From Bacteroidota bacterium (GTDB lineage Bacteria > Bacteroidota > Ignavibacteria > UBA10030 > SZUA-254): 64,000 bases of DNA. The stretch spans positions 62,001 to 126,000 of the forward strand of contig JAGVIE010000055.1 in the NCBI GenBank assembly GCA_020056225.1, in the 5' to 3' direction. The stretch's first letter is position 1. Every line of letters begins with the position of its first letter. The translations under genes and the position numbers were made by a program. Below the pieces are notes generated by a model. That model worked only from the letters and a program-made list of their open reading frames with translations, did no database searches and had not been told where the DNA came from. Positions 1 to 64,000 of this stretch are shown here, piece after piece.

Positions 1-84
1 ACCCTCGTATGGTTTGTGAAATATGCGGATGAGGATAGTCATTTGCTTGTTGGTAATGAGAGAAAATGCTTCCTCCAAGTATAA
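1..84 (+). CDS. possible 3' end of an upstream gene, cut by the window edge
   Basis: Frame 1 is open from the first base to a TAA at 82-84 (27 codons, ending in the residues CFLQV), while the other two plus frames close early. It could be the tail of a gene that starts outside the window, but the stretch is short and I recognise no family. Bases 85-304 after it are AT-rich and show no gene. Confidence 0.2.
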   Translation, partial: TLVWFVKYADEDSHLLVGNERKCFLQV

Positions 85-304
85 GAATTCTATGATTTAA
101 AGTCAAGAAGATTTAACAAAGAAGATTGGATAATTATTGTTCTATTGGCATGATTTCGGCAATTCTTCCATAATCTAACTATTTCTATGAAAAGATAAAT
201 TTCAATCTAATGTTTAACAATACTTGGTCAAAAGTTGGGCTTGTACGAAAGCCATCACCGAATAAAATATTATACTTAATTACAACTTATTTTACGATTT
301 TTCC

Positions 305-333
305 TTGACATTACATTCTTTTTTTCTTAATAT
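305..333 (+). promoter_or_regulatory. sigma70-like promoter for the first T9SS protein
   Basis: TTGACA at 305-310 and TAATAT at 328-333 are separated by 17 bases. Transcription would begin near 340, so the CTATT repeat at 375-419 and a small upstream ORF would lie in the 5' leader of the gene at 480. This is inferred from the sequence only. Confidence 0.4.
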
Positions 334-374
334 AGCTTAGCCCTGAGATGGAATGGAGGCAAGAGGTATCAGCT

Positions 375-419
375 CTATTCTATTCTATTCTATTCTATTC
401 TATTCTATTCTATTCTATT
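375..419 (+). repeat. pentanucleotide microsatellite (CTATT)9
   Basis: Nine perfect tandem copies of CTATT. Arrays of this kind change length by slipped-strand mispairing. It lies about 60 bases before the start of a secreted surface protein and downstream of the best promoter match, so length changes would alter leader length or structure rather than promoter spacing. Confidence 0.95.
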
Positions 420-447
420 TTAATAAAGTATTCAGGGGAGAGTTATT

Positions 448-483
448 ATGTTTAATATTTACGAGAGGAACATAAAGAAATGA
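448..483 (+). CDS. 11-codon upstream ORF overlapping the next start
   Basis: ATG at 448 is preceded by a good ribosome-binding site (AGGGGAG, 434-440). The ORF runs 11 codons to a TGA at 481-483, which overlaps the ATG of the T9SS protein at 480 in an ATGA arrangement. This would allow translational coupling or a leader-peptide role. It is too short to call by content; the evidence is the ribosome-binding site and the overlap. Confidence 0.35.
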   Translation: MFNIYERNIKK

Positions 484-2006
484 AGGAGTTTATTAAGAGG
501 GTAGTACATAGATTTTTCGCACTTGTTTTTTTCGTGATTTATTTCCCCGTATTAATATTTTCCCAAGACACCACCGACGGCATTGTTTGGGAACCGCCGA
601 TACAGCTAACCGACACCTCGTACAGCGCATACATGCCCAAGATTGCATTAAGCGGTGATGATACGATACATGTTACATGGGGGGGTGGAAAACTAAGAAT
701 ACCGTATGCTTCTTCAATTGACGGAGGTATTAATTGGAATTTGAAAGACCTAATTATTGATACAGTTACTTATCCCTATCCATTTTTAAGCAATCTAATA
801 GTCGCACAGGATCAAAATGTTTATATGTTTTCAGCAAACGAACCCATGTCACAAACGACCCTACCAAGGGAAACTCGGATGCATAAAAGTACTAACGGTG
901 GAATATCCTGGTCTTTGCCATTTATTATTGGTGATGATTCGTCGGGAGGATTATTTTCGGCTAATATAAATAAAGATACTTTAGTATTAGTCTATTCACC
1001 CGAGAAAAATGGTTATTCAAAAAAACCGATGATGATTGTTTCCACAGACGCCGGAGAAACCTGGCAGAAGCGACCCGATACACTCGACGGTTGGACACGG
1101 ACAGCACTAACACCGGGTACACTGCATTTAGTGCGAGATGTATTTACAAATGGCGCTCAAGAAAAACTCTATCTTCGCAGTACTGATTTAGGAAGTACTT
1201 GGGAAAAAGCAGAAACACTTTCTACGGTTGATGGAAAATTTGCCATAGAGCATTGTATAGCATCGAACAAATTTGTAATTCAATCGCCGATTTTCGTAGC
1301 TTGGCGCGATGCTATCGCATGCGATGGTATGGTTGGATGCACAATTATTTCACGCGAAACATATAATAACGGCAACGATTGGACCTCGCCAGAAATACTA
1401 ACCGAAGAACCGCGTGGTTATAATCCCTCCGCAGCTATTAGTGATGATGGAGCTACAGCAGTAGCTTGGACAAGCGAGCTTTTATTTGTAAACGATCATG
1501 TTGTAAGTCGCATACGGAAACATCCTGATAGTTCCTGGTCTTCAATTGTTGATCATACGCCAACATCGCGCGTTGGAGAAGTACCACAAGTTGCCATTAC
1601 AAGTAGAGCAGTCCACCTTGTTTGGACACAGAGCGTTGGTGAAGGTTCAAATGAAAAGTTTTGTACCTTCTACCGTCGCGGAATATTTCTTACAACCAAC
1701 GTAAGGGAAGAAAAAAATAATATCCCCGATGGTTATTCGCTCAGTCAGAATTATCCAAACCCGTTCAATCCAAGTACTAAGTTGTCATTCGTTATTAGTC
1801 ATTCGTCATTAGTTTCGGTGAAAGTATATGATGTATTCGGAAGAGAAGTAACAGCATTGGTAAATGAAAAAAAACAACCTGGCAGATATGAGGTTGAGTG
1901 GACTCCTTCGACAAGCTCAGGCCAATTGCTTTCAAGCGGTGTCTATTTCATTAGAATGAATGCCGGTACTTATTTTTCGACAATAAAAGCGATTTTGATG
2001 AAGTGA
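480..2006 (+). CDS. secreted BNR/sialidase-like repeat protein with type IX sorting domain
   Basis: 508-residue exported protein. Residues 1-29 form a signal peptide (basic start, hydrophobic core, end near FSQ). The body has repeated Asp-box-like elements typical of BNR/sialidase beta-propellers (STNGGISW, STDAGETW, RSTDLGSTW). The last ~85 residues are a Por/T9SS type A sorting domain: QNYPNPFNPST, then KVYDVFGREV and SSGVYFIRM. In this lineage such proteins cross the outer membrane by the type IX system and are anchored or released after removal of the domain. GAGAGG precedes the ATG at 480. An in-frame 17-base palindromic insertion (1905-1921) adds PSTSSGQ to the sorting domain. The ligand or substrate is unknown; sialidase catalytic residues are not evident, so a structural or adhesive role is as likely as an enzymatic one. 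Confidence 0.85.
   Translation: MKEFIKRVVHRFFALVFFVIYFPVLIFSQDTTDGIVWEPPIQLTDTSYSAYMPKIALSGDDTIHVTWGGGKLRIPYASSIDGGINWNLKDLIIDTVTYPYPFLSNLIVAQDQNVYMFSANEPMSQTTLPRETRMHKSTNGGISWSLPFIIGDDSSGGLFSANINKDTLVLVYSPEKNGYSKKPMMIVSTDAGETWQKRPDTLDGWTRTALTPGTLHLVRDVFTNGAQEKLYLRSTDLGSTWEKAETLSTVDGKFAIEHCIASNKFVIQSPIFVAWRDAIACDGMVGCTIISRETYNNGNDWTSPEILTEEPRGYNPSAAISDDGATAVAWTSELLFVNDHVVSRIRKHPDSSWSSIVDHTPTSRVGEVPQVAITSRAVHLVWTQSVGEGSNEKFCTFYRRGIFLTTNVREEKNNIPDGYSLSQNYPNPFNPSTKLSFVISHSSLVSVKVYDVFGREVTALVNEKKQPGRYEVEWTPSTSSGQLLSSGVYFIRMNAGTYFSTIKAILMK
1905..1921. repeat. short palindromic repeat inside a coding region
   Basis: CCTTCGACAAGCTCAGG is a member of a 16-17 base repeat family that I know from many environmental genomes, where it adds TSSGQ-like residues to proteins. 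Here it lies in frame in the sorting domain of the 480-2006 gene. A degenerate relative occurs between genes at 39362-39381. Confidence 0.6.
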
Positions 2007-2065
2007 GATTAATTTATTCATTTGATCATTGATTCATTGAAACAATGATTCAATGGTTAAAGATT

Positions 2066-2124
2066 GCTCCGTAGGAGCAACATGTTTGTAGAAAATAAAA
2101 AAATAATTGAAGCTCCATCGGAGC
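2066..2124. repeat. pair of GCTCC-N3-GGAGC palindromic units
   Basis: Two 13-base palindromes, at 2066-2078 and 2112-2124, are each followed by a related A-CATGT tail. This is the layout of REP-type intergenic elements. They lie in the ~505-base gap between the two T9SS genes. ORFs drawn across this gap on the minus strand are not credible genes. Confidence 0.55.
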
Positions 2125-2231
2125 GACATGTAAGATTGAAAGTTGAATGATTGGAATGATTGTAAGATTAATTTTAAAAATAACGTTGAAAGGAATATCG
2201 GGCAAAGGTAAAAGATTTTCCAAATAATAAC

Positions 2232-2315
2232 GGGGCGGCGTGGTGATTCGTCGTTGAACCTGAAGTGCTTGAACAAAACAGGGGTCCCGACAGAGCCACA
2301 CGCTACAGCCGCCCC
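2232..2315. repeat. 84-base imperfect inverted repeat
   Basis: GGGGCGGC at 2232-2239 pairs with GCCGCCCC at 2308-2315, and GTGG/CCAC extends the stem after small bulges. The element is GC-rich in an AT-rich gap. It may be a REP-like or MITE-like remnant or a structured RNA. No transposase or protein motif was recognised. Confidence 0.5.
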
Positions 2316-2418
2316 AAGTTGAAGGTAATCTTCTTCTGCCGATGCAATAGGATTTGCCAATCTAATCTGCATCTGCTTAAATGTAGCAATTAATCCAATG
2401 ATTTGAAATACCCTTGTT

Positions 2419-2487
2419 CCGAACTTTGAGCCAGAGGCTCATCACAGCCCGACCGATGGCTGGCGGGCGCCTAAGGCGGAGGTTCGG
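2419..2487. other. multi-hairpin structured block before the 2512 gene
   Basis: CCGAAC (2419-2424) pairs with GTTCGG (2482-2487). It encloses hairpins GAGCC/GGCTC (2428-2440), GCCCG/CGGGC (2447-2468) and GCC/GGC (2469-2477). The block ends just before the AAAAGGAG ribosome-binding site (2496-2503) of the next gene, so it would be in its leader if transcribed. It may instead be nested REP palindromes. Confidence 0.4.
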
Positions 2488-2511
2488 GATCAATAAAAGG
2501 AGAAACAGTAT

Positions 2512-5394
2512 ATGTTTAGAATTAACAAAATATTACAATTGGTGATTGCTGCGTGTTTATTAATAACTTCAACAACCGTGTTTGCCCAAACTTGGGTGCC
2601 ATTGAATGGTCCACAGGTTGCAACAAATGTAAAAGATATTTCTTTGAGCGGTAATTTTGTCTATATCGCAGAACAGGATTATCTTCTAAAATCAACAAAC
2701 GGTGGAACTGCATGGAAAGGAACTACATCGAACTTTACCACACCGTCGGTTGTCCTGTGTAAACCGGATAATTCAAATATAGTTATCGCGAGTAGGCAAA
2801 ACTTCTTTAAATATTCTATAGATGGCGGGGTAACATGGGGCAACGTTACTCCATCAATAATAATAGATTATCTCACACCGCTTCGTCTATCTGCTTCACC
2901 TGTAAATACAAGCAACATGTTCCTTGGCAGAAAGTATGATGCATCAACAACATCAGTTTGGAGAAGTATTGATGGTGGTGGTGTGTGGAACTATTGTCAA
3001 AATTTCACATGGGCAACGGATGTAAATGATATAGCGGCCTATCCGGTGGGCGGTGTAGGACGGGATTATGAGTTATGGGTATGCGGCTCCGATCCAAATG
3101 CTATACCTAAGTATCCTCGCAGCACAACAGCATTGGCTTCAATTCGAGGTATCTGGTACTCTAACAATGCCGGATTGAATTGGCAAGCAAAAACTATGGG
3201 TGATTACGATCTGAAGACTATGGCGGTTGTTCATAAAGCTTCTCCAACTGATCCTCTCCTATTCGCTGCCACAGGCGATGGTGAAATTTATAAATCATCG
3301 AATTATGGTATTGATTGGTCGTTAAATTACACATCTGGTGTTACCGTACGCTTGCTTCGTGTAAACAATGTCAACAACTACATTTTTCTTGCCACTAACA
3401 ACGGGGTCTATCGCTCAACAAACGAAGGCACGAACTGGGCAACTGCTAATAATGGTTTGGGAACCGATCTTGATGTTCTGTCAATCTCTCTCCAACCGAA
3501 TAGCAATAACATTGTTGTAGGCACTGCCAACTCGCTTTACAAATCAATCAACAACGGAGCTACGTGGCAAGAGGTTGGGAAGATGAACGTTTCTTCTCTT
3601 ACAATCACTGGGAGCAGTATGTGGACAGTGACGAAAGATAATGCTTATACCGGAAATACAACAAATGGCGGTTCAACCTGGTTTAGTAAGTATATCGGCT
3701 CGGCGGGTATGAATTTTAGCAGCGAAAATATTTATCGTAAATCCGATAATGATTTGTATGTTGCCGGCTCGTTAAATAACTCTGCAAGGTTATATCGAAG
3801 TACAGACTTAGGTAATAATTTTAGTTCTCTTGTAATCTCGGATCCATTACCCTCAAACGGAAAAACAAATGGTACTGTTGTACATCCTATTACAAGCACT
3901 CAACTTTGGTGTTATGGAGGTTGTCTGGTAAATTCTGAATGGAAGAGTATTTTCTCGAGTGCCGATGGAGGTCAAACATGGAATGCTCTTGCCACCGCCT
4001 GGGTACCCAATGCGGTATATGTTAACGATCTCAAAGCGCTCAATATTGGAACAGGAAGACTATTCGCCGCATTGAGCAACGGGAAAATCTATCGGAGCGA
4101 TGATAACGGTGGATCATGGACTGAGAAGAAAAATATCGGGCTTAACCAATCGGCAAATTCCATTGTCATCAATCCGGTTACATCGGATATTATTTATGTG
4201 GGCGGATCAAACGGATTATGGAAAACAACAGATGCCGGTAATACATGGTCTCTCCAATCTATGAATGCAATACGAAAAATTAACCTTAACCCGGGGTATC
4301 CATCTTCTGTAAACCATCTGGTTGCTATCACGAGCGATGGTATAAGAGTGTTATCTTCTACAAACGGTGGATCGAACTGGAGCGAGATGCAAGCTGGTCT
4401 TCCAACACCAATTAATGATATTTATGGTGTACCGGGAACTCCCGCAGTTTTATATACAGCCACCGCAAAAGGCATCTATAAGACCTCGGGATTGTTACCT
4501 ACAGATAAGCCAACCCTATCATCGCCTGCCGATGGTGCTACGGTCGGTATTATTCCAACTCTCACATGGTCATCCGTCACCGGTGCAACGGCATATCATA
4601 TACAGATTGCGACAGATGTGAATTTTACGAACCTCGTCGTCAATAATAACAATGTTGCCTCAACATCATTTGCACCTACCACTCTTAATGAGGGTACGTA
4701 TTATTGGAGAGTTGCAGCAAATAATTTTATAGGGGAAAGTGATTTCACAATCTCAAGATCATATACATCGGGAATACAAGGTACTATAACGCTATCTGTT
4801 ATAACCTTTTTGGGTGTTGATGGACTGAGTCATCCGCGCTTAAGTTGGACGGGAACCGGGCAAGGTCCAACCTACTATCTTTACCGATATGAATGCACAT
4901 ATGGCGTTCCTGATTGTGGTGTATGGCCATATCCTTTGCTCTTGGCAACTACAAGCACATCGTACGATGATTACGACGTCGCAGTAGTAAGAAAAGGTGA
5001 AACACCGGCAACGACATATTGGTATCAAGTCAGATCGGCGGCGGTCTCAAATAAAGTAACGAGGAACTCTGCTGTTGGTCAAGATTCAAAAATTGGCATC
5101 GCGGAAGGTTTATTCACTGATTTGTTACCTAAAGAAACAAAGCTTTATGAGAATTATCCCAACCCCTTTAATCCAGCAACCACCTTGAAATATTCACTAG
5201 CCGAAGATTTGTTTGTGTCAATTAAAGTTTACGATGTTCTTGGTCGTGAAGTTAAATCGCTTGTTGACGAATTTCAAGAAGCTGGTTATAAATCTGTAAC
5301 GTTCGATGCGGGTAATTTACCCAGCGGCGTCTATTATTACCGGATGACCGCAGGCAAATATACCGATATAAAGAAAATGCTGTTGCTTCGCTGA
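2512..5394 (+). CDS. secreted multi-blade beta-propeller protein with fibronectin-like and T9SS sorting domains
   Basis: 960 residues. Signal peptide at 1-26 ending TTVFAQ. Residues ~30-660 hold many Asp-box/BNR-like repeats (KSTNGGTAW, YSIDGGVTW, RSTNEGTNW, RSDDNGGSW, KTTDAGNTW), the pattern of VPS10/Ycf48-like propellers. Around 665-760 is a fibronectin-III-like segment (TLSSPADGATV, GTYYWRVAA). The last ~80 residues are a T9SS type A sorting domain with ENYPNPFNPAT, KVYDVLGREV and PSGVYYYRMTAG. It is exported by Sec and then by type IX secretion. A strong AAAAGGAG site sits 8 bases before the ATG. It is a paralogue in design, not in close sequence, of the preceding gene, and a terminator follows. 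The target is unknown. Confidence 0.88.
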   Translation: MFRINKILQLVIAACLLITSTTVFAQTWVPLNGPQVATNVKDISLSGNFVYIAEQDYLLKSTNGGTAWKGTTSNFTTPSVVLCKPDNSNIVIASRQNFFKYSIDGGVTWGNVTPSIIIDYLTPLRLSASPVNTSNMFLGRKYDASTTSVWRSIDGGGVWNYCQNFTWATDVNDIAAYPVGGVGRDYELWVCGSDPNAIPKYPRSTTALASIRGIWYSNNAGLNWQAKTMGDYDLKTMAVVHKASPTDPLLFAATGDGEIYKSSNYGIDWSLNYTSGVTVRLLRVNNVNNYIFLATNNGVYRSTNEGTNWATANNGLGTDLDVLSISLQPNSNNIVVGTANSLYKSINNGATWQEVGKMNVSSLTITGSSMWTVTKDNAYTGNTTNGGSTWFSKYIGSAGMNFSSENIYRKSDNDLYVAGSLNNSARLYRSTDLGNNFSSLVISDPLPSNGKTNGTVVHPITSTQLWCYGGCLVNSEWKSIFSSADGGQTWNALATAWVPNAVYVNDLKALNIGTGRLFAALSNGKIYRSDDNGGSWTEKKNIGLNQSANSIVINPVTSDIIYVGGSNGLWKTTDAGNTWSLQSMNAIRKINLNPGYPSSVNHLVAITSDGIRVLSSTNGGSNWSEMQAGLPTPINDIYGVPGTPAVLYTATAKGIYKTSGLLPTDKPTLSSPADGATVGIIPTLTWSSVTGATAYHIQIATDVNFTNLVVNNNNVASTSFAPTTLNEGTYYWRVAANNFIGESDFTISRSYTSGIQGTITLSVITFLGVDGLSHPRLSWTGTGQGPTYYLYRYECTYGVPDCGVWPYPLLLATTSTSYDDYDVAVVRKGETPATTYWYQVRSAAVSNKVTRNSAVGQDSKIGIAEGLFTDLLPKETKLYENYPNPFNPATTLKYSLAEDLFVSIKVYDVLGREVKSLVDEFQEAGYKSVTFDAGNLPSGVYYYRMTAGKYTDIKKMLLLR

Positions 5395-5417
5395 ACGTAT
5401 CTAGTACTAAAAATAAA

Positions 5418-5453
5418 AAAGATGCCGATACCTATTGTGGGGTCGGCATCTTT
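5418..5453. terminator. bidirectional intrinsic terminator
   Basis: AAAGATGCCGA (5418-5428) pairs with TCGGCATCTTT (5443-5453) across a 14-base loop, flanked by A-rich and T-rich runs. It lies between the converging T9SS protein gene and the S46 peptidase gene and can serve both. Confidence 0.8.
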
Positions 5454-5478
5454 GCTTGTAAGATTTTATGTCTTACGT

Positions 5479-7644
5479 TTATTTAATTACTAATTCATCT
5501 AAAATATTCTTGGCATCGGAATATTTATCCAATATGAATAAAATATAACGGGCGTCAACGTTAATGGTGCGGTTGAGATGTTCCTGGAAAACATAATCGC
5601 CTACCACAGCTTCCCAGTTTCCGTCGAATGCCAAGCCGATGAGTTCGCCTTTACCGTTTATCACCGGGCTGCCGGAGTTTCCGCCTGTGATATCAAGATT
5701 GGCTATGAATGCAACCGGAACGTCATTGATCCGCGGGTCGGAATATTTCCCAAAATCCTTATTCTCCCAGAGTTGTCTAAGTTTCGGTGGGACGATAAAT
5801 GGATTTTCTCCGGTTTCTTTTTCCATCATTCCGCCAAGTGTTGTCTCGTAATCGTAATGTACAGCATCTCTCGGATCGTAGGATTTAATTTCTCCGTAGG
5901 TCAATCTCAAGGTACGATTTGCATCTGGATAAATATCAGATCCTTTCCATGCCATCGTGGCTTCCAGCAGTTTTGAACGAAGTTTAGAAATATTTGCATT
6001 GAACGCACTAACGGTTGCCGTCAACTGGCTGTTATCCTTATCGAGCGACACCGAGAATTTTATGAACTCATCGTCTAAAATATCATCAGAATCTTTGCCA
6101 ATTAATTTTAAGCAGCCTTCAGGAGTGACAAGTTTTGAATCATCATAAAGATCATCGATGAATTCTTTTATGGCGTTATCTCTCTTTTCACCTGTTTTCG
6201 TACCGATAATTTTCTGAACGGCTTCGATTTGTTGCCCGGCAGGCAGTTCGGATGCTTTCAGTAGCATTGCTGTGAGTAATTCCTTATCGACATGTAAGCT
6301 TAAGTTTTTAAAAATCAAAGGTATTGCGTTTTTTAATTCTTCAACAGAAGACGCGGGCGGTTTGAGTTCACCTGTAGAATCTTTGGAGAAAGAGTTTGCG
6401 AAATTTCTAAATCGATTTGCCAGTTGTAATATCCCTGAACTTCCCATTAGTTGGCTTAAGGCTATCTGTTTTTGATTGAACGATTTAAGGTTTTCGTACA
6501 TTGAGTTAATGTCGCTTAATATCGTTCCATATTTCTTCTGAAGATCGGGTTTCGACTGTAGGAATTCCTGAAATATTCTTTCTTCATCCTTTCTTAGTTT
6601 CATGATGTTGGAACGCTTCATGCCTTCGAGTGTTCCCTGGTAATTCTTGTAAACATTAGCCCATCCGCGCCATTGGCTTGCATATTTTATTTCAGTGGTT
6701 CGGTCATTTTTACCTGCCCCTTCTACGATATCCATTCGAAGCTTAAAAAGCTCCATGCTGAGGGGCAGTGTTTCGTCATGTGCAAGTTGAATTTCCGGTG
6801 AAGTTCGATAACGAAACGTTCGGCCGGGGAATCCCATAATCATCGCAAAATCACCTTCGCGAAATCCCTGATTAGAAATGGGTAAAAATACTTTCGGTTG
6901 ATAAGGAACATTTTCTTTAGCATACTTTGAATGTTTGCCGTCGGGCGCAATATAGACGCGCATCAAAGAAAAATCGCCGGTATGCCGGGGCCAGTACCAG
7001 TTATCTACTTCACCGCCATAGTTGCCAATAGCAGTTGGCGGCGCATAAACGAGCCGAATATCTCTGAATACTTCTAATGTGAAAAGGTAAAATTTTACGC
7101 CGTTGTAAAATTCAGATACCCTGCATTCATATTCGGTCGTACCTTTTTCACGTTTTTCAATTTCACGGGATTTCATTTGTATAGCTTTCGACCGGGATTC
7201 AGGCGCCATCGTATCGCTCACTGCGCTCATCACTTCATCGGTAACATCTTTCTGGCTGACAACGATTTGTGCGCTATATGCCGGGATCGAAAGTTCTTCT
7301 CCTTTCGTCTTTGCAAGGAAGCCATCTTTCAATCGGTCTTCCTCAACGGAACTTACAGATTGAATTGCACCGTATGCAACGTGATGGTTAGTAAGGATGA
7401 GACCATCGGCAGAGATGAAGGAGCTTGTTCCGCCGCCAAGAAGAATAATGGCATCTTTCAAACTCGTACTATTAGTACTATAGATTTGTTCTGGAGTCAA
7501 CTGCAACCCGTTCTTTTGCATTTTTTCCCACGGCAGCTTGCCGAGTTGATTCATTGTCCACATTCCCTCATCGGGAAATGAAAGAGCGGCGAATACAAGG
7601 AATAGAACGGTTAGCAGAATGAATTTTGTAATTTTGGCTTTCAT
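5479..7644 (-). CDS. S46 family dipeptidyl-peptidase (DPP7-like)
   Basis: 721-residue exported serine peptidase of family S46, which removes dipeptides from peptide N-termini in the periplasm for amino-acid use. Signal peptide ends near LSFP. The N-terminal half of the chymotrypsin-like fold carries the catalytic His in TNHHVAYGAIQ. The C-terminal half has the catalytic Ser in GNSGSPVINGKGELIG. The residue that sets P1 specificity falls in AFDGNWE: Gly here, as in DPP7 enzymes (hydrophobic P1), where DPP11 enzymes have Arg (acidic P1). Length fits the family (~700-720). A TTG at 7656 is open upstream, but the ATG at 7644 has GGAG (7650-7653) at the right distance, so I start there. It is monocistronic, with a shared terminator after it. 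Confidence 0.9.
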   Translation of the reverse strand: MKAKITKFILLTVLFLVFAALSFPDEGMWTMNQLGKLPWEKMQKNGLQLTPEQIYSTNSTSLKDAIILLGGGTSSFISADGLILTNHHVAYGAIQSVSSVEEDRLKDGFLAKTKGEELSIPAYSAQIVVSQKDVTDEVMSAVSDTMAPESRSKAIQMKSREIEKREKGTTEYECRVSEFYNGVKFYLFTLEVFRDIRLVYAPPTAIGNYGGEVDNWYWPRHTGDFSLMRVYIAPDGKHSKYAKENVPYQPKVFLPISNQGFREGDFAMIMGFPGRTFRYRTSPEIQLAHDETLPLSMELFKLRMDIVEGAGKNDRTTEIKYASQWRGWANVYKNYQGTLEGMKRSNIMKLRKDEERIFQEFLQSKPDLQKKYGTILSDINSMYENLKSFNQKQIALSQLMGSSGILQLANRFRNFANSFSKDSTGELKPPASSVEELKNAIPLIFKNLSLHVDKELLTAMLLKASELPAGQQIEAVQKIIGTKTGEKRDNAIKEFIDDLYDDSKLVTPEGCLKLIGKDSDDILDDEFIKFSVSLDKDNSQLTATVSAFNANISKLRSKLLEATMAWKGSDIYPDANRTLRLTYGEIKSYDPRDAVHYDYETTLGGMMEKETGENPFIVPPKLRQLWENKDFGKYSDPRINDVPVAFIANLDITGGNSGSPVINGKGELIGLAFDGNWEAVVGDYVFQEHLNRTINVDARYILFILDKYSDAKNILDELVIK

Positions 7645-7770
7645 TTGAAACTCCAAGGGATGTGATTGATTAAGATAAAATCTTTAGATAGTATAGTTCT
7701 TGGCAGAGCGCAAAAATTGTTTTTGAAAGTGGAATTATTTCCGTATTACAGTATCCGGAATCAGCAAAAT

Positions 7771-8364
7771 TTATTTTGTCCGGTGAAGTTCTCCTAGTTT
7801 CGGGAATGCTTTGCTGTTCTCGGCATACCTTACCACAAAATCCTGAAGCTCTTCGGTTGTGGCTGTTAGTATTATCTGGTCGTTGATTCTTGAGTGAGAA
7901 ATTTTGAATGCATTATTATCGATCATCTTTTTTAGCCAGTCGTTATCCAGTAAGGAAAGGCGCAATGTATCTCCCTCGATCCAAATTCTGGAAATCGAGT
8001 GAACAGGAAGAAGATGGAAATTGTAAAAACCGTTTTTGACCTTAGTATTAGTTTCCCCCGGAGAGATATCGAGGAAATAATATTTCCCTAATTTCCCTAA
8101 TTGTGCGATGAACTTAGCAGTATCTCCTCGTTCCATCTTTCCCAGCACATCTCCATACTCAGATTGAAAGTAGCGCAATTCGTAACTCTTCTCACCGGAT
8201 TTCTCAAATATCCAGATATTCTTTCCGTTCCTCTCGGTCCATGTACCAATAAGTTGTGGATTTATGATGAGATCATCCTCTGTGAAGAGGGGATACAGTG
8301 ATCGTACACAACCGGCGATCAACAAAATTACAGAGAGAGCTGTAAAGTATTTTATTAATTTCAT
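7771..8364 (-). CDS. putative lipoprotein, function unknown
   Basis: 197 residues. The N-terminus is a lipoprotein signal with lipobox IAGC at residues ~16-19, so the mature protein would be lipid-anchored, probably in the outer membrane. The remainder is a compact mixed alpha/beta domain ([30 protein letters not shown]), resembling lipocalin-like or small uncharacterised lipoproteins of Bacteroidota. No catalytic motif was seen. The ATG at 8364 is preceded by GGAGG (8370-8374). An in-frame ATG at 8376 would place that site inside the gene, so it is rejected. It is transcribed divergently from lepA. Confidence 0.7.
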
Positions 8365-8438
8365 TAGAACCTCCATTTGTTCTTTTATTGTTCAGATGGA
8401 ATATAATAGTCATAATGCTCAATATCAACTTATCTTCC

Positions 8439-8469
8439 TTGCAAATACTCTCATTTTTTGGTATATTTG
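8439..8469 (+). promoter_or_regulatory. Bacteroidota-type -33/-7 promoter for the lepA operon
   Basis: TATATTTG at 8462-8469 matches the Bacteroidota -7 consensus TAnnTTTG. TTG at 8439-8441, 20 bases upstream, fits the -33 element. Transcription would start near 8476, about 43 bases before the lepA ATG. Confidence 0.45.
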
Positions 8470-8476
8470 TAATGAA

Positions 8477-8500
8477 AATCCCGCCTGTTTTGGCGGGATT
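8477..8500. repeat. ATCCCGCC/GGCGGGAT palindrome in the lepA leader
   Basis: A nine-base stem (AATCCCGCC, 8477-8485; GGCGGGATT, 8492-8500) has a six-base loop and is followed by GCTTTT. The same stem occurs at 37077-37099, so this is a dispersed element. In the lepA leader it could act as an attenuator. Confidence 0.5.
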
Positions 8501-8518
8501 GCTTTTATTGACACGCAA

Positions 8519-10315
8519 ATGGAACATATCAGAAATTTCTGCATAATCGCACACATAGATCACGGTAAGTCGACAATTGCCGATCGTCTTCTCGAGCGCA
8601 CCGGCACGATCACTGAACGTGAGATGAAGTTCAATCAAGTTCTCGACGATATGGAGCTTGAGCAGGAGCGCGGCATCACCATTAAGCTGCATGCTATCCA
8701 GATGAAATATAAAGCGAAGGATAGCAAAACTTACACGCTCAATCTCATAGATACGCCGGGGCATGTTGATTTTTCGTACGAGGTATCCCGATCACTTGAA
8801 GCATGTGAGGGGGCAATCCTTGTCGTTGATGCTTCACAGGGGGTGGAAGCTCAAACCATCAGTAATCTCTATCTTGCAATCGATGCCGGATTGGAAATAA
8901 TACCTGTCATCAATAAAATCGATTTGCCGAGTGCGATGGTCGATTCCGTTAAGCATCAGATAATGGATTTGATCGGATGCAAAGAGGATGAGATTATACT
9001 GTCGAGCGCAAAAATGAAGATTGGTATTGATGAAATCCTTGAAGCCGTAGTCAACCGTATCAAACCGCCCTCGGGCGATCCCAATGCTCCATTGCAAGCG
9101 CTCATCTTCGATTCAATCTTCGATGGATACCGCGGTTCGGTTGTTTACATCCGCGTTTTTCAAGGAACGCTAAAAGAGAAAGACAGGGTAAAATTTTTCG
9201 CCACCGATAAAATCTTCGATGCGGAGGAAGTCGGCATTCTTGAAATGCAGAGATTCCGGACGAAAGAACTTTCAGCAGGAGACGTCGGTTATCTTATTCC
9301 CGGCGCAAGAGATGTACACGATACAAAGGTAGGCGATACAATCACAAACGCGGACAATCCCGCATCAGGTCCGCTGCCGGGTTATAAAGAAGCTAAACCC
9401 ATGGTGTTTGCAGGCTTGTATCCGGTTGTACCGGACAACTTTGCGGAACTACGTGATTCACTTGAGAAACTCCGGATGAATGATGCCTCATTGATTTTTG
9501 AACCGGAGAGTTCGGTCGCTTTAGGATTTGGTTTTCGTGCCGGATTCTTAGGTTTACTGCACATGGAGATTATTCAGGAACGGCTCGAGCGCGAATATAA
9601 ACAAGAATTAATCACAACAGTGCCGAACGTCGAATATCGTATTGTGAAAATCGGCGGTGATGTAGTTCTGGTTGATAATCCCGCGATGATGCCTGCCGAG
9701 GGTGATATCGAACATGTGGAAGAGCCGTTTATAAGCGCGCAGATCATTGTGCCGACAGAATATATCGGCAATATTATGAAACTTTGCACGGATCGACGCG
9801 GAGTATATAAAAACACTACATATATTGACCCCACCCGTGCCGACTTACGATACGAATTGCCTCTGTCTGAAATCATTTTCGATTTTTACGACAAGCTAAA
9901 ATCCACATCGCGCGGATATGCTTCACTCGATTACGATTTTCTTGAGTACCGCAAATCGGATTTGGTGAAACTTGATATTCTGCTTAATGGAGAATCGGTT
10001 GACGCGCTATCGTCGATTGTCCATGAGGAAAAATCGTATGAATGGGGAAAGAAACTATGCGCGAAGCTCCGGAAATTAATTCCGCGCCAGATGTTTGAGG
10101 TAGTAATTCAAGCCGCAATCGGAAGCAAAGTAATATCAAGAGATACAATTTCGGCGATGAGGAAGAATGTCATTGCAAAATGTTACGGCGGAGATATTTC
10201 CCGCAAGCGAAAACTTCTTGAGAAACAAAAGGAAGGCAAAAAGCGTATGAAGCAGGTAGGCAGAGTCGAAATACCACAGGAAGCGTTCTTAGCCGTACTT
10301 TCGATGGAAGAATAA
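8519..10315 (+). CDS. lepA: elongation factor 4 (LepA)
   Basis: 598-residue translational GTPase that back-translocates or remodels stalled ribosomes. The GTPase domain has G1 AHIDHGKST (residues ~11-19), G3 DTPGHVDF and G4 NKID. It is followed by EF-G-like domains II, III and V ([20 protein letters not shown] is characteristic; the window reads [20 protein letters not shown]) and the LepA-specific C-terminal domain ending in [13 protein letters not shown]. Length matches the family. The frame stays open upstream to 8264 over the divergent lipoprotein, but conservation begins at [16 protein letters not shown], so the ATG at 8519 is used although no clear ribosome-binding site precedes it. It is the first gene of lepA-lepB1-lepB2-hemW; linkage to lepB and to hemW-like genes is common in bacteria. 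Confidence 0.96.
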
Positions 10316-10362
10316 AAATCGGGTAAATAAAAATTTAATATTTATTAGAAGGTAATTTCAGA

Positions 10363-11265
10363 ATGAAGAATACCAAGAGTGAACCAGATAAGAGGATCGT
10401 GCCGCAGGATTTCAAATCGAAATTATTGGCAGGACTGAAAGAATTCGCCATAGTATTCGGCGCGTTTCTTATCCTTAATAGTTTTGTCATCGCCTCGTTC
10501 GAAGTACCGACCGGTTCGATGGAGAATGAAATTATGACAGGTGATTTTCTTCTTGTAAATAAATTTATCTTCGGCGGAACCACGCCGCAAACAATTCCAT
10601 TCACGAACATAAAAATTCCCGCGTTTAAATTACCGGCGCCATGGAGTGTTGAACGCGGTGATATTATTGTTTTCATGTTTCCGGGTTACCGCGATGAAGC
10701 TGAGGCAAACCCATTCGCATATTATCTTAAACGCTGTATGGCATTATCCGGCGATACGCTGCAAGTCATCAATCGCGTCGTGTATGTTAACGGTAAACCT
10801 GCCCCTGTTCCGGAAAATGTAAAATTTAATTATTCGAACATCAAGCCAGCCGGCTATGCCGAGCCAAAGATTTTCCCAAAAGGTGCGCCATTCAATGAAG
10901 ATAATTATGGACCAATTATTATCCCCAAAAAAGGGGATATAGTCAATCTGACTCCGGATAATTATTTCCAGTGGAATACTTTCATAAAGCGAGAAGGGCA
11001 TTCCATTGAAATGCGAAACGGAAGAATATCTATCGATAAGCAAGGTAAAACATCCTATACGGTTGAACGGGACTATGCATTCGGGATGGGTGACAACAGG
11101 GATAACAGTTTAGACAGCCGTTTCTGGGGTTTCATTCCTATTAATTCAATTGTAGGAACCCCGCTGATTGTTTACTGGTCATGGGATCCGGATCTTCCTC
11201 TACTGGATATAGGTAATAAGCTGTCGACGGTGCGGTGGAACAGGTTCGGAACATTAGTGAAATAA
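10363..11265 (+). CDS. lepB: signal peptidase I, first copy
   Basis: 300-residue inner-membrane serine protease that cleaves Sec and Tat signal peptides. One transmembrane segment at ~27-46 precedes the catalytic Ser52 in PTGSMENEI. The general-base Lys is K123 in YYLKRCMALSGD. Box E reads GDNRDNSLDSRFWG, fully conserved. An insert between boxes C and D makes it longer than the classic ~250 residues, as is usual in Bacteroidota. GAAGGT precedes the ATG. It lies 47 bases after lepA and 6 bases before a second signal peptidase. Confidence 0.93.
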   Translation: MKNTKSEPDKRIVPQDFKSKLLAGLKEFAIVFGAFLILNSFVIASFEVPTGSMENEIMTGDFLLVNKFIFGGTTPQTIPFTNIKIPAFKLPAPWSVERGDIIVFMFPGYRDEAEANPFAYYLKRCMALSGDTLQVINRVVYVNGKPAPVPENVKFNYSNIKPAGYAEPKIFPKGAPFNEDNYGPIIIPKKGDIVNLTPDNYFQWNTFIKREGHSIEMRNGRISIDKQGKTSYTVERDYAFGMGDNRDNSLDSRFWGFIPINSIVGTPLIVYWSWDPDLPLLDIGNKLSTVRWNRFGTLVK

Positions 11266-11271
11266 TTTTCA

Positions 11272-12075
11272 ATGTTAAGAGATCATTCCAGGAAGCGGTT
11301 GCTGAGTTATCTTGGGATAATTGCATTAACGCTTGTGGGCGGATTGACGCTTAAATTTTTTTTTATCGATGCGGTTTGTGTTCCATCTGCGTCGATGGAA
11401 TCGAGCCTGCTCCCGGGTGACTATATCTTTGTAAACAAACTAATTTATGGCGCAAAACTGCCCGGAAAAATTCCTTTCTCGAATGTTTCTCTTCCTTTGT
11501 TTCAGTTTCCATCATTGAAAAATATTCAGCGCGGCGACGTTATTGTATTTGAATTTCCACGAGAAATGGAAAGGCGAATCGATCCTTTGTATTTTGTCAA
11601 ACGATGTATAGGTATTGCAGGCGATACTGTTGAAATTCACAATGGGAATCTGTTTGTGAACGGAAAGGTATTTAGACAATCTCATACGACACTGATTGGT
11701 GAAAAAGAGCGGTATGGCCCGGTCGTTATCCCGAAAATAGGTTCGGTGGTTACAATCACGGAAGAAAATTATTCCGTCATGGAATCACTTATCAAAATAG
11801 AAGGTCATACTATAGAACGATCACCTTCTTCTAATTTCATAATCGATGGACATCCTGCGTCTGCTTACACGGTAAAGAATAATTATTATTTTGTTCTTGG
11901 TGATAATATCGATCACAGTTCCGATAGCAGAAGCTGGGGTTTCTTGCCGGAAGATAATATAATAGGGCAGGCAATGGTTGTCTATTGGTCAGTAGACGCT
12001 GGAAAATCTTCGCCGCATCCCACCGGTTTATTTTCTTCGATCCGTTGGAACAGGATAGGAACGTTTATCTATTGA
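11272..12075 (+). CDS. signal peptidase I, second copy
   Basis: 267-residue paralogue of the preceding gene. Transmembrane segment ~14-34, catalytic Ser41 in PSASMESSLLPGD, Lys110 in YFVKRCIGIAGD. Box E is altered to GDNIDHSSDSRSWG: the Arg and Asn of GDNRDNS are replaced by Ile and His, while the DSR-WG part is kept. It is probably active, since both catalytic residues are present, but the substrate range may differ from copy 1. The six-base gap and shared domain order suggest tandem duplication and co-transcription. Confidence 0.88.
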   Translation: MLRDHSRKRLLSYLGIIALTLVGGLTLKFFFIDAVCVPSASMESSLLPGDYIFVNKLIYGAKLPGKIPFSNVSLPLFQFPSLKNIQRGDVIVFEFPREMERRIDPLYFVKRCIGIAGDTVEIHNGNLFVNGKVFRQSHTTLIGEKERYGPVVIPKIGSVVTITEENYSVMESLIKIEGHTIERSPSSNFIIDGHPASAYTVKNNYYFVLGDNIDHSSDSRSWGFLPEDNIIGQAMVVYWSVDAGKSSPHPTGLFSSIRWNRIGTFIY

Positions 12076-12102
12076 TCATCAAAAATAATCCTACATCGGC
12101 TT

Positions 12103-13236
12103 TTGTCTAGTCTCTATATCCATATTCCGTTTTGTGAGCGCAAGTGCATGTATTGCGATTTTTATTCGATTGAAAATCATGAAACAATCGATAAATTTCT
12201 TAACGCACTGCATCAAGAGATCAATCTCTATAAACATTACGGTGAAATGGAAAAATATCAAACGATCTATTTCGGTGGCGGAACCCCGTCACTTTTAATG
12301 CCGGAACAAATCGGAGAAATAATTAATCATCTCAAACAAAGTTATTCATCAGAGCCGGATACTGAAATTACGATGGAGGTGAATCCCGGCACTGTCGATC
12401 GTGAGAAACTGGAGGGCTATCGTTCTGCCGGTGTAAATCGCCTGAGTATCGGCGTTCAATCGTTCGATGACAAAGAACTCAATTTTCTGACGCGTATCCA
12501 CTCTTCCGATGAAGCGGCACGATCGATCATGCTAGCGCGCGAATGCGGTTTCGAAAATCTAAGTATAGATTTAATCTATGCTCTTCCGGATCAAGAACTG
12601 TCGTCTTGGAAAAAAACATTAAATAAAGCAATTTCTTTCAAGCCCGAGCATATATCCGCATACAGTCTTATCGTCGAAGAAAATACACCCCTTGCCGAAT
12701 CGGTGTCAACGGGAAAGATATCACTTTTGTCTATCGAAGATGATGCCGCCATGTATGAACTTACGATGGAGATGATGCTGGAAAACGGTTATGAGCATTA
12801 CGAAGTTTCAAACTATGCGAGACCGGGCTATCATTCAAGACATAACACTAACTATTGGAATCATTCGAATTATTTAGGCTTGGGACCGTCGGCTCATTCA
12901 TATTGGGCGGGAAGACGTTGGTGGAATATCCGCGATATAGAAGAGTACTGTCGAAGGATAACACGAGGCGAACTCCCAATAGACGGTGAAGAGATCCTGA
13001 CCAATAATCAATTATTGGATGAAACTGTAATGTTGGGATTAAGGACAGGTGTTCTTGATATTTCCTATCTGAAGAAAAGATTCAATATAAAATTTACAGA
13101 TGAATTGCAATCAATCATAAAGCAATCGTTAAGTGATAAACTCGCTAGGATAGAGGGTGATATCCTTCGTTTAACCAATAAAGGATTTTTAGTGTGTGAT
13201 GAGTTGAGCCAAAGGATTCTTTCAGCAATCCAATGA
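12103..13236 (+). CDS. hemW: radical SAM heme chaperone HemW (coproporphyrinogen oxidase-like)
   Basis: 377 residues. The N-terminal radical SAM domain carries CERKCMYC (C11, C15, C18, spacing CxxxCxxC), the SAM-binding YFGGGTPS and, further on, GVQSFDDKEL. The C-terminal HemN-like domain includes SNYARPGYHSRHNTNYW. HemW proteins lack the extra N-terminal segment of true HemN and act as heme chaperones rather than oxidases; that is family knowledge. No ATG is available at the N-terminus: the conserved SLYIHIPFC segment is reached from a TTG at 12103, so a TTG start is chosen. It is the last gene of the lepA cluster, 27 bases after the second signal peptidase. Confidence 0.88.
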   Translation: MSSLYIHIPFCERKCMYCDFYSIENHETIDKFLNALHQEINLYKHYGEMEKYQTIYFGGGTPSLLMPEQIGEIINHLKQSYSSEPDTEITMEVNPGTVDREKLEGYRSAGVNRLSIGVQSFDDKELNFLTRIHSSDEAARSIMLARECGFENLSIDLIYALPDQELSSWKKTLNKAISFKPEHISAYSLIVEENTPLAESVSTGKISLLSIEDDAAMYELTMEMMLENGYEHYEVSNYARPGYHSRHNTNYWNHSNYLGLGPSAHSYWAGRRWWNIRDIEEYCRRITRGELPIDGEEILTNNQLLDETVMLGLRTGVLDISYLKKRFNIKFTDELQSIIKQSLSDKLARIEGDILRLTNKGFLVCDELSQRILSAIQ

Positions 13237-13325
13237 GAAGCCACTTCTTGCGATTGTTTGATATTTCTTCTATATTTATTCCGCAATGGACTTTTTAACA
13301 GTATTCAATATTTACCGAGGATTCA

Positions 13326-16103
13326 ATGAGTGATAAGAAAATCAACCGGATTATTGCATTAGTGGTGTTTTTAATAACTACGATTGTTTATTTAAAAACA
13401 ATGTCGGTTACAGTAGTTTTTTGGGATGTAGGCGAGTTTATTGCCGCATCGGTTTTATTACAGGTTCCTCATCCGCCGGGGTCTCCGCTATTCATACTGT
13501 TAGGAAGAATAGCGTCGCAAATACCGTTTTTCACCGATATAGCTGCGCGTGTTCATGCGGTTTCGATGATTGGAAGTTCGCTTGCTATCATTTTTGTTTA
13601 TCTTGTTTCAGTAAAATTGATCTCTCACTTTCGCGGGTTACCATCGACAGCGATGGATCGCTTGGTTGTGTACGGCGCATCAGCAATAGGCGCCTTGACG
13701 CTAGCCTTCAGTACGACTTATTGGGATAATTCTACCGAAGCGGAAGTTTATGGCATCAGCATGTTGTTTGTATCTGCGATCATCTGGCTTGCAATGCGGT
13801 GGTGGGAAGAATCGGAAACGCCGCATAACGAGAAGTATATACTGCTTATAGCTTATCTTGTCGGACTTTCGGTTGGTGTGCATCTTCTTTCAGTTTTAGC
13901 AATTTTTCCGGTTTTAATGTTGATATATTTCCGGCGCTACGAATTTACCAGAAAGAGTTTTATCCGGTTCGGCATCATCGGTATAATTATTTTCTTCATC
14001 ATTTATCCGGGTGTTGTACAATTTCTTCCATCGATGCTCGATGGTGAATTCAAAGGTTTTAAGAGCGATCTGTTGCCGTTCGTACCGCCATTAGCTGTCA
14101 TCGCGGCAGCGTATGGTATCTACAGGGCAAAACAAACAAAAAATAAAATGCTTCAGATGGCATGTCTTTCTTTTTTGCTGATTGTACTTGGATACACCAC
14201 TTACACTCTCGTTATCATGCGCGCGAATGTTGCCGATCTGCCTATGAATGAAAACGCTCCGCACGATTTATCGGGTTTAACAAGTTATCTCGGCCGTGAG
14301 CAGTACGGTGATACCCCGATGTTAAAAGGAGAAAGCTGGGATAACGACCAGCAGACATATGTTGAAAAGATATTTCCTCGCCGGTGGTCTCGCGAAGCTA
14401 TGCACGAACCAACCCGCGTGAATTATACAAGCGAAACAGATTTCTTCCTGAAGTACCAAGTCAATCATATGTTTATACGGTACGTACTCTGGAATTTTAT
14501 CGGCGCTGACGGAGATCAACAGGACGCGGGGGTTAGCTGGAAGCATACATGGGGGATACCGTTCCTGATGGCGCTACTGGGAATCTATTACCATTTCCGC
14601 AAGGATTGGAAAATGGCCACGATTTTCATGACGATGTTTATCATTATGGGTATCATTCTGGATTTATATCAGAACCAGCAGGATCCGCAGCCCCGTGAGC
14701 GTGATTATTTTTATGTCGGTGCTTATTATGTTATGGCGCTCTGGATTTCAATAGGGATTGTAGGATTGATTGATCTTCTCAAAGAAAAGATTAAGAAAGA
14801 AAATCTTATCAAGACTGCTACATCAGGTATTTTAGTCTTGAGTATGGCAGCGATCCCAGTGAATCTTTTACGCGTCAATTGGCATGAGCATGATCGCAGT
14901 GGTCAATATATAGCATGGGATTATTCGTATAATCTTCTTCAGAGCTGTGACCCGAATGCTATCCTGTTTACAAATGGCGATAATGATACTTTTCCGCTCT
15001 GGTATCTGCAAGATGTAGAAGGTGTGCGGAGAGATATTCGAATAGTGAATCTGAGTCTGGTTAACACATCCTGGTACATTCTGCAGTTGAAGAACCAGAT
15101 GCCTCATGGTACCGCAAAGGTTCCGATTTCCTTCAGTAATCAGCAGATAGACCGCATATCTCCTGTGGCGTGGAAGCCGCGCCAGATGGATATACCAGTT
15201 TCGAAAGATATCGTAGATCGTTTCATCACTTCAGATCAGCCAAAACTGTCGCACGTACAACTTGTGGATTCCAGCGTTCTAAAACAAGGCAAGATAACTT
15301 TCACGATGAGCGGAGTGCCTTACCAGGGTGATGTTCGAATTCTTCGTGTACAGGATATAATGGTACGCGATATAATCTTAGCGAATCGCTGGGAACGACC
15401 CATTCATTTTGCGGTAACATGTTCCCCCGATTCTAAGATCGGTCTGGATAATTATCTTTGGATGCACGGTTTAACTTATAAATTCAAACCGTTTAAAATC
15501 CAATCGAATGATATCGGCGTGGATTTTGACGTAATGAAACAATCTCTCCTCACGGACGATGTTCAGCCGTCGAAGACCCCGCAGAATGGTTTTATCTTTA
15601 GGAATCTGAACAATCCAGATGTATACTATGACGAAAACGTTCAGCGGATGGTGATGAATTACCGATTCAATTTCATTCGTCTCGCAGAATACGCGATGAG
15701 AGTTAACAATGATAAAGAGTTGGCGGCAAATTCTATGAAGCGGATGGAAAAACTTGTTCCATTCTCTATTCTACCTATGGATGAACCGCGTATAGTTTCG
15801 TACATTATGACTATGTTCAATCAGTTCGGCGATAAAGAGAATTTTGAAATTTACGCAAAGTATCTTGAAAAGAATGCCTTGGATATGATCAACAACGATC
15901 GAATAGATTCACAGGACCCGTTCTTGCCCTACAGAACGCTTGTAGATATATATGATGCGCGTCAGGATTACAATTCGGCAATAGATATTCTGAAACGAGC
16001 CTCGATCAAATATCCAAATGTACCGGATTTGATTAATCGTATTTCATTTTACGAACAGAAGTTGAAGGGACCGTCGGTTCCCGATACTAATAAAGGTAAA
16101 TAA
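13326..16103 (+). CDS. DUF2723 (TMEM260-like) membrane mannosyltransferase family protein
   Basis: 925 residues. The N-terminal ~500 residues contain about 11-12 transmembrane helices, beginning with the DUF2723 signature VFWDVGEFIAAS followed by HPPGSPLF. The family includes TMEM260, an O-mannosyltransferase of the GT-C fold, so transfer of a lipid-linked sugar to exported protein is likely. The Asp in FWDVGEF is the expected catalytic acid of the first periplasmic loop. The soluble C-terminal half ends with helical TPR-like repeats (LVDIYDARQDYNSAIDIL) and would lie outside. It stands 89 bases after hemW with its own GAGG-type ribosome-binding site. It precedes a glycan cluster, which fits surface glycosylation, possibly of T9SS cargo. 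Confidence 0.82.
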   Translation: MSDKKINRIIALVVFLITTIVYLKTMSVTVVFWDVGEFIAASVLLQVPHPPGSPLFILLGRIASQIPFFTDIAARVHAVSMIGSSLAIIFVYLVSVKLISHFRGLPSTAMDRLVVYGASAIGALTLAFSTTYWDNSTEAEVYGISMLFVSAIIWLAMRWWEESETPHNEKYILLIAYLVGLSVGVHLLSVLAIFPVLMLIYFRRYEFTRKSFIRFGIIGIIIFFIIYPGVVQFLPSMLDGEFKGFKSDLLPFVPPLAVIAAAYGIYRAKQTKNKMLQMACLSFLLIVLGYTTYTLVIMRANVADLPMNENAPHDLSGLTSYLGREQYGDTPMLKGESWDNDQQTYVEKIFPRRWSREAMHEPTRVNYTSETDFFLKYQVNHMFIRYVLWNFIGADGDQQDAGVSWKHTWGIPFLMALLGIYYHFRKDWKMATIFMTMFIIMGIILDLYQNQQDPQPRERDYFYVGAYYVMALWISIGIVGLIDLLKEKIKKENLIKTATSGILVLSMAAIPVNLLRVNWHEHDRSGQYIAWDYSYNLLQSCDPNAILFTNGDNDTFPLWYLQDVEGVRRDIRIVNLSLVNTSWYILQLKNQMPHGTAKVPISFSNQQIDRISPVAWKPRQMDIPVSKDIVDRFITSDQPKLSHVQLVDSSVLKQGKITFTMSGVPYQGDVRILRVQDIMVRDIILANRWERPIHFAVTCSPDSKIGLDNYLWMHGLTYKFKPFKIQSNDIGVDFDVMKQSLLTDDVQPSKTPQNGFIFRNLNNPDVYYDENVQRMVMNYRFNFIRLAEYAMRVNNDKELAANSMKRMEKLVPFSILPMDEPRIVSYIMTMFNQFGDKENFEIYAKYLEKNALDMINNDRIDSQDPFLPYRTLVDIYDARQDYNSAIDILKRASIKYPNVPDLINRISFYEQKLKGPSVPDTNKGK

Positions 16104-16124
16104 GATTAATTCTGAAATTACATC

Positions 16125-16170
16125 GATCATCGGAGACGGGCAGCATATATTTCCGCGCGTCTCGATGATC
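16125..16170 (+). terminator. intrinsic terminator after the DUF2723 gene
   Basis: GATCATCGGAGACG (16125-16138) pairs with CGTCTCGATGATC (16158-16170) with one bulged base, followed by ATTTTAT. It separates the DUF2723 gene from the glycosyltransferase cluster. Confidence 0.65.
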
Positions 16171-16222
16171 ATTTTATATATGACGATCCACCATCAACGG
16201 TAACTATCAATAAATCAGAAGT

Positions 16223-17341
16223 ATGAAGATCCTTGTCTTTAATTGGCAAGACATCAAGAATCCGCAGGCTGGTGGCGCGGAGGTTCATTTCCATGAAATA
16301 TTCTCTCGTGTCGTTAAGCTCGGGCACGAAGTAACTTTGTACTGCTCGTCTTTCCAAGGCTCACAGCCGGAAGAAACTATAAATGGAGTTAGGGTAATCC
16401 GTGAAGGCGGAAGGTATTTCTTTAACGTAAATGTGCCGCTCCGTTATTGGAAACAATTTAAGCACGAGAAATTCGATATCGTCATAGACGATACGAATAA
16501 AATTCCATTTTTCACTCCTCTATTTGTCCGCGAACCTCTCTATTTCATTATCCATCATTTATTCGATAAAGCAATATTTAAAGAGGCGCCGCTGCCGTTA
16601 GCGCTTTATGTATTTCTGATGGAAAAATTGGGAATCGCGGTTGCCCGGTGGAAACGAATTCCGACGATGGTCGTTTCACCCAGTACCCGTGCGGAAGTTC
16701 TTGAGAAAGGTTTTCGCAATGAGGATATCGAGTTTGCATATAATTGCGTAGATCATAATCTCCATCATCCCGCCGGAATACCACGCAGTGCAGTTCCAAT
16801 GATCGGTTACTTCGGAAGGCTGAAGAAGTACAAATCTGCAGATCATCTTCTTCAAGCCTTCGTACGTGTCAAGTCTGAAATACCCGATCTGAAACTTATT
16901 GTTATCGGAGATGGAGATTATCGCAGACATCTTGAACAGTTGGCGCACAATCTTGGAATCGAGAATGATGTTCGATTTACCGGATACGTCGATGAGTCTG
17001 AGAAAGTTAAATTGCTTCAACAAATCTGGTTTATGGTAAATACTTCGTCAAAGGAAGGATGGGGTTTGACGGTCGTGGAGGCGAATGCATGTGGAACCAC
17101 CGTCTTAGGATCAAATGTTCCCGGTCTTCGTGATGCTATTAAGAATGGTGAAACAGGTCTGCTTTATGAATATGGGAATATTGATGAGTTGACTAAGAAA
17201 ATATTAATGTTGATCAATGACCCAGACTTGCGCAACCGCCTTGCACAAAATGCCATAGCATTTTCCAAAACGTTCGATTGGAATGTTGTCGCGAAGCAAG
17301 TGGTTGAGTTACTTGAAAAACGAATCGGACATAAAAGATAG
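16223..17341 (+). CDS. GT4 family glycosyltransferase
   Basis: 372 residues with the two Rossmann halves of a GT-B enzyme. N-terminal acceptor domain has NPQAGGAEVHFHEI. The donor domain starts with IGYFGRLKKYKSADHLLQAF and has the retaining GT4 EX7E motif in KEGWGLTVVEANACG (catalytic and donor-binding glutamates). It is a cytosolic, membrane-associated enzyme that adds a sugar from a nucleotide donor to a growing lipid-linked glycan. No signal peptide. It is the first of five closely packed glycan genes, 21 bases before the next. The specific sugar cannot be read from sequence. Confidence 0.85.
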   Translation: MKILVFNWQDIKNPQAGGAEVHFHEIFSRVVKLGHEVTLYCSSFQGSQPEETINGVRVIREGGRYFFNVNVPLRYWKQFKHEKFDIVIDDTNKIPFFTPLFVREPLYFIIHHLFDKAIFKEAPLPLALYVFLMEKLGIAVARWKRIPTMVVSPSTRAEVLEKGFRNEDIEFAYNCVDHNLHHPAGIPRSAVPMIGYFGRLKKYKSADHLLQAFVRVKSEIPDLKLIVIGDGDYRRHLEQLAHNLGIENDVRFTGYVDESEKVKLLQQIWFMVNTSSKEGWGLTVVEANACGTTVLGSNVPGLRDAIKNGETGLLYEYGNIDELTKKILMLINDPDLRNRLAQNAIAFSKTFDWNVVAKQVVELLEKRIGHKR

Positions 17342-17362
17342 CATGATAATTTCCAATCCTGC

Positions 17363-18334
17363 ATGAAAATTCTTTTCATATCGGCTTTTCATAAATCATT
17401 TATTCAGGATGATATCGATGTACTGGAAAAACATTTCGCAGTTCATAAAAATATCGGTCATGGTTTACCTGCAATCTTTAAAATAATATTCAATAGTTTG
17501 ACTGCCGACGTAGTCTTCTGCTGGTTTGCATCGGTCTATGCATTTTTCGGCGTGGCTTTTGGAAGATTGATGGGGTTGAAGTCCATCGTAATAGTCGGCG
17601 GGGTGGATGTTGCCAACGATAAAGAGTTAGGATACGGTATCTGGCTGAATCCTTGGAAAGCGCGGCTCGTCCGTTATGTGTTTCATCATGCAACTCACAT
17701 TCTTGTAGTTGATCCGAGCTTACAAAAAAAAGCAATTGAACTTGCCGAATATGACGGCAGAAATATTTCTTATCTTCCCACGGGATACGACTGTAATTAT
17801 TGGAAAAATATCGGAGAAAAAGAATCAAGCATACTGACAGTTGCCATTGTAAAAGATGAACGAACCTTCCGATTAAAAGGAATAGATATTCTGATCGCAG
17901 TGGCGAGAAACATGCCCGATGTTAATTTCATTGTAGTCGGAACTGATCCCGATGTTGCGTTTCAATATCAGCCACCTCTTAATATTAAATTCATTGAACC
18001 GGTAACACGTGAACAATTATTGCCTTTCTACCAGAGATCAAAGGTATATTGCCAGCCCTCAAGACATGAAGGACTCCCGAATGCTCTTTGTGAAGCCATG
18101 CTGTGCGGATGCATACCTGTTGCTACAGAAGTAGGCGGCAGTCCGACCGCCGTTGGAGACGCGGGTTTTCTCGTTCCACCTGCCGATTCTACCGCGCTTA
18201 TGATTGGTCTCAGGGACGCGTTGTGCACGAACGAGAGTGTAGGCATGAAAGCCCGTGCGAGGATAGTAGCTTTATTCCCGGATGAAAAACGTGAGTCTGA
18301 ATTAGTTCGTCTAATTCGGGGAGAGAGAGAATGA
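17363..18334 (+). CDS. GT4 family glycosyltransferase
   Basis: 323 residues, GT-B fold. The donor half includes VGTDPDVAFQY, QPSRHEGLPNALCEAMLCG (EX7E: E in HEG and E in CEA) and EVGGSPTAVGDAGFLVPP. The N-terminal half is shorter than in the preceding enzyme. The gene ends in an ATGA overlap with the flippase, indicating translational coupling. It probably acts on the same lipid-linked oligosaccharide as its neighbours; sugar specificity is unknown. Confidence 0.83.
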   Translation: MKILFISAFHKSFIQDDIDVLEKHFAVHKNIGHGLPAIFKIIFNSLTADVVFCWFASVYAFFGVAFGRLMGLKSIVIVGGVDVANDKELGYGIWLNPWKARLVRYVFHHATHILVVDPSLQKKAIELAEYDGRNISYLPTGYDCNYWKNIGEKESSILTVAIVKDERTFRLKGIDILIAVARNMPDVNFIVVGTDPDVAFQYQPPLNIKFIEPVTREQLLPFYQRSKVYCQPSRHEGLPNALCEAMLCGCIPVATEVGGSPTAVGDAGFLVPPADSTALMIGLRDALCTNESVGMKARARIVALFPDEKRESELVRLIRGERE

Positions 18335-19725
18335 GGCGATTTTCAAAAAATTTTCTATTCATAATTGGAAGCGATATTGCACGCAGGGTCTTGGGATTTT
18401 TCACAATAGCTTATCTTGCAAGAAAAGTCGGCGTTGAAGGATTTGGCGTTTTGAATATCGGATTCACTGTACTCTCTTATGCTCTTATGATGAGTTCGGT
18501 TGGATTGAGTTCATTCGGTGCGCGCGCGGTAGCGCGTGGTGAATCGTCGGGTTTGGTAAATACGGTAATCACTATCCGATCTATAACATCATTCGTCGCC
18601 TTTATTATTGTCTCCTTGGTGGCGGTTATATTAATACCCAACGAAACAATGGCGATACTAATGGTTGTATTTTGTCTATCTCTGTTCCCAAATGTATTTC
18701 TTCTTGATTGGTATTTTCAAGGCAAAGAAAAAATGGGGATAATAGGTGCCGGACGCACAATTTCCGCTGCGCTTTATCTGGGTTTCATCTTATTGTTTGT
18801 TCACACTGCTTCAGATCTGATTTGGGTAGCGGTAGCGGCTGTAATTGGTGATGTTACTTCAGCAGTTATAGTGTGGAGATATTATCGCCTGCATGAGTGT
18901 AATCAGCGAATAACGTTGTCACTTTTAGGATGGAAATCTTTGATCGCGCAGGCTCTTCCGCTTGGCGGCGGTTCGATACTCGGGGCTGTCAGCATTAATT
19001 TACCGATTATTGTTATCGGAATAATTTTAGGAAGCAGCGACGCGGGGATTTATAGTGCAGCCAGTAAACTAATATTTTTTCTTCTGATGATTGACAGAGT
19101 GCTGGCAACCTTGTTGCTGCCGGCTTCATCACGCCTCAATGCTCAATCGCCCGAACTGTTTTCTTCCCGTCTTCGTCTTGCGATCAAGTGGATTTTAATA
19201 ACAACATTACCGATTTGTATCGGCGGGGCGATTATTTCAGATAAACTAATACCCGTAGTATTCGGTGTACAGTATTATGAAGCAGTGAATGTATTCAAGG
19301 TACTGATATGGTATTTTTTGTTTACCATGCTTAATACTATTTATACTTCCGGCTTGATCGCTGTCGGACGAGAAAAGACATATGCTGTCGTTATGTTTAT
19401 AAGTCTTCTACTTAATACAGTTTCGATTATTGCGTGTACAATATTATTTGGCATTGCCGGCTCGGCTGCTGCTATCGTTGTGTCGGAGGCAATAACGTTA
19501 TTTATAATGCGCAACCGGTTAGAACAGGTTATGCATATTCAGGCGCCAGGTGCAATTTTCCAAATTATTATTTCTTCTGTAATCATGGGAGGAGTTCTCA
19601 TATTTCTACCACCGATGAATGTTTTCGTATTGATTTTAATCGGCGCGATCATATACACCGGATTACTTTTCGCAACCAAAGCAATTAGATATGCAGAAAT
19701 AGCCCGCATATTGGAGCACATATGA
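18331..19725 (+). CDS. Wzx-like polysaccharide flippase (MOP superfamily)
   Basis: 464 residues with 12-14 predicted transmembrane helices and the N-terminal signature of Wzx/RfbX proteins (SDIARRVLGFFTIAYLARK, then GFGVLNIGFTVLSY). Such proteins move undecaprenyl-linked repeat units from the cytoplasmic to the periplasmic face. The gene overlaps both its upstream glycosyltransferase and its downstream deacetylase by ATGA, so the three are made as one translational unit. No Wzy polymerase is evident in the cluster, so the glycan may be short or polymerised elsewhere. Confidence 0.85.
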   Translation: MRRFSKNFLFIIGSDIARRVLGFFTIAYLARKVGVEGFGVLNIGFTVLSYALMMSSVGLSSFGARAVARGESSGLVNTVITIRSITSFVAFIIVSLVAVILIPNETMAILMVVFCLSLFPNVFLLDWYFQGKEKMGIIGAGRTISAALYLGFILLFVHTASDLIWVAVAAVIGDVTSAVIVWRYYRLHECNQRITLSLLGWKSLIAQALPLGGGSILGAVSINLPIIVIGIILGSSDAGIYSAASKLIFFLLMIDRVLATLLLPASSRLNAQSPELFSSRLRLAIKWILITTLPICIGGAIISDKLIPVVFGVQYYEAVNVFKVLIWYFLFTMLNTIYTSGLIAVGREKTYAVVMFISLLLNTVSIIACTILFGIAGSAAAIVVSEAITLFIMRNRLEQVMHIQAPGAIFQIIISSVIMGGVLIFLPPMNVFVLILIGAIIYTGLLFATKAIRYAEIARILEHI

Positions 19726-21284
19726 TAGTGTCTCACAGGATAGGAATATTAGGAAAGAATCTGCACGGATGGCAATTGTTGTTGGAACAGGAAGGGGTCA
19801 CTTATATAGTGAATCCCATCGATTACTCTCTGCATGATTTGAGTGCGGTGATTATAAGCGATACAGCAGATATACATGATGTGCAATTCATACTGAATTA
19901 TTTGTCGGGCGGTGGGGCAATACTATGTTCAGCAAAAATATATTCTCAAATTAGCGGCAAGAGATGTAAAGAGACATTCATCAGATATCTTATCGAGGAT
20001 AGTGATTCGATACTCGCCGGTATTGGAATGATGGATATCGGAGAGAATGCATCCTTACCACATGGTGCGAATACGATGCGTACTAACGACGGCAGATATG
20101 CTGTATTTGTCGGTGAGCTCGGCGGCGGGCATGTTGTTGTGCTGCCATTCGATGCGGGTGAATTAGCGTTAAATAGCAGATCAATGACAAAATCTTTTTA
20201 TTCCAACCATAAGAGATTGCCGTACGAGTTGGTATCAAAGATATCTAAAGGCAATCTTCTGAAACTTTTCTCACGCTCGCTTGAAATCCTCCATCATCGG
20301 CGTGGATTATCATATATGCATAAATGGTATTACCCAAAAGATGCCCCTTCGATTTTTTCCTTGCGGATCGATACCGATTATGCAAACCCGGAAGAGTTGA
20401 ACAAATTATACGACCTAATCAGAGAATTCGGTATTTCAGCGACGTGGTTCGTGGATGTAAAAAGTCAGCAGGAACATCTCAATGTGTTCAAGGAGATGGC
20501 TGGACAAGAAATCGGTATTCATGGTTATGAGCATCAGACTTACGATGACTATACAGCTAATAACCAAAATATTGCAAAGGCAATACAGATTTTCCGGATG
20601 AACGGACTTAATGCTAAATGTTTTTCGGCGCCATTCGGCAGATGGAACTCTGGCATTGCTAAAGCAATCGATGAATCCGGTTTTGTTTATTCTTCGGAAT
20701 TTTCATATGATTATGATAACGTACCATCGTATCCGTTTGTGGATGGAAAATTCTTAAAAACACTGCAAGTGCCTGTGTACCCGATTTCTATCGGGAGTTT
20801 ACGCAGGCAGGGATTCGATGAGAACGCAATGATCGATTATTTCCTGACTGTAATGGAAAAGAAAATATCCTATCGGGAACCGCTGTTTTTTTACCATCAC
20901 CCAAAGGATAAGCATAACACTGTTGTTGAGCAAATCTTCGATTATGTTTCCAGAAAAGAAATACAAAAGATCTCAATGATCGAATATGCTTATTGGTGGG
21001 AAAGGAGATGCGAACTTGGAATCGAAACAACACAGGAGCAAGACAAACTGAATATCAAAATATCAGGATCACCGGTTGAAGTCTGTATGCGCATAACCCG
21101 CCCGGATGGATCTGAGGCATTTACTCCTATTCAGCGTGAGATAAATCTTTCAGAATTACATTGGAAACAAAATCCATCGCCGGTGCGACCTCCGGTAGAT
21201 ATACATCGAATTCATAAATTCAATCCCTGGATACTTCTTCAAAAGTTTGAAGACAATACAATCGGTAAGATTAAGCGTCTATGA
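19722..21284 (+). CDS. polysaccharide deacetylase-like (NodB) protein
   Basis: 520 residues. Residues ~210-400 form a NodB homology domain: FSLRIDTDYANPEE supplies the catalytic and metal-binding aspartates, and GIHGYEHQTYDDY the metal-binding histidines; APFGRW and the late FYHHP block complete the set. The first ~200 residues look like a class I glutamine-amidotransferase-like sensory fold (VIISDTADIHDVQF, LSGGGAILCSA), and the C-terminus is beta-rich. No signal peptide, so it may work on the cytosolic lipid-linked glycan before flipping. It is coupled by ATGA to the flippase. The activity (N- or O-deacetylation) is inferred. Confidence 0.75.
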   Translation: MIVSHRIGILGKNLHGWQLLLEQEGVTYIVNPIDYSLHDLSAVIISDTADIHDVQFILNYLSGGGAILCSAKIYSQISGKRCKETFIRYLIEDSDSILAGIGMMDIGENASLPHGANTMRTNDGRYAVFVGELGGGHVVVLPFDAGELALNSRSMTKSFYSNHKRLPYELVSKISKGNLLKLFSRSLEILHHRRGLSYMHKWYYPKDAPSIFSLRIDTDYANPEELNKLYDLIREFGISATWFVDVKSQQEHLNVFKEMAGQEIGIHGYEHQTYDDYTANNQNIAKAIQIFRMNGLNAKCFSAPFGRWNSGIAKAIDESGFVYSSEFSYDYDNVPSYPFVDGKFLKTLQVPVYPISIGSLRRQGFDENAMIDYFLTVMEKKISYREPLFFYHHPKDKHNTVVEQIFDYVSRKEIQKISMIEYAYWWERRCELGIETTQEQDKLNIKISGSPVEVCMRITRPDGSEAFTPIQREINLSELHWKQNPSPVRPPVDIHRIHKFNPWILLQKFEDNTIGKIKRL

Positions 21285-21342
21285 GAAATTATCATTATAA
21301 TGTTCTGAGGATATTCACAATCAGGCATAGGGAATTATATTT

Positions 21343-22380
21343 ATGAACGTTTGTCTTGCATCTTATCAATCGGTCATGATTTTGAAGGGTGGACCCCGCA
21401 CCCAGATACTTCATACGAAGCGCGGTCTTGAAAAGCTTGGAGTGAATGTTGTTCTTTTTGAATCATGGCAGGATTTTCCCAAAGATAAAATTGATCTCGT
21501 TCATTTTTTCGGTGCAAACATCGGTACGTATCATCTTGCGCGCGAGATATCGAAGTTGAATATACCCATAGTTGTAAGCCCGATATTTTATTCGTTGCAC
21601 AATCCACAATATCTTCGGATCGCTTTAACGCTTAACCGCCTCATCCGGAAATTCTATAAAGGATTGTGGATGGACTACGGTATAATGGCTGATATTTGTT
21701 CATGGGCAAGTGCGGTTCTTCCGAATACGACTGATGAAGGACAATTACTTCAAGATGGAATTGGTGTTTCAGGTGACAGAATAACTGTTATCCCCAATGG
21801 TGTCGATGAGCGGTTCTATAATTCAGATAAATCAATCTTCGAGAATAAATATGGTGTAAAGAATTTTATCTTGAATGTGGGGCATGTAGGTCCGGAGCGA
21901 AAGAATGTATTGAACCTTATCCGCGCTCTGAAGTCTATCGATGTTCCTGCAGTTATAATCGGACGTATAGAAAATAACCGGAGCGGGCGGGCATGTATGG
22001 ATGAAGCTATGGAGAATCCCCGGCTGATGATACTTGATTCAATTCCCAACGACTCCGATTTGCTGGCATCGGCATATGCGGCTTGCGATGTGTTTGCGCT
22101 TCCATCATTGTTTGAAACGCCGGGTATCGCAGCACTTGAGGCGGCGCTTGCCGGAGCGAAAATTGTCATTACGAAATATGGCGGCACTAAGGAATATTTT
22201 CAATCTCACGCTGAGTATGTCGATCCGGCATCGGTCGAAGATATCAGGCGAGGCATTCTTCATTCGATGGGAAAAAAGAAAGACGATGAATTACGGATAC
22301 ATATAAAAAATAATTACCTTTGGGATGTCGTTGCCCAAAAAACACTTAAAGTTTACGAACGCGTTCTTGCTAAAAAATAA
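21343..22380 (+). CDS. GT4 family glycosyltransferase
   Basis: 345 residues, GT-B fold. The N-terminal half has GGPRTQILHTKRGLEKLG; the C-terminal half has ILNVGHVGPERKNVLNLIRAL and the EX7E motif LFETPGIAALEAALAGA. It is the last glycosyltransferase in the cluster, 58 bases after the deacetylase and 10 bases before a lipoprotein gene. It is expected to build the same surface glycan; donor and acceptor are unknown. Confidence 0.83.
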   Translation: MNVCLASYQSVMILKGGPRTQILHTKRGLEKLGVNVVLFESWQDFPKDKIDLVHFFGANIGTYHLAREISKLNIPIVVSPIFYSLHNPQYLRIALTLNRLIRKFYKGLWMDYGIMADICSWASAVLPNTTDEGQLLQDGIGVSGDRITVIPNGVDERFYNSDKSIFENKYGVKNFILNVGHVGPERKNVLNLIRALKSIDVPAVIIGRIENNRSGRACMDEAMENPRLMILDSIPNDSDLLASAYAACDVFALPSLFETPGIAALEAALAGAKIVITKYGGTKEYFQSHAEYVDPASVEDIRRGILHSMGKKKDDELRIHIKNNYLWDVVAQKTLKVYERVLAKK

Positions 22381-22390
22381 TACGATCATC

Positions 22391-23185
22391 ATGCCTAATA
22401 TTCTAAAAAATATAAAGTGGTTTCTTATCGGCATTGTTGTGCTTGTTTCGGGCTGTTCGATCTCGCCGCTCAGTCGGTATCCCGATTTTCCTGAAAAGAA
22501 AAAAGAGATCACGTCGACTTTTATTCTGTCTGATTTTGTACTTATGGAAGCTGTTGCCGGTGATACTGTAAAAATTGATGTACCCGAAACAAAGCGGTAC
22601 GCAAAAGCCTGCATGGATTATTTTGCGGGGAAACTGAACGAGAAGGAGTTGCATGTTGACCGTGCGGTTCTATCGTCGGTTGGATTGTTGATGGATCGGA
22701 ATAAAAAAAATCCGGTGATCCGATCGGTCGAAGATAAACAGTCGGATGTCAGTCAATTATACATGGAATACCCACCGTATTTTGAGCACGAAGTATTTTC
22801 CCGTGACACGATTTTATCCCAATTGTTGAGGATAGTATACTCTTCTTTACTCGGTTATGAAAAAAGCAAGGATGAAACTTCCCAAAATATTCCTGCCGCT
22901 GTCCACTTAGGCAAAGCGTTCGGCAGCAGGATAATGGCTGTTGTTTTTGGGATCGGATACGATTCTCCGGTTTCATATCGAGCGGCAGTTGAAAGAGCTT
23001 CTCCAAAAAATAAATATGAAACAATCTCATTCGATCCGGTAACACAATTCACGATCATGTTCTACCTCATTGATGTTGAAACGGGAGATATCATCTGGGA
23101 TGACAGAGCATTTATGCAGGGTGGTACGATCAACATGAACAAGCTTACGGGCATGGTCGATAAAATCGTCGCTGAGCTGCCATAA
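22391..23185 (+). CDS. putative lipoprotein, function unknown
   Basis: 264 residues beginning with a short hydrophobic segment and lipobox VSGC near residue 20. The frame extends back to 22325 inside the previous gene, but the signal sequence only makes sense from the ATG at 22391. The body is alpha/beta (YMEYPPYFEHEVF, IMAVVFGIGYDSP, FYLIDVETGDIIWDDRA), the last part resembling the strand order of curli-assembly-like or GNA1162-like lipoproteins that report a value computed per call. No enzyme motif. It lies 10 bases after the glycosyltransferase and so is probably part of the glycan transcription unit. Confidence 0.65.
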   Translation: MPNILKNIKWFLIGIVVLVSGCSISPLSRYPDFPEKKKEITSTFILSDFVLMEAVAGDTVKIDVPETKRYAKACMDYFAGKLNEKELHVDRAVLSSVGLLMDRNKKNPVIRSVEDKQSDVSQLYMEYPPYFEHEVFSRDTILSQLLRIVYSSLLGYEKSKDETSQNIPAAVHLGKAFGSRIMAVVFGIGYDSPVSYRAAVERASPKNKYETISFDPVTQFTIMFYLIDVETGDIIWDDRAFMQGGTINMNKLTGMVDKIVAELP

Positions 23186-23209
23186 AATATAATTTAGAAC
23201 GGAAGATAT

Positions 23210-24220
23210 ATGAAAATGCGATTACTTGGGAATTCGGGACTAAAAGTAACCGAGTTATGTTTCGGTACGATGACGTTTGGCGGAACTTCGTACTGGGGAA
23301 CTATCGGTAAACAAACTCAACAAGAAGCTGACCGGCTTGTTCAAATGGCAATAGACGGCGGCATAAATTTTTTTGATACAGCCGATATTTATTCGGATGG
23401 AATCGCCGAACAAATGCTCGGCAATGCGCTTGGTTCGAAACGGAAGGATATTGTTCTTGCAACAAAAGTTCGCGGAAGAATGGGAACCGGACCCAACGAT
23501 GTCGGTCTTTCACGTCATCACATTATTGAAGGATGCAATGCAAGCTTGAAGCGTTTAGGAACCGATTATATAGATTTATATCAGGTTCATAACTGGGATC
23601 ATCTGACACCACTCGAAGAAACGATGTGCGCATTGGATGATTTAGTCCGTACCGGTAAGGTGAGATATATCGGATGTTCAAACTTCACCGGATGGCAGTT
23701 AATGAAGTCTTTGGTAATTTCCGAGAAGTATGGTTACGCCAGATTTATCACAATCCAATCGTATTATTCACTCATTGCTCGCGACCTGGAATATGAAATC
23801 GTTCCTCTCTGTCTCGACCAGAAATTAGGTATAATGCCGTGGAGTCCTCTTGCCGGAGGTTTCCTGACCGGTAAGTACAGACGCGGAAAACCTCGTCCTG
23901 CGGGTGCACGACGCAGTAATCCGGTAGGAAATTTTTTGCAGTTCGATGAAGAAAAAGGTTATGACATTATAGATGAACTTGACCGGATTGCAAAAAGGCA
24001 TGATAAGACTATTAGTCAAACAGCTTTGAATTATTTATTGCGTAAGCCTGCGGTATCATCTATCGTTATCGGTGCAAGAACACCCGAACATTTAGCGGAT
24101 AACCTGAAAAGTACGGAATGGGAATTGACCCCCGAAGAAGTTGCCCGGCTGGATGAAATCAGTAAGCCCCCGCGTGTGTATCCGTATTGGATGCAGGATT
24201 TTATGCGCAGTGAACGTTAA
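23210..24220 (+). CDS. aldo/keto reductase
   Basis: 336-residue NADPH-dependent oxidoreductase with a TIM-barrel fold. The catalytic tetrad is visible: Asp56 and Tyr61 in FFDTADIYSDG, Lys86 in LATKVRGR and His in LYQVHNWDH. C-terminal cofactor-binding residues occur in SSIVIGARTPEHLADNL. The sequence resembles the YajO/YghZ/Tas branch acting on small aldehydes and ketones. Cytosolic, no signal peptide. It sits 24 bases after the lipoprotein gene but has no obvious link to glycan synthesis; a terminator-like hairpin follows. Confidence 0.88.
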   Translation: MKMRLLGNSGLKVTELCFGTMTFGGTSYWGTIGKQTQQEADRLVQMAIDGGINFFDTADIYSDGIAEQMLGNALGSKRKDIVLATKVRGRMGTGPNDVGLSRHHIIEGCNASLKRLGTDYIDLYQVHNWDHLTPLEETMCALDDLVRTGKVRYIGCSNFTGWQLMKSLVISEKYGYARFITIQSYYSLIARDLEYEIVPLCLDQKLGIMPWSPLAGGFLTGKYRRGKPRPAGARRSNPVGNFLQFDEEKGYDIIDELDRIAKRHDKTISQTALNYLLRKPAVSSIVIGARTPEHLADNLKSTEWELTPEEVARLDEISKPPRVYPYWMQDFMRSER

Positions 24221-24223
24221 GAT

Positions 24224-24250
24224 GTAGTGCGATGAGTCTCATCGCTCTAC
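24224..24250 (+). terminator. hairpin terminator after the aldo/keto reductase
   Basis: GTAGTGCGATGA pairs with TCATCGCTCTAC around a three-base loop with one mismatch, followed by AATAGATATTTTATT. The T-run is interrupted, so efficiency is uncertain. Confidence 0.5.
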
Positions 24251-24280
24251 AATAGATATTTTATTCTGAAAGGTATTATT

Positions 24281-25693
24281 ATGAAATCACGAACATTGTC
24301 TTATCTTCTTATCCTCCTTATCCTCACAGCATCCGGTATGATAGCTCAAACCGAGTTTCCCGGTCACTGGGAAGGCGCAATATCCATTATGGGAGCAGAG
24401 TTAGGAATAAAGGTCGATATCAAATCGGAAGCCGATTCATTCAAAGCATCCATCGATATCCCGATGCAGAATGCCATCGGGTTGCCGCTGAAGAATGTAT
24501 CGTTCAAGCCGCCGAAAGTTTACTTCGAGCTTCCCGCCGGTCCCGGAATTGCAATCTTTGACGGCGAGATGAAAGGCGACAGCATGATCGGAGATTTTTC
24601 GCAGGCAGGCGCAAAGGGAAAATTTTATTTGATAAAGGGAACAGCAACGAAAACAGCTGCACCTGTAGAACCTCCGCCGCCGTACAAAGAGGAAGAAGTG
24701 AAAATTCATAATGGAGATATTACTTTAGCAGGGACGTTGTCGCTCCCCGTTACGGCGGGTCCATATCCGGCGGTCGTTCTTATCACCGGAAGCGGTGCCC
24801 AGAACCGTGATGAGGAAGTTATGGGTTTTAAACCGTTCAAATTGATTGCCGATTATCTCACGCGGAGCGGTATCGCCGTATTGCGGTGCGATGACAGAGG
24901 TGTTGGCGGTTCCACCGGCAGTATGGAAAAAGCGACGGGAGAGGATTTCGCGAACGATGCGGAAGCGCAGGTGAAATATCTGCTCACCCGCTCAGAAATT
25001 GATCACAAAAAGATTGGACTCCTCGGGCACAGCGAAGGCGGCATCATCGCTCCAATGGTAGCGGCACGTTTCAAAGATATTGCATTCATCGTCTTAATGG
25101 CTGGACCGGCTGTTACAGGCGATAAGATTATCTCCAAACAGATCGACATTCTCATGCGTGCGGGTGGAGCGACGGAAACTGAAATTAAAACCGAATTAGC
25201 GCGGCAAGAGCAGGTGTATAAGGTTGTCCGGACGAATAAAGGTTGGGAGGAATTGAGATTGGAATTGCAGAAAGATGCAAAAGAGAGTCTCAATAAGATG
25301 ACTGCTGAAGAACGCAAAGCAATTGGAGACGAGGAGAAATTGATTAATACAAGCACGGACGCGAAAATAAAGGGTGCAAAGAGTCCGTGGTTTAAATATT
25401 TCATCGATTTCGATCCGGCGAAGCAATTGGAGAAAGTGAAGTGCCCGGTGCTCGGATTGTTCGGTGAGTTAGACATGCAGGTTCCGCTCGATTTGAATAA
25501 AGAACCGATAGAAAAAGTTTTCAAGAAATCCGGCAACAAAGATTACACAATTCATGTTTTCCCAAAAGCCAATCATCTTTTTCAGGAAGCTGTTACAGGC
25601 AATCCGGCGGAGTACGCGACGTTGAAGAAAGAGTTTGTGCCGGGATTTATGGAGATGATTTCGGATTGGATTGCTAAGAGAGTGAAGATGTAA
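24281..25693 (+). CDS. exported alpha/beta hydrolase
   Basis: 470 residues. Signal peptide 1-23 ending MIAQ. Residues ~25-125 form a beta-rich N-terminal domain seen in Bacteroidota periplasmic hydrolases. From ~140 there is an alpha/beta-hydrolase domain with oxyanion region ITGSGAQNRDEE, nucleophile Ser in GHSEGG (~250), acid Asp in GELDMQVP (~398) and His in KANHLFQ (~430). It is probably a periplasmic esterase or acyl-peptide hydrolase-like enzyme; the substrate is unknown. GAAAGG precedes the ATG. It appears monocistronic. The 150 bases after it hold no gene. Confidence 0.82.
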   Translation: MKSRTLSYLLILLILTASGMIAQTEFPGHWEGAISIMGAELGIKVDIKSEADSFKASIDIPMQNAIGLPLKNVSFKPPKVYFELPAGPGIAIFDGEMKGDSMIGDFSQAGAKGKFYLIKGTATKTAAPVEPPPPYKEEEVKIHNGDITLAGTLSLPVTAGPYPAVVLITGSGAQNRDEEVMGFKPFKLIADYLTRSGIAVLRCDDRGVGGSTGSMEKATGEDFANDAEAQVKYLLTRSEIDHKKIGLLGHSEGGIIAPMVAARFKDIAFIVLMAGPAVTGDKIISKQIDILMRAGGATETEIKTELARQEQVYKVVRTNKGWEELRLELQKDAKESLNKMTAEERKAIGDEEKLINTSTDAKIKGAKSPWFKYFIDFDPAKQLEKVKCPVLGLFGELDMQVPLDLNKEPIEKVFKKSGNKDYTIHVFPKANHLFQEAVTGNPAEYATLKKEFVPGFMEMISDWIAKRVKM

Positions 25694-25843
25694 TTATAAA
25701 GGATAGTAGTGTGGGTTGGGGGCGGGGTTTGGTATCACTGAGGTAGCGGTTGTTGAAGCTGACAAGAAATTTTTGTATGTTTAATGCAATATTCGTCAAC
25801 GGAAAGGGTAAGACAATATTAACTAATTTAATAAGGAGGAAAA

Positions 25844-26224
25844 ATGAACTCTAATCTTCAGTACTGGCGACGTCGTTTGTATCTATTCGTTGCCTGCCTT
25901 TTTTTTATTCTCGCTCTTCAGAGTTGCGGCATCTTCGACCGCATTACGTACTATGATACCACGACGTTTAAAAACCTGACGGAACTCAAACCGGAAGTTG
26001 GGATGCTGTATGAATCGTTTACGCAAAGCTCCCTCGATTCGCTCTGGTTACGTTCGGTGCGATTGAAACTAAGACAGATGTATGAGTATGAAAAAGGTAA
26101 AGGAGAGAAAAATACCGAGACCATTGAGCAAATGAAGATAATTACAGAGATGTTCGAGCGACATGTAGCCGATAGGTCGGGAAAAGGAATATGGGCAAAT
26201 GCCCATATGATGAACAACGTCTAG
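25844..26224 (+). CDS. small putative lipoprotein
   Basis: 126 residues. Basic start, hydrophobic segment ~13-26 and lipobox LQSC, so it is probably lipid-anchored. The rest is helical and charged (LRQMYEYEKGKGEKNTETIEQ), suggesting a coiled-coil or membrane-bound scaffold. A near-perfect TAAGGAGG site lies before the ATG. It is followed 77 bases later by another small helical protein, also with an AGGAGG site, so the two may form a small operon. I recognise no family. Confidence 0.6.
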   Translation: MNSNLQYWRRRLYLFVACLFFILALQSCGIFDRITYYDTTTFKNLTELKPEVGMLYESFTQSSLDSLWLRSVRLKLRQMYEYEKGKGEKNTETIEQMKIITEMFERHVADRSGKGIWANAHMMNNV

Positions 26225-26301
26225 AATATTACAGACGCCTTCGACACTGCTATTGAAACCGAATCATTAAAAAATAAAAACAAATAGGAGGAGTACATAC
26301 T

Positions 26302-26625
26302 ATGAAATGGGACGATTTTATTAAAGGAATTGTAGATGATGCTGGAACGCTTGCAAAGAACGAGCTTGTCGACCTCATCACCAACGCTGCCACAGATGGT
26401 GAAGCGTTTATCCAGAAGCAAGGACAAAAAATGAAGCGATATATCCAGCAACTTGCCGATGGAGAGATAACGAAGGATGAATTTCAGGGATATATGGTCG
26501 ATTTGCAGGATCTAATGAGAATGGAAGCACTGAAAATGAGTGTTGTAGCAAAAGCACGTGCACAACGGATTGCAGATGGTATTCAATCAATGATTATAGA
26601 CCGCCTTTTAAAACTGATCCCATAA
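26302..26625 (+). CDS. small helical protein, function unknown
   Basis: 107 residues, almost entirely amphipathic helix (NELVDLITNAATDGEAF, ITKDEFQGYMVDLQDLMRM). No signal peptide, metal or nucleotide motif. The ribosome-binding site TAGGAGGAG precedes the ATG. It lies directly upstream of the Dcm-GHKL-receiver-Vsr operon but is separated from it by a promoter, so it is probably not part of it. It may instead work with the lipoprotein at 25844. Confidence 0.55.
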   Translation: MKWDDFIKGIVDDAGTLAKNELVDLITNAATDGEAFIQKQGQKMKRYIQQLADGEITKDEFQGYMVDLQDLMRMEALKMSVVAKARAQRIADGIQSMIIDRLLKLIP

Positions 26626-26643
26626 AATCGCAAAAAGCAAGTA

Positions 26644-26672
26644 TTGAAGCAGAGCAAATATTTGTGTATAAT
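26644..26672 (+). promoter_or_regulatory. promoter for the Dcm-GHKL-receiver-Vsr operon
   Basis: TTGAAG (26644-26649) and TATAAT (26667-26672) are 17 bases apart. The predicted start of transcription is about 26679, only ~5 bases before the methyltransferase ATG at 26684, so the message would be nearly leaderless; no ribosome-binding site is visible. Confidence 0.5.
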
Positions 26673-26683
26673 ATTGGTGTTTA

Positions 26684-27760
26684 ATGAAAAAGCGGACTGT
26701 AAAATATCATCTTAAAGCTGTTGATTTCTTCTGTTCAATCGGTGGAATGACGACAGGCTTCCGACAAGCCGGGGTGGAAGTTATTGCAGGAATTGATTGT
26801 GACGCCACCTGCAAAGAGACTTATGAAATCAATAATAAGGGGAGTGAATTCATCCTTGCCGATATTAAGAAATTAACCTTTGAGGAATTTGATAAACTTG
26901 TCGATCTTCAAAAAGATGACGATACCCTAATTTTTATCGGTTGCAGCCCGTGTCAGTATTGGACAAAGATCAATACGACGAAAACAAAATCTGCGGAATC
27001 AAAAAACTTGTTGAAAGATTTTCAGCGTTTCATCGAACATTACAATCCGGGCTTTGTTGTTATTGAAAATGTCCCGGGCATACTTACAAAAATAAACGAA
27101 ACACCCCTGACGGAATTTTTACAATATCTCGATTCAAAAAAATATTCGTACGATAAAGGAATTATTAATGCATCGCATTATGGTGTGCCTCAAACGCGAA
27201 GAAGATTTATGCTCATCGCATCAAGGGTTACGGATAAAATCATACTACCACAACCTGACACAAGCAATATTCCTACAGTGAGGGACTTTATTGCCGTAGA
27301 GAATGGTTTCCCAAAAGTCCCTGCAGGCTACAACGATGAGACCGATTTTCTCCATACGGTAGCCGGACTATCAGATAAGAACATTGAGCGTTTGAAAAAG
27401 ACACCAAAGAACGGTGGTACAAGGTTAGCGTATGTGAATAATAAAAAATTTGCAATACCGTCGCATCATAAGAACAAAAGTTCATTTCGTGACGTCTATG
27501 GAAGAATCAGTTGGGATAAACCCGCTCCGACGCTTACAACAAAATTTTTAAGTATTTCAAACGGACGCTTTGCACATCCTGAACAAAATCGCGGACTTTC
27601 ATTGCGTGAAGGAGCTACGTTGCAAACATTTCATAAAACGTATAGATTTTTCGGTAATAGCATCGGCACGATAGCACGCCATATCGGGAATGCCGTTCCC
27701 CCCACACTTTCCCAAAAAATAGCAAAATCAATTCTAGAATCTTACGATGCCACAATTTAG
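26684..27760 (+). CDS. DNA cytosine-5 methyltransferase
   Basis: 358 residues with ordered m5C methylase motifs: I FFCSIGGMTTGF (SAM loop, ~15-26), IV GCSPCQYWT with catalytic Cys90, VI VIENVPG, VIII QTRRRFMLIA, a target-recognition region at ~200-300 and X GNAVPPTLSQKIAKSI at the end. It methylates C5 of cytosine in a specific duplex site that cannot be read from sequence. Motif IV has CSPC instead of the usual GPPC, a variant I associate with methylases in multi-gene systems rather than simple type II pairs. It is the first gene of the four-gene unit and overlaps the GHKL gene by 14 bases. No classic partner endonuclease follows; the nuclease of the unit is Vsr-like. Confidence 0.93.
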   Translation: MKKRTVKYHLKAVDFFCSIGGMTTGFRQAGVEVIAGIDCDATCKETYEINNKGSEFILADIKKLTFEEFDKLVDLQKDDDTLIFIGCSPCQYWTKINTTKTKSAESKNLLKDFQRFIEHYNPGFVVIENVPGILTKINETPLTEFLQYLDSKKYSYDKGIINASHYGVPQTRRRFMLIASRVTDKIILPQPDTSNIPTVRDFIAVENGFPKVPAGYNDETDFLHTVAGLSDKNIERLKKTPKNGGTRLAYVNNKKFAIPSHHKNKSSFRDVYGRISWDKPAPTLTTKFLSISNGRFAHPEQNRGLSLREGATLQTFHKTYRFFGNSIGTIARHIGNAVPPTLSQKIAKSILESYDATI

Positions 27761-30665
27761 AGCTAAAGCCAGAGCTGTAGAACTCCTTGGAAAAGGACAA
27801 ATTTCAGATTTACCAACGGCAATTTCCGAACTTTGGAAAAATGGTTATGATGCGTACGGTGACAGACTCGAAGCTTTTCTTTATCTGTCAGGATATGAAG
27901 GGCTGAAAAATCCATTCTTCGTTATTTCTGATGATGGAATAGGAATGACAAGAGAGGATGTACTTAATAAATGGCTGATTCTCGGGACTGATTCTAAATC
28001 ACGAAACGAAAAAGATAAGAAAGGAGAAGAAACATTAGGTAAAGCGCCCAGATGTAAAACCGGGGAGAAGGGCATTGGACGACTTTCGGTTGCATACTTA
28101 GGGTCGCAGATGTTGATGCTTACAAAAAAAATAGGTTCACCGGCACAAGCCGTCTTTTTTGATTGGCGCATCTTAGACAATTATAATCTATTTCTCGCCG
28201 ACATAAATATTCCGATAAAATCCGTACAATCTACCAAGGGATTTGAAGATATATTTGAAAGTATAAAGGAAGAATATCTATCTAATTTTGAACCCTCCAA
28301 TTCGAAAGATGATGTTTGGAAGGAACAAGAGAGATTAAAAAAAGACATCATTCGTGAATGCAAAGCACTGGAATTACCGGGTTTCTTTGAAGAAGAAATT
28401 CTGTCTTCGTTGGTGGGAGATACGAATGATATTCATGGAACGAGATTTATAATATTCAATCCTGATCCTCAAATTTTGTTATTCAACTCAACCGAAAATG
28501 AAGTTTCTGATAGTGCAGATGGTACTGCATTATATTATTTAAGAACCAGTTTAAACGGTTTGTTCAATACTTTTAAGGAACGAACTCCTCCTTGTGAAAC
28601 GCGTATATGGATAAAAAGTAAAGAAGGAGCACATGATTTTATTTCCAAAGGTGAATTCTTTTCATATTCGGATTTTGAAAAAGGAGATTATTTAATTGAT
28701 GGCGAGTTTGATGAATATGGTGAATTCAAAGGATCAATTAGAATCTTTGAGAAAACCATAAGACACAAATTCTCCTCACATAAACAAAGAGATAAAAAAT
28801 CATCTTATGGTCCGTTCAAAATTAAACTTGGGTATGAGGAAGCTAATTTCGATACTCCTCAACTAAGAGGTGAAGAAAGAAAAAGTTTTGAGGATAAGTT
28901 GTGGTTGTACGGAGGGATTTATATTTATAGAGATGATTTTAGAGTTTTACCCTATGGAAGGAGAGATCATGACTTCTTGGAATTTGAAGAGAGAAGGAGT
29001 AAAGGAGCCGGTTATTATTTTTTCAGTCATCGTAGAATGTTCGGATATATTGAAATAGCCAGAGAAGGGAATGAGAAACTTAAGGATAAGGCCAGTCGTG
29101 AAGGCTTTATTAATAATGTTGCTTATCGTGATTTTACAAAAGATCTCCGTGACTTCTTCATCGATTTGGCAAAAACATATTTCCGCAAGGATGCGACATC
29201 GGATATAAGAACCGAGCAAAAAGAGCAACTGCAAAAAGCAATTGAATCGGAAAAGCAAGAAAATGAAAAGGCGAAGAAAGCAAGAAAAGAATTTGCCGAT
29301 GTTCTAAAAGAAATGCCGGTCAGGTTGGGAAACGTTGAGGGACGATTGTCCGACTTAACTGGGCAATTGGACAAAAAACTCTCTCAATCCGAAATACAAT
29401 ACTTTGAGATTAAAGAATTGATTCAGAAAATTGAAGATTGTAAGATCAAAGTAGAGGAACTGGTTGTTACTCCTCCTTCTCGATTTAAGTTAACAGAGCT
29501 GCAACGCAAGAATCTCCATGATTATAATAAATCTTTACAAGCATTCAGACAAAACACGTTAGCATATTGCAATTCGGTTCTTGACAAAGCACAAGAACGA
29601 TTGAAAGAACAAGAATTACTTGACGAATATAAGAATCGATACAGTCAGTATTCAAGAACTATCGAAAATATGTTTCAAGAATACGGTGACAAATTGAATG
29701 CTATTGGCAAGAACTATGAAAAAGGGTTATTGGAAGAAAAAAGATTATTCCTTGCAGACTTTTTAGCAAAGTACAATGATATAACACCCAAAGATATTAA
29801 TAAATCAGAAATCAAACATAGCTTAAAATTGCTGGAGGGATTTTTTAACGATGTCAGAGAAAAAGTGGCATCACGAATTGAACCGTTTGTTAAACACTTA
29901 GGAAAAGTGGGTTTTGACGTTGATGAGGACGATTTAGTAGGATATTACAAAATTAAATTTGAAGAAATTGAAGAGGAATGGAATAAAACAAGAGAACTTG
30001 CACAGCTTGGCATAGCCGTAGAAGTGATAGATCATCAATTTAATGTTTTATACTCGCAATTATCCAACACGATTGAATCATTTTCAGAATATGTAAAAAA
30101 CAATGCTAAAGCCAAAAAGCATTACGATATGATGAGGAATGCTTTTGAGCACCTTGAGAATAATTACAAATTATTACAACCACTATATAGAACTACTGGA
30201 AGAATTAGAAAAGATATAACAGGTAAAGAGCTATATGAATATGTGGAAAAGTTTTTCTCCGACAAATTAAAAGAGGGAAATATTAGTCTTAGCATCAGCG
30301 AATCTGCAAAACGGATGAAGATATTTTCCTATGAATCTATTTTCAAGCCCGTATTGGTTAATATTGTGAACAATGCAATTTATTGGTTACTCCCCGTAAA
30401 TGATCGCAAAATATTGATCGATTCAAAAGGGGATGAATTACTGATTCTGAATTCAGGAGAACCAATAGAGGAATATCTCTTAGAGAAAATTTTTGAATTG
30501 TTTTATTCTAAAAAACCCAAGGGAAGAGGGATTGGATTGTATCTTGCAAAGACCAGTCTCAGTGGGGTTGGGTTCGATATTGAGGCAACAAATGACCCGG
30601 GTTATAATAAGTTAAATGGCGCTTGCTTTATAATAAGGCCTAAAAATTCGGTGAAGAACAAATAA
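27747..30665 (+). CDS. dual-GHKL ATPase: N-terminal MORC/Hsp90-type plus C-terminal histidine-kinase-like domain
   Basis: 972 residues. N-terminal GHKL ATPase: N-box ISELWKNGYDA (E28, N32, D35), G1 box SDDGIGM (~61-67) and G2 box GEKGIGR (~107-113), the layout of MutL/MORC/Hsp90 ATPases. A transducer-like middle domain follows, then long charged coiled coils (~490-700). At ~750-800 is a His-box-like helix, EVIDHQFNVLYSQL, with a candidate phospho-acceptor His at ~763. It leads into a second ATPase domain with N-box VNIVNNAIYWL (~871) and G2 box GRGIGLYLAK (~926), typical of histidine kinases. No membrane segment or signal peptide, so it is cytosolic. It overlaps the methylase gene at its start and the receiver-like gene at its end (TAATG). 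The expected role is a DNA- or ligand-responsive ATPase switch in a defence system; this is inferred from architecture. Confidence 0.85.
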   Translation: MPQFRAKARAVELLGKGQISDLPTAISELWKNGYDAYGDRLEAFLYLSGYEGLKNPFFVISDDGIGMTREDVLNKWLILGTDSKSRNEKDKKGEETLGKAPRCKTGEKGIGRLSVAYLGSQMLMLTKKIGSPAQAVFFDWRILDNYNLFLADINIPIKSVQSTKGFEDIFESIKEEYLSNFEPSNSKDDVWKEQERLKKDIIRECKALELPGFFEEEILSSLVGDTNDIHGTRFIIFNPDPQILLFNSTENEVSDSADGTALYYLRTSLNGLFNTFKERTPPCETRIWIKSKEGAHDFISKGEFFSYSDFEKGDYLIDGEFDEYGEFKGSIRIFEKTIRHKFSSHKQRDKKSSYGPFKIKLGYEEANFDTPQLRGEERKSFEDKLWLYGGIYIYRDDFRVLPYGRRDHDFLEFEERRSKGAGYYFFSHRRMFGYIEIAREGNEKLKDKASREGFINNVAYRDFTKDLRDFFIDLAKTYFRKDATSDIRTEQKEQLQKAIESEKQENEKAKKARKEFADVLKEMPVRLGNVEGRLSDLTGQLDKKLSQSEIQYFEIKELIQKIEDCKIKVEELVVTPPSRFKLTELQRKNLHDYNKSLQAFRQNTLAYCNSVLDKAQERLKEQELLDEYKNRYSQYSRTIENMFQEYGDKLNAIGKNYEKGLLEEKRLFLADFLAKYNDITPKDINKSEIKHSLKLLEGFFNDVREKVASRIEPFVKHLGKVGFDVDEDDLVGYYKIKFEEIEEEWNKTRELAQLGIAVEVIDHQFNVLYSQLSNTIESFSEYVKNNAKAKKHYDMMRNAFEHLENNYKLLQPLYRTTGRIRKDITGKELYEYVEKFFSDKLKEGNISLSISESAKRMKIFSYESIFKPVLVNIVNNAIYWLLPVNDRKILIDSKGDELLILNSGEPIEEYLLEKIFELFYSKKPKGRGIGLYLAKTSLSGVGFDIEATNDPGYNKLNGACFIIRPKNSVKNK

Positions 30666-32305
30666 TGGGATCTACTTATAACTCGGTTGCTAAATCAATA
30701 GTAGAGAATTCTATCCGTTCAGCAATTTATATAGACGATAGTTTATCTCTTCCTTTTGACAGATCAGATAATGTTCGATTCAATAGTGAGTCTAAAAGTC
30801 TTTATGACTCTTTCAGAAGGAATAATGTCAATTTAAACTTCTTTAAATTTAAGAAAGGGATAAGTTGGATAGAAAAAGAAAGGCTGTTGTTCAAGAGTCA
30901 GGACCTAATAATTCTCGATTGGCAGCTTGAGAATGATGGTAAAGAAGAACAGACTTTAAAGATTTTAGAAAAAGCCGTTTTAACACCGAGCTTACATTTT
31001 GTATGCATTTACACCAAGACAGATCCCGCTGATCTTGAAGATATCATATATAGTATCAGAGCATTTTTTGGGAAGCATGATGGTCTTGCATATCAATCAT
31101 GGGAGAATATTAAAGTAGTTTTTGAAAATGATGGTTTCTTTGATGAGAATTTTATTACTACCATCAAAGGGCAGCTGAAAGAATTAGTCTTATATGACGA
31201 CCGCAAAGCCGAATCATTTGCAACCATAAACGAACTGTTCTCACAGCACTTACAAACAAGGTTCGATGAGTTTAAACATACAATAGAGGGAACATTCCGG
31301 AATTTAGAAGATGGCTATGAAGCCATAGGCTATGCAATTAATCAAGTAGTTATGAATCAAACGCCTCATAAGGTGATGGACGTTAAAACATTCATTAACG
31401 ACAAATTCCTCTTCCTTAATCATACAATAATCTTACTAACCAACAAACAACAACAAAAACCCGGAGCATTATTTCGATATTTCAGAGATGCTGTCGTGAA
31501 GTCGTCAGGGAATTTCCTTTCTCTGCTGAGCTTAGAAATTAAAAATATTTTTAGAGATGGATCTGGGTTTATTGGAAAAGAAATCGACACGATAGACGAG
31601 AAAGCTTTTTTTTATCACAAAGCTCAGATAGAATTACCTAATTCATTCTACGATTTCCTTATTGATATTTGGAAATCTGAAATGGTGTCTGTCTTATACA
31701 AGAAGGATGGCTTTCCTAAGATTATCGATGATCAAATTCTTAAGAAATACATCTCGTCAAAAAATATAAAACTGCAATTAAGAAAATATGCTTTACAAGA
31801 AAACTCGGATAATGAACTAAGCAAGCTGAATTACTATTATAATAAACTTCAAGTTGATCGGGATAGAGATGATTATTTAAAGTTCGGCGATATTTTTAGA
31901 ATTGTAAAAGAGAATAGTACATCAAAAGAATTTTTGCTTTGTATTACAGCACGTTGTGATTGCCTCTATCCTGAAAATATCAAAAAAAGGTACCATTTTG
32001 TAGAAGGCAATATTATTAAAAATAAAGAGGGACTTGAAATAGGAGATACTGGTTTCATTTCTTTCATTAAAAACAACACCGGTGAAATTATATGTATTAA
32101 ATGGTATTCGAATAGACCATTTAGCATTTATATAGAAAATAGAAATGTGTTAAGAAATCCATTTACAGCTAATATTGGTTACAAAGGAAAAAAGATCGAA
32201 TACGTCGATACAATAAAAGAAAACTATGCTCAAAGAATAGCGAACAATGCATTTAGTAATCCAGTAAGAGTCGGAGTCGATTTTGCCCATAAAAAGAAAA
32301 AATGA
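30665..32305 (+). CDS. receiver-like protein with large C-terminal effector region
   Basis: 546 residues. The N-terminal ~125 residues follow the pattern of response-regulator receivers: acidic pair D24-D25 in AIYIDDSL, candidate phospho-acceptor D85 in DLIILDWQL, and T117-K118 in FVCIYTKTD. The remaining ~420 residues are mainly helical with no DNA-binding or catalytic motif that I recognise; a late segment (FLLCITARCDCLYPENI) carries two closely spaced cysteines. The start overlaps the stop of the dual-GHKL gene (TAATG), which supports obligate co-expression. The natural reading is that it receives phosphate or a conformational signal from the His-box/GHKL end of its neighbour, but this has not been shown for this family as far as I know. 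Confidence 0.7.
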   Translation: MGSTYNSVAKSIVENSIRSAIYIDDSLSLPFDRSDNVRFNSESKSLYDSFRRNNVNLNFFKFKKGISWIEKERLLFKSQDLIILDWQLENDGKEEQTLKILEKAVLTPSLHFVCIYTKTDPADLEDIIYSIRAFFGKHDGLAYQSWENIKVVFENDGFFDENFITTIKGQLKELVLYDDRKAESFATINELFSQHLQTRFDEFKHTIEGTFRNLEDGYEAIGYAINQVVMNQTPHKVMDVKTFINDKFLFLNHTIILLTNKQQQKPGALFRYFRDAVVKSSGNFLSLLSLEIKNIFRDGSGFIGKEIDTIDEKAFFYHKAQIELPNSFYDFLIDIWKSEMVSVLYKKDGFPKIIDDQILKKYISSKNIKLQLRKYALQENSDNELSKLNYYYNKLQVDRDRDDYLKFGDIFRIVKENSTSKEFLLCITARCDCLYPENIKKRYHFVEGNIIKNKEGLEIGDTGFISFIKNNTGEIICIKWYSNRPFSIYIENRNVLRNPFTANIGYKGKKIEYVDTIKENYAQRIANNAFSNPVRVGVDFAHKKKK

Positions 32306-32315
32306 TCTTTTATAA

Positions 32316-32729
32316 ATGGATATTTATTCAGCCCGTAAACGAAGCCAAATAATGTCCAAGATTTCAGGCAAAAAGACAAGGCCAGAAATAGTAATTGCTG
32401 ATCTTCTCGTCCGATTAAAATATCGTTTTCGTCAAAACGATAAAACGATTCCTGGTACTCCAGATATAGTTTTTCCTCCTCGTAGAAAGGCAATATTTAT
32501 CCATGGTTGCTTCTGGCACGGGCATAAGAAATGCAACAGATCAAAATTACCTACTACTAATAGAGTTTTCTGGAAAAACAAAATTGACGGCAATATTAAA
32601 AGGGACAAGCGGAATAAAAGGGAACTCAAGAAGTTGGGGTGGGATTATCTGGTAGTATGGCAATGTGAAATAAATAGATCAAAAGAGGAGAAGCTAAAGA
32701 AGAAGATTAAATCTTATCTAGAGAAGTGA
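32316..32729 (+). CDS. vsr: Vsr-type DNA mismatch endonuclease
   Basis: 137 residues, full length for the family (E. coli Vsr is 156). The start has the Vsr signature MSKISGKKTRPE with Glu24. The nuclease core has Asp50 in GTPDIVFPPRRKAIF and His63 with the structural zinc ligands in HGCFWHGHKKC (C65, H70, C73 pattern). Lys-rich C-terminus. In enterobacteria Vsr nicks 5' of T in T:G mismatches arising from deaminated 5-methylcytosine, so pairing with a cytosine methylase is expected. In this unit it could be the repair partner or, since no other nuclease is present, the restriction effector. It lies 10 bases after the receiver-like gene and is the last gene of the operon. Confidence 0.93.
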   Translation: MDIYSARKRSQIMSKISGKKTRPEIVIADLLVRLKYRFRQNDKTIPGTPDIVFPPRRKAIFIHGCFWHGHKKCNRSKLPTTNRVFWKNKIDGNIKRDKRNKRELKKLGWDYLVVWQCEINRSKEEKLKKKIKSYLEK

Positions 32730-33030
32730 ACGAATCTAAATATCTTATTAAACCATCTCTGCATTTCGGATCACAACCTCCTGTCAGTGGTGGCAAGATA
32801 GTTAAATTGTCCAATTCCCATTTCACAGAGAGAATGAGAAGCACCTGAGCGTTGCGACTGGATTGTATTACTTGGTCTCCTTGTAATTGCGGCGAACCGT
32901 TTCAATGTTTATACTGATATATTATATTTTGTCGAATACAAAATGTCCGGAATATCTAAATTCTGTTATCTCTCTTCATGAAGTTTAACAAGATTGCATC
33001 GGGAGTGGAACTCCCTCATAACACTGGCAA
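32730..33030. other. 301-base intergenic stretch
   Basis: No gene seen. It contains two hairpins: ATTTTGT/ACAAAAT near 32928-32946, and GGGAGT/ACTCCC at 33001-33015, the latter 15 bases before the next start codon, where it could influence translation. No clear terminator for the Vsr operon was found. Confidence 0.4.
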
Positions 33031-33444
33031 ATGAATACCCGAAATACTATAGTAGCTCGTATCTTATTAATCGATGGCATTCTCCTCATTATCATCGCAT
33101 TTATCCATATACTGACGACACCAATTGTTGGTAAATGGTTCGCGCATGATGTCTCGGTTGAGACGCTCTCTCATCTCGCACCATCGGCGCTGGTTAATCA
33201 ACTTGTAGGAATTCTTCTTATACCCTTCGGCATCAGCACGCTATACTGTGCGATGGGTATTCGCGCGGGACAACATTTCACACGAATCATAGCACTCATC
33301 AACGCCGGGGCAGTCATCGTCATCCCTCTCTTGATTCTTTTTCTTATGGGACCGGAATATTTGAATTCGACTTTCATTCTCGTTGCAGATATCATCATGG
33401 CGTTCATCGGTGTATCGATGTTCATTCTTTTACTATGGTTGTGA
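33031..33444 (+). CDS. four-helix integral membrane protein, function unknown
   Basis: 137 residues with four predicted transmembrane helices (ILLIDGILLIIIAFIHIL, a central LVGILLIPFGISTLY, then VIVIPLLILFLM and IIMAFIGVSMFILLLWL). No charged catalytic residues within the helices and no family that I recognise. No strong ribosome-binding site; a hairpin lies just upstream. It stands alone between the Vsr operon and the kor operon. Confidence 0.6.
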   Translation: MNTRNTIVARILLIDGILLIIIAFIHILTTPIVGKWFAHDVSVETLSHLAPSALVNQLVGILLIPFGISTLYCAMGIRAGQHFTRIIALINAGAVIVIPLLILFLMGPEYLNSTFILVADIIMAFIGVSMFILLLWL

Positions 33445-33505
33445 CTTGATATCCAACAAAAACATTTTCAAAATTAAGAAACATTGAGTGTGATAATTTT
33501 CATTC

Positions 33506-33535
33506 TTGACATGAATCAACATTTAAATGTTAATT
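33506..33535 (+). promoter_or_regulatory. promoter with overlapping palindromic operator before korD
   Basis: TTGACA at 33506-33511 is followed 18 bases later by TTAATT (33530-33535). The perfect 14-base palindrome AACATTTAAATGTT (33518-33531) covers the spacer and reaches the -10 region, a placement that suits a repressor. The regulator is unknown. Confidence 0.35.
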
Positions 33536-33628
33536 ATCGAGTATTTTGTCCTTATTAATTTTTGGCTTACATTATGATAATATAAGCCCCTATAGTAATT
33601 TATTTTACTCCATTCGTAAAGGTAACTA

Positions 33629-33880
33629 ATGGCAGAGACACAACAGAAGAAAAAAGGACTTGGATCGGTTGTAATATCAGATGAGCGGTGCAAAGGCTGC
33701 GGCTTTTGCGTTGAGTTTTGTCCAACCGATGCTTTAAAACTTTCCGACCAGTATAATGCAAAAGGATATCATCCGCCGGTGTTGGTCACGCAGGAAAAAT
33801 GCAATGGCTGTAATATGTGCGGATTACTTTGTCCCGATTTTGCAATTTACGGGTTTATGTTTAAGAAGAAAAAAAAGTAG
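33629..33880 (+). CDS. korD: 2-oxoacid:ferredoxin oxidoreductase, delta (ferredoxin) subunit
   Basis: 83-residue 2[4Fe-4S] ferredoxin-like subunit with two CxxCxxCxxxCP clusters (CKGCGFCVEFCP and CNGCNMCGLLCP). It carries electrons from the catalytic beta subunit to free ferredoxin. It is the first gene of delta-alpha-beta-gamma, spaced 8 bases before korA. The KGCGFCVEFCPTDAL start is typical of KorD. Assignment to 2-oxoglutarate rather than branched-chain 2-oxoacids rests on this gene order and subunit sizes, not on a substrate residue. Confidence 0.88.
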   Translation: MAETQQKKKGLGSVVISDERCKGCGFCVEFCPTDALKLSDQYNAKGYHPPVLVTQEKCNGCNMCGLLCPDFAIYGFMFKKKKK

Positions 33881-33888
33881 GAGTTAAT

Positions 33889-35049
33889 GTGAAATCAGAT
33901 CCTAAAGGAGTTTTAACGGGCGCTCACTTTATCGATGGCGACCATGCGTGTGCCGAAGGCGCAATAGCGGCGGGCTGCCGGTTTGTTGCCGGTTATCCGA
34001 TCACACCATCCACGGAAGTCGTTGAGCGAATCGCCGACCGATTCCCGCTGATCGGCGGGATGTTTATTCAAATGGAAGATGAGATTGCTTCATCAATCGC
34101 AATCCAAGGCGCTGTCTGGGGCGGGAAGAAAGCTATGACAGTTACATCAGGTCCCGGTTTTTCTTTGATGATGGAACACATCGGTTTAGCGGCTATGACG
34201 GAAGTACCATGCGTCTTTGTCGATGTTCAGCGCGGAGGTCCCTCGACCGGTTTGCCGACATTACCGGGACAAGGCGATATGATGCAGGCACGCTGGGGGT
34301 CTCACGGCGATTACGGTATTATTGCCCTGTGTCCCAATTCACCACAAGAATGTTTCGATTTTACAATCAAAGCTTTCAATCTCTCCGAGCAATATCGGGT
34401 TCCGGTATTGTTGATGATGGATGAATGTGTCGGGCATATGACAGAGCGTGTTATAGTTCCTCCCGCCGATCAGATCGAAATTTATCCCCGGCGATTTTAT
34501 GAAGGACCAAAGGAAGAGTTTCTACTTTTTAAACCAGACAATGACATGGTTCCGCCCATGGTTAAAGCCGGAGACGGATATAATATTCATGTAACAGGCT
34601 TAACGCATGACGAAAAAGGATATCCGGTAATGACTGTGGCGGCTCAAGAAAAATTAGTGCATCGTCTTATCGATAAGATAAAAATGAATGCCGATAAAAT
34701 TGTTGAGTACAAGGAAGATCAGGTTGAGGGAGCCGATGTTGTAGTTGTATCTTATGGAATCACATCGCGTGTCGCGATTCCAGCAATCGATCAGGCAAGA
34801 AAAGAAGGAATGAAAGTCGGTCACCTGCGTCTTATCGTTGCCTGGCCCTTTCCGGAAAAGCGTATTAAAGAGTTGGCAACTAAAATTAAATCGTTCGTAG
34901 TTCCTGAAATCAATTACGGCCAGATGGTCCATGAAGTCGAACGACACTCAGCCGGAAAAGTTCGTGTTGAACTGGTGGGTCATGGAGGCGGTGCAGTCCA
35001 TAATCCCAAAGATATTTATAATGTCATAAAAAATAGTGTGAAGGGGTAA
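33889..35049 (+). CDS. korA: 2-oxoacid:ferredoxin oxidoreductase, alpha subunit
   Basis: 386 residues. The N-terminal pyrimidine-binding domain has the strongly conserved ITPSTEVVERIA and FIQMEDEIASSIAIQGA segments; the C-terminal half has the domain II signature AWPFPEKRI. It pairs with the beta subunit to oxidatively decarboxylate a 2-oxoacid with CoA and ferredoxin, or the reverse in reductive TCA carbon fixation. The start is GTG at 33889 with TAGGAG upstream. The single-chain alpha lacks a fused gamma domain; gamma is a separate gene at the end of the operon. Confidence 0.88.
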   Translation: MKSDPKGVLTGAHFIDGDHACAEGAIAAGCRFVAGYPITPSTEVVERIADRFPLIGGMFIQMEDEIASSIAIQGAVWGGKKAMTVTSGPGFSLMMEHIGLAAMTEVPCVFVDVQRGGPSTGLPTLPGQGDMMQARWGSHGDYGIIALCPNSPQECFDFTIKAFNLSEQYRVPVLLMMDECVGHMTERVIVPPADQIEIYPRRFYEGPKEEFLLFKPDNDMVPPMVKAGDGYNIHVTGLTHDEKGYPVMTVAAQEKLVHRLIDKIKMNADKIVEYKEDQVEGADVVVVSYGITSRVAIPAIDQARKEGMKVGHLRLIVAWPFPEKRIKELATKIKSFVVPEINYGQMVHEVERHSAGKVRVELVGHGGGAVHNPKDIYNVIKNSVKG

Positions 35050-35054
35050 GATTG

Positions 35055-35930
35055 ATGTCAGATGAATTATTAGATGTTGATGAAAGCATGCCAACCAATA
35101 CGGTGGAAGAATTTCTTCGGATGGAACGAATGCCGCACATCTGGTGCCCCGGCTGCGGTATCGGAACGACGGTTAATTGTTTCGCTCATGCTTTAGAAAC
35201 CAGCGGATTGGACTTGCGGAAAGTTTCTGTCGTCTCGGGAATCGGTTGTACCGGAAGAGTTGCCGGTTATCTCAAACTCGATTCATTCCATACTACACAC
35301 GGTCGTGCAATTCCCTTCGCAACAGGATTGAAACTGGCGAATCCGGAATTAAAAGTTGTAGTGTACAGCGGCGACGGCGATCTTACGGCTATCGGCGGAA
35401 ATCATTTCATCCATGCGGCTCGTCGTAATGTGGATATGACTGTCATTCTCATCAACAATTTTATTTATGGCATGACAGGCGGACAGGTAGCACCGACAAC
35501 CCCATTGACCGCAACAGCATCAACTACACCACACGGAAATTTTGAAGAAGCATTCAACCTGCCATACCTCGCCGAATCATGCGGTGCTGTTTATGTCGCG
35601 CGCTGGACTGCGTACCATGTACGCCATGTAACCAAGGCGATAAAGGAAGCTTTAGCTAAAAAAGGATTCTCGTTCGTCGAAATTCTCGCTCCATGTCCGA
35701 CGCTCTACAGCCGGCGAAACAAATTGGGCGATGGGCTTGATCAGATGGTCTATTATAAAGAGAACAGCGAGGTCAAGAACGATATCGATACAAAAACTGT
35801 TTCACTAAGCTTTCAGGGCAAGATTACCGTAGGAAAGTTCGTCGATAAAGAACGACCGACATATTTAGATGCAATGAACGAATACTACGGAAAGAAGTTT
35901 GGTGATAAATACACTCCATACAAAGGATAA
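35055..35930 (+). CDS. korB: 2-oxoacid:ferredoxin oxidoreductase, beta subunit (TPP-binding)
   Basis: 291 residues. Cluster-binding cysteines start with WCPGCGIG. The TPP/Mg site is GDGDLTAIGGNH, with the second Mg-ligand segment INNFIYGMTGGQ. THGRAIPFATGLK is typical of KorB/VorB. A TTG three bases upstream (35052) is in frame, but the ATG at 35055 is the better start. Five-base gap after korA. It works with the thiamine salvage operon in the sense that it needs TPP as cofactor. Confidence 0.88.
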   Translation: MSDELLDVDESMPTNTVEEFLRMERMPHIWCPGCGIGTTVNCFAHALETSGLDLRKVSVVSGIGCTGRVAGYLKLDSFHTTHGRAIPFATGLKLANPELKVVVYSGDGDLTAIGGNHFIHAARRNVDMTVILINNFIYGMTGGQVAPTTPLTATASTTPHGNFEEAFNLPYLAESCGAVYVARWTAYHVRHVTKAIKEALAKKGFSFVEILAPCPTLYSRRNKLGDGLDQMVYYKENSEVKNDIDTKTVSLSFQGKITVGKFVDKERPTYLDAMNEYYGKKFGDKYTPYKG

Positions 35931-35940
35931 GGGATTTTCC

Positions 35941-36495
35941 ATGTCAAGAACAGAAATAAAAATAGGCGGTTTCGGCGGACAAGGTGTTATCCTGAGCGGA
36001 TACATCATCGGCAGGGCGGCATCTATTTACGACGACAAGCATTCAACCATGATTCAGGCATTCGGACCTGAGGCGCGCGGCAGTGCATGCAGTTCGCAGG
36101 TAATAGTTTCACCCACTGAGATAGCATATCCTTATATCACCGCGCCGGAGATTATGATTGTCATGTCGCAGGAAGCGTACACAAAATTCACACCGGAACT
36201 TGCCAACGGCGGCATTCTGATCACTGAGGAAGAATTAGTACAACCACACAACCTCAGAAAAGATATAAAGCATTTTTCAATTCCGGCAACACGATTTGCA
36301 GAAGAACTCGGTAAGAAAATGGTTTTGAATATCGTAATGATGGGATTTATGACAGCGGTGACAAATATCGTTGATGTCGAGGCAATGCGCAAAGCAGTAA
36401 AGGTTTCTGTTCCCAAAGGTACAGAAGAACTAAATCTCAACGCGTTCAACAAAGGATTTGAATACGGTATCAGTCAGAAAGCAAAGCTGAATTGA
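35941..36495 (+). CDS. korC: 2-oxoacid:ferredoxin oxidoreductase, gamma subunit
   Basis: 184 residues. CoA-binding gamma domain with GGFGGQGVILSGYIIG at the start and FGPEARGSACSSQVIVS, both characteristic of PFOR gamma chains. The frame extends back to 35899 inside korB, but conservation starts at the ATG at 35941, which has GGGA upstream. It is the last gene of korDABC; a strong terminator follows. Confidence 0.88.
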   Translation: MSRTEIKIGGFGGQGVILSGYIIGRAASIYDDKHSTMIQAFGPEARGSACSSQVIVSPTEIAYPYITAPEIMIVMSQEAYTKFTPELANGGILITEEELVQPHNLRKDIKHFSIPATRFAEELGKKMVLNIVMMGFMTAVTNIVDVEAMRKAVKVSVPKGTEELNLNAFNKGFEYGISQKAKLN

Positions 36496-36520
36496 TGCCC
36501 TTTACCTGATGCAATATTAA

Positions 36521-36548
36521 AACGCCCCGGCAGTTCGTCGGGGCGTTT
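36521..36548 (+). terminator. intrinsic terminator of the kor operon
   Basis: AACGCCCCG (36521-36529) and CGGGGCGTT (36539-36547) form a nine-base stem with a nine-base loop, followed by TTGTGTTT. Confidence 0.88.
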
Positions 36549-36579
36549 GTGTTTATGATGACCTATTGGATTGAGAGAA

Positions 36580-36601
36580 CAGCTTGAGTGGCTGGTTAGG
36601 C
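36580..36601 (-). repeat. attC-like half site at the left end of the cassette array
   Basis: On the minus strand this reads GCCTAAC, then CAGCCACTCAAGCTG. It matches the left half of the complete site at 37535-37591 (GGCTAAC, then CAGTCACTCAACCTG) in 19 of 22 positions. It follows the stop of the 67-residue membrane protein by 34 bases. No partner core (GTTRRRY) was found before korC, so the site looks truncated and marks the array end. Confidence 0.6.
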
Positions 36602-36635
36602 GGCTGTTGGTATATTCTGCACAATTATTGCAATC

Positions 36636-36839
36636 CTATTTCTCTTTTTGCTTCTTTTCAAGATGACGAATCAATGGCAGGACTACACCGAGTATGATGG
36701 CAAAACGAATAGACGTTTCCCACTCGATGATACCCGAACCGTGAGTAATAAGAGTATAAATGAAAGTAACAATTATGCTCACAACCAGAACGATAGCTGA
36801 TGTAACTGCGAAGTCAACTACAAGTTTTGTAATATTCAT
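36636..36839 (-). CDS. cassette gene: small two-helix membrane protein
   Basis: 67 residues with two predicted transmembrane segments (VTSAIVLVVSIIVTFIYTLI and TSIRFAIILGVVLPLI) and a basic tail (HLEKKQKEK). Strong site AAAGGAG before the ATG. The gene fills a unit bounded by attC-like sites on the minus strand, with little non-coding sequence at its start, as gene cassettes usually do. Function unknown; small membrane proteins are common cassette cargo. Confidence 0.65.
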   Translation of the reverse strand: MNITKLVVDFAVTSAIVLVVSIIVTFIYTLITHGSGIIEWETSIRFAIILGVVLPLIRHLEKKQKEK

Positions 36840-36882
36840 AGAATAGTCTCCTTTGGTTATTTGATTGATAAAATTAACAGCC

Positions 36883-37121
36883 GCCTAACGGATTGCTGCT
36901 AATCCCGATTCGACAAATTTGGTGCTCTCGAACCAAATTGTGGTCGAATCGAGGATCCCGCAAAGCGGGAGCTGTGGCAACGATAACTTATAATGTACTA
37001 TCCGAAACAAGTTCATTCACCGTACTTTCAAATCTGCTCTGCACCTATGCTCGCAATGCAAAATGTGCCGGAGTTTATCCCGCCATTTTCTGGCGGGATC
37101 AGCTTGTGTTGCTTGTTAGGC
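36883..37121 (-). repeat. long attC-like site between cassettes 2 and 3
   Basis: On the minus strand GCCTAAC (37121-37115) and GTTAGGC (36889-36883) form matching core sites 239 bases apart. The interior has strong hairpins: GATTCGAC/GTCGAATC (36907-36950, extended by AATTTGGT/ACCAAATT), TCCCGC/GCGGGA (36956-36970) and ATCCCGCCA/TGGCGGGAT (37077-37099). The cores fit integron recombination sites. The length is beyond the usual ~60-140 bases, so a palindromic element has probably inserted in a normal attC. Confidence 0.55.
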
Positions 37122-37505
37122 AGGCGCAACGGTTATTGCATTTATTATTCCTATTGCATTACCAGTCATAACTTCTTTGCCGCGCTGATTCCGACAAATC
37201 CATTTCGATACAACTTCTACGAAACGTTCTGTTTGCTCAAGATTGAGAATTGTCACTTCGCAAGAAATTGTATCGCCTGCGTAAACAGGTCAAATAAATT
37301 GAAATGTCATTTGACGAGCAATAAAGTTTAGATCACCACCAATTTTGGTAGGTAAAGTCGCTGTCAAAAGACCTTGTGCCATTATTCTTCCTTGTTCGTC
37401 TTGTGTGATATGTTGAATACCTTCATCACCTGACACTCGACCAAATAGACGAATATCTTCTTCGGTAATTAATCGTTGCCAAGTTATGATGTCTCCGACT
37501 TTCAA
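37116..37505 (-). pseudogene. cassette gene: MaoC-like hot-dog dehydratase with in-frame stop
   Basis: Reading from a TTG at 37505 (AAAAGGA upstream), 71 residues fit a MaoC/hot-dog protein: VGDIITWQRLITEEDIRLF, VSGDEGIQHI, GLLTATLPTKIGG. A TGA at 37292-37290 then interrupts the conserved FxRPVYAGDTI block exactly where the family has Arg. Translation continues in the same frame for 57 codons (PVYAGDTISCEVTIL to AITVAPA) to TAA at 37118-37116, which lies within the attC core. A single CGA to TGA change explains the break. The intact protein would be 129 residues, normal for the family. (R)-enoyl-CoA hydratase activity is expected of relatives. Confidence 0.7.
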
Positions 37506-37534
37506 TCCTATAGTCCTTTTATTTTCTTGCGGCT

Positions 37535-37591
37535 GCCTAACGGACTGGAACTAACCTGCGTTGCAACGTCAGGTTGAGTGACTGGTTAGCC
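37535..37591 (-). repeat. complete 57-base attC-like site between cassettes 1 and 2
   Basis: On the minus strand the site runs from GGCTAAC (37591-37585) to GTTAGGC (37541-37535). Between them is a central hairpin AACCTG/CAGGTT enclosing the self-complementary CGTTGCAACG. Core sequences, length and single-strand folding potential match integron attC sites. It falls 19 bases after the stop of the 244-residue gene and 29 bases before the next start. Confidence 0.7.
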
Positions 37592-37609
37592 TGCATTAAT
37601 TGCTAAAAC

Positions 37610-38344
37610 TTATTTTTGCAATTCAGGTAAACCAATTTTCTCTGAAATATTTCGCCAAGTCTCATCAAATATTATTAAAAAAAGTAAAGAACTATAAAGG
37701 ATATGAGACAATAACGCCGTCAAATGTTTTTTATTGAGACTCGGTGATTGTTCGTATTTTATAAATTTTTCTTCAAGACTGCTCCCAAGCATTAAACCAA
37801 ATGCGTTAGGATGACAAAACTCAGAAAGAAAATCATAATTGTCTCTAAATGGAGTTTCTTGCTTTAGGTCAAAATTTTTTCTTGAAAATTCATCCGCTTC
37901 ATCAATATAATTGAGAACATTATTTATAATTGGTACTTTTGAACGTTGCGGATTATCCTTTTCAGGTAACTTTTTCATTCCAAAAGTCATCTTTCTTACA
38001 ATACTAATAAATTCAGGATTTGTGTAATTACCGTTAGTGTATTTTTTAAGTTCTCTTAAGAAAAATGCTAACGCTCCGGTTGATTCATAATGTGCTCTTA
38101 CAATCAAGAAAGCGGATAAAACATTATTATTATTTAAAGCAATTTCCAAACCATCAAGTGATGATATTCCACGACTCAATGCAGAAAGTAAAAAATGAGT
38201 ACAATTGATGTTAACTTGTCTCGGTTTTGGAGTTTTAATACGACTGTAAAATCTACTTTTTAATTGAGCATATTGTTTTTCCAGTTCATCAAAATCCGAT
38301 GCTTTATGGGGCAATATATTTCTGATATCAGAATTAATTAACAT
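37610..38344 (-). CDS. cassette gene: 244-residue helical protein, function unknown
   Basis: 244 residues, mainly alpha-helical, cytosolic, with the block YDFLSEFCHPNAFG late in the chain and two hydrophobic helices (VLSAFLIVRAHYESTGALAFF; YSSLLFLIIFD). The pattern of helical pairs with an E-x-CHP motif resembles uncharacterised proteins often seen as cassette or phage cargo; I cannot name the family. AT-rich compared with its neighbours. It begins 29 bases after a GTTAGCC core site and ends 19 bases before an attC. Confidence 0.65.
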   Translation of the reverse strand: MLINSDIRNILPHKASDFDELEKQYAQLKSRFYSRIKTPKPRQVNINCTHFLLSALSRGISSLDGLEIALNNNNVLSAFLIVRAHYESTGALAFFLRELKKYTNGNYTNPEFISIVRKMTFGMKKLPEKDNPQRSKVPIINNVLNYIDEADEFSRKNFDLKQETPFRDNYDFLSEFCHPNAFGLMLGSSLEEKFIKYEQSPSLNKKHLTALLSHILYSSLLFLIIFDETWRNISEKIGLPELQK

Positions 38345-38372
38345 TTGATTCTTATTGAATGCCGAAAATGCT

Positions 38373-38379
38373 GGCTAAC
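38373..38379 (-). repeat. core recombination half site at the right end of the cassette array
   Basis: GTTAGCC on the minus strand, followed by AGCATTTT, precedes the first cassette gene, in the position where an attI or preceding attC core would lie. The same GTTAGCC core, in inverse form, is part of the attC at 37585-37591. No integrase gene is found upstream (38380-38886). Confidence 0.45.
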
Positions 38380-38390
38380 TATTAATTATA

Positions 38391-38886
38391 CTGCACGTTT
38401 ATTTATGAGTGCAGTTGCCATCAAATATTTGAAAAACATCATACTGAAAAGAACCAACCCCCGGTAGTACAACTGAAACATCTCCCCGGGTTCAGCATGG
38501 TAAAATATACGAGGAATGCTGCATTGAGTCAAGGGAAATATTGTGTAGCCGCGAACCTTTACGGTCGCGTCACAGGGGTGTGTGGAAAGAGCTAAAGGGA
38601 AATAGCCACGAGCTTTAGCTCGTGGTAAACAATACTACCAAGCCGGGTTTTAACCCAACTGGGTTTGGGCTAAAGCCCGATTATTTTTGGAGAGCGCAAA
38701 CCCCGACCTGAAGGTCGGGGCTATATTATCATGGTCCGAACATGATACACAAGTTGGGGAAAATAACCGCGAGTTTCAGCCCATTGTAAACTTACTTCTG
38801 GCGGGCTGGAATCAACGCAACTCCCGGTATATTTGACAATGAATCGAACTTTTCCTAACTTGCCCCAGATAAAAAAGGAGCAATAT
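38391..38886. repeat. REP-like palindrome cluster in a ~500-base gene-free stretch
   Basis: Successive perfect or near-perfect hairpins: CTGCAC/GTGCAG (38391-38414), CGCGAACC/GGTCGCG (38550-38569), CCACGAGC/GCTCGTGG (38606-38625), GGGTTTTAACCC (38645-38656), GGGCTAAAGCCC (38667-38678) and CCCCGACCT/AGGTCGGGG (38701-38720). No gene is seen between the cassette array and the CBS protein. This is the arrangement of clustered REP/BIME elements mobilised by RAYT-type transposases; no transposase is in the window. Confidence 0.7.
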
Positions 38887-39333
38887 ATGTACGCGAAAGA
38901 TATTTTAGATGTAAAAGGAAGAAATGTTCATACTATGCACGAGGATTCAACTGTTTCAAGCGCCGTGGAGGAATTAGTCGGCAGGAGAATCGGTTTATTA
39001 GTCATTAAAAATGCAACAGGCGAGGTCACCGGTGTTCTTTCGGAGCGTGACATATTGCAGAAATGCGTTCAACGTAAGAAAGATACAACGCAAATTAAAG
39101 TTAAAGAAATAATGACCGACAGAAACCATATTATTGCCGCATCGGAAGAAGATGATATAAATCATTTGATGAATATAATGACTGAGAAAAGAATCCGTCA
39201 CCTTCCGATATTCGAAGGTTCGGAGATGTCGGGTATAATTTCAATCGGAGATATTATAAAAAATATGGTAGAGATTAAAGAAACTGAAATTAGGTCGTTG
39301 ATCGATTATATCTCAGGAAAATATCCGGGATAA
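38887..39333 (+). CDS. CBS-pair domain protein
   Basis: 148 residues made of two CBS domains (LLVIKNATGEVTGVLSERDI and LPIFEGSEMSGIISIGDII). CBS pairs bind adenosine nucleotides or SAM and regulate partner proteins. There is no fused effector domain, so it would act in trans. The frame opens at a TTG at 38833, but AAGGAG (38875-38880) lies six bases before the ATG at 38887, which is used. The 235 bases after it contain no gene, only a degenerate repeat at 39362-39381. Confidence 0.85.
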   Translation: MYAKDILDVKGRNVHTMHEDSTVSSAVEELVGRRIGLLVIKNATGEVTGVLSERDILQKCVQRKKDTTQIKVKEIMTDRNHIIAASEEDDINHLMNIMTEKRIRHLPIFEGSEMSGIISIGDIIKNMVEIKETEIRSLIDYISGKYPG

Positions 39334-39361
39334 GTCTGTTGTTGTTTTCTTTATCCCATCA

Positions 39362-39381
39362 CCATGAGCGAAGTTGAAGGG
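39362..39381. repeat. degenerate copy of a dispersed 17-20 base repeat
   Basis: CCATGAGCGAAGTTGAAGGG resembles the CCTGAGC...TCGAAGG repeat family also seen in frame at 1905-1921. Confidence 0.4.
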
Positions 39382-39568
39382 CGGACGCAAATAATTATTA
39401 GCTCCCATCTTCGGGATCCCGCTGCGAGTCGCTTGCCCTCTCACAGCACTCGTCACCCGGAGGTAGGGTTTTATTTGAATTGCCTGACGATGAAAGGAAC
39501 TTTTCATAATTTGCTCCGCAAAAAATGTAAGTGTTTTCGATTGTTATTCTTAGAAAGGAGGAAAACAA

Positions 39569-40549
39569 ATGAAAATTTTTGTTACAGGTGCAACGGGATT
39601 CATCGGTAGTTATTTGATTGAACGGTTATCTCAAACCAAACACGAGTTATATTGTTTGGTGAGGAATAGCAGTTCGCACAGCGAAAAAATTAAAAAGTTA
39701 GGAGCAACGGTCGCAATAGGCGATGTAACCGATAAAGCATCTGTCCTTAACGGTATGCGGGGTTGTGATTGGGTTTTCCATCTTGCAGGTCTTTATTCTT
39801 TCTGGGAACCGAATAATCGTGTCTTCACGGATGTAAATGTCGACGGCACCCGCAACGTTATGGAATGTGCCATAGAGACGAAAGTCTCAAAGGTTGTTCA
39901 TGTGAGTACTGTGGGTGTTTACGGTAAGCCCGCTGATAATCCATACACAGAAAAAAGCGATGTAGGTCCTGTTCGTTTCTCCGAGTACTTCCGAACAAAG
40001 TACGAAGGTGATTTGAGTGTCTGGAATCTGCATAAGGAAAAAGGACTGCCGGTGGTTGTGGTATACCCGTGTTCAGTGATTGGTGCCGGCGATCCTAAAG
40101 CATCCGGTCAGTATATCGAGAATCTCCTTTATCGGCGTTTGCCTGCCACCGTCTTTAGCGATGCTGTATTAACTTTTGTGCATGTAAAAGATGTCGCTGA
40201 AATAATTATTCGGGCAGCGGAGAAACAGAACAATATTGGTGAGAAATACTTTGCAGGCAAGGAGCGACTGTCTTTTCGAAAACTTAACCAAATGGTTGGT
40301 GAGATGTCCGGAGTTCCACTACCAAAATTACGGCTCCCTGATTCGTTGACTATGATAAACGCAGTGCTGTTCACAGCATTAGCTGGTGTGATCAAGAAAC
40401 CGCCTCCATGGGGAATGTCTTTGGACCAGATGAGGGTGATGCGTGAGGGTTTCAGAGTCGATGGCAGTAAAGCGGAGAGAGAATTGGGAATTACATATAT
40501 TCCGATTCGCACAGCACTTGAGGAAACGATTGCATCGTACAAAGAATAA
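39569..40549 (+). CDS. extended SDR family NAD(P)-dependent epimerase/reductase
   Basis: 326 residues. Nucleotide-binding VTGATGFIGSYL (residues 5-16), the GDVTDKASV segment, the HLAGLYSFW block and a catalytic Tyr/Lys pair in SEYFRTKYEGD (~141 and ~145). The layout is that of dihydroflavonol-reductase-like or HpnA-like SDRs, which reduce or epimerise small alcohols, sugars or isoprenoid intermediates; no hopanoid genes are nearby. AAAGGAGG gives a very strong start. It lies 3 bases before the RDD protein gene, so the two are co-transcribed. Confidence 0.85.
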   Translation: MKIFVTGATGFIGSYLIERLSQTKHELYCLVRNSSSHSEKIKKLGATVAIGDVTDKASVLNGMRGCDWVFHLAGLYSFWEPNNRVFTDVNVDGTRNVMECAIETKVSKVVHVSTVGVYGKPADNPYTEKSDVGPVRFSEYFRTKYEGDLSVWNLHKEKGLPVVVVYPCSVIGAGDPKASGQYIENLLYRRLPATVFSDAVLTFVHVKDVAEIIIRAAEKQNNIGEKYFAGKERLSFRKLNQMVGEMSGVPLPKLRLPDSLTMINAVLFTALAGVIKKPPPWGMSLDQMRVMREGFRVDGSKAERELGITYIPIRTALEETIASYKE

Positions 40550-40552
40550 ACT

Positions 40553-40990
40553 ATGAAATACGCTGGTGTATGGATTCGGGGATTCGCGCAAGCATTAGAT
40601 TACATATTCCTAAGTTTATTTTTCTTTCCCGTTACTTATATTGTGAAAGGTACTTGGTTGATGTTTCCCGAAGATCACCTTTGGATTATCTTCGATCCGT
40701 TGTGTGCGATATTCCTGATCGTAATATTTGCATACTTCATTTTCTCAGAAGGATTAACCGGAGTCACAATCGGGAAATTAATTCTTGGGCTAAAAGTCTT
40801 GAATATTTCAGGTGATAAAATCACTTTACATCAAAGTGTGATTCGAAATCTTGGAAGGCTTTTGGATGGATTGCCGATGCTAAATATTCTTGGAATCATT
40901 AGCATAGCAAGATCACCGATTAAACAGCGTATCGGTGACAAGCTGGCAAAAACCACTGTGGAGTATAGAAGAAAGATAACTACACTTTGA
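40553..40990 (+). CDS. RDD family membrane protein
   Basis: 145 residues, three transmembrane helices. RDD-type features are the initial GVWIRGFAQALDYIFL (Arg and Asp of the family name), GVTIGKLILGLKVL before helix 3 and the terminal QRIGDKLAKTTV. RDD proteins are poorly understood, with proposed transport or Na+/H+ antiport roles in some members. Co-transcribed with the SDR; the acyl-CoA synthetase starts 40 bases on. Confidence 0.83.
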   Translation: MKYAGVWIRGFAQALDYIFLSLFFFPVTYIVKGTWLMFPEDHLWIIFDPLCAIFLIVIFAYFIFSEGLTGVTIGKLILGLKVLNISGDKITLHQSVIRNLGRLLDGLPMLNILGIISIARSPIKQRIGDKLAKTTVEYRRKITTL

Positions 40991-41030
40991 CAATGATATG
41001 AACAATTTCTAAAACAGAATATCAACCAAT

Positions 41031-42776
41031 ATGCATCCCAACATTAAACTCTACGACGTTCCCGAGATCAGCTCAGTACAGAATATGGTGGTGCGATCTT
41101 CTTCGGTCTTTGGACAGAAACTTGCCCTTGAGGATCTAAAGCAAACACCGATCCCGCGGTTGACTTACTCGGAACTTCTGAACAACATTCTGAAATTCGG
41201 AACCGCTTTACAAAAATTAGGTCTCAAACCCAGAAGTCATATTGCAATCATCGGAGAAAACCGTGTTCAGTGGGCGCTTAGTTATCTGACCTGTATGTGC
41301 TTCGATTTCGTTGCCTGCCCGATAGATCGTAATCTTCCGACAAATGATATACTCAACATTTTACATGAATCTGATTCGGTAGCGGTGATTTATTCAGATC
41401 AATTCGAACCGATTCTATCCGAAGCACATTCATCTCTTAAGTATCTGAAATGGTACATCAATATGGATTTCATAGTGCGGAAGGGGAACACCTATTCTAT
41501 GGTGGAGTTGATCAACCGAAGTCCGGATTGCAATGCCGGGCAACTTCCGAAGATTAATCTTAATGAGATTGCGGAAATCATATTTACCTCAGGTAGTTTA
41601 GGTCGCGCTAAGGGCGTAATGCTAAGCCAGAAAAATCTTGCTTCCAATCTGATGGCGATGGTCAGTGTTGTTCTCATAAACGATCATGACAGATTCCTCT
41701 CAGTCCTCCCTATGCACCACAGCTATGAATGTACATGCGGTTTACTTTGTCCGCTTTACACCGGCGCATCGGTACACTATGCTCGCTCCTTGAAAACTGT
41801 CGTAGAGGATCTGCAAGCATCTCATGCGACAATTTTACTGGGTGTTCCGCTTCTGTATGATAAGATGTTCAGACGCATCTATAAATCCATCAATGAAAAG
41901 AAAATCGCTTCGCTTCTTATCAAACCATTGGTGCAAGTGACTAATTTTCTTGAGATGGTTGGCTGGAAATCGTCGAAACGGATTGTCTTTAAGGAAATAC
42001 ACGAACGGTTCGGCGGTTCTGTAAGGTTATTCATCGCCGGTGGTGCGGCTCCGGATCCATTGGTTGCAAAAGGATTGCGTGAATTCGGGTTCAGCTTAAT
42101 CCAGGGTTATGGTCTAACCGAAACTTCACCCATCCTCACGTTGAATCCAATCCAATACTTCAAGGATGATTCGGCGGGAATTCCTCTGCCGGGCGTGAAA
42201 ATTAAGATTCAGAATCCCGACCATACAGGCGTAGGAGAAATTTTAGCGCAGGGTCCGAATATTATGATCGGATACTACAAGAACGAAAAAGCAACCCGCG
42301 ATGTATTCGATGATGGCTGGTTCAAAACAGGGGACCTTGGTCATTTCGATCAAGATGGCTATCTCCATATTGTCGGACGATCCAAGAATGTTATAATTTC
42401 CAAGCGTGGTGAAAACGTTTATCCTGAAGAACTTGAAGATCTCTTGTTGAGAAGTCCGTTTGTTTTAGAGTGTATGGTGTACGGCGAAAACGATCCGAAG
42501 CATGGTGAAGTTATTGCCGTGCAGGTTGTTCCTGATGCCGAAGCGTTTATCGAGCTTTCTGAAACGCACGATATCCGGATTACAGATGATTTGATGCGCG
42601 AAACATTAACGAAGGAAGTAGCGAAAGTGAATAAGCAAGTGTCATCATTCAAACAAATTACAAAGCTTCATCTTCGTGAAAGGGAATTCGACAAAACAAC
42701 AACACAGAAAGTAAAGCGGTATCTGGTCGCTAAAAGCCCGGGGACAGTTGTTAATCCGGCTAACGGGACTTCTTAA
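41031..42776 (+). CDS. AMP-dependent acyl-CoA synthetase/ligase
   Basis: 581 residues of the ANL superfamily: it activates a carboxylic acid, probably a fatty acid, as acyl-AMP and transfers it to CoA. The A3 P-loop reads FTSGSLGRAKGVMLS instead of the usual TSGTTGxPKG. A5 is GYGLTETSP, A7 is WFKTGDLGHFD, A8 is GRSKNVIISKRGENVYPEELE, and a Lys-rich end (TTQKVKRYL) carries the A10 lysine. No signal peptide. It follows the SDR and RDD genes with short gaps and may share their transcript. Substrate chain length cannot be deduced. Confidence 0.86.
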   Translation: MHPNIKLYDVPEISSVQNMVVRSSSVFGQKLALEDLKQTPIPRLTYSELLNNILKFGTALQKLGLKPRSHIAIIGENRVQWALSYLTCMCFDFVACPIDRNLPTNDILNILHESDSVAVIYSDQFEPILSEAHSSLKYLKWYINMDFIVRKGNTYSMVELINRSPDCNAGQLPKINLNEIAEIIFTSGSLGRAKGVMLSQKNLASNLMAMVSVVLINDHDRFLSVLPMHHSYECTCGLLCPLYTGASVHYARSLKTVVEDLQASHATILLGVPLLYDKMFRRIYKSINEKKIASLLIKPLVQVTNFLEMVGWKSSKRIVFKEIHERFGGSVRLFIAGGAAPDPLVAKGLREFGFSLIQGYGLTETSPILTLNPIQYFKDDSAGIPLPGVKIKIQNPDHTGVGEILAQGPNIMIGYYKNEKATRDVFDDGWFKTGDLGHFDQDGYLHIVGRSKNVIISKRGENVYPEELEDLLLRSPFVLECMVYGENDPKHGEVIAVQVVPDAEAFIELSETHDIRITDDLMRETLTKEVAKVNKQVSSFKQITKLHLREREFDKTTTQKVKRYLVAKSPGTVVNPANGTS

Positions 42777-42844
42777 TATTTCCGTTATATCAACGGCTTC
42801 CAATTCCTATAGACGGTAGTGCAATTCTTCTTATATTAAACCCA

Positions 42845-45800
42845 ATGAAAATTCTTTTCTTAATAATTTTGGTTAGCTCAGTATCGTTCTGTCTGCAAAG
42901 AGTTGAGCGCATTCCAATAAGCACAGATGAGATGATGATTTCTGTGGCAAAGGACAGCTCACGTGAAGTAGCTTATACCAACAAAGAAGCTGGAGTATAT
43001 TACACAGAGGCAAATGGAGATCATCGTTCCGGCTGGCAGGGGTGGCGAATTATGTCGACTGAGATTATGGAAGATTATTCTATTACAGTCGATGGCAGTC
43101 GGCTAAATAAAAAAGATGCGACTGCTAAAGTTTATCCGCATCAAATTGTTCGAGAGTATCCTGACGGTATTGAAGAGCGGATGACATTACTTGATTCAAT
43201 TGATGCTTTAGTGGTCGAGCTATCGAATATTGTTGGGAAAGAAATTTCAGTTGCATCGTTCTTTAACGACTCACAGAACCCTGATGATTATGAAGTGAGC
43301 TTCGGACAAAACGTTCTCCTCGTTGCGCGTAAGCGACATCTCGATCGGACGCAGAATGAAAATTATCCCGTCTGGATTGGAATAACAACCACATCTCCAA
43401 TATCCAAAGTAGATTATCGTACTGATTCTATCGGGCAGTCTTTCTCGCCCGCATATTTAAAATCCGAAATCTCAAATCCGAAATCCGAAATTATTATTGT
43501 TGCGGGCGATACCAAATCTCAGACCATTTCTCTTGCCAAACAAGTTACACAAAATTACACGGCACTCATCGAGAAGCGCAAGAAGCGGATGGAGGATTTG
43601 TTGAATTATTCTTATGTCCGTACAAATAACAAGCGATTCGATAAGGCGCTTTACTGGGCTAAGATTTCGATGGATGCCTTGATTATGAATCAACGAGGAA
43701 AAGGAATTTTTGCGGGTTTGCCGTGGTTCGATAATTATTGGGGGAGGGATTCGTTCATCTCACTCGCCGGTGCTACGCTAGTGACTGGAAATTTCAAGGA
43801 TGCAAAAGAAATTCTCAAATCGTTTGCCGCATGGCAGGACACAAGTCCCAACAGCACGAATTATGGACGCATACCTAATCTCGTTACAACAAATTCCATT
43901 TCCTACAACACTGCCGATGGAACACCGCGCTTTGTGAATGCGCTCTTTGAATATGTGAGGTATTCTGGTGACACTGTGTTTGCTCGTGAGATGTATCCGG
44001 TTGTGAAGCGTTCAATCGAAGGAACAATAAAATACCACATGGATTCACTTTGCTTCCTCACACATGGCGATGCTGAGACGTGGATGGATGCCGTTGGACC
44101 AGATGGACCATGGAGTCCACGCGGAAATAGAGCCGTTGATATTCAGGCGTTGTGGTGGAGCCAATTGCTAACGGGCGGTGATATTGCATATGCTTTGGGA
44201 GATAAGGTGAGTGAGCATTTGTGGGATAGCATCTTACGGCAGACTAGTGATAATTTTAAAAAATATTTTATTGACACGACAACGGGTTTATGTTTCGATC
44301 ATCTCAATGCAGATGGAACTCCTGATAAACAACTTCGTCCCAATCAACTTATTGCGTTCAAAGTGTTGGCTGGAGATGAGCGATTGCTTACTGCCGTAAC
44401 CAATAAGTTGGTGTACCAACATGGTATCGCTTCACTCTCTCAAGATGACGAGAATTTTCATCCTTATCATCATTATCAACCTAATTATGTTCCAGACGCT
44501 GCATATCATAACGGAATTGTTTGGACGTGGTTAGCGGGTCAATGGATAAACAGGGCGACTGAATTTTTGCAGCCGGATATTGCATTTCAGGTAACCGGTA
44601 ATATGGTAAATCAAATATTGGATCGCGGTGCAATTGGAACTTTATCAGAATTATTAGATGCCGCTCCACGATCCGGCGAATATGAACCAAGATTATCAGG
44701 TACGTATTCGCAAGCATGGAGTTTGGCAGAGTTTATTCGGAATTTCTATCAATCATATCTGGGAATTTCTCCGGGTTATATTAGTGTGTGTCTTCCGGAA
44801 GCAATCTCATATGCTGATTTTTCATTTCCATTTGGACATATAGTTGTGAATATTCAAGTAAACAGGAAGACTCAGGGTTATGAATTGACTACCGCTTGTC
44901 CCCATTCTCCAGGCAAGTTATTTTTGAACATCAGAGAACGTAACAAAGATGGTAGAGGAGTAGATGCTAAGTTGATCTTGAATCCAAACAGCTTCATCAC
45001 CGTATTTGTTGAATCTGATGATGTAAAAGAAATATCTTCTTCCAATGCTAAAATAGGATCCATTTACAAATATCATCCATCAAGCGGTTTCCCGAATTAT
45101 TATGGTGGTATATCCGATTCTCTCCATCTCGCAGTTCCAATCATCCGTCCCGATCTGAAATGTCTCGCAGGTCCATCTCATCGTCTTCTTTCAAATTCTG
45201 AAATCAAACTATCAAATCCACAAGCGAAGATTCTTTATGATGTGAGTGATCCTGAAGGAGATGATAACGGAGATGGTGCATACACTTATCCCAAAACGGT
45301 AAACCTCAAACCGGGCAGTTTGGATATCACTCACTTCTCCGTTTCAACTGACGAGAAAAATCTTTATTTCAAACTTCAATTTAAAAATCTCTCTAATCCC
45401 GGATGGCATCCTGAGTATGGTTTCCAGCTAACATACGCTGCTATAGCAATCGATAAAGGTGTGAATGGATCGAAACAAGCTGGGATGAATTCAAACTATA
45501 CATTTACCGATGGATTCCGTTTTCAAAGTCTAATCTATGTTGGCGGCGGATTTCGAGTTGTAAATGACAGTGGAAAAATTCTCGCCGAGTACCTGCCTGC
45601 ATCGGGTGATGAGAAATCTCCTTTAGGCAATGCAAATGCAAAGATCGTTGAATTCTCTCTCCCGATTGAATTGTTAGGGAAGCCCGATAATTCATGGCGA
45701 TATGCTGTCCTCATCGGCTGTCAGGATGACCATGGCGGAGCGGGGATCGGTGAGTTTCGCAGTATCGAAGCTGAGACGAAAGAGTGGACTGGTGGCGGCA

Positions 45801-45850
45801 AGAAAAATCCAAACGACTCAAATGTATATGACTTAATCCTGCCGGAGTAA
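42845..45850 (+). CDS. exported amylo-alpha-1,6-glucosidase-like enzyme with glucodextranase C-terminal module
   Basis: 1001 residues. A signal sequence covers residues 1-17. The first ~250 residues are a beta-rich N-terminal domain. Residues ~270-660 form an (alpha/alpha)6 barrel of the glycogen-debranching GDE_C type: GLPWFDNYWGRDSF (~291) and HGDAETWMDAVGP (~407, with the likely catalytic Glu). From ~780 a DOMON-like module matches the C-terminal domain of glucodextranases (ILYDVSDPEGDDNGDG, SVSTDEKNLYFKLQF). It is therefore probably a periplasmic or surface glucan hydrolase rather than the cytosolic debranching enzyme. A repeat-derived stretch, KSEISNPKSEI, interrupts the N-terminal domain (43460-43491). 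Monocistronic. Confidence 0.8.
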   Translation: MKILFLIILVSSVSFCLQRVERIPISTDEMMISVAKDSSREVAYTNKEAGVYYTEANGDHRSGWQGWRIMSTEIMEDYSITVDGSRLNKKDATAKVYPHQIVREYPDGIEERMTLLDSIDALVVELSNIVGKEISVASFFNDSQNPDDYEVSFGQNVLLVARKRHLDRTQNENYPVWIGITTTSPISKVDYRTDSIGQSFSPAYLKSEISNPKSEIIIVAGDTKSQTISLAKQVTQNYTALIEKRKKRMEDLLNYSYVRTNNKRFDKALYWAKISMDALIMNQRGKGIFAGLPWFDNYWGRDSFISLAGATLVTGNFKDAKEILKSFAAWQDTSPNSTNYGRIPNLVTTNSISYNTADGTPRFVNALFEYVRYSGDTVFAREMYPVVKRSIEGTIKYHMDSLCFLTHGDAETWMDAVGPDGPWSPRGNRAVDIQALWWSQLLTGGDIAYALGDKVSEHLWDSILRQTSDNFKKYFIDTTTGLCFDHLNADGTPDKQLRPNQLIAFKVLAGDERLLTAVTNKLVYQHGIASLSQDDENFHPYHHYQPNYVPDAAYHNGIVWTWLAGQWINRATEFLQPDIAFQVTGNMVNQILDRGAIGTLSELLDAAPRSGEYEPRLSGTYSQAWSLAEFIRNFYQSYLGISPGYISVCLPEAISYADFSFPFGHIVVNIQVNRKTQGYELTTACPHSPGKLFLNIRERNKDGRGVDAKLILNPNSFITVFVESDDVKEISSSNAKIGSIYKYHPSSGFPNYYGGISDSLHLAVPIIRPDLKCLAGPSHRLLSNSEIKLSNPQAKILYDVSDPEGDDNGDGAYTYPKTVNLKPGSLDITHFSVSTDEKNLYFKLQFKNLSNPGWHPEYGFQLTYAAIAIDKGVNGSKQAGMNSNYTFTDGFRFQSLIYVGGGFRVVNDSGKILAEYLPASGDEKSPLGNANAKIVEFSLPIELLGKPDNSWRYAVLIGCQDDHGGAGIGEFRSIEAETKEWTGGGKKNPNDSNVYDLILPE
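43460..43491 (+). repeat. AAATCCGAAAT direct repeats inside the debranching-like gene
   Basis: Three copies of AAATCCGAAAT occur in 32 bases, in frame, adding SEISNPKSEI to the protein. Such repeats are known to me from Ignavibacteria-type genomes as expandable elements. Confidence 0.6.
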
Positions 45851-45922
45851 CCTGAGTAATCTTGATAAATTTACGATTATGATAGTAAGCAATTATCGCC
45901 CAAATCCCTTATATTAATCCAT

Positions 45923-47293
45923 ATGGAACAAAAGAAGATAGATGAGAAAAAACGTGTAGCGCTGATATCGGTGTTTGCTGCTATATTTATTACTGGGATT
46001 AAGCTTGTTGTAGGAATTGAAACCAACAGTCTTGGTATTCTCTCCGAAGCGGCACACTCCGGTTTGGATTTAGTGGCGGCTCTCATTACTTACTTTGCAG
46101 TTCGCATCTCCGATAAACCTCCGGATGAACAGCATCATTACGGACATGGTAAGGTTGAGAATGTTTCTGCCTTCCTTGAAACCCTGCTTCTCATCGTTAC
46201 GTGTGCCTGGATTATTTGGGAAGCGATTCAGAGGTTAGTATTTAAAACTCCGCATGTAGAAGCGAGTGTTTGGGGTTATATTGTTATTTCAATTGCCATA
46301 GTTGTTGATATCAGCCGGTCACGTGCGTTAAGTCGTGTTGCGAAAAAATATCACAGCCAGGCGCTCGAGGCGGATGCGCTTCATTTTGCCAGCGATATCT
46401 GGTCGTCATTGGTTGTCATTGCGGGTTTATTCTTTGTATCCATCGGATATGCGTGGGTAGATGCGCTTGCTGCGCTTGGAGTCGCATTCCTTGTGCTTTT
46501 TGTTAGTTACCGCTTGGGGCGAAGAACAATTGATGCATTGATGGATCGGGTGCCTGATGGTGTTCATGAAAAAATTCAAGCGATTATTCAGAAAGTTCAG
46601 GGAGTTGAAAAACTTCAGAATGTGCGGCTTCGAACTTCCGGCGGAAAATTATTTGTGGATGCGACAGTCGCCATTCGCCGAACGACACCGTTCCAGCATG
46701 CTCATACTCTCATGGACCTTATTGAGAAAGCAATCCATGAACAATATCCCGACTCCGATGTCATTATTCATGCTGAACCTTTCGAAAGTAATGATGAAAC
46801 CATAGCCGATAAAGTTCGCATGATCGTTGTTGGAAGGGGAATGCGCGTTCCTCACAATCTCGAAGTTCATCATACGAACGGAAGATACCATATCGATTTC
46901 GATATCGAGCATCAGAAAGGTAAAACATTTGTTGAAGCCCATGAGCTGACTTCGGAGATCGAAAACGAAATTCGGGAAAAGCTTCCATCAATCGAGCGCG
47001 TCACTATTCATATGGAAGAATTCGAGCCCGCACATAATGAAATCACCGGCGAGTCAGCCGTTCATCTTGAAGATGAAGTGCGGAAATTAGTTACAGCGGA
47101 TGGACGAACGATTAAATGCTCCGACGTCAGCATTCTTAAGATTGGCGACAAATATAATCTTTCGCTTGTATGCCAATTTGATAAAACTAAAACACTCGAT
47201 GACGTTCATCAGATAATATGCGAGTTGGAAACACAGCTTTATAACAGGTTTAAAGAATTTCGCAGGATTACCGTCCATGCTGAACCTTTCTAA
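45923..47293 (+). CDS. cation diffusion facilitator (CDF) metal transporter
   Basis: 456 residues. Six transmembrane helices in the first ~210, with metal-site motifs HSGLD (helix 2) and HFASD (helix 5), the His/Asp pattern of Zn/Mn/Fe exporters. HHYGHGKVEN is the conserved loop after helix 2. The cytosolic part is unusually long, with what look like two successive CDF C-terminal domains (PDGVHEKIQAIIQ... and a second ferredoxin-like half after ~330, ending ITVHAEPF). It exports divalent metal by proton antiport. It precedes the thioredoxin-TPR gene by 23 bases. Confidence 0.88.
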   Translation: MEQKKIDEKKRVALISVFAAIFITGIKLVVGIETNSLGILSEAAHSGLDLVAALITYFAVRISDKPPDEQHHYGHGKVENVSAFLETLLLIVTCAWIIWEAIQRLVFKTPHVEASVWGYIVISIAIVVDISRSRALSRVAKKYHSQALEADALHFASDIWSSLVVIAGLFFVSIGYAWVDALAALGVAFLVLFVSYRLGRRTIDALMDRVPDGVHEKIQAIIQKVQGVEKLQNVRLRTSGGKLFVDATVAIRRTTPFQHAHTLMDLIEKAIHEQYPDSDVIIHAEPFESNDETIADKVRMIVVGRGMRVPHNLEVHHTNGRYHIDFDIEHQKGKTFVEAHELTSEIENEIREKLPSIERVTIHMEEFEPAHNEITGESAVHLEDEVRKLVTADGRTIKCSDVSILKIGDKYNLSLVCQFDKTKTLDDVHQIICELETQLYNRFKEFRRITVHAEPF

Positions 47294-47316
47294 TTATTAA
47301 ATTATCCGATTGATCT

Positions 47317-48126
47317 ATGCCTAATGATATAAAAGATTTTCCGGCAGAGGTTGTAAACCGGAGCTTCAGCGTTCCCGTCCTCGTTGATTTCTGGGCAGAG
47401 TGGTGTGCGCCGTGTAAGGCTCTCGGTCCTGTTCTAGAACGACTCAGCGTGAAAGCAAACGGCAGATGGATTCTTGCAAAGGTTAATACTGAAATTATGC
47501 AGGATGTTGCAGTGCAATACAAGATTTCGAGTATTCCGAATGTCAAACTATTCGTTGATGGGAATATAGTCGGGGAGTTTGTCGGTGCACTGCCTGAGTA
47601 TCAGATTGAACGTTGGTTAGAACAAGTTTTACCAAGCAAGTTTCGGAAGGAAGTTGAGAAAGCGGCTGATCTTCTCGCAAGAGGTGGTACAGAAGAAGGG
47701 AAGAATCTGTTGGAAGAGATTTTAAAATCGGAACCTGAGAACCAACAAGCGAGAGTTCTGCTGGCATCAGCATTAATCTTTTCAGAGCCGGAAAAAGCGA
47801 TTGTGTTTGTAACGGATATTTCTGATGCGAGATATTTGGAACTCGCTGAATCGATTCGAGTGTTCGGGCGATTGTTCCTTCTTCTTTCCCATCCTGATCA
47901 GCTTCCGGAAAAACAGACCAAACAGCAATATCTCAAAGCAATAGAAGATTTGCATTCACAGCGATTTGAAAGTGCACTGGAAAAATTTATCGATGTGATC
48001 AGAAACGAACGGTACTACAATGATGACGGCTCGCGTAAGGCTTGTGTAGCAATCTTTAAATTCCTCGGAGAGGAACACGAGACCACGTTAAAGTATAGGC
48101 GTGATTTCGGCAGTGCGTTGTATTAA
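47317..48126 (+). CDS. thioredoxin-fold protein with TPR-like C-terminus (CnoX/YbbN-like)
   Basis: 269 residues. The thioredoxin domain at 1-105 has the active site WAEWCAPCK (C30, C33), an unusual CAPC rather than CGPC. From ~115 there are tandem helical repeats (GKNLLEEILKSEPENQQARVLL; RFESALEKFIDVIRNERY) like those of CnoX, a chaperone-like holdase that protects proteins and passes them to GroEL or DnaK. No signal peptide. Probably in one transcript with the CDF exporter. Confidence 0.85.
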   Translation: MPNDIKDFPAEVVNRSFSVPVLVDFWAEWCAPCKALGPVLERLSVKANGRWILAKVNTEIMQDVAVQYKISSIPNVKLFVDGNIVGEFVGALPEYQIERWLEQVLPSKFRKEVEKAADLLARGGTEEGKNLLEEILKSEPENQQARVLLASALIFSEPEKAIVFVTDISDARYLELAESIRVFGRLFLLLSHPDQLPEKQTKQQYLKAIEDLHSQRFESALEKFIDVIRNERYYNDDGSRKACVAIFKFLGEEHETTLKYRRDFGSALY

Positions 48127-48207
48127 CCGTTCTGTTGAGAGTTGAGAGAGGGAACATATTGTTGATATTCTCCAGATTATTGCTTAAACTAACAGGGAAA
48201 TTTAACA

Positions 48208-48227
48208 ACCTACGAAATCGTAGAGGT
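48208..48227. repeat. short REP-like hairpin
   Basis: ACCTACGA and CGTAGAGGT form a stem with one mismatch around AAT. It is one of several short palindromes of this type between genes, here at the left edge of the type I restriction island. Confidence 0.4.
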
Positions 48228-48310
48228 ATAAATTTGAATGGTGACCACAAGATTGGTATTGATAGACTCAAGGTTGATCATATAGAAAATAACAAACGAT
48301 TTCTTCAACG

Positions 48311-48502
48311 ATGTCCACAGACCTAACATTTATCACAAACGAGCAAGGCAAGACGCTTCGAGATCGTTTCGGGGCACTGTTAACGGACGATACTCGCTTC
48401 TTTGATTGTCTTGTTGGATACCACTGCATTAGTGGATCCTACAAGCTAAATCCAGTTCTGGAGAAGGTTGAAAAGAATCCGAAAGAATACAATGCCTATT
48501 AA
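48311..48502 (+). pseudogene. N-terminal remnant of a PLD/helicase-type protein
   Basis: The first ~45 codons (TDLTFITNEQGKTLRDRFGA, then FFDCLVGYHCISGSYKL) match the N-terminus of large phospholipase-D-like/SNF2 helicases found in defence loci. The similarity then stops and the frame runs into the leader and start of hsdM. It is therefore a leftover truncated when the restriction island was acquired or rearranged. Confidence 0.55.
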
Positions 48503-50527
48503 GAAATCTGAACTCTACAGCTCTCTCTGGAAAAGCTGCGATGAACTCCGCGGCGGTATGGACGCATCGCAGTACAAGGACTACGTCCTCGTGCTCTTGT
48601 TCGTCAAGTATGTCTCAGACAAGTACTCCGGACATCCTGATGCGCTGATTGACGTCCCCAAAGGCGGCAGCTTCAAGGACATGGTAGCTGCGAAAGGCGA
48701 TAAGGAAATCGGCGACAAGATGAACAAGATCATCGCCAAGCTCGCCGGTGCGAACAACCTCAAAGGCGTGATTGACCTTGCCGACTTCAACGATCCCGAC
48801 AAGCTCGGCAAAGGAAAGGAGATGGTTGATCGTCTCACGAACCTCGTTGCCATCTTCGAGGACAGAGGGCTCGATTTCAGTAAGAACCGTGCCGAAGGCG
48901 ATGACATACTCGGCGACGCGTACGAATACCTGATGCGTCACTTTGCAACCGAGTCGGGCAAGAGTAAGGGACAGTTTTATACTCCCGCCGAAGTTTCCCG
49001 CATTATGGCTAAGGTCATTGGTATCAGTCAGGCAAAGAGCCAAAGCCAAACCATCTACGATCCAACATGCGGCTCAGGTTCGCTTCTGCTCAAAGCCGCC
49101 GATGAAACGCCCAGAGGGGCATTACGATCTACGGACAGGAAAAGGACAACGCTACTGCCGGTCTCGCGAAGATGAACATGATTCTCCATGATTTTCCGAC
49201 AGCAGAGATCTGGCAGGCCAACACTCTTTCGGCACCACACTTCAAAGAGAAAGACGGACGACTCAAAGCATGTGACTTCGTTGTTGCCAATCCTCCGTTC
49301 TCAGACAAAGCATGGAGCAATGGTCTCAATCCAACCGAGGATGAATACGAGCGCTTCGTTGATGGCGTTCCGCCTGCAAAGAACGGTGACTATGCCTATC
49401 TGTTGCATCTTCTCAAGTCGATGAAGAGTACTGCAAAGGGCGCAATCATTCTTCCGCATGGTGTGTTGTTCCGTGGCAATGCAGAAGCAGACATTCGCCG
49501 CAACATTCTTCGCAAGGGATACATCAAGGGAATTATCGGATTGCCTCCGAATTTGTTCTATGACACAGGTATCCCGGCTTGCATTATCGTGCTCGATAAA
49601 GAGAACGCCGCCGCTCGCAAGGGTATCTTCATGATTGATGCAAGCAAGGGCTTCATGAAGGATGGCAACAAGAACCGGCTCCGTCATCAGGACATTCACA
49701 AGATTGTCGATGTCTTTACGAATCAGATTGAGATCGACAAGTACTCACGCATGGTGCCGCTCTCCGAAATTGCTGACCCAAAGAACGATTACAACCTGAA
49801 CATTCCCCGCTACATCGATAGTTCAGAGCCGGAGGATTTGCAGGACATCGAAGCGCATCTCAAAGGCGGCATACCGAATCGTGACGTTGATGGCCTCAAA
49901 GACTACTGGAAAGTTTGTCCCGGTCTCAGAAGTGAATTGTTCGGTCGTGGTGACCGGGATGGATACAGTCAACTCAACATTGATGCGACGCAGGTCAAGC
50001 CGGCAATCTTTGCTCACCCGGAGTTTGTTGCCTTCTCGCAGTCTGTGAAGAAGCGGTTTGGAAAATGGAAAGCGATCAACACCGAATGCCTGCGGGCCGA
50101 AACGTCCTCGGGCGTGCAGGCCCGACTCAAAGAGATAAAGAAGGGTGACAAGCCGAAAAAGCTTATTGAACTCATCTCCGAGGAAATACTGCAAACATTT
50201 CTGGATGCGCCGCTCATCGACACGTACGACATTTACCAACACCTGATGACGTATTGGTCGGACACGATGCAGGATGACGTGTATATGATTGTTGCTGATG
50301 GATGGAAGGATGCCAGTAAACTGCAATTGCTCATTGAGGAGAAGGACAAGAAAAGTAAAGACAAGCCGGACATTGTTGTGGGCAAGATGAAGTACAATGC
50401 AGATTTGATTCCTCCGGCGTTGTTGATTGCCCGCTACTTTGCTCCTGAGAAGGCAGCCATTGAGAAGTTAGAAGTCGACAGTGAAGAACTCGTACGACAG
50501 ATGGAAGAGATACGTGAGGAACATTCC

Positions 50528-50563
50528 GGCCCGTCCGCCGAAGGCTTCGGGCCGCAGGCGGGC
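50528..50563. repeat. palindromic insertion in hsdM (first)
   Basis: GCCCG...CGGGC arms enclose CCGAAGGCTTCGG. In frame it adds SGPSAEGFGPQAG between EEIREEH and EEGLLQEVLDE, where HsdM proteins normally continue without interruption. Confidence 0.55.
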
Positions 50564-50708
50564 GAAGAGGGCTTATTGCAGGAAGTTCTTGACGAGAGGG
50601 GAAAAGTAAGCAAGACGCTGCTCGCAGAAAGGATTGATGAATTGGAGAAGCAAGTCCCGCAGTACAAGATGGTAGCAGAAGCCAAAGCGGTTTATTCAAC
50701 GAGTATCC

Positions 50709-50736
50709 GTAGGGACGTTCAATTGAACGTCCCTAC
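50709..50736. repeat. 28-base perfect palindrome in hsdM (second)
   Basis: GTAGGGACGTTCAA and its exact complement follow each other with no loop. It is read in frame as part of RRDVQLNVP. Repeats with the GTAGGG...CCCTAC ends are widespread between genes in other bacteria; inside a gene they are unusual. Confidence 0.7.
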
Positions 50737-51081
50737 AACGGAAGATGAATTAACAATTCTGCAATACTATGCCCGCCTCACTGAGCAGGAAGCCGAAGCA
50801 AACAGGAAATTGAAAGAAGCACAAAAATCACTCGATGTAAAAGTGGTAACCAAATACGGCGCACTCTCCGTTGATGAGATAAAGACACTTGTGGTGGATG
50901 ACAAATGGCTCGCCACAATTGCGGCTGACGTTCAGACTGAACTTGACCGAGTGTCGCAAGCACTCACCGGACGCATCAAGCAACTTGCCGAGCGTTATAC
51001 AACGCCACTCCCGGCACTTACAGAAGAAGTGGAAACACTCTCAAACCGAGTTGATGGACACTTGAGGAAGATGGGGTTTGA

Positions 51082-52410
51082 ATGGAAGTGAAGGCAGGGT
51101 ACAAACACAGTGGCGGAGGGCCGATCCCCGAGGATTGGGAGTTCAAGTCCATTGGAGAGGAAATCGATTTGCTCACGGGTTTTCCATTTCCAAGTAGTGG
51201 TTATTCCTCTACGGGAATCCGCTTGCTCCGAGGTTCAAACATCAAGCGGGGCGAAACTGATTGGAACGAAGAGATCACTCAATACTGGCCAGCAATTACT
51301 CAAGGATTGTCCGGTTATGAATTGCGAGAAGGCGATTTGGTGATCGCAATGGACGGATCATTGGTAGGTAAGAGTTTTGCCCGACTTTCAAAAAGCGATT
51401 TGCCCGCGCTTCTTCTTCAACGAGTAGCTCGGATTCGTTCCAAGAAACTTGAAGTGGGATACCTGAAAGAGTTTATAGGTAGTGACCGATTTATTAAATA
51501 CGCTGACTCAGTCAAGACGGTCACGGCGATACCACACATCAGCCCCAAGGACATCCGAGATTTTAGAATCCCTATTCCTCCGACAATAGAAGAGCAACGT
51601 GCCATCGCCGCCGCGCTCAGCCATGTGGATGCACTCATCAACTCACTGGATCGCCTCATCGCCAAAAAGCGAGACCTCAAGCAAGCCGCCATGCAGGAGT
51701 TGCTCACCCCGCCTTCCGCCAGAGAGCAGGCGGACAGGTCGTCGGGGCAGGCCGGCAAACGGCGTCTGCCAGGGTTTAGTGGGGAGTGGGAAGTGAGGAA
51801 ACTCAGTGACTTGTTCACTTTTAGTGGTGGCTTTTCAGCATCACGCGATCAGCTCTCATCGGAAGGCTATTGTTACTTACACTACGGCGACATTCACAAG
51901 TCTTCAAGGACGTTCATAGATGTTCGCTCTGATTATCAAGGCATCCCCAAGCTCAACATTCCATTGAAACGAGTTTCTACGGGTTCGCTACTGGAAGACG
52001 GGGATGTTGTTTTTGTGGACGCTTCTGAAGACGACGAAGGCACGAGTAGGCACGTTATTGTCGTAAATAAGGACAAGGCGCCTTTTATTTCTGGTCTTCA
52101 CACAATTGTCGCTAAGTGTAAGACGAATGAACTGGATCATCAGTATCGACGATACTGCTTCCAAACTGCTTCGATCAAGCGGCAGTTCTATTACTATGCA
52201 GTTGGTACGAAGGTTTCTGGGATCAGTAAAACTAACATCGCGAAGCTAACGATTCCTGTTCCCTCACTACCGGAACAAGCCACAATAGCCACCGTCCTCT
52301 CCGATGTTGACGCCGAGATCGTGGCACTCGAACAGAAACGCGACAAGACAATCGCCTTGAAGCATGGGATGATGCAAGAGTTGCTTACAGGGAGGATACG
52401 GCTTGTATGA
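51082..52410 (+). CDS. hsdS: type I restriction-modification specificity subunit HsdS
   Basis: 442 residues with two target-recognition domains, each followed by a conserved helix. After TRD1: IPPTIEEQRAIAAALSHVD and KKRDLKQAAMQELLT. After TRD2: VPSLPEQATIATVLSDVD and ending HGMMQELLTGRIRLV. It gives the HsdM2S and HsdR2M2S complexes their bipartite recognition site. It overlaps hsdM by 10 bases. A 45-base in-frame element (51709-51753) splits the central block AMQELLT/GKRRLPGF, adding 15 residues between the two halves, which may alter spacer length between the two half-sites. Confidence 0.9.
   Translation: MEVKAGYKHSGGGPIPEDWEFKSIGEEIDLLTGFPFPSSGYSSTGIRLLRGSNIKRGETDWNEEITQYWPAITQGLSGYELREGDLVIAMDGSLVGKSFARLSKSDLPALLLQRVARIRSKKLEVGYLKEFIGSDRFIKYADSVKTVTAIPHISPKDIRDFRIPIPPTIEEQRAIAAALSHVDALINSLDRLIAKKRDLKQAAMQELLTPPSAREQADRSSGQAGKRRLPGFSGEWEVRKLSDLFTFSGGFSASRDQLSSEGYCYLHYGDIHKSSRTFIDVRSDYQGIPKLNIPLKRVSTGSLLEDGDVVFVDASEDDEGTSRHVIVVNKDKAPFISGLHTIVAKCKTNELDHQYRRYCFQTASIKRQFYYYAVGTKVSGISKTNIAKLTIPVPSLPEQATIATVLSDVDAEIVALEQKRDKTIALKHGMMQELLTGRIRLV
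51709..51753. repeat. 45-base palindromic insertion in hsdS
   Basis: The element begins CCGCCTTCCGCC, contains the hairpin TCCGCC/GGCGGA and ends GGGGCAGGCC. It sits in frame between ELLT and GKRRLPGF, residues that are normally adjacent in HsdS proteins, so insertion is a firm inference. Confidence 0.6.
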
Positions 52411-52501
52411 GAGAGTCGAGAAGAGTTTATAGCAATTTATTCGGCATTATTCGTATATTAACCTATAAATATGAATAAATCACTATAAACATGAAATTCT
52501 G

Positions 52502-53698
52502 ATGGATAAGATCAAAAATCCGTTTTCTCCGGGGGCCGGATCTCCGCCGCCTGAATTGGCTGGACGCGATGGAATCTTGGAACAGGCCAGAATCCTTCTC
52601 GGTCGGATCCGAGAAAAACGTCCTGAAAAGAGCATTCTCTTAACAGGTTTGCGGGGTGTAGGGAAAACCGTCTTGCTCAATGAGATTGAGAGGATTGCCA
52701 CTCGCGCACAATACCATACGATTCTCATTGAAGCTTACGAGGACAAACGCCTTGCCTCGCTCCTAGTTCCACACTTGCGAAGTTTGCTATATAGTCTCGA
52801 CCGAATTGCCGGCGCTGGCAACAAGGTGCGTAAAGGCATCGGGGTGCTGAAAAGTTTCATCGGAGCTATTAAAGTTTCTCTCGGCGACGTTGAGTTTAGC
52901 ATTGATGTTGAGCCCGAACGGGGATCTGCCGACAGTGGAGATCTCAAAGTGGATCTTCCCAATCTTTTTACTGCCGTTGCTGAAGCTGCGGAAGAAAAGG
53001 GTACAGTAGTGGCGATCTTGATTGACGAAATCCAATACTTTAATCAGTCTGAGTTAGGTGCTCTGATTATGGCAATGCATAAAATGCAACAGCGCCAGCT
53101 TCCTCTTGTATTGATTGGGGCGGGTCTGCCAATTCTCCCTGGTTTAGTTGGCGAATCAAAATCATATGCCGAGAGGCTGTTCAGCTTTCCTGATATCGGA
53201 CCGTTGTCGGAACTGGATGCTGTCAAGGCGCTTCAAGATCCAGTTAGAGCCGCCGGGGAGGAATTCGAAGCATCTGCCCTCCATGAGATTTTTCGAATGA
53301 CAAAGGGCTACCCCTATTTTCTTCAAGAGTGGGGATATCAGGCGTGGAACAATGCCGATTCTTCACCGATCACCCTGCGAATTGTTGAAGATACGACGGC
53401 GTTAGTGAGAACACGCCTCGATGAGAATTTTTTCCGTGTTCGTTTCGACCGTCTCACGCCTCGTGAGAAGCAGTATCTCCGCGGAATGGCGGAGATTGGT
53501 CCTGGTCCTTATCGGACAGGTGATATCGCCGATGTTCTTAGGGTCAAAATCACAACACTTGGACCGGTGCGCGCCAGTCTCATTAAAAAGGGGATGATCT
53601 TCAGTCCCGCACACGGCGACATGGCTTTCACAGTGCCGCTCTTCGACGAATTTATGCGACGGGCCATTCCGAAGTTTCAACAGAAAATGGAACAATAG
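52502..53698 (+). CDS. AAA/STAND-like ATPase within the type I RM operon
   Basis: 398 residues. Walker A GLRGVGKT (~49-56), Walker B VAILIDEIQYF (~170-180), sensor-like LVLIGAGLP and a winged-helix-like C-terminus (DRLTPREKQYLRGMAEI, GDIADVLRVKITTLGPVRASL). This is the Orc1/Cdc6-like or archaeal-ATPase arrangement (AAA_16), often used for DNA- or ligand-controlled switches. It is not a standard type I subunit. It lies between hsdS and hsdR, 91 bases after hsdS and 22 bases before hsdR, so it is probably co-expressed. Possible roles are regulation of restriction or a separate anti-phage function; neither is shown. Confidence 0.78.
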   Translation: MDKIKNPFSPGAGSPPPELAGRDGILEQARILLGRIREKRPEKSILLTGLRGVGKTVLLNEIERIATRAQYHTILIEAYEDKRLASLLVPHLRSLLYSLDRIAGAGNKVRKGIGVLKSFIGAIKVSLGDVEFSIDVEPERGSADSGDLKVDLPNLFTAVAEAAEEKGTVVAILIDEIQYFNQSELGALIMAMHKMQQRQLPLVLIGAGLPILPGLVGESKSYAERLFSFPDIGPLSELDAVKALQDPVRAAGEEFEASALHEIFRMTKGYPYFLQEWGYQAWNNADSSPITLRIVEDTTALVRTRLDENFFRVRFDRLTPREKQYLRGMAEIGPGPYRTGDIADVLRVKITTLGPVRASLIKKGMIFSPAHGDMAFTVPLFDEFMRRAIPKFQQKMEQ

Positions 53699-53720
53699 GC
53701 AACGAAAGAAACGCGACTTC

Positions 53721-56700
53721 ATGAGCACCGTCGGACAAAAAGAACGCAAGACGCAGAACCAAGTAATCAAGCTCTTTACCAAGACGCTGAAGTACGACTA
53801 CCTCGGCGACTGGCATGAACGTCCCGACAACAGGAATGTTGAAGAGACACTTTTGCGGTCCTTCCTAAAGGAGAAACAGAAATACACAGAGGACCAGATT
53901 AACAAAGTGCTCTATGAGTTCAACAAGGTCGCTGGAGATCAGAGCCGCAGTCTGTACGACATCAACAAAGATGTCTATGCGTTGCTCCGTTACGGTGTGA
54001 AGGTAAGAATGGATGCGGGCGAGAATACCGAAAACTTCTGGCTCATCGATTGGAAACATCCCGAACAAAATCACTTTGCCATTGCCGAAGAAGTCACCAT
54101 CCTCGGCGAGAACACCAAACGTCCCGACATCGTCCTCTACGTTAACGGCATTGCGCTCGGAGTGTTGGAACTCAAGCGTTCGACCGTCTCAGTCAGCGAA
54201 GGAATCCGCCAGAATCTGGATAATCAGAAGAGTCTCTTCATCAAGCGGTTCTTCACCACGATGCAGTTGATCATGGCGGGGAATGACACCCAAGGTCTCC
54301 GCTACGCCACCATCGAAACTCCCGAGAAGTACTATCTCACATGGAAAGAACCAAGCAACATCGAGAATCCTCTCCACCGCGGTCTCAGCCAACTCTGTGA
54401 GAAGAAACGTTTCCTGGAAATCATCCACGACTTCACGGTCTTCGATGCCGGTGACAAGAAGCTCTGTCGCCATAACCAGTACTTTGGTGTGCAGGCTGCT
54501 CACGACTTTATCCGGCGCCGTGAAGGGGGAATTATCTGGCATGCACAGGGAAGCGGCAAGAGCCTCATTATGATCTGGCTCGCCAAGTGGATTCGCGAAC
54601 ACGTAAAGGACTCGCGGGTGTTAGTTATTACCGACCGTACCGAGTTGGACGAGCAGATCGAGGGGGACTACAACGGAGTCAACGAACAAATCTACCGCAC
54701 GACAAGCGGTGCAGATTTTATTGCAAGACTAAACGATGCGAAACCCTGGTTGCTTTGTTCGCTCATCCACAAGTTTGTGGGGCGGGATGAAACAGATTTT
54801 GAGGGTTATGTAGAAGAGCTACGTCGGTCGCTTCCACAGGATTTCATCGCCAAAGGAGACATTTATGTATTCGTGGATGAATGTCACCGGACACAATCAG
54901 GTGTCCTCCACGAAGCAATGAAGGCTCTACTGCTGAATGCACTCTTTATTGGCTTCACAGGTACTCCGCTCCTGAAAACAGACAAGCGAATAAGCCTTGA
55001 AGTCTTTGGACGCTACATCCACACATACAAGTACGACGAAGCCGTAGCCGATAAAGTTGTGCTCGATCTTCGGTATGAGGCTCGTGACATCGACCAGGAG
55101 ATTACTTCCCAGAAGAAGATCGACCAATGGTTTGAAGCCAAGACGAAGGGCCTGAATGACGTTGCCCGTGCCCAGTTGAAGAAACGGTGGGGAACGATGC
55201 AGACGATCTTCTCCAGCCAATCACGACTCGAAAGGATAGTTGACGATGTCCTGATCGACATGGAAACGAAGGATCGTTTGAGAAGTGGGCGTGGCAATGC
55301 GATGGTAGTGTCGGGAAGTATTTATCAAGCGTGCAAGCTATACGAAATGTTCAGTAAAACGCTCGGAGCCAAATGCGCTATAGTGACTTCGTACAAACCT
55401 TCTGCGGGTGCGATCAAAGGAGAAGAAACGGGTGAGGGGGAAACTGAGAAGCTAACCCAATACGAGATATACCAGAAAATGCTCGCTGATTATTTCTCAC
55501 TGCCTCCTGAAAAAGCAGTCAACAAAGTTGAGGAGTTTGAGAAGGAGGTCAAGAAGAAGTTTGTCAATGAACCGGGGCAGATGAAACTACTTATCGTAGT
55601 GGACAAGCTACTCACCGGGTTTGACGCTCCGCCTGCAACATACCTTTACATTGACAAGCAGATGCAGGATCACGGACTGTTCCAGGCAATTTGCCGCGTA
55701 AACCGTCTTGATGGTGACGACAAAGAATATGGATATATCATCGACTACAAAGACCTCTTTAAAAGTCTTGAGGGATCAATCAAGGACTATACCTCCGGTG
55801 CCTTTGATGGTTATGACAAAGAAGATGTTGCGGGACTACTGAGCAATCGGCTGGAGAAGGCCAAAGAACAATTGGAGCTGGCACTTGAAACCGTGAAGGC
55901 ATTGTGCGAACCGGTTGAACCTCCAAAGGATACTCCAAAAAATTTGCGCTACTTTTGTGCTAAAGATACCTCAGACAAAGAGGAGTTGAAAGAAAACGAA
56001 AACAAGAGATTAACGCTTTACAAAGCAGTTGCGTCGCTCTTACGTGCATACGCCAATCTTGCCAATGAGATGGACGGGGCAGGCTATTCTTCAGCTGAGG
56101 CTGAGAAGATCAAGAAGGAAGTTGAACATTTTGAAAGTGTCCGCAACGAAGTGAAACTTGCCAGCGGTGATTACATTGACCTGAAAATGTACGAACCTGC
56201 GATGCGCCACCTGATCGACACGTATATTCGTGCTGAAGAGAGCGAGAAAATTTCAGCTTTTGATGACATGACTCTTGTTCAGCTTATCGTCGAACGGGGG
56301 GTGGATGCACTGAACGAACTACCGAGAGGCATTCGTCAAAACAAAGAAGCGACGGCAGAGACTATTGAGAACAACATCCGCAGAGTAATCGTCGACGAAC
56401 AGCCCGTTAATCCGAAGTACTACGAAAAAATGTCCGAACTGCTCGATGCACTTATTCAGGAACGCAGACAACAGAAGATCGAATACGAGAAGTACCTTGC
56501 ACGGATTGTTGAGTTGACGAAGAAGGTAAAGAACCCGGCTGGCGGTACAAACTACCCAACATCTCTTAACACAAACGCAAAGCGTGCTCTCTACGACAAT
56601 CTCGACAAGAACGAGCACCTTGCCATGGCAGTGCATGAGGCGGTCGTTGCTAACAAAGAAGACGAATTTCGAGCGCATCCGATCAAGCTGAAGAAAGTTC

Positions 56701-56783
56701 GTTACGCAATCAGGAAAGTGCTCAACGATGAGCAAATGACGGATCGCATTCTTGACATCGTAAAGAACCAAATAGAATATTGA
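53721..56783 (+). CDS. hsdR: type I restriction endonuclease subunit HsdR
   Basis: 1020 residues. N-terminal PD-(D/E)XK nuclease: RPDIVLYVNGIALGVLELK (~133-151). Helicase core: Walker A HAQGSGKSL (~273), DEAD-like VDECHR (~385), motif III FTGTPLL (~413), and later KLLTGFDAPPATYLY and QAICRVNR (motifs V and VI). C-terminal helical region binds HsdM. It translocates DNA and cuts at a distance after meeting unmethylated sites. It appears intact, so a broken hsdM would be dangerous unless the frameshift is only apparent or HsdR is not assembled. Confidence 0.95.
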   Translation: MSTVGQKERKTQNQVIKLFTKTLKYDYLGDWHERPDNRNVEETLLRSFLKEKQKYTEDQINKVLYEFNKVAGDQSRSLYDINKDVYALLRYGVKVRMDAGENTENFWLIDWKHPEQNHFAIAEEVTILGENTKRPDIVLYVNGIALGVLELKRSTVSVSEGIRQNLDNQKSLFIKRFFTTMQLIMAGNDTQGLRYATIETPEKYYLTWKEPSNIENPLHRGLSQLCEKKRFLEIIHDFTVFDAGDKKLCRHNQYFGVQAAHDFIRRREGGIIWHAQGSGKSLIMIWLAKWIREHVKDSRVLVITDRTELDEQIEGDYNGVNEQIYRTTSGADFIARLNDAKPWLLCSLIHKFVGRDETDFEGYVEELRRSLPQDFIAKGDIYVFVDECHRTQSGVLHEAMKALLLNALFIGFTGTPLLKTDKRISLEVFGRYIHTYKYDEAVADKVVLDLRYEARDIDQEITSQKKIDQWFEAKTKGLNDVARAQLKKRWGTMQTIFSSQSRLERIVDDVLIDMETKDRLRSGRGNAMVVSGSIYQACKLYEMFSKTLGAKCAIVTSYKPSAGAIKGEETGEGETEKLTQYEIYQKMLADYFSLPPEKAVNKVEEFEKEVKKKFVNEPGQMKLLIVVDKLLTGFDAPPATYLYIDKQMQDHGLFQAICRVNRLDGDDKEYGYIIDYKDLFKSLEGSIKDYTSGAFDGYDKEDVAGLLSNRLEKAKEQLELALETVKALCEPVEPPKDTPKNLRYFCAKDTSDKEELKENENKRLTLYKAVASLLRAYANLANEMDGAGYSSAEAEKIKKEVEHFESVRNEVKLASGDYIDLKMYEPAMRHLIDTYIRAEESEKISAFDDMTLVQLIVERGVDALNELPRGIRQNKEATAETIENNIRRVIVDEQPVNPKYYEKMSELLDALIQERRQQKIEYEKYLARIVELTKKVKNPAGGTNYPTSLNTNAKRALYDNLDKNEHLAMAVHEAVVANKEDEFRAHPIKLKKVRYAIRKVLNDEQMTDRILDIVKNQIEY

Positions 56784-56784
56784 G

Positions 56785-57501
56785 ATGGCCAAGCTGAGAA
56801 TAGGAAGACTTGCGGTTGAAGTTGTTCGGAAGAACATCAAGAATCTGCATCTCGCTGTCTATCCCCCAAATGGCCGGGTACGAGTGGCCGTACCATTGCG
56901 CGTAGATAATGAAGCAGTACGTCTGGCGGTGGCGTCTCGGTTAGGGTGGATACGAAGGCAACAGAAGAGACTTACAGCCCAGGAGCGTCAATCCGCTCGT
57001 GAGTTTGTCTCGCGGGAAAGCCATTACTTCCTCGGAAGACGTTACCTCCTGAATGTGATTATCCATGATGGCCCTGCCCGGGTTGTCATCAATGGCAAAC
57101 CAGCCATCGATTTCTATGTGCCCGAAGGTGTCAATCGATCAACATGTGAGAAGATCCTCCGGGAATGGTATCGCAAGGAACTCAAGACACTCGTTCCTCC
57201 GCTCATCTCGAAATGGGAACCAATCATGGGAGTGCAGGTTTCAGAGTGGGGTGTCAAGAAGATGAAAACCAAGTGGGGTACATGCAATACGAGAGCGCAT
57301 CGAATCTGGATAAACCTTGAGCTGGCGAAAAAGCCAGTTCAGTGTTTGGAGTACATTGTCGTTCACGAGATGGTTCACTTGTTGGAGCGAAACCATAATG
57401 GGAAGTTCATTGGTTATATGAATGAGTTTCTCCCAAATTGGCGATCGCTGAGAGATCAACTCAACAGGTTTCCTTTACGACATGAGAATTGGGGGTACTA
57501 A
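56785..57501 (+). CDS. YgjP/SprT-like (DUF45) zinc metallopeptidase
   Basis: 238 residues. Zinc-binding motif VVHEMVHLLERNHNGKF (HExxH at ~194-198), preceded by WGTCNTRAHRIWINLEL, both typical of YgjP-type metallopeptidases. This family is often found next to hsdR in type I loci; role unknown, perhaps control of HsdR stability. It starts two bases after the hsdR stop and would be translationally coupled. Its stop TAA overlaps the start of a decayed ORF (TAATG). Confidence 0.85.
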   Translation: MAKLRIGRLAVEVVRKNIKNLHLAVYPPNGRVRVAVPLRVDNEAVRLAVASRLGWIRRQQKRLTAQERQSAREFVSRESHYFLGRRYLLNVIIHDGPARVVINGKPAIDFYVPEGVNRSTCEKILREWYRKELKTLVPPLISKWEPIMGVQVSEWGVKKMKTKWGTCNTRAHRIWINLELAKKPVQCLEYIVVHEMVHLLERNHNGKFIGYMNEFLPNWRSLRDQLNRFPLRHENWGY

Positions 57502-57583
57502 TGATGGCGTTGGAGCGAGAGATCGACCAATTAGTGTACAAGTAGTATGGGTTGAAGTAGAGGAGGAGATGAAGATTGTGGAA
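57501..57583 (+). pseudogene. decayed C-terminal tail of a modification-enzyme-like gene
   Basis: ATG at 57501 overlaps the previous stop (TAATG). It reads MMALEREIDQLVYK, then TAG, YGL and, after a two-base shift, EEEMKIVE. This matches the ending REIDxLVYxLYGLTEEEIKIVE that I know from the C-termini of several restriction and modification enzymes, broken by one nonsense change (TTG to TAG) and a shift. The rest of the 57584-57667 gap holds a palindrome. Confidence 0.5.
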
Positions 57584-57585
57584 GA

Positions 57586-57602
57586 CCTGCCTGACCGGCA
57601 GG
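57586..57602. repeat. CCTGCC/GGCAGG palindrome
   Basis: CCTGCC TGACC GGCAGG is directly followed by CAGGC. It is a short GC-rich hairpin of the same class as those in hsdM and hsdS. Confidence 0.5.
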
Positions 57603-57667
57603 CAGGCTCGTCTCGTCTATTGGAAAAGAGTACGGAAGACAAATAGAGCTGTCAAGAAAGGACATTT

Positions 57668-57910
57668 ATGAAAACAGAGATTATCCACAAACTCACCGAG
57701 TCGTTTGAAACGGCTGTCAGGCAAGTTGAAGAGATCGAATGCTGGTCAGCACGTGATTTGCAGGAACTTTTAGGTTATACGAAATGGGATAATTTCATAC
57801 AGGTAATTGATAAAGCAAAGATCGCTTGTTTAAAATCAGGGCAATCAGTTGAAGACCATTTTGCCGACGTCGGGAAAATGGTTGAACTTGGTTTGGTAAG
57901 CCAGCCTTAA
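57668..57910 (+). pseudogene. truncated DinD (DNA-damage-inducible protein D)
   Basis: 80 residues match only the N-terminal part of DinD: ECWSARDLQELLGYTKWDNF and SVEDHFADVGKMVELG, after which the reading ends with LVSQP. Complete DinD proteins are near 280 residues. DinD-like genes are frequent in type I restriction islands. A perfect AGGACA-type ribosome-binding site remains, so a short peptide may still be made. Confidence 0.7.
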
Positions 57911-58012
57911 CCAAGATATATTTTAAATTGTATAACTCACATACAATCCTGAGTCTAACCTGAAAGTAAGTCGCACTTAGAGTAAGTTGCACTTCAGATG
58001 TACTATTTGATT

Positions 58013-59476
58013 TTATACTTTATGTGTGTCCTGGATTCTTCCTACAGTCCAAATAAAAAATGAAACACCAAGCCCAGGGTACATCGGTTCAATACCAAGA
58101 GGGTAATTGCCTGAGTTACCATTCAAATATCCTGTAATCAACCAACTAAGAGATGTCAGCCATCCGAACAGCATGGCAAGGAAAGCGTAGCGTGATGAAA
58201 TTCGCAATCGTTCGAAGTAACTTGCCATCAATGGCACAAGCAATCCAGGAATTACCACTGTGCCAATGGTGTACCAAAGCTGGATTACACTTGGAATTAG
58301 AAGGGCAATTGCAACGGAGAGGAGAAACGAAATGACGAGACCAACTTTAGTCCACGTCGTGGCGATGCTTGATGTCCGATATGAGATGTGCGAGGTGCGT
58401 TCGCTTTGTTTTGACAATCCGCTTTCAATCTGAAATCCGCGATTCGCAGTCCACAATCTCCCGAAAATGTCTCTTCCTAACGTTTGTGCTGAGACAAATG
58501 CAAGTGTATTCAACGTTGACATGATAGTAGCGAGCATCCCGACATAAAACATTCCCTTGGCGATTGGCGGGAGAACCGCTTCTGCAAGCATTGGGTACGA
58601 CATCATAGGGTCGGCAAGATTTGGTAGCGCTGCGCGAGCATAAAGCCCGGCAGTAGCTGTCATAAAATCAAATATGAACCAGAAGATGATCGAGATGAGA
58701 ATCCCTCGTTGAGCAACCTTCCCGTCTTTTGCCGCGTAGCAGCGTTGGTGGAATGCAGGATCAACCAGAGTCCACAGTGCTATGAAAAACCAGACGATGA
58801 TATACTGTGCGGAATTTCCTCCATGCCATGTGAGATGCAACGGCGGTAAATTTGCTTTCAGAAATTCAAAACCACCGAACTTAGTGAACGAGAACGGTAT
58901 GATAACAGCAAATCCGACAAACATCAAAATAAATTCCAGCACGTCTGTTTGAACATCGGCACGAAATCCACCCCAATACAGATATGAGATAGCGACAATA
59001 GCAGTCACGATCAGACTGACAAATAGATTCCATCCGAAGATCATCTGGAGAAATACACTCAACATCAAAATGTACGGTGCCGGTGTCATCAATATGAAAG
59101 TTAGCACAGAACCGAGAATGGCAGTTTTTCTATCGTATGCTAATTCGAGCTTGTCAGGAATGCTGTAAAGATTGGTCGCGCGTATTTTCTTGGCAAGGAA
59201 GAGCGCGAAGATCGCGGCAAAAATGTAGTAAGGAAGTCCTTGAATAAACCAGTTTGAAATCCCATAACGATATGAGAATTCCCCGACTCCTAAAATCCCA
59301 CCATACCAGGTTGATACGAGTGTCATGATGAATATTGGAAGTGTCAATGAACGACCTGCAAGAAGAAAGTCTTCCTCGGATGCCTTTGCTTTCCTTGTTG
59401 CTCTATATCCAACGAACAGTACCGCGGCGAGATACAAAATAATAACTATGATATCCGGAGGTGAGAGATGGATCAT
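58013..59476 (-). CDS. sodium:solute symporter, candidate thiamine or thiamine-precursor transporter
   Basis: 487 residues with about 13 transmembrane helices and SSS-family features (GYRATRKAKASEEDFLLAGRS, WYGGILGVGEFSYRYG, MLATIMSTLNTLAFVSAQTLGRD). It uses the Na+ gradient for uptake across the inner membrane. It is the third gene behind a TPP riboswitch, 12 bases after thiamine pyrophosphokinase, in the place that PnuT takes in many Bacteroidota thiamine operons, so thiamine or a precursor is the likely substrate. A repeat-derived stretch, SERTSHISYRTSSIA (58364-58409), extends a cytosolic loop. Confidence 0.8.
   Translation of the reverse strand: MIHLSPPDIIVIILYLAAVLFVGYRATRKAKASEEDFLLAGRSLTLPIFIMTLVSTWYGGILGVGEFSYRYGISNWFIQGLPYYIFAAIFALFLAKKIRATNLYSIPDKLELAYDRKTAILGSVLTFILMTPAPYILMLSVFLQMIFGWNLFVSLIVTAIVAISYLYWGGFRADVQTDVLEFILMFVGFAVIIPFSFTKFGGFEFLKANLPPLHLTWHGGNSAQYIIVWFFIALWTLVDPAFHQRCYAAKDGKVAQRGILISIIFWFIFDFMTATAGLYARAALPNLADPMMSYPMLAEAVLPPIAKGMFYVGMLATIMSTLNTLAFVSAQTLGRDIFGRLWTANRGFQIESGLSKQSERTSHISYRTSSIATTWTKVGLVISFLLSVAIALLIPSVIQLWYTIGTVVIPGLLVPLMASYFERLRISSRYAFLAMLFGWLTSLSWLITGYLNGNSGNYPLGIEPMYPGLGVSFFIWTVGRIQDTHKV
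58364..58409. repeat. repeat-derived insertion in the SSS transporter gene
   Basis: On the minus strand the segment includes CACATCTCATATCGGACATC, a simple duplicated pattern encoding SHISYRTSSI in a cytosolic loop. This resembles expandable repeats in Ignavibacteria-type genomes. Confidence 0.4.
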
Positions 59477-59488
59477 ACTGTTTTTACA

Positions 59489-60145
59489 TCAAGATAAGTG
59501 TTTGCCTTGGGGTGATAACCATGGTAAACCGTGAAACCGATACATAAGCAGTATTCCGGTTTCAATCCGAATCGATACTTGTTGGGATGTTGCTTCATTG
59601 CTGATACCTTCCCTGACACCCAATTCAAGTGTGTCGTTGTTAAGAGCATATTTAAGATTTGTTGTGGTAATCCCAGTGCAGCGATCGAGCGGTATCAGGG
59701 AAATCTTCTCACCTTCCCGCATTTCCAGATGGATTTCTTTTCGGATCAAGGTCAATTCACCCATTGAATCAATCATGCGGATATGAATTTTCCCGCCATA
59801 TTTTTTGAAACATCCCAAACTGCCGGTTGTATGATCTATCCGATCACCCGACGCGCCGATGATGTCTACGGAAGAGACGGAGTGTTCTATGCAGTAAAGA
59901 ATCGCTTTCTCAAGATCGGTATTATTTTGATCCTGGATAAATAATTGCTCAACATCCCGGAAGTGCAGTTGTGTAGAATGGAGTATAGAATCAAAATCAC
60001 CAAGTATGATATCAGGTTTTATTCCTAATGCTTGCGCGTGGTTGGCGCCTCCATCTGCGCAAACAATGATATTTGCATATTTCGTCAGTGCCCGAACGAA
60101 GTCCGGGTTGGGTAATGATCCATTTGCGATGATGAGTGCATGCAT
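59489..60145 (-). CDS. thiN: thiamine pyrophosphokinase
   Basis: 218 residues. Makes thiamine pyrophosphate from thiamine and ATP. Catalytic-domain motifs: IVCADGGANHA, IILGDFDSI, NNTDLEKAI and GASGDRIDHT, with a beta-rich thiamine-binding C-terminal domain. Typical length. Its ATG overlaps the stop of the TonB receptor gene (TAATG on the minus strand), indicating translational coupling. Direct salvage of thiamine suits a cell with a TPP-dependent 2-oxoacid:ferredoxin oxidoreductase. Confidence 0.9.
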   Translation of the reverse strand: MHALIIANGSLPNPDFVRALTKYANIIVCADGGANHAQALGIKPDIILGDFDSILHSTQLHFRDVEQLFIQDQNNTDLEKAILYCIEHSVSSVDIIGASGDRIDHTTGSLGCFKKYGGKIHIRMIDSMGELTLIRKEIHLEMREGEKISLIPLDRCTGITTTNLKYALNNDTLELGVREGISNEATSQQVSIRIETGILLMYRFHGLPWLSPQGKHLS

Positions 60146-62427
60146 TATAAATTTAAAGCTATACCCAAAGAATAATTTCTTTCAGATGCAGGGAAAAACG
60201 ATTTCCCTTCTCCACTTGCAATATAGAGATTATTCAAGAGATTATGAATCTTGCCGGTTAAGAGTAATTCGGTGTTCGTTAGGAATGTGGGTAATTTAAC
60301 TGATGCATCAAGATTTGTAACAGCGTAGCCATCGACTTTGTTCTCTTCGTTGTGAAGATTATCGGTATAAAAGGGACCAACATACCGGATGAGAAGTGAA
60401 ATGGATCTGTTATCGTTTCCATAACTCAATCGTACATTGCCGAGAACATCCGGAAAACCTGCAATAGGGTTCCCATCAAGAACTCGATAGATAGATGCTT
60501 TAGTATCGTAAAGTTCGTGATGGATTATTTTGTTTACCGAAAGGGTCATCGTACCGCTCACCTCAAGTTCGGTAGTTATTTTATAGCTGCCTTCAAATTC
60601 AAACCCTACATGCCGTGTACGTTTTGCGTTTACGAGTACCGAAGAACCGAAAACGTCTATCTCTCCGCTTTTAACCAGCTCATTATCGAATTCCATCCAA
60701 TAGACATTTGAGGAAACTTTTCCACCGTTAAATATGTAACTGCCGCCTATCTCAAGATCGAAAAGATGTTCAGGCTGCGCAATTGGTTTATCGAAATTGT
60801 AATGTGCGACCGATGCGGAAGTCACAGTCTCAAATTTGGGGATTGATCCTGTCCATGCATCTTCTGCCGCATATAAATTCCTTAATCGTGGCTCTCGTGA
60901 TGTGTACCCAAGAGAAACGTATCCATTAAATTCTTCCGAGAAATTCCGATTAATTCCAAGCCGCGGGTTGACAAAAAGATAGTTCAAATCAAAATTATTT
61001 CCGAGGAATTTCTCGTTATAAATTCCGTATCGATTGACTGCAAGCTGGAGTTCCGCCATCACTGTAGTTGCCTCATCAGGATGATAAAGTTCTTGAACGT
61101 AAAGTGAGAAGATGTCTTTCCGTCCATTATATTCGTAGAAATGGAAATCGGGATCGAATGTTGAGGTTGGATATTCTGTTGCAAATGGAATTTTTCCCCA
61201 ATGCGTAGAACGATGGAAACGAAGCTCACCACCTATAGTCAATTTGCCGTTTTTATGTTGGATCTCGACACGGGGCAGCCATCCCCATTGGTTATTCTGA
61301 ACGTAACCTCTTAACAGGATCGATGGAAATTTTGAGGTGCCAAAAGTCGAATCATATCCGACTATATTATGGAACCAAGACAGTGCGGAGTTATCATACC
61401 AGAGCCAATCGCCGTCGTAATCGTAATAGCCCTCGCCATGGATGTGAAAGAATGTATTGAACACTGTTATCTTTGAAGAAGGTTGCCACTCGTTGAGGAT
61501 TTCGTAATGAGGTTGTGTAAAGTTCTCAACAGCTTGAGGTTTTTGTTCGGTATAATAACCGACTTGCCTTCCGGTGGTGTCGTATTCCCAATAACTGTAA
61601 TTAGAGCGGCGAAGTTGCTTATCTTCGTTATAGTATTTAGGAAGTCCTATATAGGCAAGCCCGTCGCTGATCGGTCCGCCATAAATATTAATGCGAGTCG
61701 ACATATTTTCATCGAAACGAGCTGCGCCGATAAAATAGCTGCTCATATTTGCCCAAGAGTTTTCCCGATAGCCATCGCTTGTTATTTTAGAAATATTCCC
61801 CGTGAGTACATATCGCTCATTAATAAGTCCGGACGAGAATCCAGCTGAATATTTCCTAACGTTCATCTTAATAGTATTATTTCCGCCAAATTCCTGAAAT
61901 CCAAATCCGCTGCCAAGAGAAATCTTCGGTTGCATACTGAAAGGTGTGGTTATGATATTTACCGATCCGCCGATTGCCGGTGGTCCATAAAACGAACTTC
62001 CCGCACCGCGTTGAACCTGAACGCTTTGTGTGAAGGCAAAGATGTCCGGCATATCGATCCAATAGACTTGATGATCTTCCGGATCGTTTTGAGGAATACC
62101 ATTTACCATTATCGAGAGTCTCCGTTGGTCGAACCCACGCAGATTCATGTAACTATAACCTGTACCGTTACCGTTTTCAGAATAAAAAGTAACGGAGGGA
62201 AGTTCCGATAATAAAACCGGAACGTCCTGAGCAAAATATCGCTGTGTCAGTTGTTTCTGAGTTATATCGGAAAAAGTCACAGGCGTTTCTCGTTCATATG
62301 CTTGTGTCGGTACTATGATAACCGGTGACATGTAAAATATCGTATCGTTCTCCACCGATGTGATTTCTTGTGAAGATAAAATCGGGACACATAAAAGAAT
62401 AAAAAGAATAAATGTTATAAGTTTCAT
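60145..62427 (-). CDS. TonB-dependent outer-membrane receptor, predicted for thiamine
   Basis: 760 residues. Signal peptide 1-20 ending ILSSQ. Plug domain with YMNLRGFDQRRLSIMVNGI and VQRGAGSSFYGPPAIGG, then a 22-strand barrel ending SLGIALNL. It binds a scarce ligand at the cell surface and imports it with TonB energy. The TPP riboswitch in its leader and thiN immediately downstream indicate thiamine or a phosphate ester as ligand (the OMR1 role in comparative studies of Bacteroidota). GGAG (62436-62439) precedes the ATG. Confidence 0.9.
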   Translation of the reverse strand: MKLITFILFILLCVPILSSQEITSVENDTIFYMSPVIIVPTQAYERETPVTFSDITQKQLTQRYFAQDVPVLLSELPSVTFYSENGNGTGYSYMNLRGFDQRRLSIMVNGIPQNDPEDHQVYWIDMPDIFAFTQSVQVQRGAGSSFYGPPAIGGSVNIITTPFSMQPKISLGSGFGFQEFGGNNTIKMNVRKYSAGFSSGLINERYVLTGNISKITSDGYRENSWANMSSYFIGAARFDENMSTRINIYGGPISDGLAYIGLPKYYNEDKQLRRSNYSYWEYDTTGRQVGYYTEQKPQAVENFTQPHYEILNEWQPSSKITVFNTFFHIHGEGYYDYDGDWLWYDNSALSWFHNIVGYDSTFGTSKFPSILLRGYVQNNQWGWLPRVEIQHKNGKLTIGGELRFHRSTHWGKIPFATEYPTSTFDPDFHFYEYNGRKDIFSLYVQELYHPDEATTVMAELQLAVNRYGIYNEKFLGNNFDLNYLFVNPRLGINRNFSEEFNGYVSLGYTSREPRLRNLYAAEDAWTGSIPKFETVTSASVAHYNFDKPIAQPEHLFDLEIGGSYIFNGGKVSSNVYWMEFDNELVKSGEIDVFGSSVLVNAKRTRHVGFEFEGSYKITTELEVSGTMTLSVNKIIHHELYDTKASIYRVLDGNPIAGFPDVLGNVRLSYGNDNRSISLLIRYVGPFYTDNLHNEENKVDGYAVTNLDASVKLPTFLTNTELLLTGKIHNLLNNLYIASGEGKSFFPASERNYSLGIALNL

Positions 62428-62456
62428 AAGTAAATCTCCAACGATTGTAAAATATT

Positions 62457-62507
62457 AACGCCGTTTTCCTGATTCCCCAGCGTAAAAAGAATCGGAAAAA
62501 CGGCGTT
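62457..62507 (-). terminator. riboswitch expression-platform terminator
   Basis: On the minus strand AACGCCGTTTTTCCGATTC (62507-62489) pairs with GAATCAGGAAAACGGCGTT (62475-62457), followed by AATATTTT. Its loop contains TACGCTGG (62484-62477), the exact complement of CCAGCGTA in the aptamer (62539-62532), which gives an antiterminator alternative. Confidence 0.8.
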
Positions 62508-62523
62508 AAAAAAACCTAACATC

Positions 62524-62610
62524 CATTTCCCTACGCTGGTATTATCCAGATCAGGTTCAAGGGTGTTATCTCAGTCCATCTTTTTAGATTTGGACACCCC
62601 TAACGGATTC
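62524..62610 (-). ncRNA. TPP riboswitch (THI element)
   Basis: The minus strand carries the whole conserved set in order: TTAGGGGTG, GACTGAGATAACACCC, TTGAACCTGATCTGG, ATAATACCAGCGTAGGGAA. These form the pyrimidine- and pyrophosphate-sensing arms of the aptamer. With TPP bound, the aptamer holds CCAGCGTA and the downstream terminator can form, stopping transcription of the receptor, thiN and symporter genes. Without TPP the antiterminator forms. Confidence 0.95.
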
Positions 62611-62736
62611 TTGCATCTAATATAACAGTTACCTGAAAATAAAGCAAATCGACTCCTTGTTTGGATGTTTCGTGAACAGGTATTATATTTCCAGACATAA
62701 TTCACTTACTCAATCATAATATCGGAGAAAATAGCC

Positions 62737-63036
62737 ATGTTGAAAGAATTCCTAGATTTTTTGAAACAGTATGGTGTTATAGGCTTGGCGATAGCAGTGA
62801 TAATAGGTGGCAAATTAAACGCACTGATTAGTGCTACAGTTGAAGGCATACTGATGCCCATTATTACGTTTTTTATCCCCGGCGGCGAATGGCGAACTGC
62901 TACACTTGATATTGGTCCTTTTCATTTCCTGTTAGGACCTTTCCTTGGTGCAGCAATAGATTTCTTGATTGTAGCATGGGTCGTTTTCTATTTTGCAAAA
63001 AAAGTTCTAAAAGAAGAAAAAGTTGCAAAGAAATAA
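62737..63036 (+). CDS. mscL: large-conductance mechanosensitive channel MscL
   Basis: 99 residues, two transmembrane helices. Start MLKEFLDFLKQYGVIGLAIAVIIGGKLNAL matches the first amphipathic helix and TM1 of MscL in the order seen (first part MLKEFLDFLK; TM1 GVIGLAIAVIIGG); TM2 is AAIDFLIVAWVVFYFAKKVL. It opens under membrane tension to release solutes. Somewhat shorter than E. coli MscL (136), with a short periplasmic loop and charged tail KEEKVAKK. GGAG precedes the ATG. The next gene starts 15 bases on. Confidence 0.8.
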   Translation: MLKEFLDFLKQYGVIGLAIAVIIGGKLNALISATVEGILMPIITFFIPGGEWRTATLDIGPFHFLLGPFLGAAIDFLIVAWVVFYFAKKVLKEEKVAKK

Positions 63037-63051
63037 TTTAGAGGAGTTTAG

Positions 63052-63906
63052 ATGAAAAAAATATTATTCTTTCTAATTGGCATACTTCCATTAAGCGCTT
63101 TATCGTTGGCTCAAACTGCACAACCTGTACCGGAGTATGGATGGAAACACGGTTTAGTTGCCGGATTGACGTTGACTCAAGTCGGGTTTACCGATTGGGC
63201 GCAAGGTGGTGAGAACGCACTTGCATATACGATCTTTGCAGATGGAAAGTCGATTGATGATGAAGAAAATTTCAACTGGACGAATACATATAAATTTGCT
63301 TTCGGACAAACACGCCTAAGCAGCCAGGGATTACGAAAAGCTGATGACATCATAGATCTCTCGACTGTTTTCACATATAAACTTGGAACATTAATCAATC
63401 CTTATGCGGCGGCAACCATGAAAACTCAATTCGCAAAAGGGTATATGTATCCGAAGGCTGACAGCGCAGTACAGGTGTCTGCCTTCTTTGATCCGGGTTA
63501 TCTTACACAAAGCGCCGGTGTTGGTTACCAACCTATTAAGGGGATCAAGACCCGCCTCGGTTTTGCTCTTCGTGAGATTAGTACAAATAAATTTAACCTG
63601 TACAGTGATAACCCAGAGACAAAAGATAAAATTGAGAAGGTATCCGTCGATGGCGGTATGGAATCGGTCACAGATGTAGAGTGGCAGTTAGATGATAACG
63701 TACTGTTTACGATGAAATTAGAAATGTTCGCGCCATTTAAACGATTCGATGAGATAGTTATGCGCGACAATATCGCGCTCACCGCCAAAGTAAACAACTA
63801 TATAACTGCGATGTTCAATGTTCAGTTGATCAATGAGAAGCGTGTTACTCCCAGAACTCAGATCAAAGAGACAATCGCCCTGGGTTTGAGTTATACATTA
63901 TTTTAA
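63052..63906 (+). CDS. DUF3078 outer-membrane beta-barrel protein
   Basis: 284 residues. Signal peptide 1-20 ending LSLAQ. The segment LTLTQVGFTDWAQGGENALAY is typical for DUF3078 proteins of Bacteroidota (first part TQVGFTDWAQGGENAL). Alternating beta-strands follow, ending in SYTLF with the terminal aromatic residue recognised by the BAM complex. Function unknown; probably an outer-membrane channel or structural protein. AGAGGAG site before the ATG. Confidence 0.82.
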   Translation: MKKILFFLIGILPLSALSLAQTAQPVPEYGWKHGLVAGLTLTQVGFTDWAQGGENALAYTIFADGKSIDDEENFNWTNTYKFAFGQTRLSSQGLRKADDIIDLSTVFTYKLGTLINPYAAATMKTQFAKGYMYPKADSAVQVSAFFDPGYLTQSAGVGYQPIKGIKTRLGFALREISTNKFNLYSDNPETKDKIEKVSVDGGMESVTDVEWQLDDNVLFTMKLEMFAPFKRFDEIVMRDNIALTAKVNNYITAMFNVQLINEKRVTPRTQIKETIALGLSYTLF

Positions 63907-63974
63907 TTGATAGTATTAAAAATATTCATTATATTAATACAGATTTTAATCAATTATTTATAGGAAACAGGTAA

Positions 63975-64000
63975 ATGGCACAACATCTCTCAGCAGAACG
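63975..64000 (+). CDS. start of a gene cut by the window edge, resembling rpsT (ribosomal protein S20)
   Basis: AGGAAACAGG precedes an ATG at 63975, and the nine visible codons (MAQHLSAER before the cut) resemble the basic start of bacterial S20, MAxHxSAEKR. Only 26 bases are visible, so the identity is tentative. Confidence 0.4.

Follow-up and report, generated by a model that had tools for sequence, protein, structure and literature searches.

An SSS-family symporter in the slot of PnuT in a TPP-riboswitch operon of a Bacteroidota bacterium: a candidate Na+/thiamine importer

The locus studied here raises the question of what a sodium:solute symporter (SSS family) carries when it is encoded in a thiamine operon, in the place that PnuT takes in comparable operons. 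The analysed window was a 64,000-nucleotide stretch of DNA (contig JAGVIE010000055.1, positions 62,001-126,000), and all positions in the window given below are those of the stretch. A TPP riboswitch, a TonB receptor, a thiamine pyrophosphokinase (TPK) and the SSS symporter follow one another on the minus strand, in this order, as a single run:

62511-62611, minus strand: TPP riboswitch aptamer (THI element), matched by Rfam RF00059 with 75.7 bits over the full model (1-105)
62455-62509, minus strand: strong hairpin found by folding, located after the aptamer and before the start codon of the receptor; a candidate expression platform
60145-62427, minus strand: TonB-dependent outer-membrane receptor, candidate thiamine receptor (OMthi-like), from Pfam Plug (64.9 bits), beta-barrel (71.9 bits) and operon context
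59489-60145, minus strand: thiamine pyrophosphokinase (TPK), TIGR01378 with 159.7 bits (cut-off 76.4)
58013-59476, minus strand: SSS-family symporter, candidate Na+/thiamine importer, from PF00474, an AlphaFold2 model and CHT1 as the closest structure

The receptor and TPK genes overlap by 1 base, a gap of 12 bases separates TPK from the symporter gene, and the latter is an intact ORF of 487 aa with an ATG start. The coordinates and profile matches confirmed the single run with an overlap or a 12-base gap that an earlier note on this DNA had described; the gene called thiN in that note was recognised as TPK by TIGR01378. The computed gene set, in which TPK follows the riboswitch and the TonB receptor without a break in the run, is that of a Bacteroidota thiamine salvage operon. 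The operon's riboswitch was the single RF00059 match in the 3.5-Mb genome of the source bacterium, and its TPK was the sole match of PF04263. The segment 62424-62530 folded at -32.6 kcal/mol (z = -4.75), with 1 of 200 shuffles equally stable, and the hairpin inside it may serve as the expression platform.

The arrangement is comparable to the OMthi-tnr3-pnuT operon described for Bacteroides thetaiotaomicron, in which tnr3 encodes TPK (PMC5613172). The two loci share the TPP riboswitch, the TonB receptor, TPK and an inner-membrane carrier, whereas the carrier is an SSS symporter here and the PnuC-family PnuT there. Very probably, the operon serves a thiamine auxotroph as a salvage route for thiamine under repression by TPP, with the SSS protein doing the job of PnuT. 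Low TPP would free the riboswitch, leading to joint production of receptor, kinase and symporter; thiamine would enter the periplasm through the TonB receptor, cross the inner membrane together with Na+ by way of the SSS protein and be converted to TPP by TPK.

The occurrence of this layout was determined in 60 genomes, namely that of the source bacterium and 59 relatives of its order. A close SSS orthologue was present in 48 of them (at least 46% identity in the aligned loci), and the further SSS matches in these genomes mostly showed 22-32% identity. RF00059 matched 54 of the 60 genomes at E ≤ 0.001, once in each, with 40 matches over the Rfam cut-off; TPK was found in 53, likewise in one copy each. 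Among the 44 genomes with both SSS and riboswitch matches, 39 had the two matches within 6.8 kb of each other on a single contig and strand, and the remaining five had them on different contigs. Sixty order loci were fetched from 56 genomes (the source genome, G011, G012 and G042 were left out). An SSS protein was encoded in 46 of these loci, and TPK was directly upstream of it in 40 of the 46, the window itself not being counted. The six SSS loci without TPK comprised two from genus g17, two starting inside the gene, and those of G034 and G014. Both the linkage of SSS to the riboswitch and its position behind TPK exceed chance at these frequencies. A candidate TPK-SSS fusion, a 683-aa ORF in G039 (L095, 4642-6693), was rejected; it contains X from an ambiguous contig stretch and is probably due to an assembly gap.

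We then compared the symporter with the PnuC/PnuT family. PF04973, which does not tell PnuT from nicotinamide-riboside PnuC, exceeded its cut-off in 12 of the 60 order genomes: ten were devoid of the SSS orthologue and two (G036 and G048) had both carriers, with no TPK within 1.5 kb of the PnuC gene in either direction. In all ten SSS-less genomes, the PnuC/PnuT gene was placed directly behind TPK, that is, in the symporter's slot. This was seen by locus reading in G016, G017, G026, G035, G041, G044 and G056, and from PF04973 match coordinates just behind the TPK gene in G050, G053 and G059. The source genome had no PF04973 match, and G025 had one, below the cut-off. Neither carrier was detected in G012 (79% complete) or G042 (97% complete, also without a riboswitch or TPK match). 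A quick maximum-likelihood tree of TPK and TonB receptor (58 rows, with SH-aLRT as the sole support measure) required four or more changes of carrier state; on it, G021 (SSS) was the sister of G016 (PnuT), a member of the same genus, indicating a swap within a genus. Operon transfer is likely, because the tree mixes families in places. The receptor and TPK of the window grouped on this tree with those of G015 and G025, which belong to another family, an observation suggestive of operon transfer.

The exclusivity of the two carriers extended to a sample of 296 genomes of the phylum. The family profile (E ≤ 1e-36) found 87 genomes and PF04973 (E ≤ 1e-10) found 123. With G288 (130 bits by the family profile) not counted, 86 family members remained, and none of them was shared with the 123 PnuC-family genomes, as against 35.7 expected if the two were independent (hypergeometric p = 5e-26, kinship ignored; the genome counts are not independent, as the genomes are related). 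Both searches share genome handles, and the samples were presumed to be identical. Three families of the sample hold both carrier types, in different genomes. The non-orthologous replacement of PnuT suggested in the earlier note is thus strongly supported by the same-slot swap, the exclusivity in the phylum and the lack of a PnuC-family match in the source genome. As judged from sequence comparison, PnuT appears to have been replaced, one for one, by the SSS symporter in the slot behind TPK. No description of such an exchange between PnuT and an SSS protein was found in the searches of open-licence PMC papers.

The biosynthetic genes of the same genomes bear on the substrate. ThiC and ThiN were found in none of the 60 order genomes, and ThiE exceeded its cut-off in two (G015 and G025, of one genus), with weak matches in five more. 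The same searches found ThiC, ThiE and ThiN in 13, 11 and 5 of 14 control genomes, respectively. The source bacterium is apparently unable to make vitamin B1. Since ThiE did not reach its cut-off in 58 genomes and ThiN was missing from all 60, leaving no TMP synthase, HMP would not be usable; thiamine would therefore be the simplest cargo, the more so as 53 of the 60 encode TPK, an enzyme whose substrate is thiamine. Of the substrates considered at the outset (thiamine, HMP or a phosphate ester), thiamine is favoured and HMP is unlikely.

An HMP carrier does have a precedent in ThiV of SAR11, a TPP-riboswitch-controlled member of the SSS family that is described as the likely HMP carrier (PMC11452348), and the operon of genus g12 (L082 in G025, L072 in G015) would suit it, with a thiM-like gene (by eye) and thiE next to thiL, the receptor, TPK and the symporter. 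We consider HMP transport by the symporter highly improbable, however, given the lack of ThiE over the cut-off in 58 genomes (five with weak matches) and of ThiN in all, and because it matches only one of the three residues published as typical of ThiV. Y78, D139 and, with one exception, F254 (SiaT numbering) are reported as common to symporters of the ThiV type (PMC11452348). The Tyr of SiaT position 78 is represented by Y71 (Y in 12 of 15 family rows), which is non-discriminating since PanF also has Y. The Asp of position 139 is replaced by Y135 in three alignment modes (Y in 15 of 15 rows), and the Phe of position 254, followed by His or a polar residue, is replaced by D239 (15 of 15 rows). 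An F242-H243 pair lies three residues past D239, and a gapped alignment could match it to the motif at SiaT 254. By comparison at the published residues, the symporter was not assigned to ThiV and seems to resemble it in its link to B1 control.

SSS proteins have been tied to vitamin B1 in several other systems. ThiV was presented as a homologue of panF with THI-element control (PMC2211319) and is among listed B1 transporters (PMC6593275); SSSP and SSSQ are SSS proteins linked to B1 uptake (PMC4260697), and deletion of the fungal SSSQ/Dur31 indicates thiamin uptake (PMC5997356). ThiV/SSSP (SAR11, Methylobacillus, algae) and SSSQ/Dur31 are thus, like the symporter studied here, SSS proteins tied to TPP riboswitches and to B1 or HMP uptake. 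Unlike them, the present symporter has a TonB receptor and TPK as neighbours, and TMP-forming enzymes are missing from most of its genomes. The locus Cabys_3975-3977 of Caldithrix abyssi is described as holding a TPP riboswitch, which precedes a TonB receptor gene, together with a sodium-solute symporter and TPK (PMC5317091). These are the same gene types as in the window, the likeness being one of described gene content; the published passage on that locus deals with one genome and makes no comparison with PnuT (PMC5317091). The earlier proposal of a new carrier therefore has to be narrowed: SSS symporters for B1 or HMP (ThiV/SSSP) and the Caldithrix gene set were already published. In a tblastn search, 176 plasmid records matched; 40 of them were listed, all SSS proteins with 21.7-30.2% identity, and among six SSS contexts taken from that listing, five were annotated without thi genes and the sixth record was unannotated.

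Profile searches placed the symporter in the SSS superfamily without assigning it to a named member. SSF (PF00474) was its only Pfam match, with 104.2 bits (cut-off 22.8), and PF04973 did not match the protein. No model of NCBIfam release 20.0 exceeded its cut-off on it, so that such genes would tend toward annotation as generic symporters. PanF, which belongs to the same superfamily, was the best named equivalog match, but its 95.2 bits are far below the cut-off of 328.05; PutP reached 53.7 bits (cut-off 515.5). Conversely, the profile of the symporter's own family scored PanF at 109 bits and the TPK-linked phylum members at 441 bits or more. The AlphaFold2 model (mean pLDDT 91.2, pTM 0.90) showed the LeuT-type fold of SSS proteins. 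The closest solved structure was human CHT1 (Z 45.7, 2.9 Å over 455 residues, 19% identity), followed by SiaT (Z 37.7) and SGLT1 (Z 36.8). The lead of CHT1 may be explained by the conformational state of the structures, and for this reason the fold rank is no proof of the substrate. PanF as the best named match and CHT1 as the best structural match could be read as signs of an unrelated solute, such as pantothenate, choline, a sugar or an amino acid, and of an operon position reached by accident, as could the deeper members of the family, which adjoin other genes. We regard this as very unlikely, since the PanF score is far below its cut-off and an accident would leave the recurring TPK neighbourhood and the PnuC exclusivity unexplained.

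The likeness to CHT1 (SLC5A7) was followed to the level of residues. In CHT1, the rings of W62, Y91, W141 and W254 are described as caging the ammonium group of choline (PMC11589582), and alanine at cage positions is reported to abolish uptake (PMC13220886). Three alignment modes mapped W62 to W57, Y91 to Y83, W406 to W401, W141 to T131 and W254 to D239. The symporter, encoded in a bacterial vitamin operon, thus keeps part of the choline cage (W62, Y91, W141, W254, W406) and has T131 and D239 instead of W141 and W254; the W of W401 is also present in PanF, PutP and SiaT. Conservation was assessed in 177 family rows, which included all members longer than 380 aa except fifteen deeper members and L319, took in a dozen loci where no TPK lay within reach, and represented some genomes twice. 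W57 was W in 176 rows, Y83 was Y in 161 and F in 16, and D239 was D in 175, whereas PanF has Y, L and V at the columns of W57, Y83 and D239, respectively. In the model, W57 and Y83 might hold the thiazolium cation, with D239 contacting the substrate. S320 was S in 169 of the 177 rows, and the column of T321 was T or S in all of them; we take S320/T321 to be the TM8 sodium-site position. Coupling to Na+ is predicted from two features, the fold and S320/T321.

Thiamine monophosphate (TMP) as the cargo deserves separate consideration. According to this explanation, the symporter carries TMP, alone or with thiamine, at least in its own family and the neighbouring family f2, and ThiL then makes TPP. 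ThiL exceeded its cut-off in 16 of the 60 order genomes, all from families f1 and f2 and including that of the source bacterium (299 bits; G000 C3:16102-17115, L328), where it is kept without ThiE; at E ≤ 0.001, ThiL matched 58 of the 60, as expected of an enzyme superfamily. ThiE over the cut-off was missing in 14 of the 16 ThiL genomes. G020 (100% complete) and G030 (99%) had ThiL and no match to TPK, ThiE, ThiN or an APH-type kinase, and both retained the TPP riboswitch (below the Rfam cut-off in G030), the receptor and the symporter. G034 also had ThiL and no TPK match; its SSS contig is 3.3 kb long, no riboswitch was found, and one APH match fell below the cut-off. These three genomes would need external TMP or TPP, or an undetected enzyme. 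The argument for TMP would, however, fall away if a thiamine kinase or TMP synthase had escaped detection, and TPK beside the symporter elsewhere indicates free thiamine. Moreover, in the seven ThiL loci that were read, ThiL stood apart from the operon (in genus g12 it belongs to it), and the binding-site columns checked did not set genus g17 apart. Transport of TMP is thus rather unlikely, and free thiamine is preferred as the substrate.

Most homologues beyond the order were also found beside TPK. Among 73 phylum loci outside the order, TPK adjoined the SSS gene in 57 and was missing in 16, including that of G288, and our own riboswitch model (R1) detected a TPP riboswitch in 32 of the 73; row L037 was left out of the riboswitch alignment A3. 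A scan of genome contigs found 534 relatives, of which 80 were kept; these overlap the order set and include records of Kryptonia, KSB1, Marinimicrobia and Armatimonadetes. TPK was adjacent in 70 of the 80 loci, further off in two and absent in eight, and an Rfam scan of 40 of them revealed a TPP riboswitch in 17. A predominance of homologues in operons for sugars or amino acids that lack THI elements, the pattern named in the earlier note as speaking against a thiamine carrier, was therefore not observed, as most homologues adjoin TPK and part of them have a TPP riboswitch.

Fifteen deeper members (L288, L293, L297, L304, L307 and L309-L318) were not beside TPK. None of the 15 had W at W401, and Q stood in place of W235, while W57, Y83 and D239 were kept; these three residues alone are consequently no mark of thiamine transport. 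The neighbours in 11 deeper loci, read by eye, were CDP-alcohol phosphatidyltransferase-like (8), RNase HII-like (4) and FolE-like (4), and the genomes of the deeper members gave no PnuC match. The deeper members may differ in substrate, and the family may not share one substrate.

A salvage route with a thiamine-carrying symporter would give a candidate substrate to an unnamed symporter subfamily of Bacteroidota, also found in Kryptonia, KSB1, Marinimicrobia and Armatimonadetes. It would show repeated exchange between PnuT, which is a facilitator, and a sodium-driven pump, and it bears on the competition of B1-auxotrophic environmental bacteria for a scarce vitamin. A more far-reaching proposal, which we put forward tentatively and consider doubtful, is that of a separate SSS subfamily in which B1 transport evolved independently of ThiV/SSSP. 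It would have a cage like that of the choline symporter with one Trp changed to Asp, would have displaced PnuT repeatedly in Bacteroidota and would import TMP in some lineages, with ThiL alone making TPP without TPK.

Reading the DNA next to the operon by eye suggested a type I restriction-modification cluster (M, S and R subunits) at 49172-57501 of the window on the plus strand, which converges on the thiamine operon; its S and R genes flank an ATPase gene, and a metallopeptidase-like gene lies at the end. Between this cluster and the operon, an 80-aa ORF (57668-57910, plus strand) has the look of a cut-short DinD-type gene.
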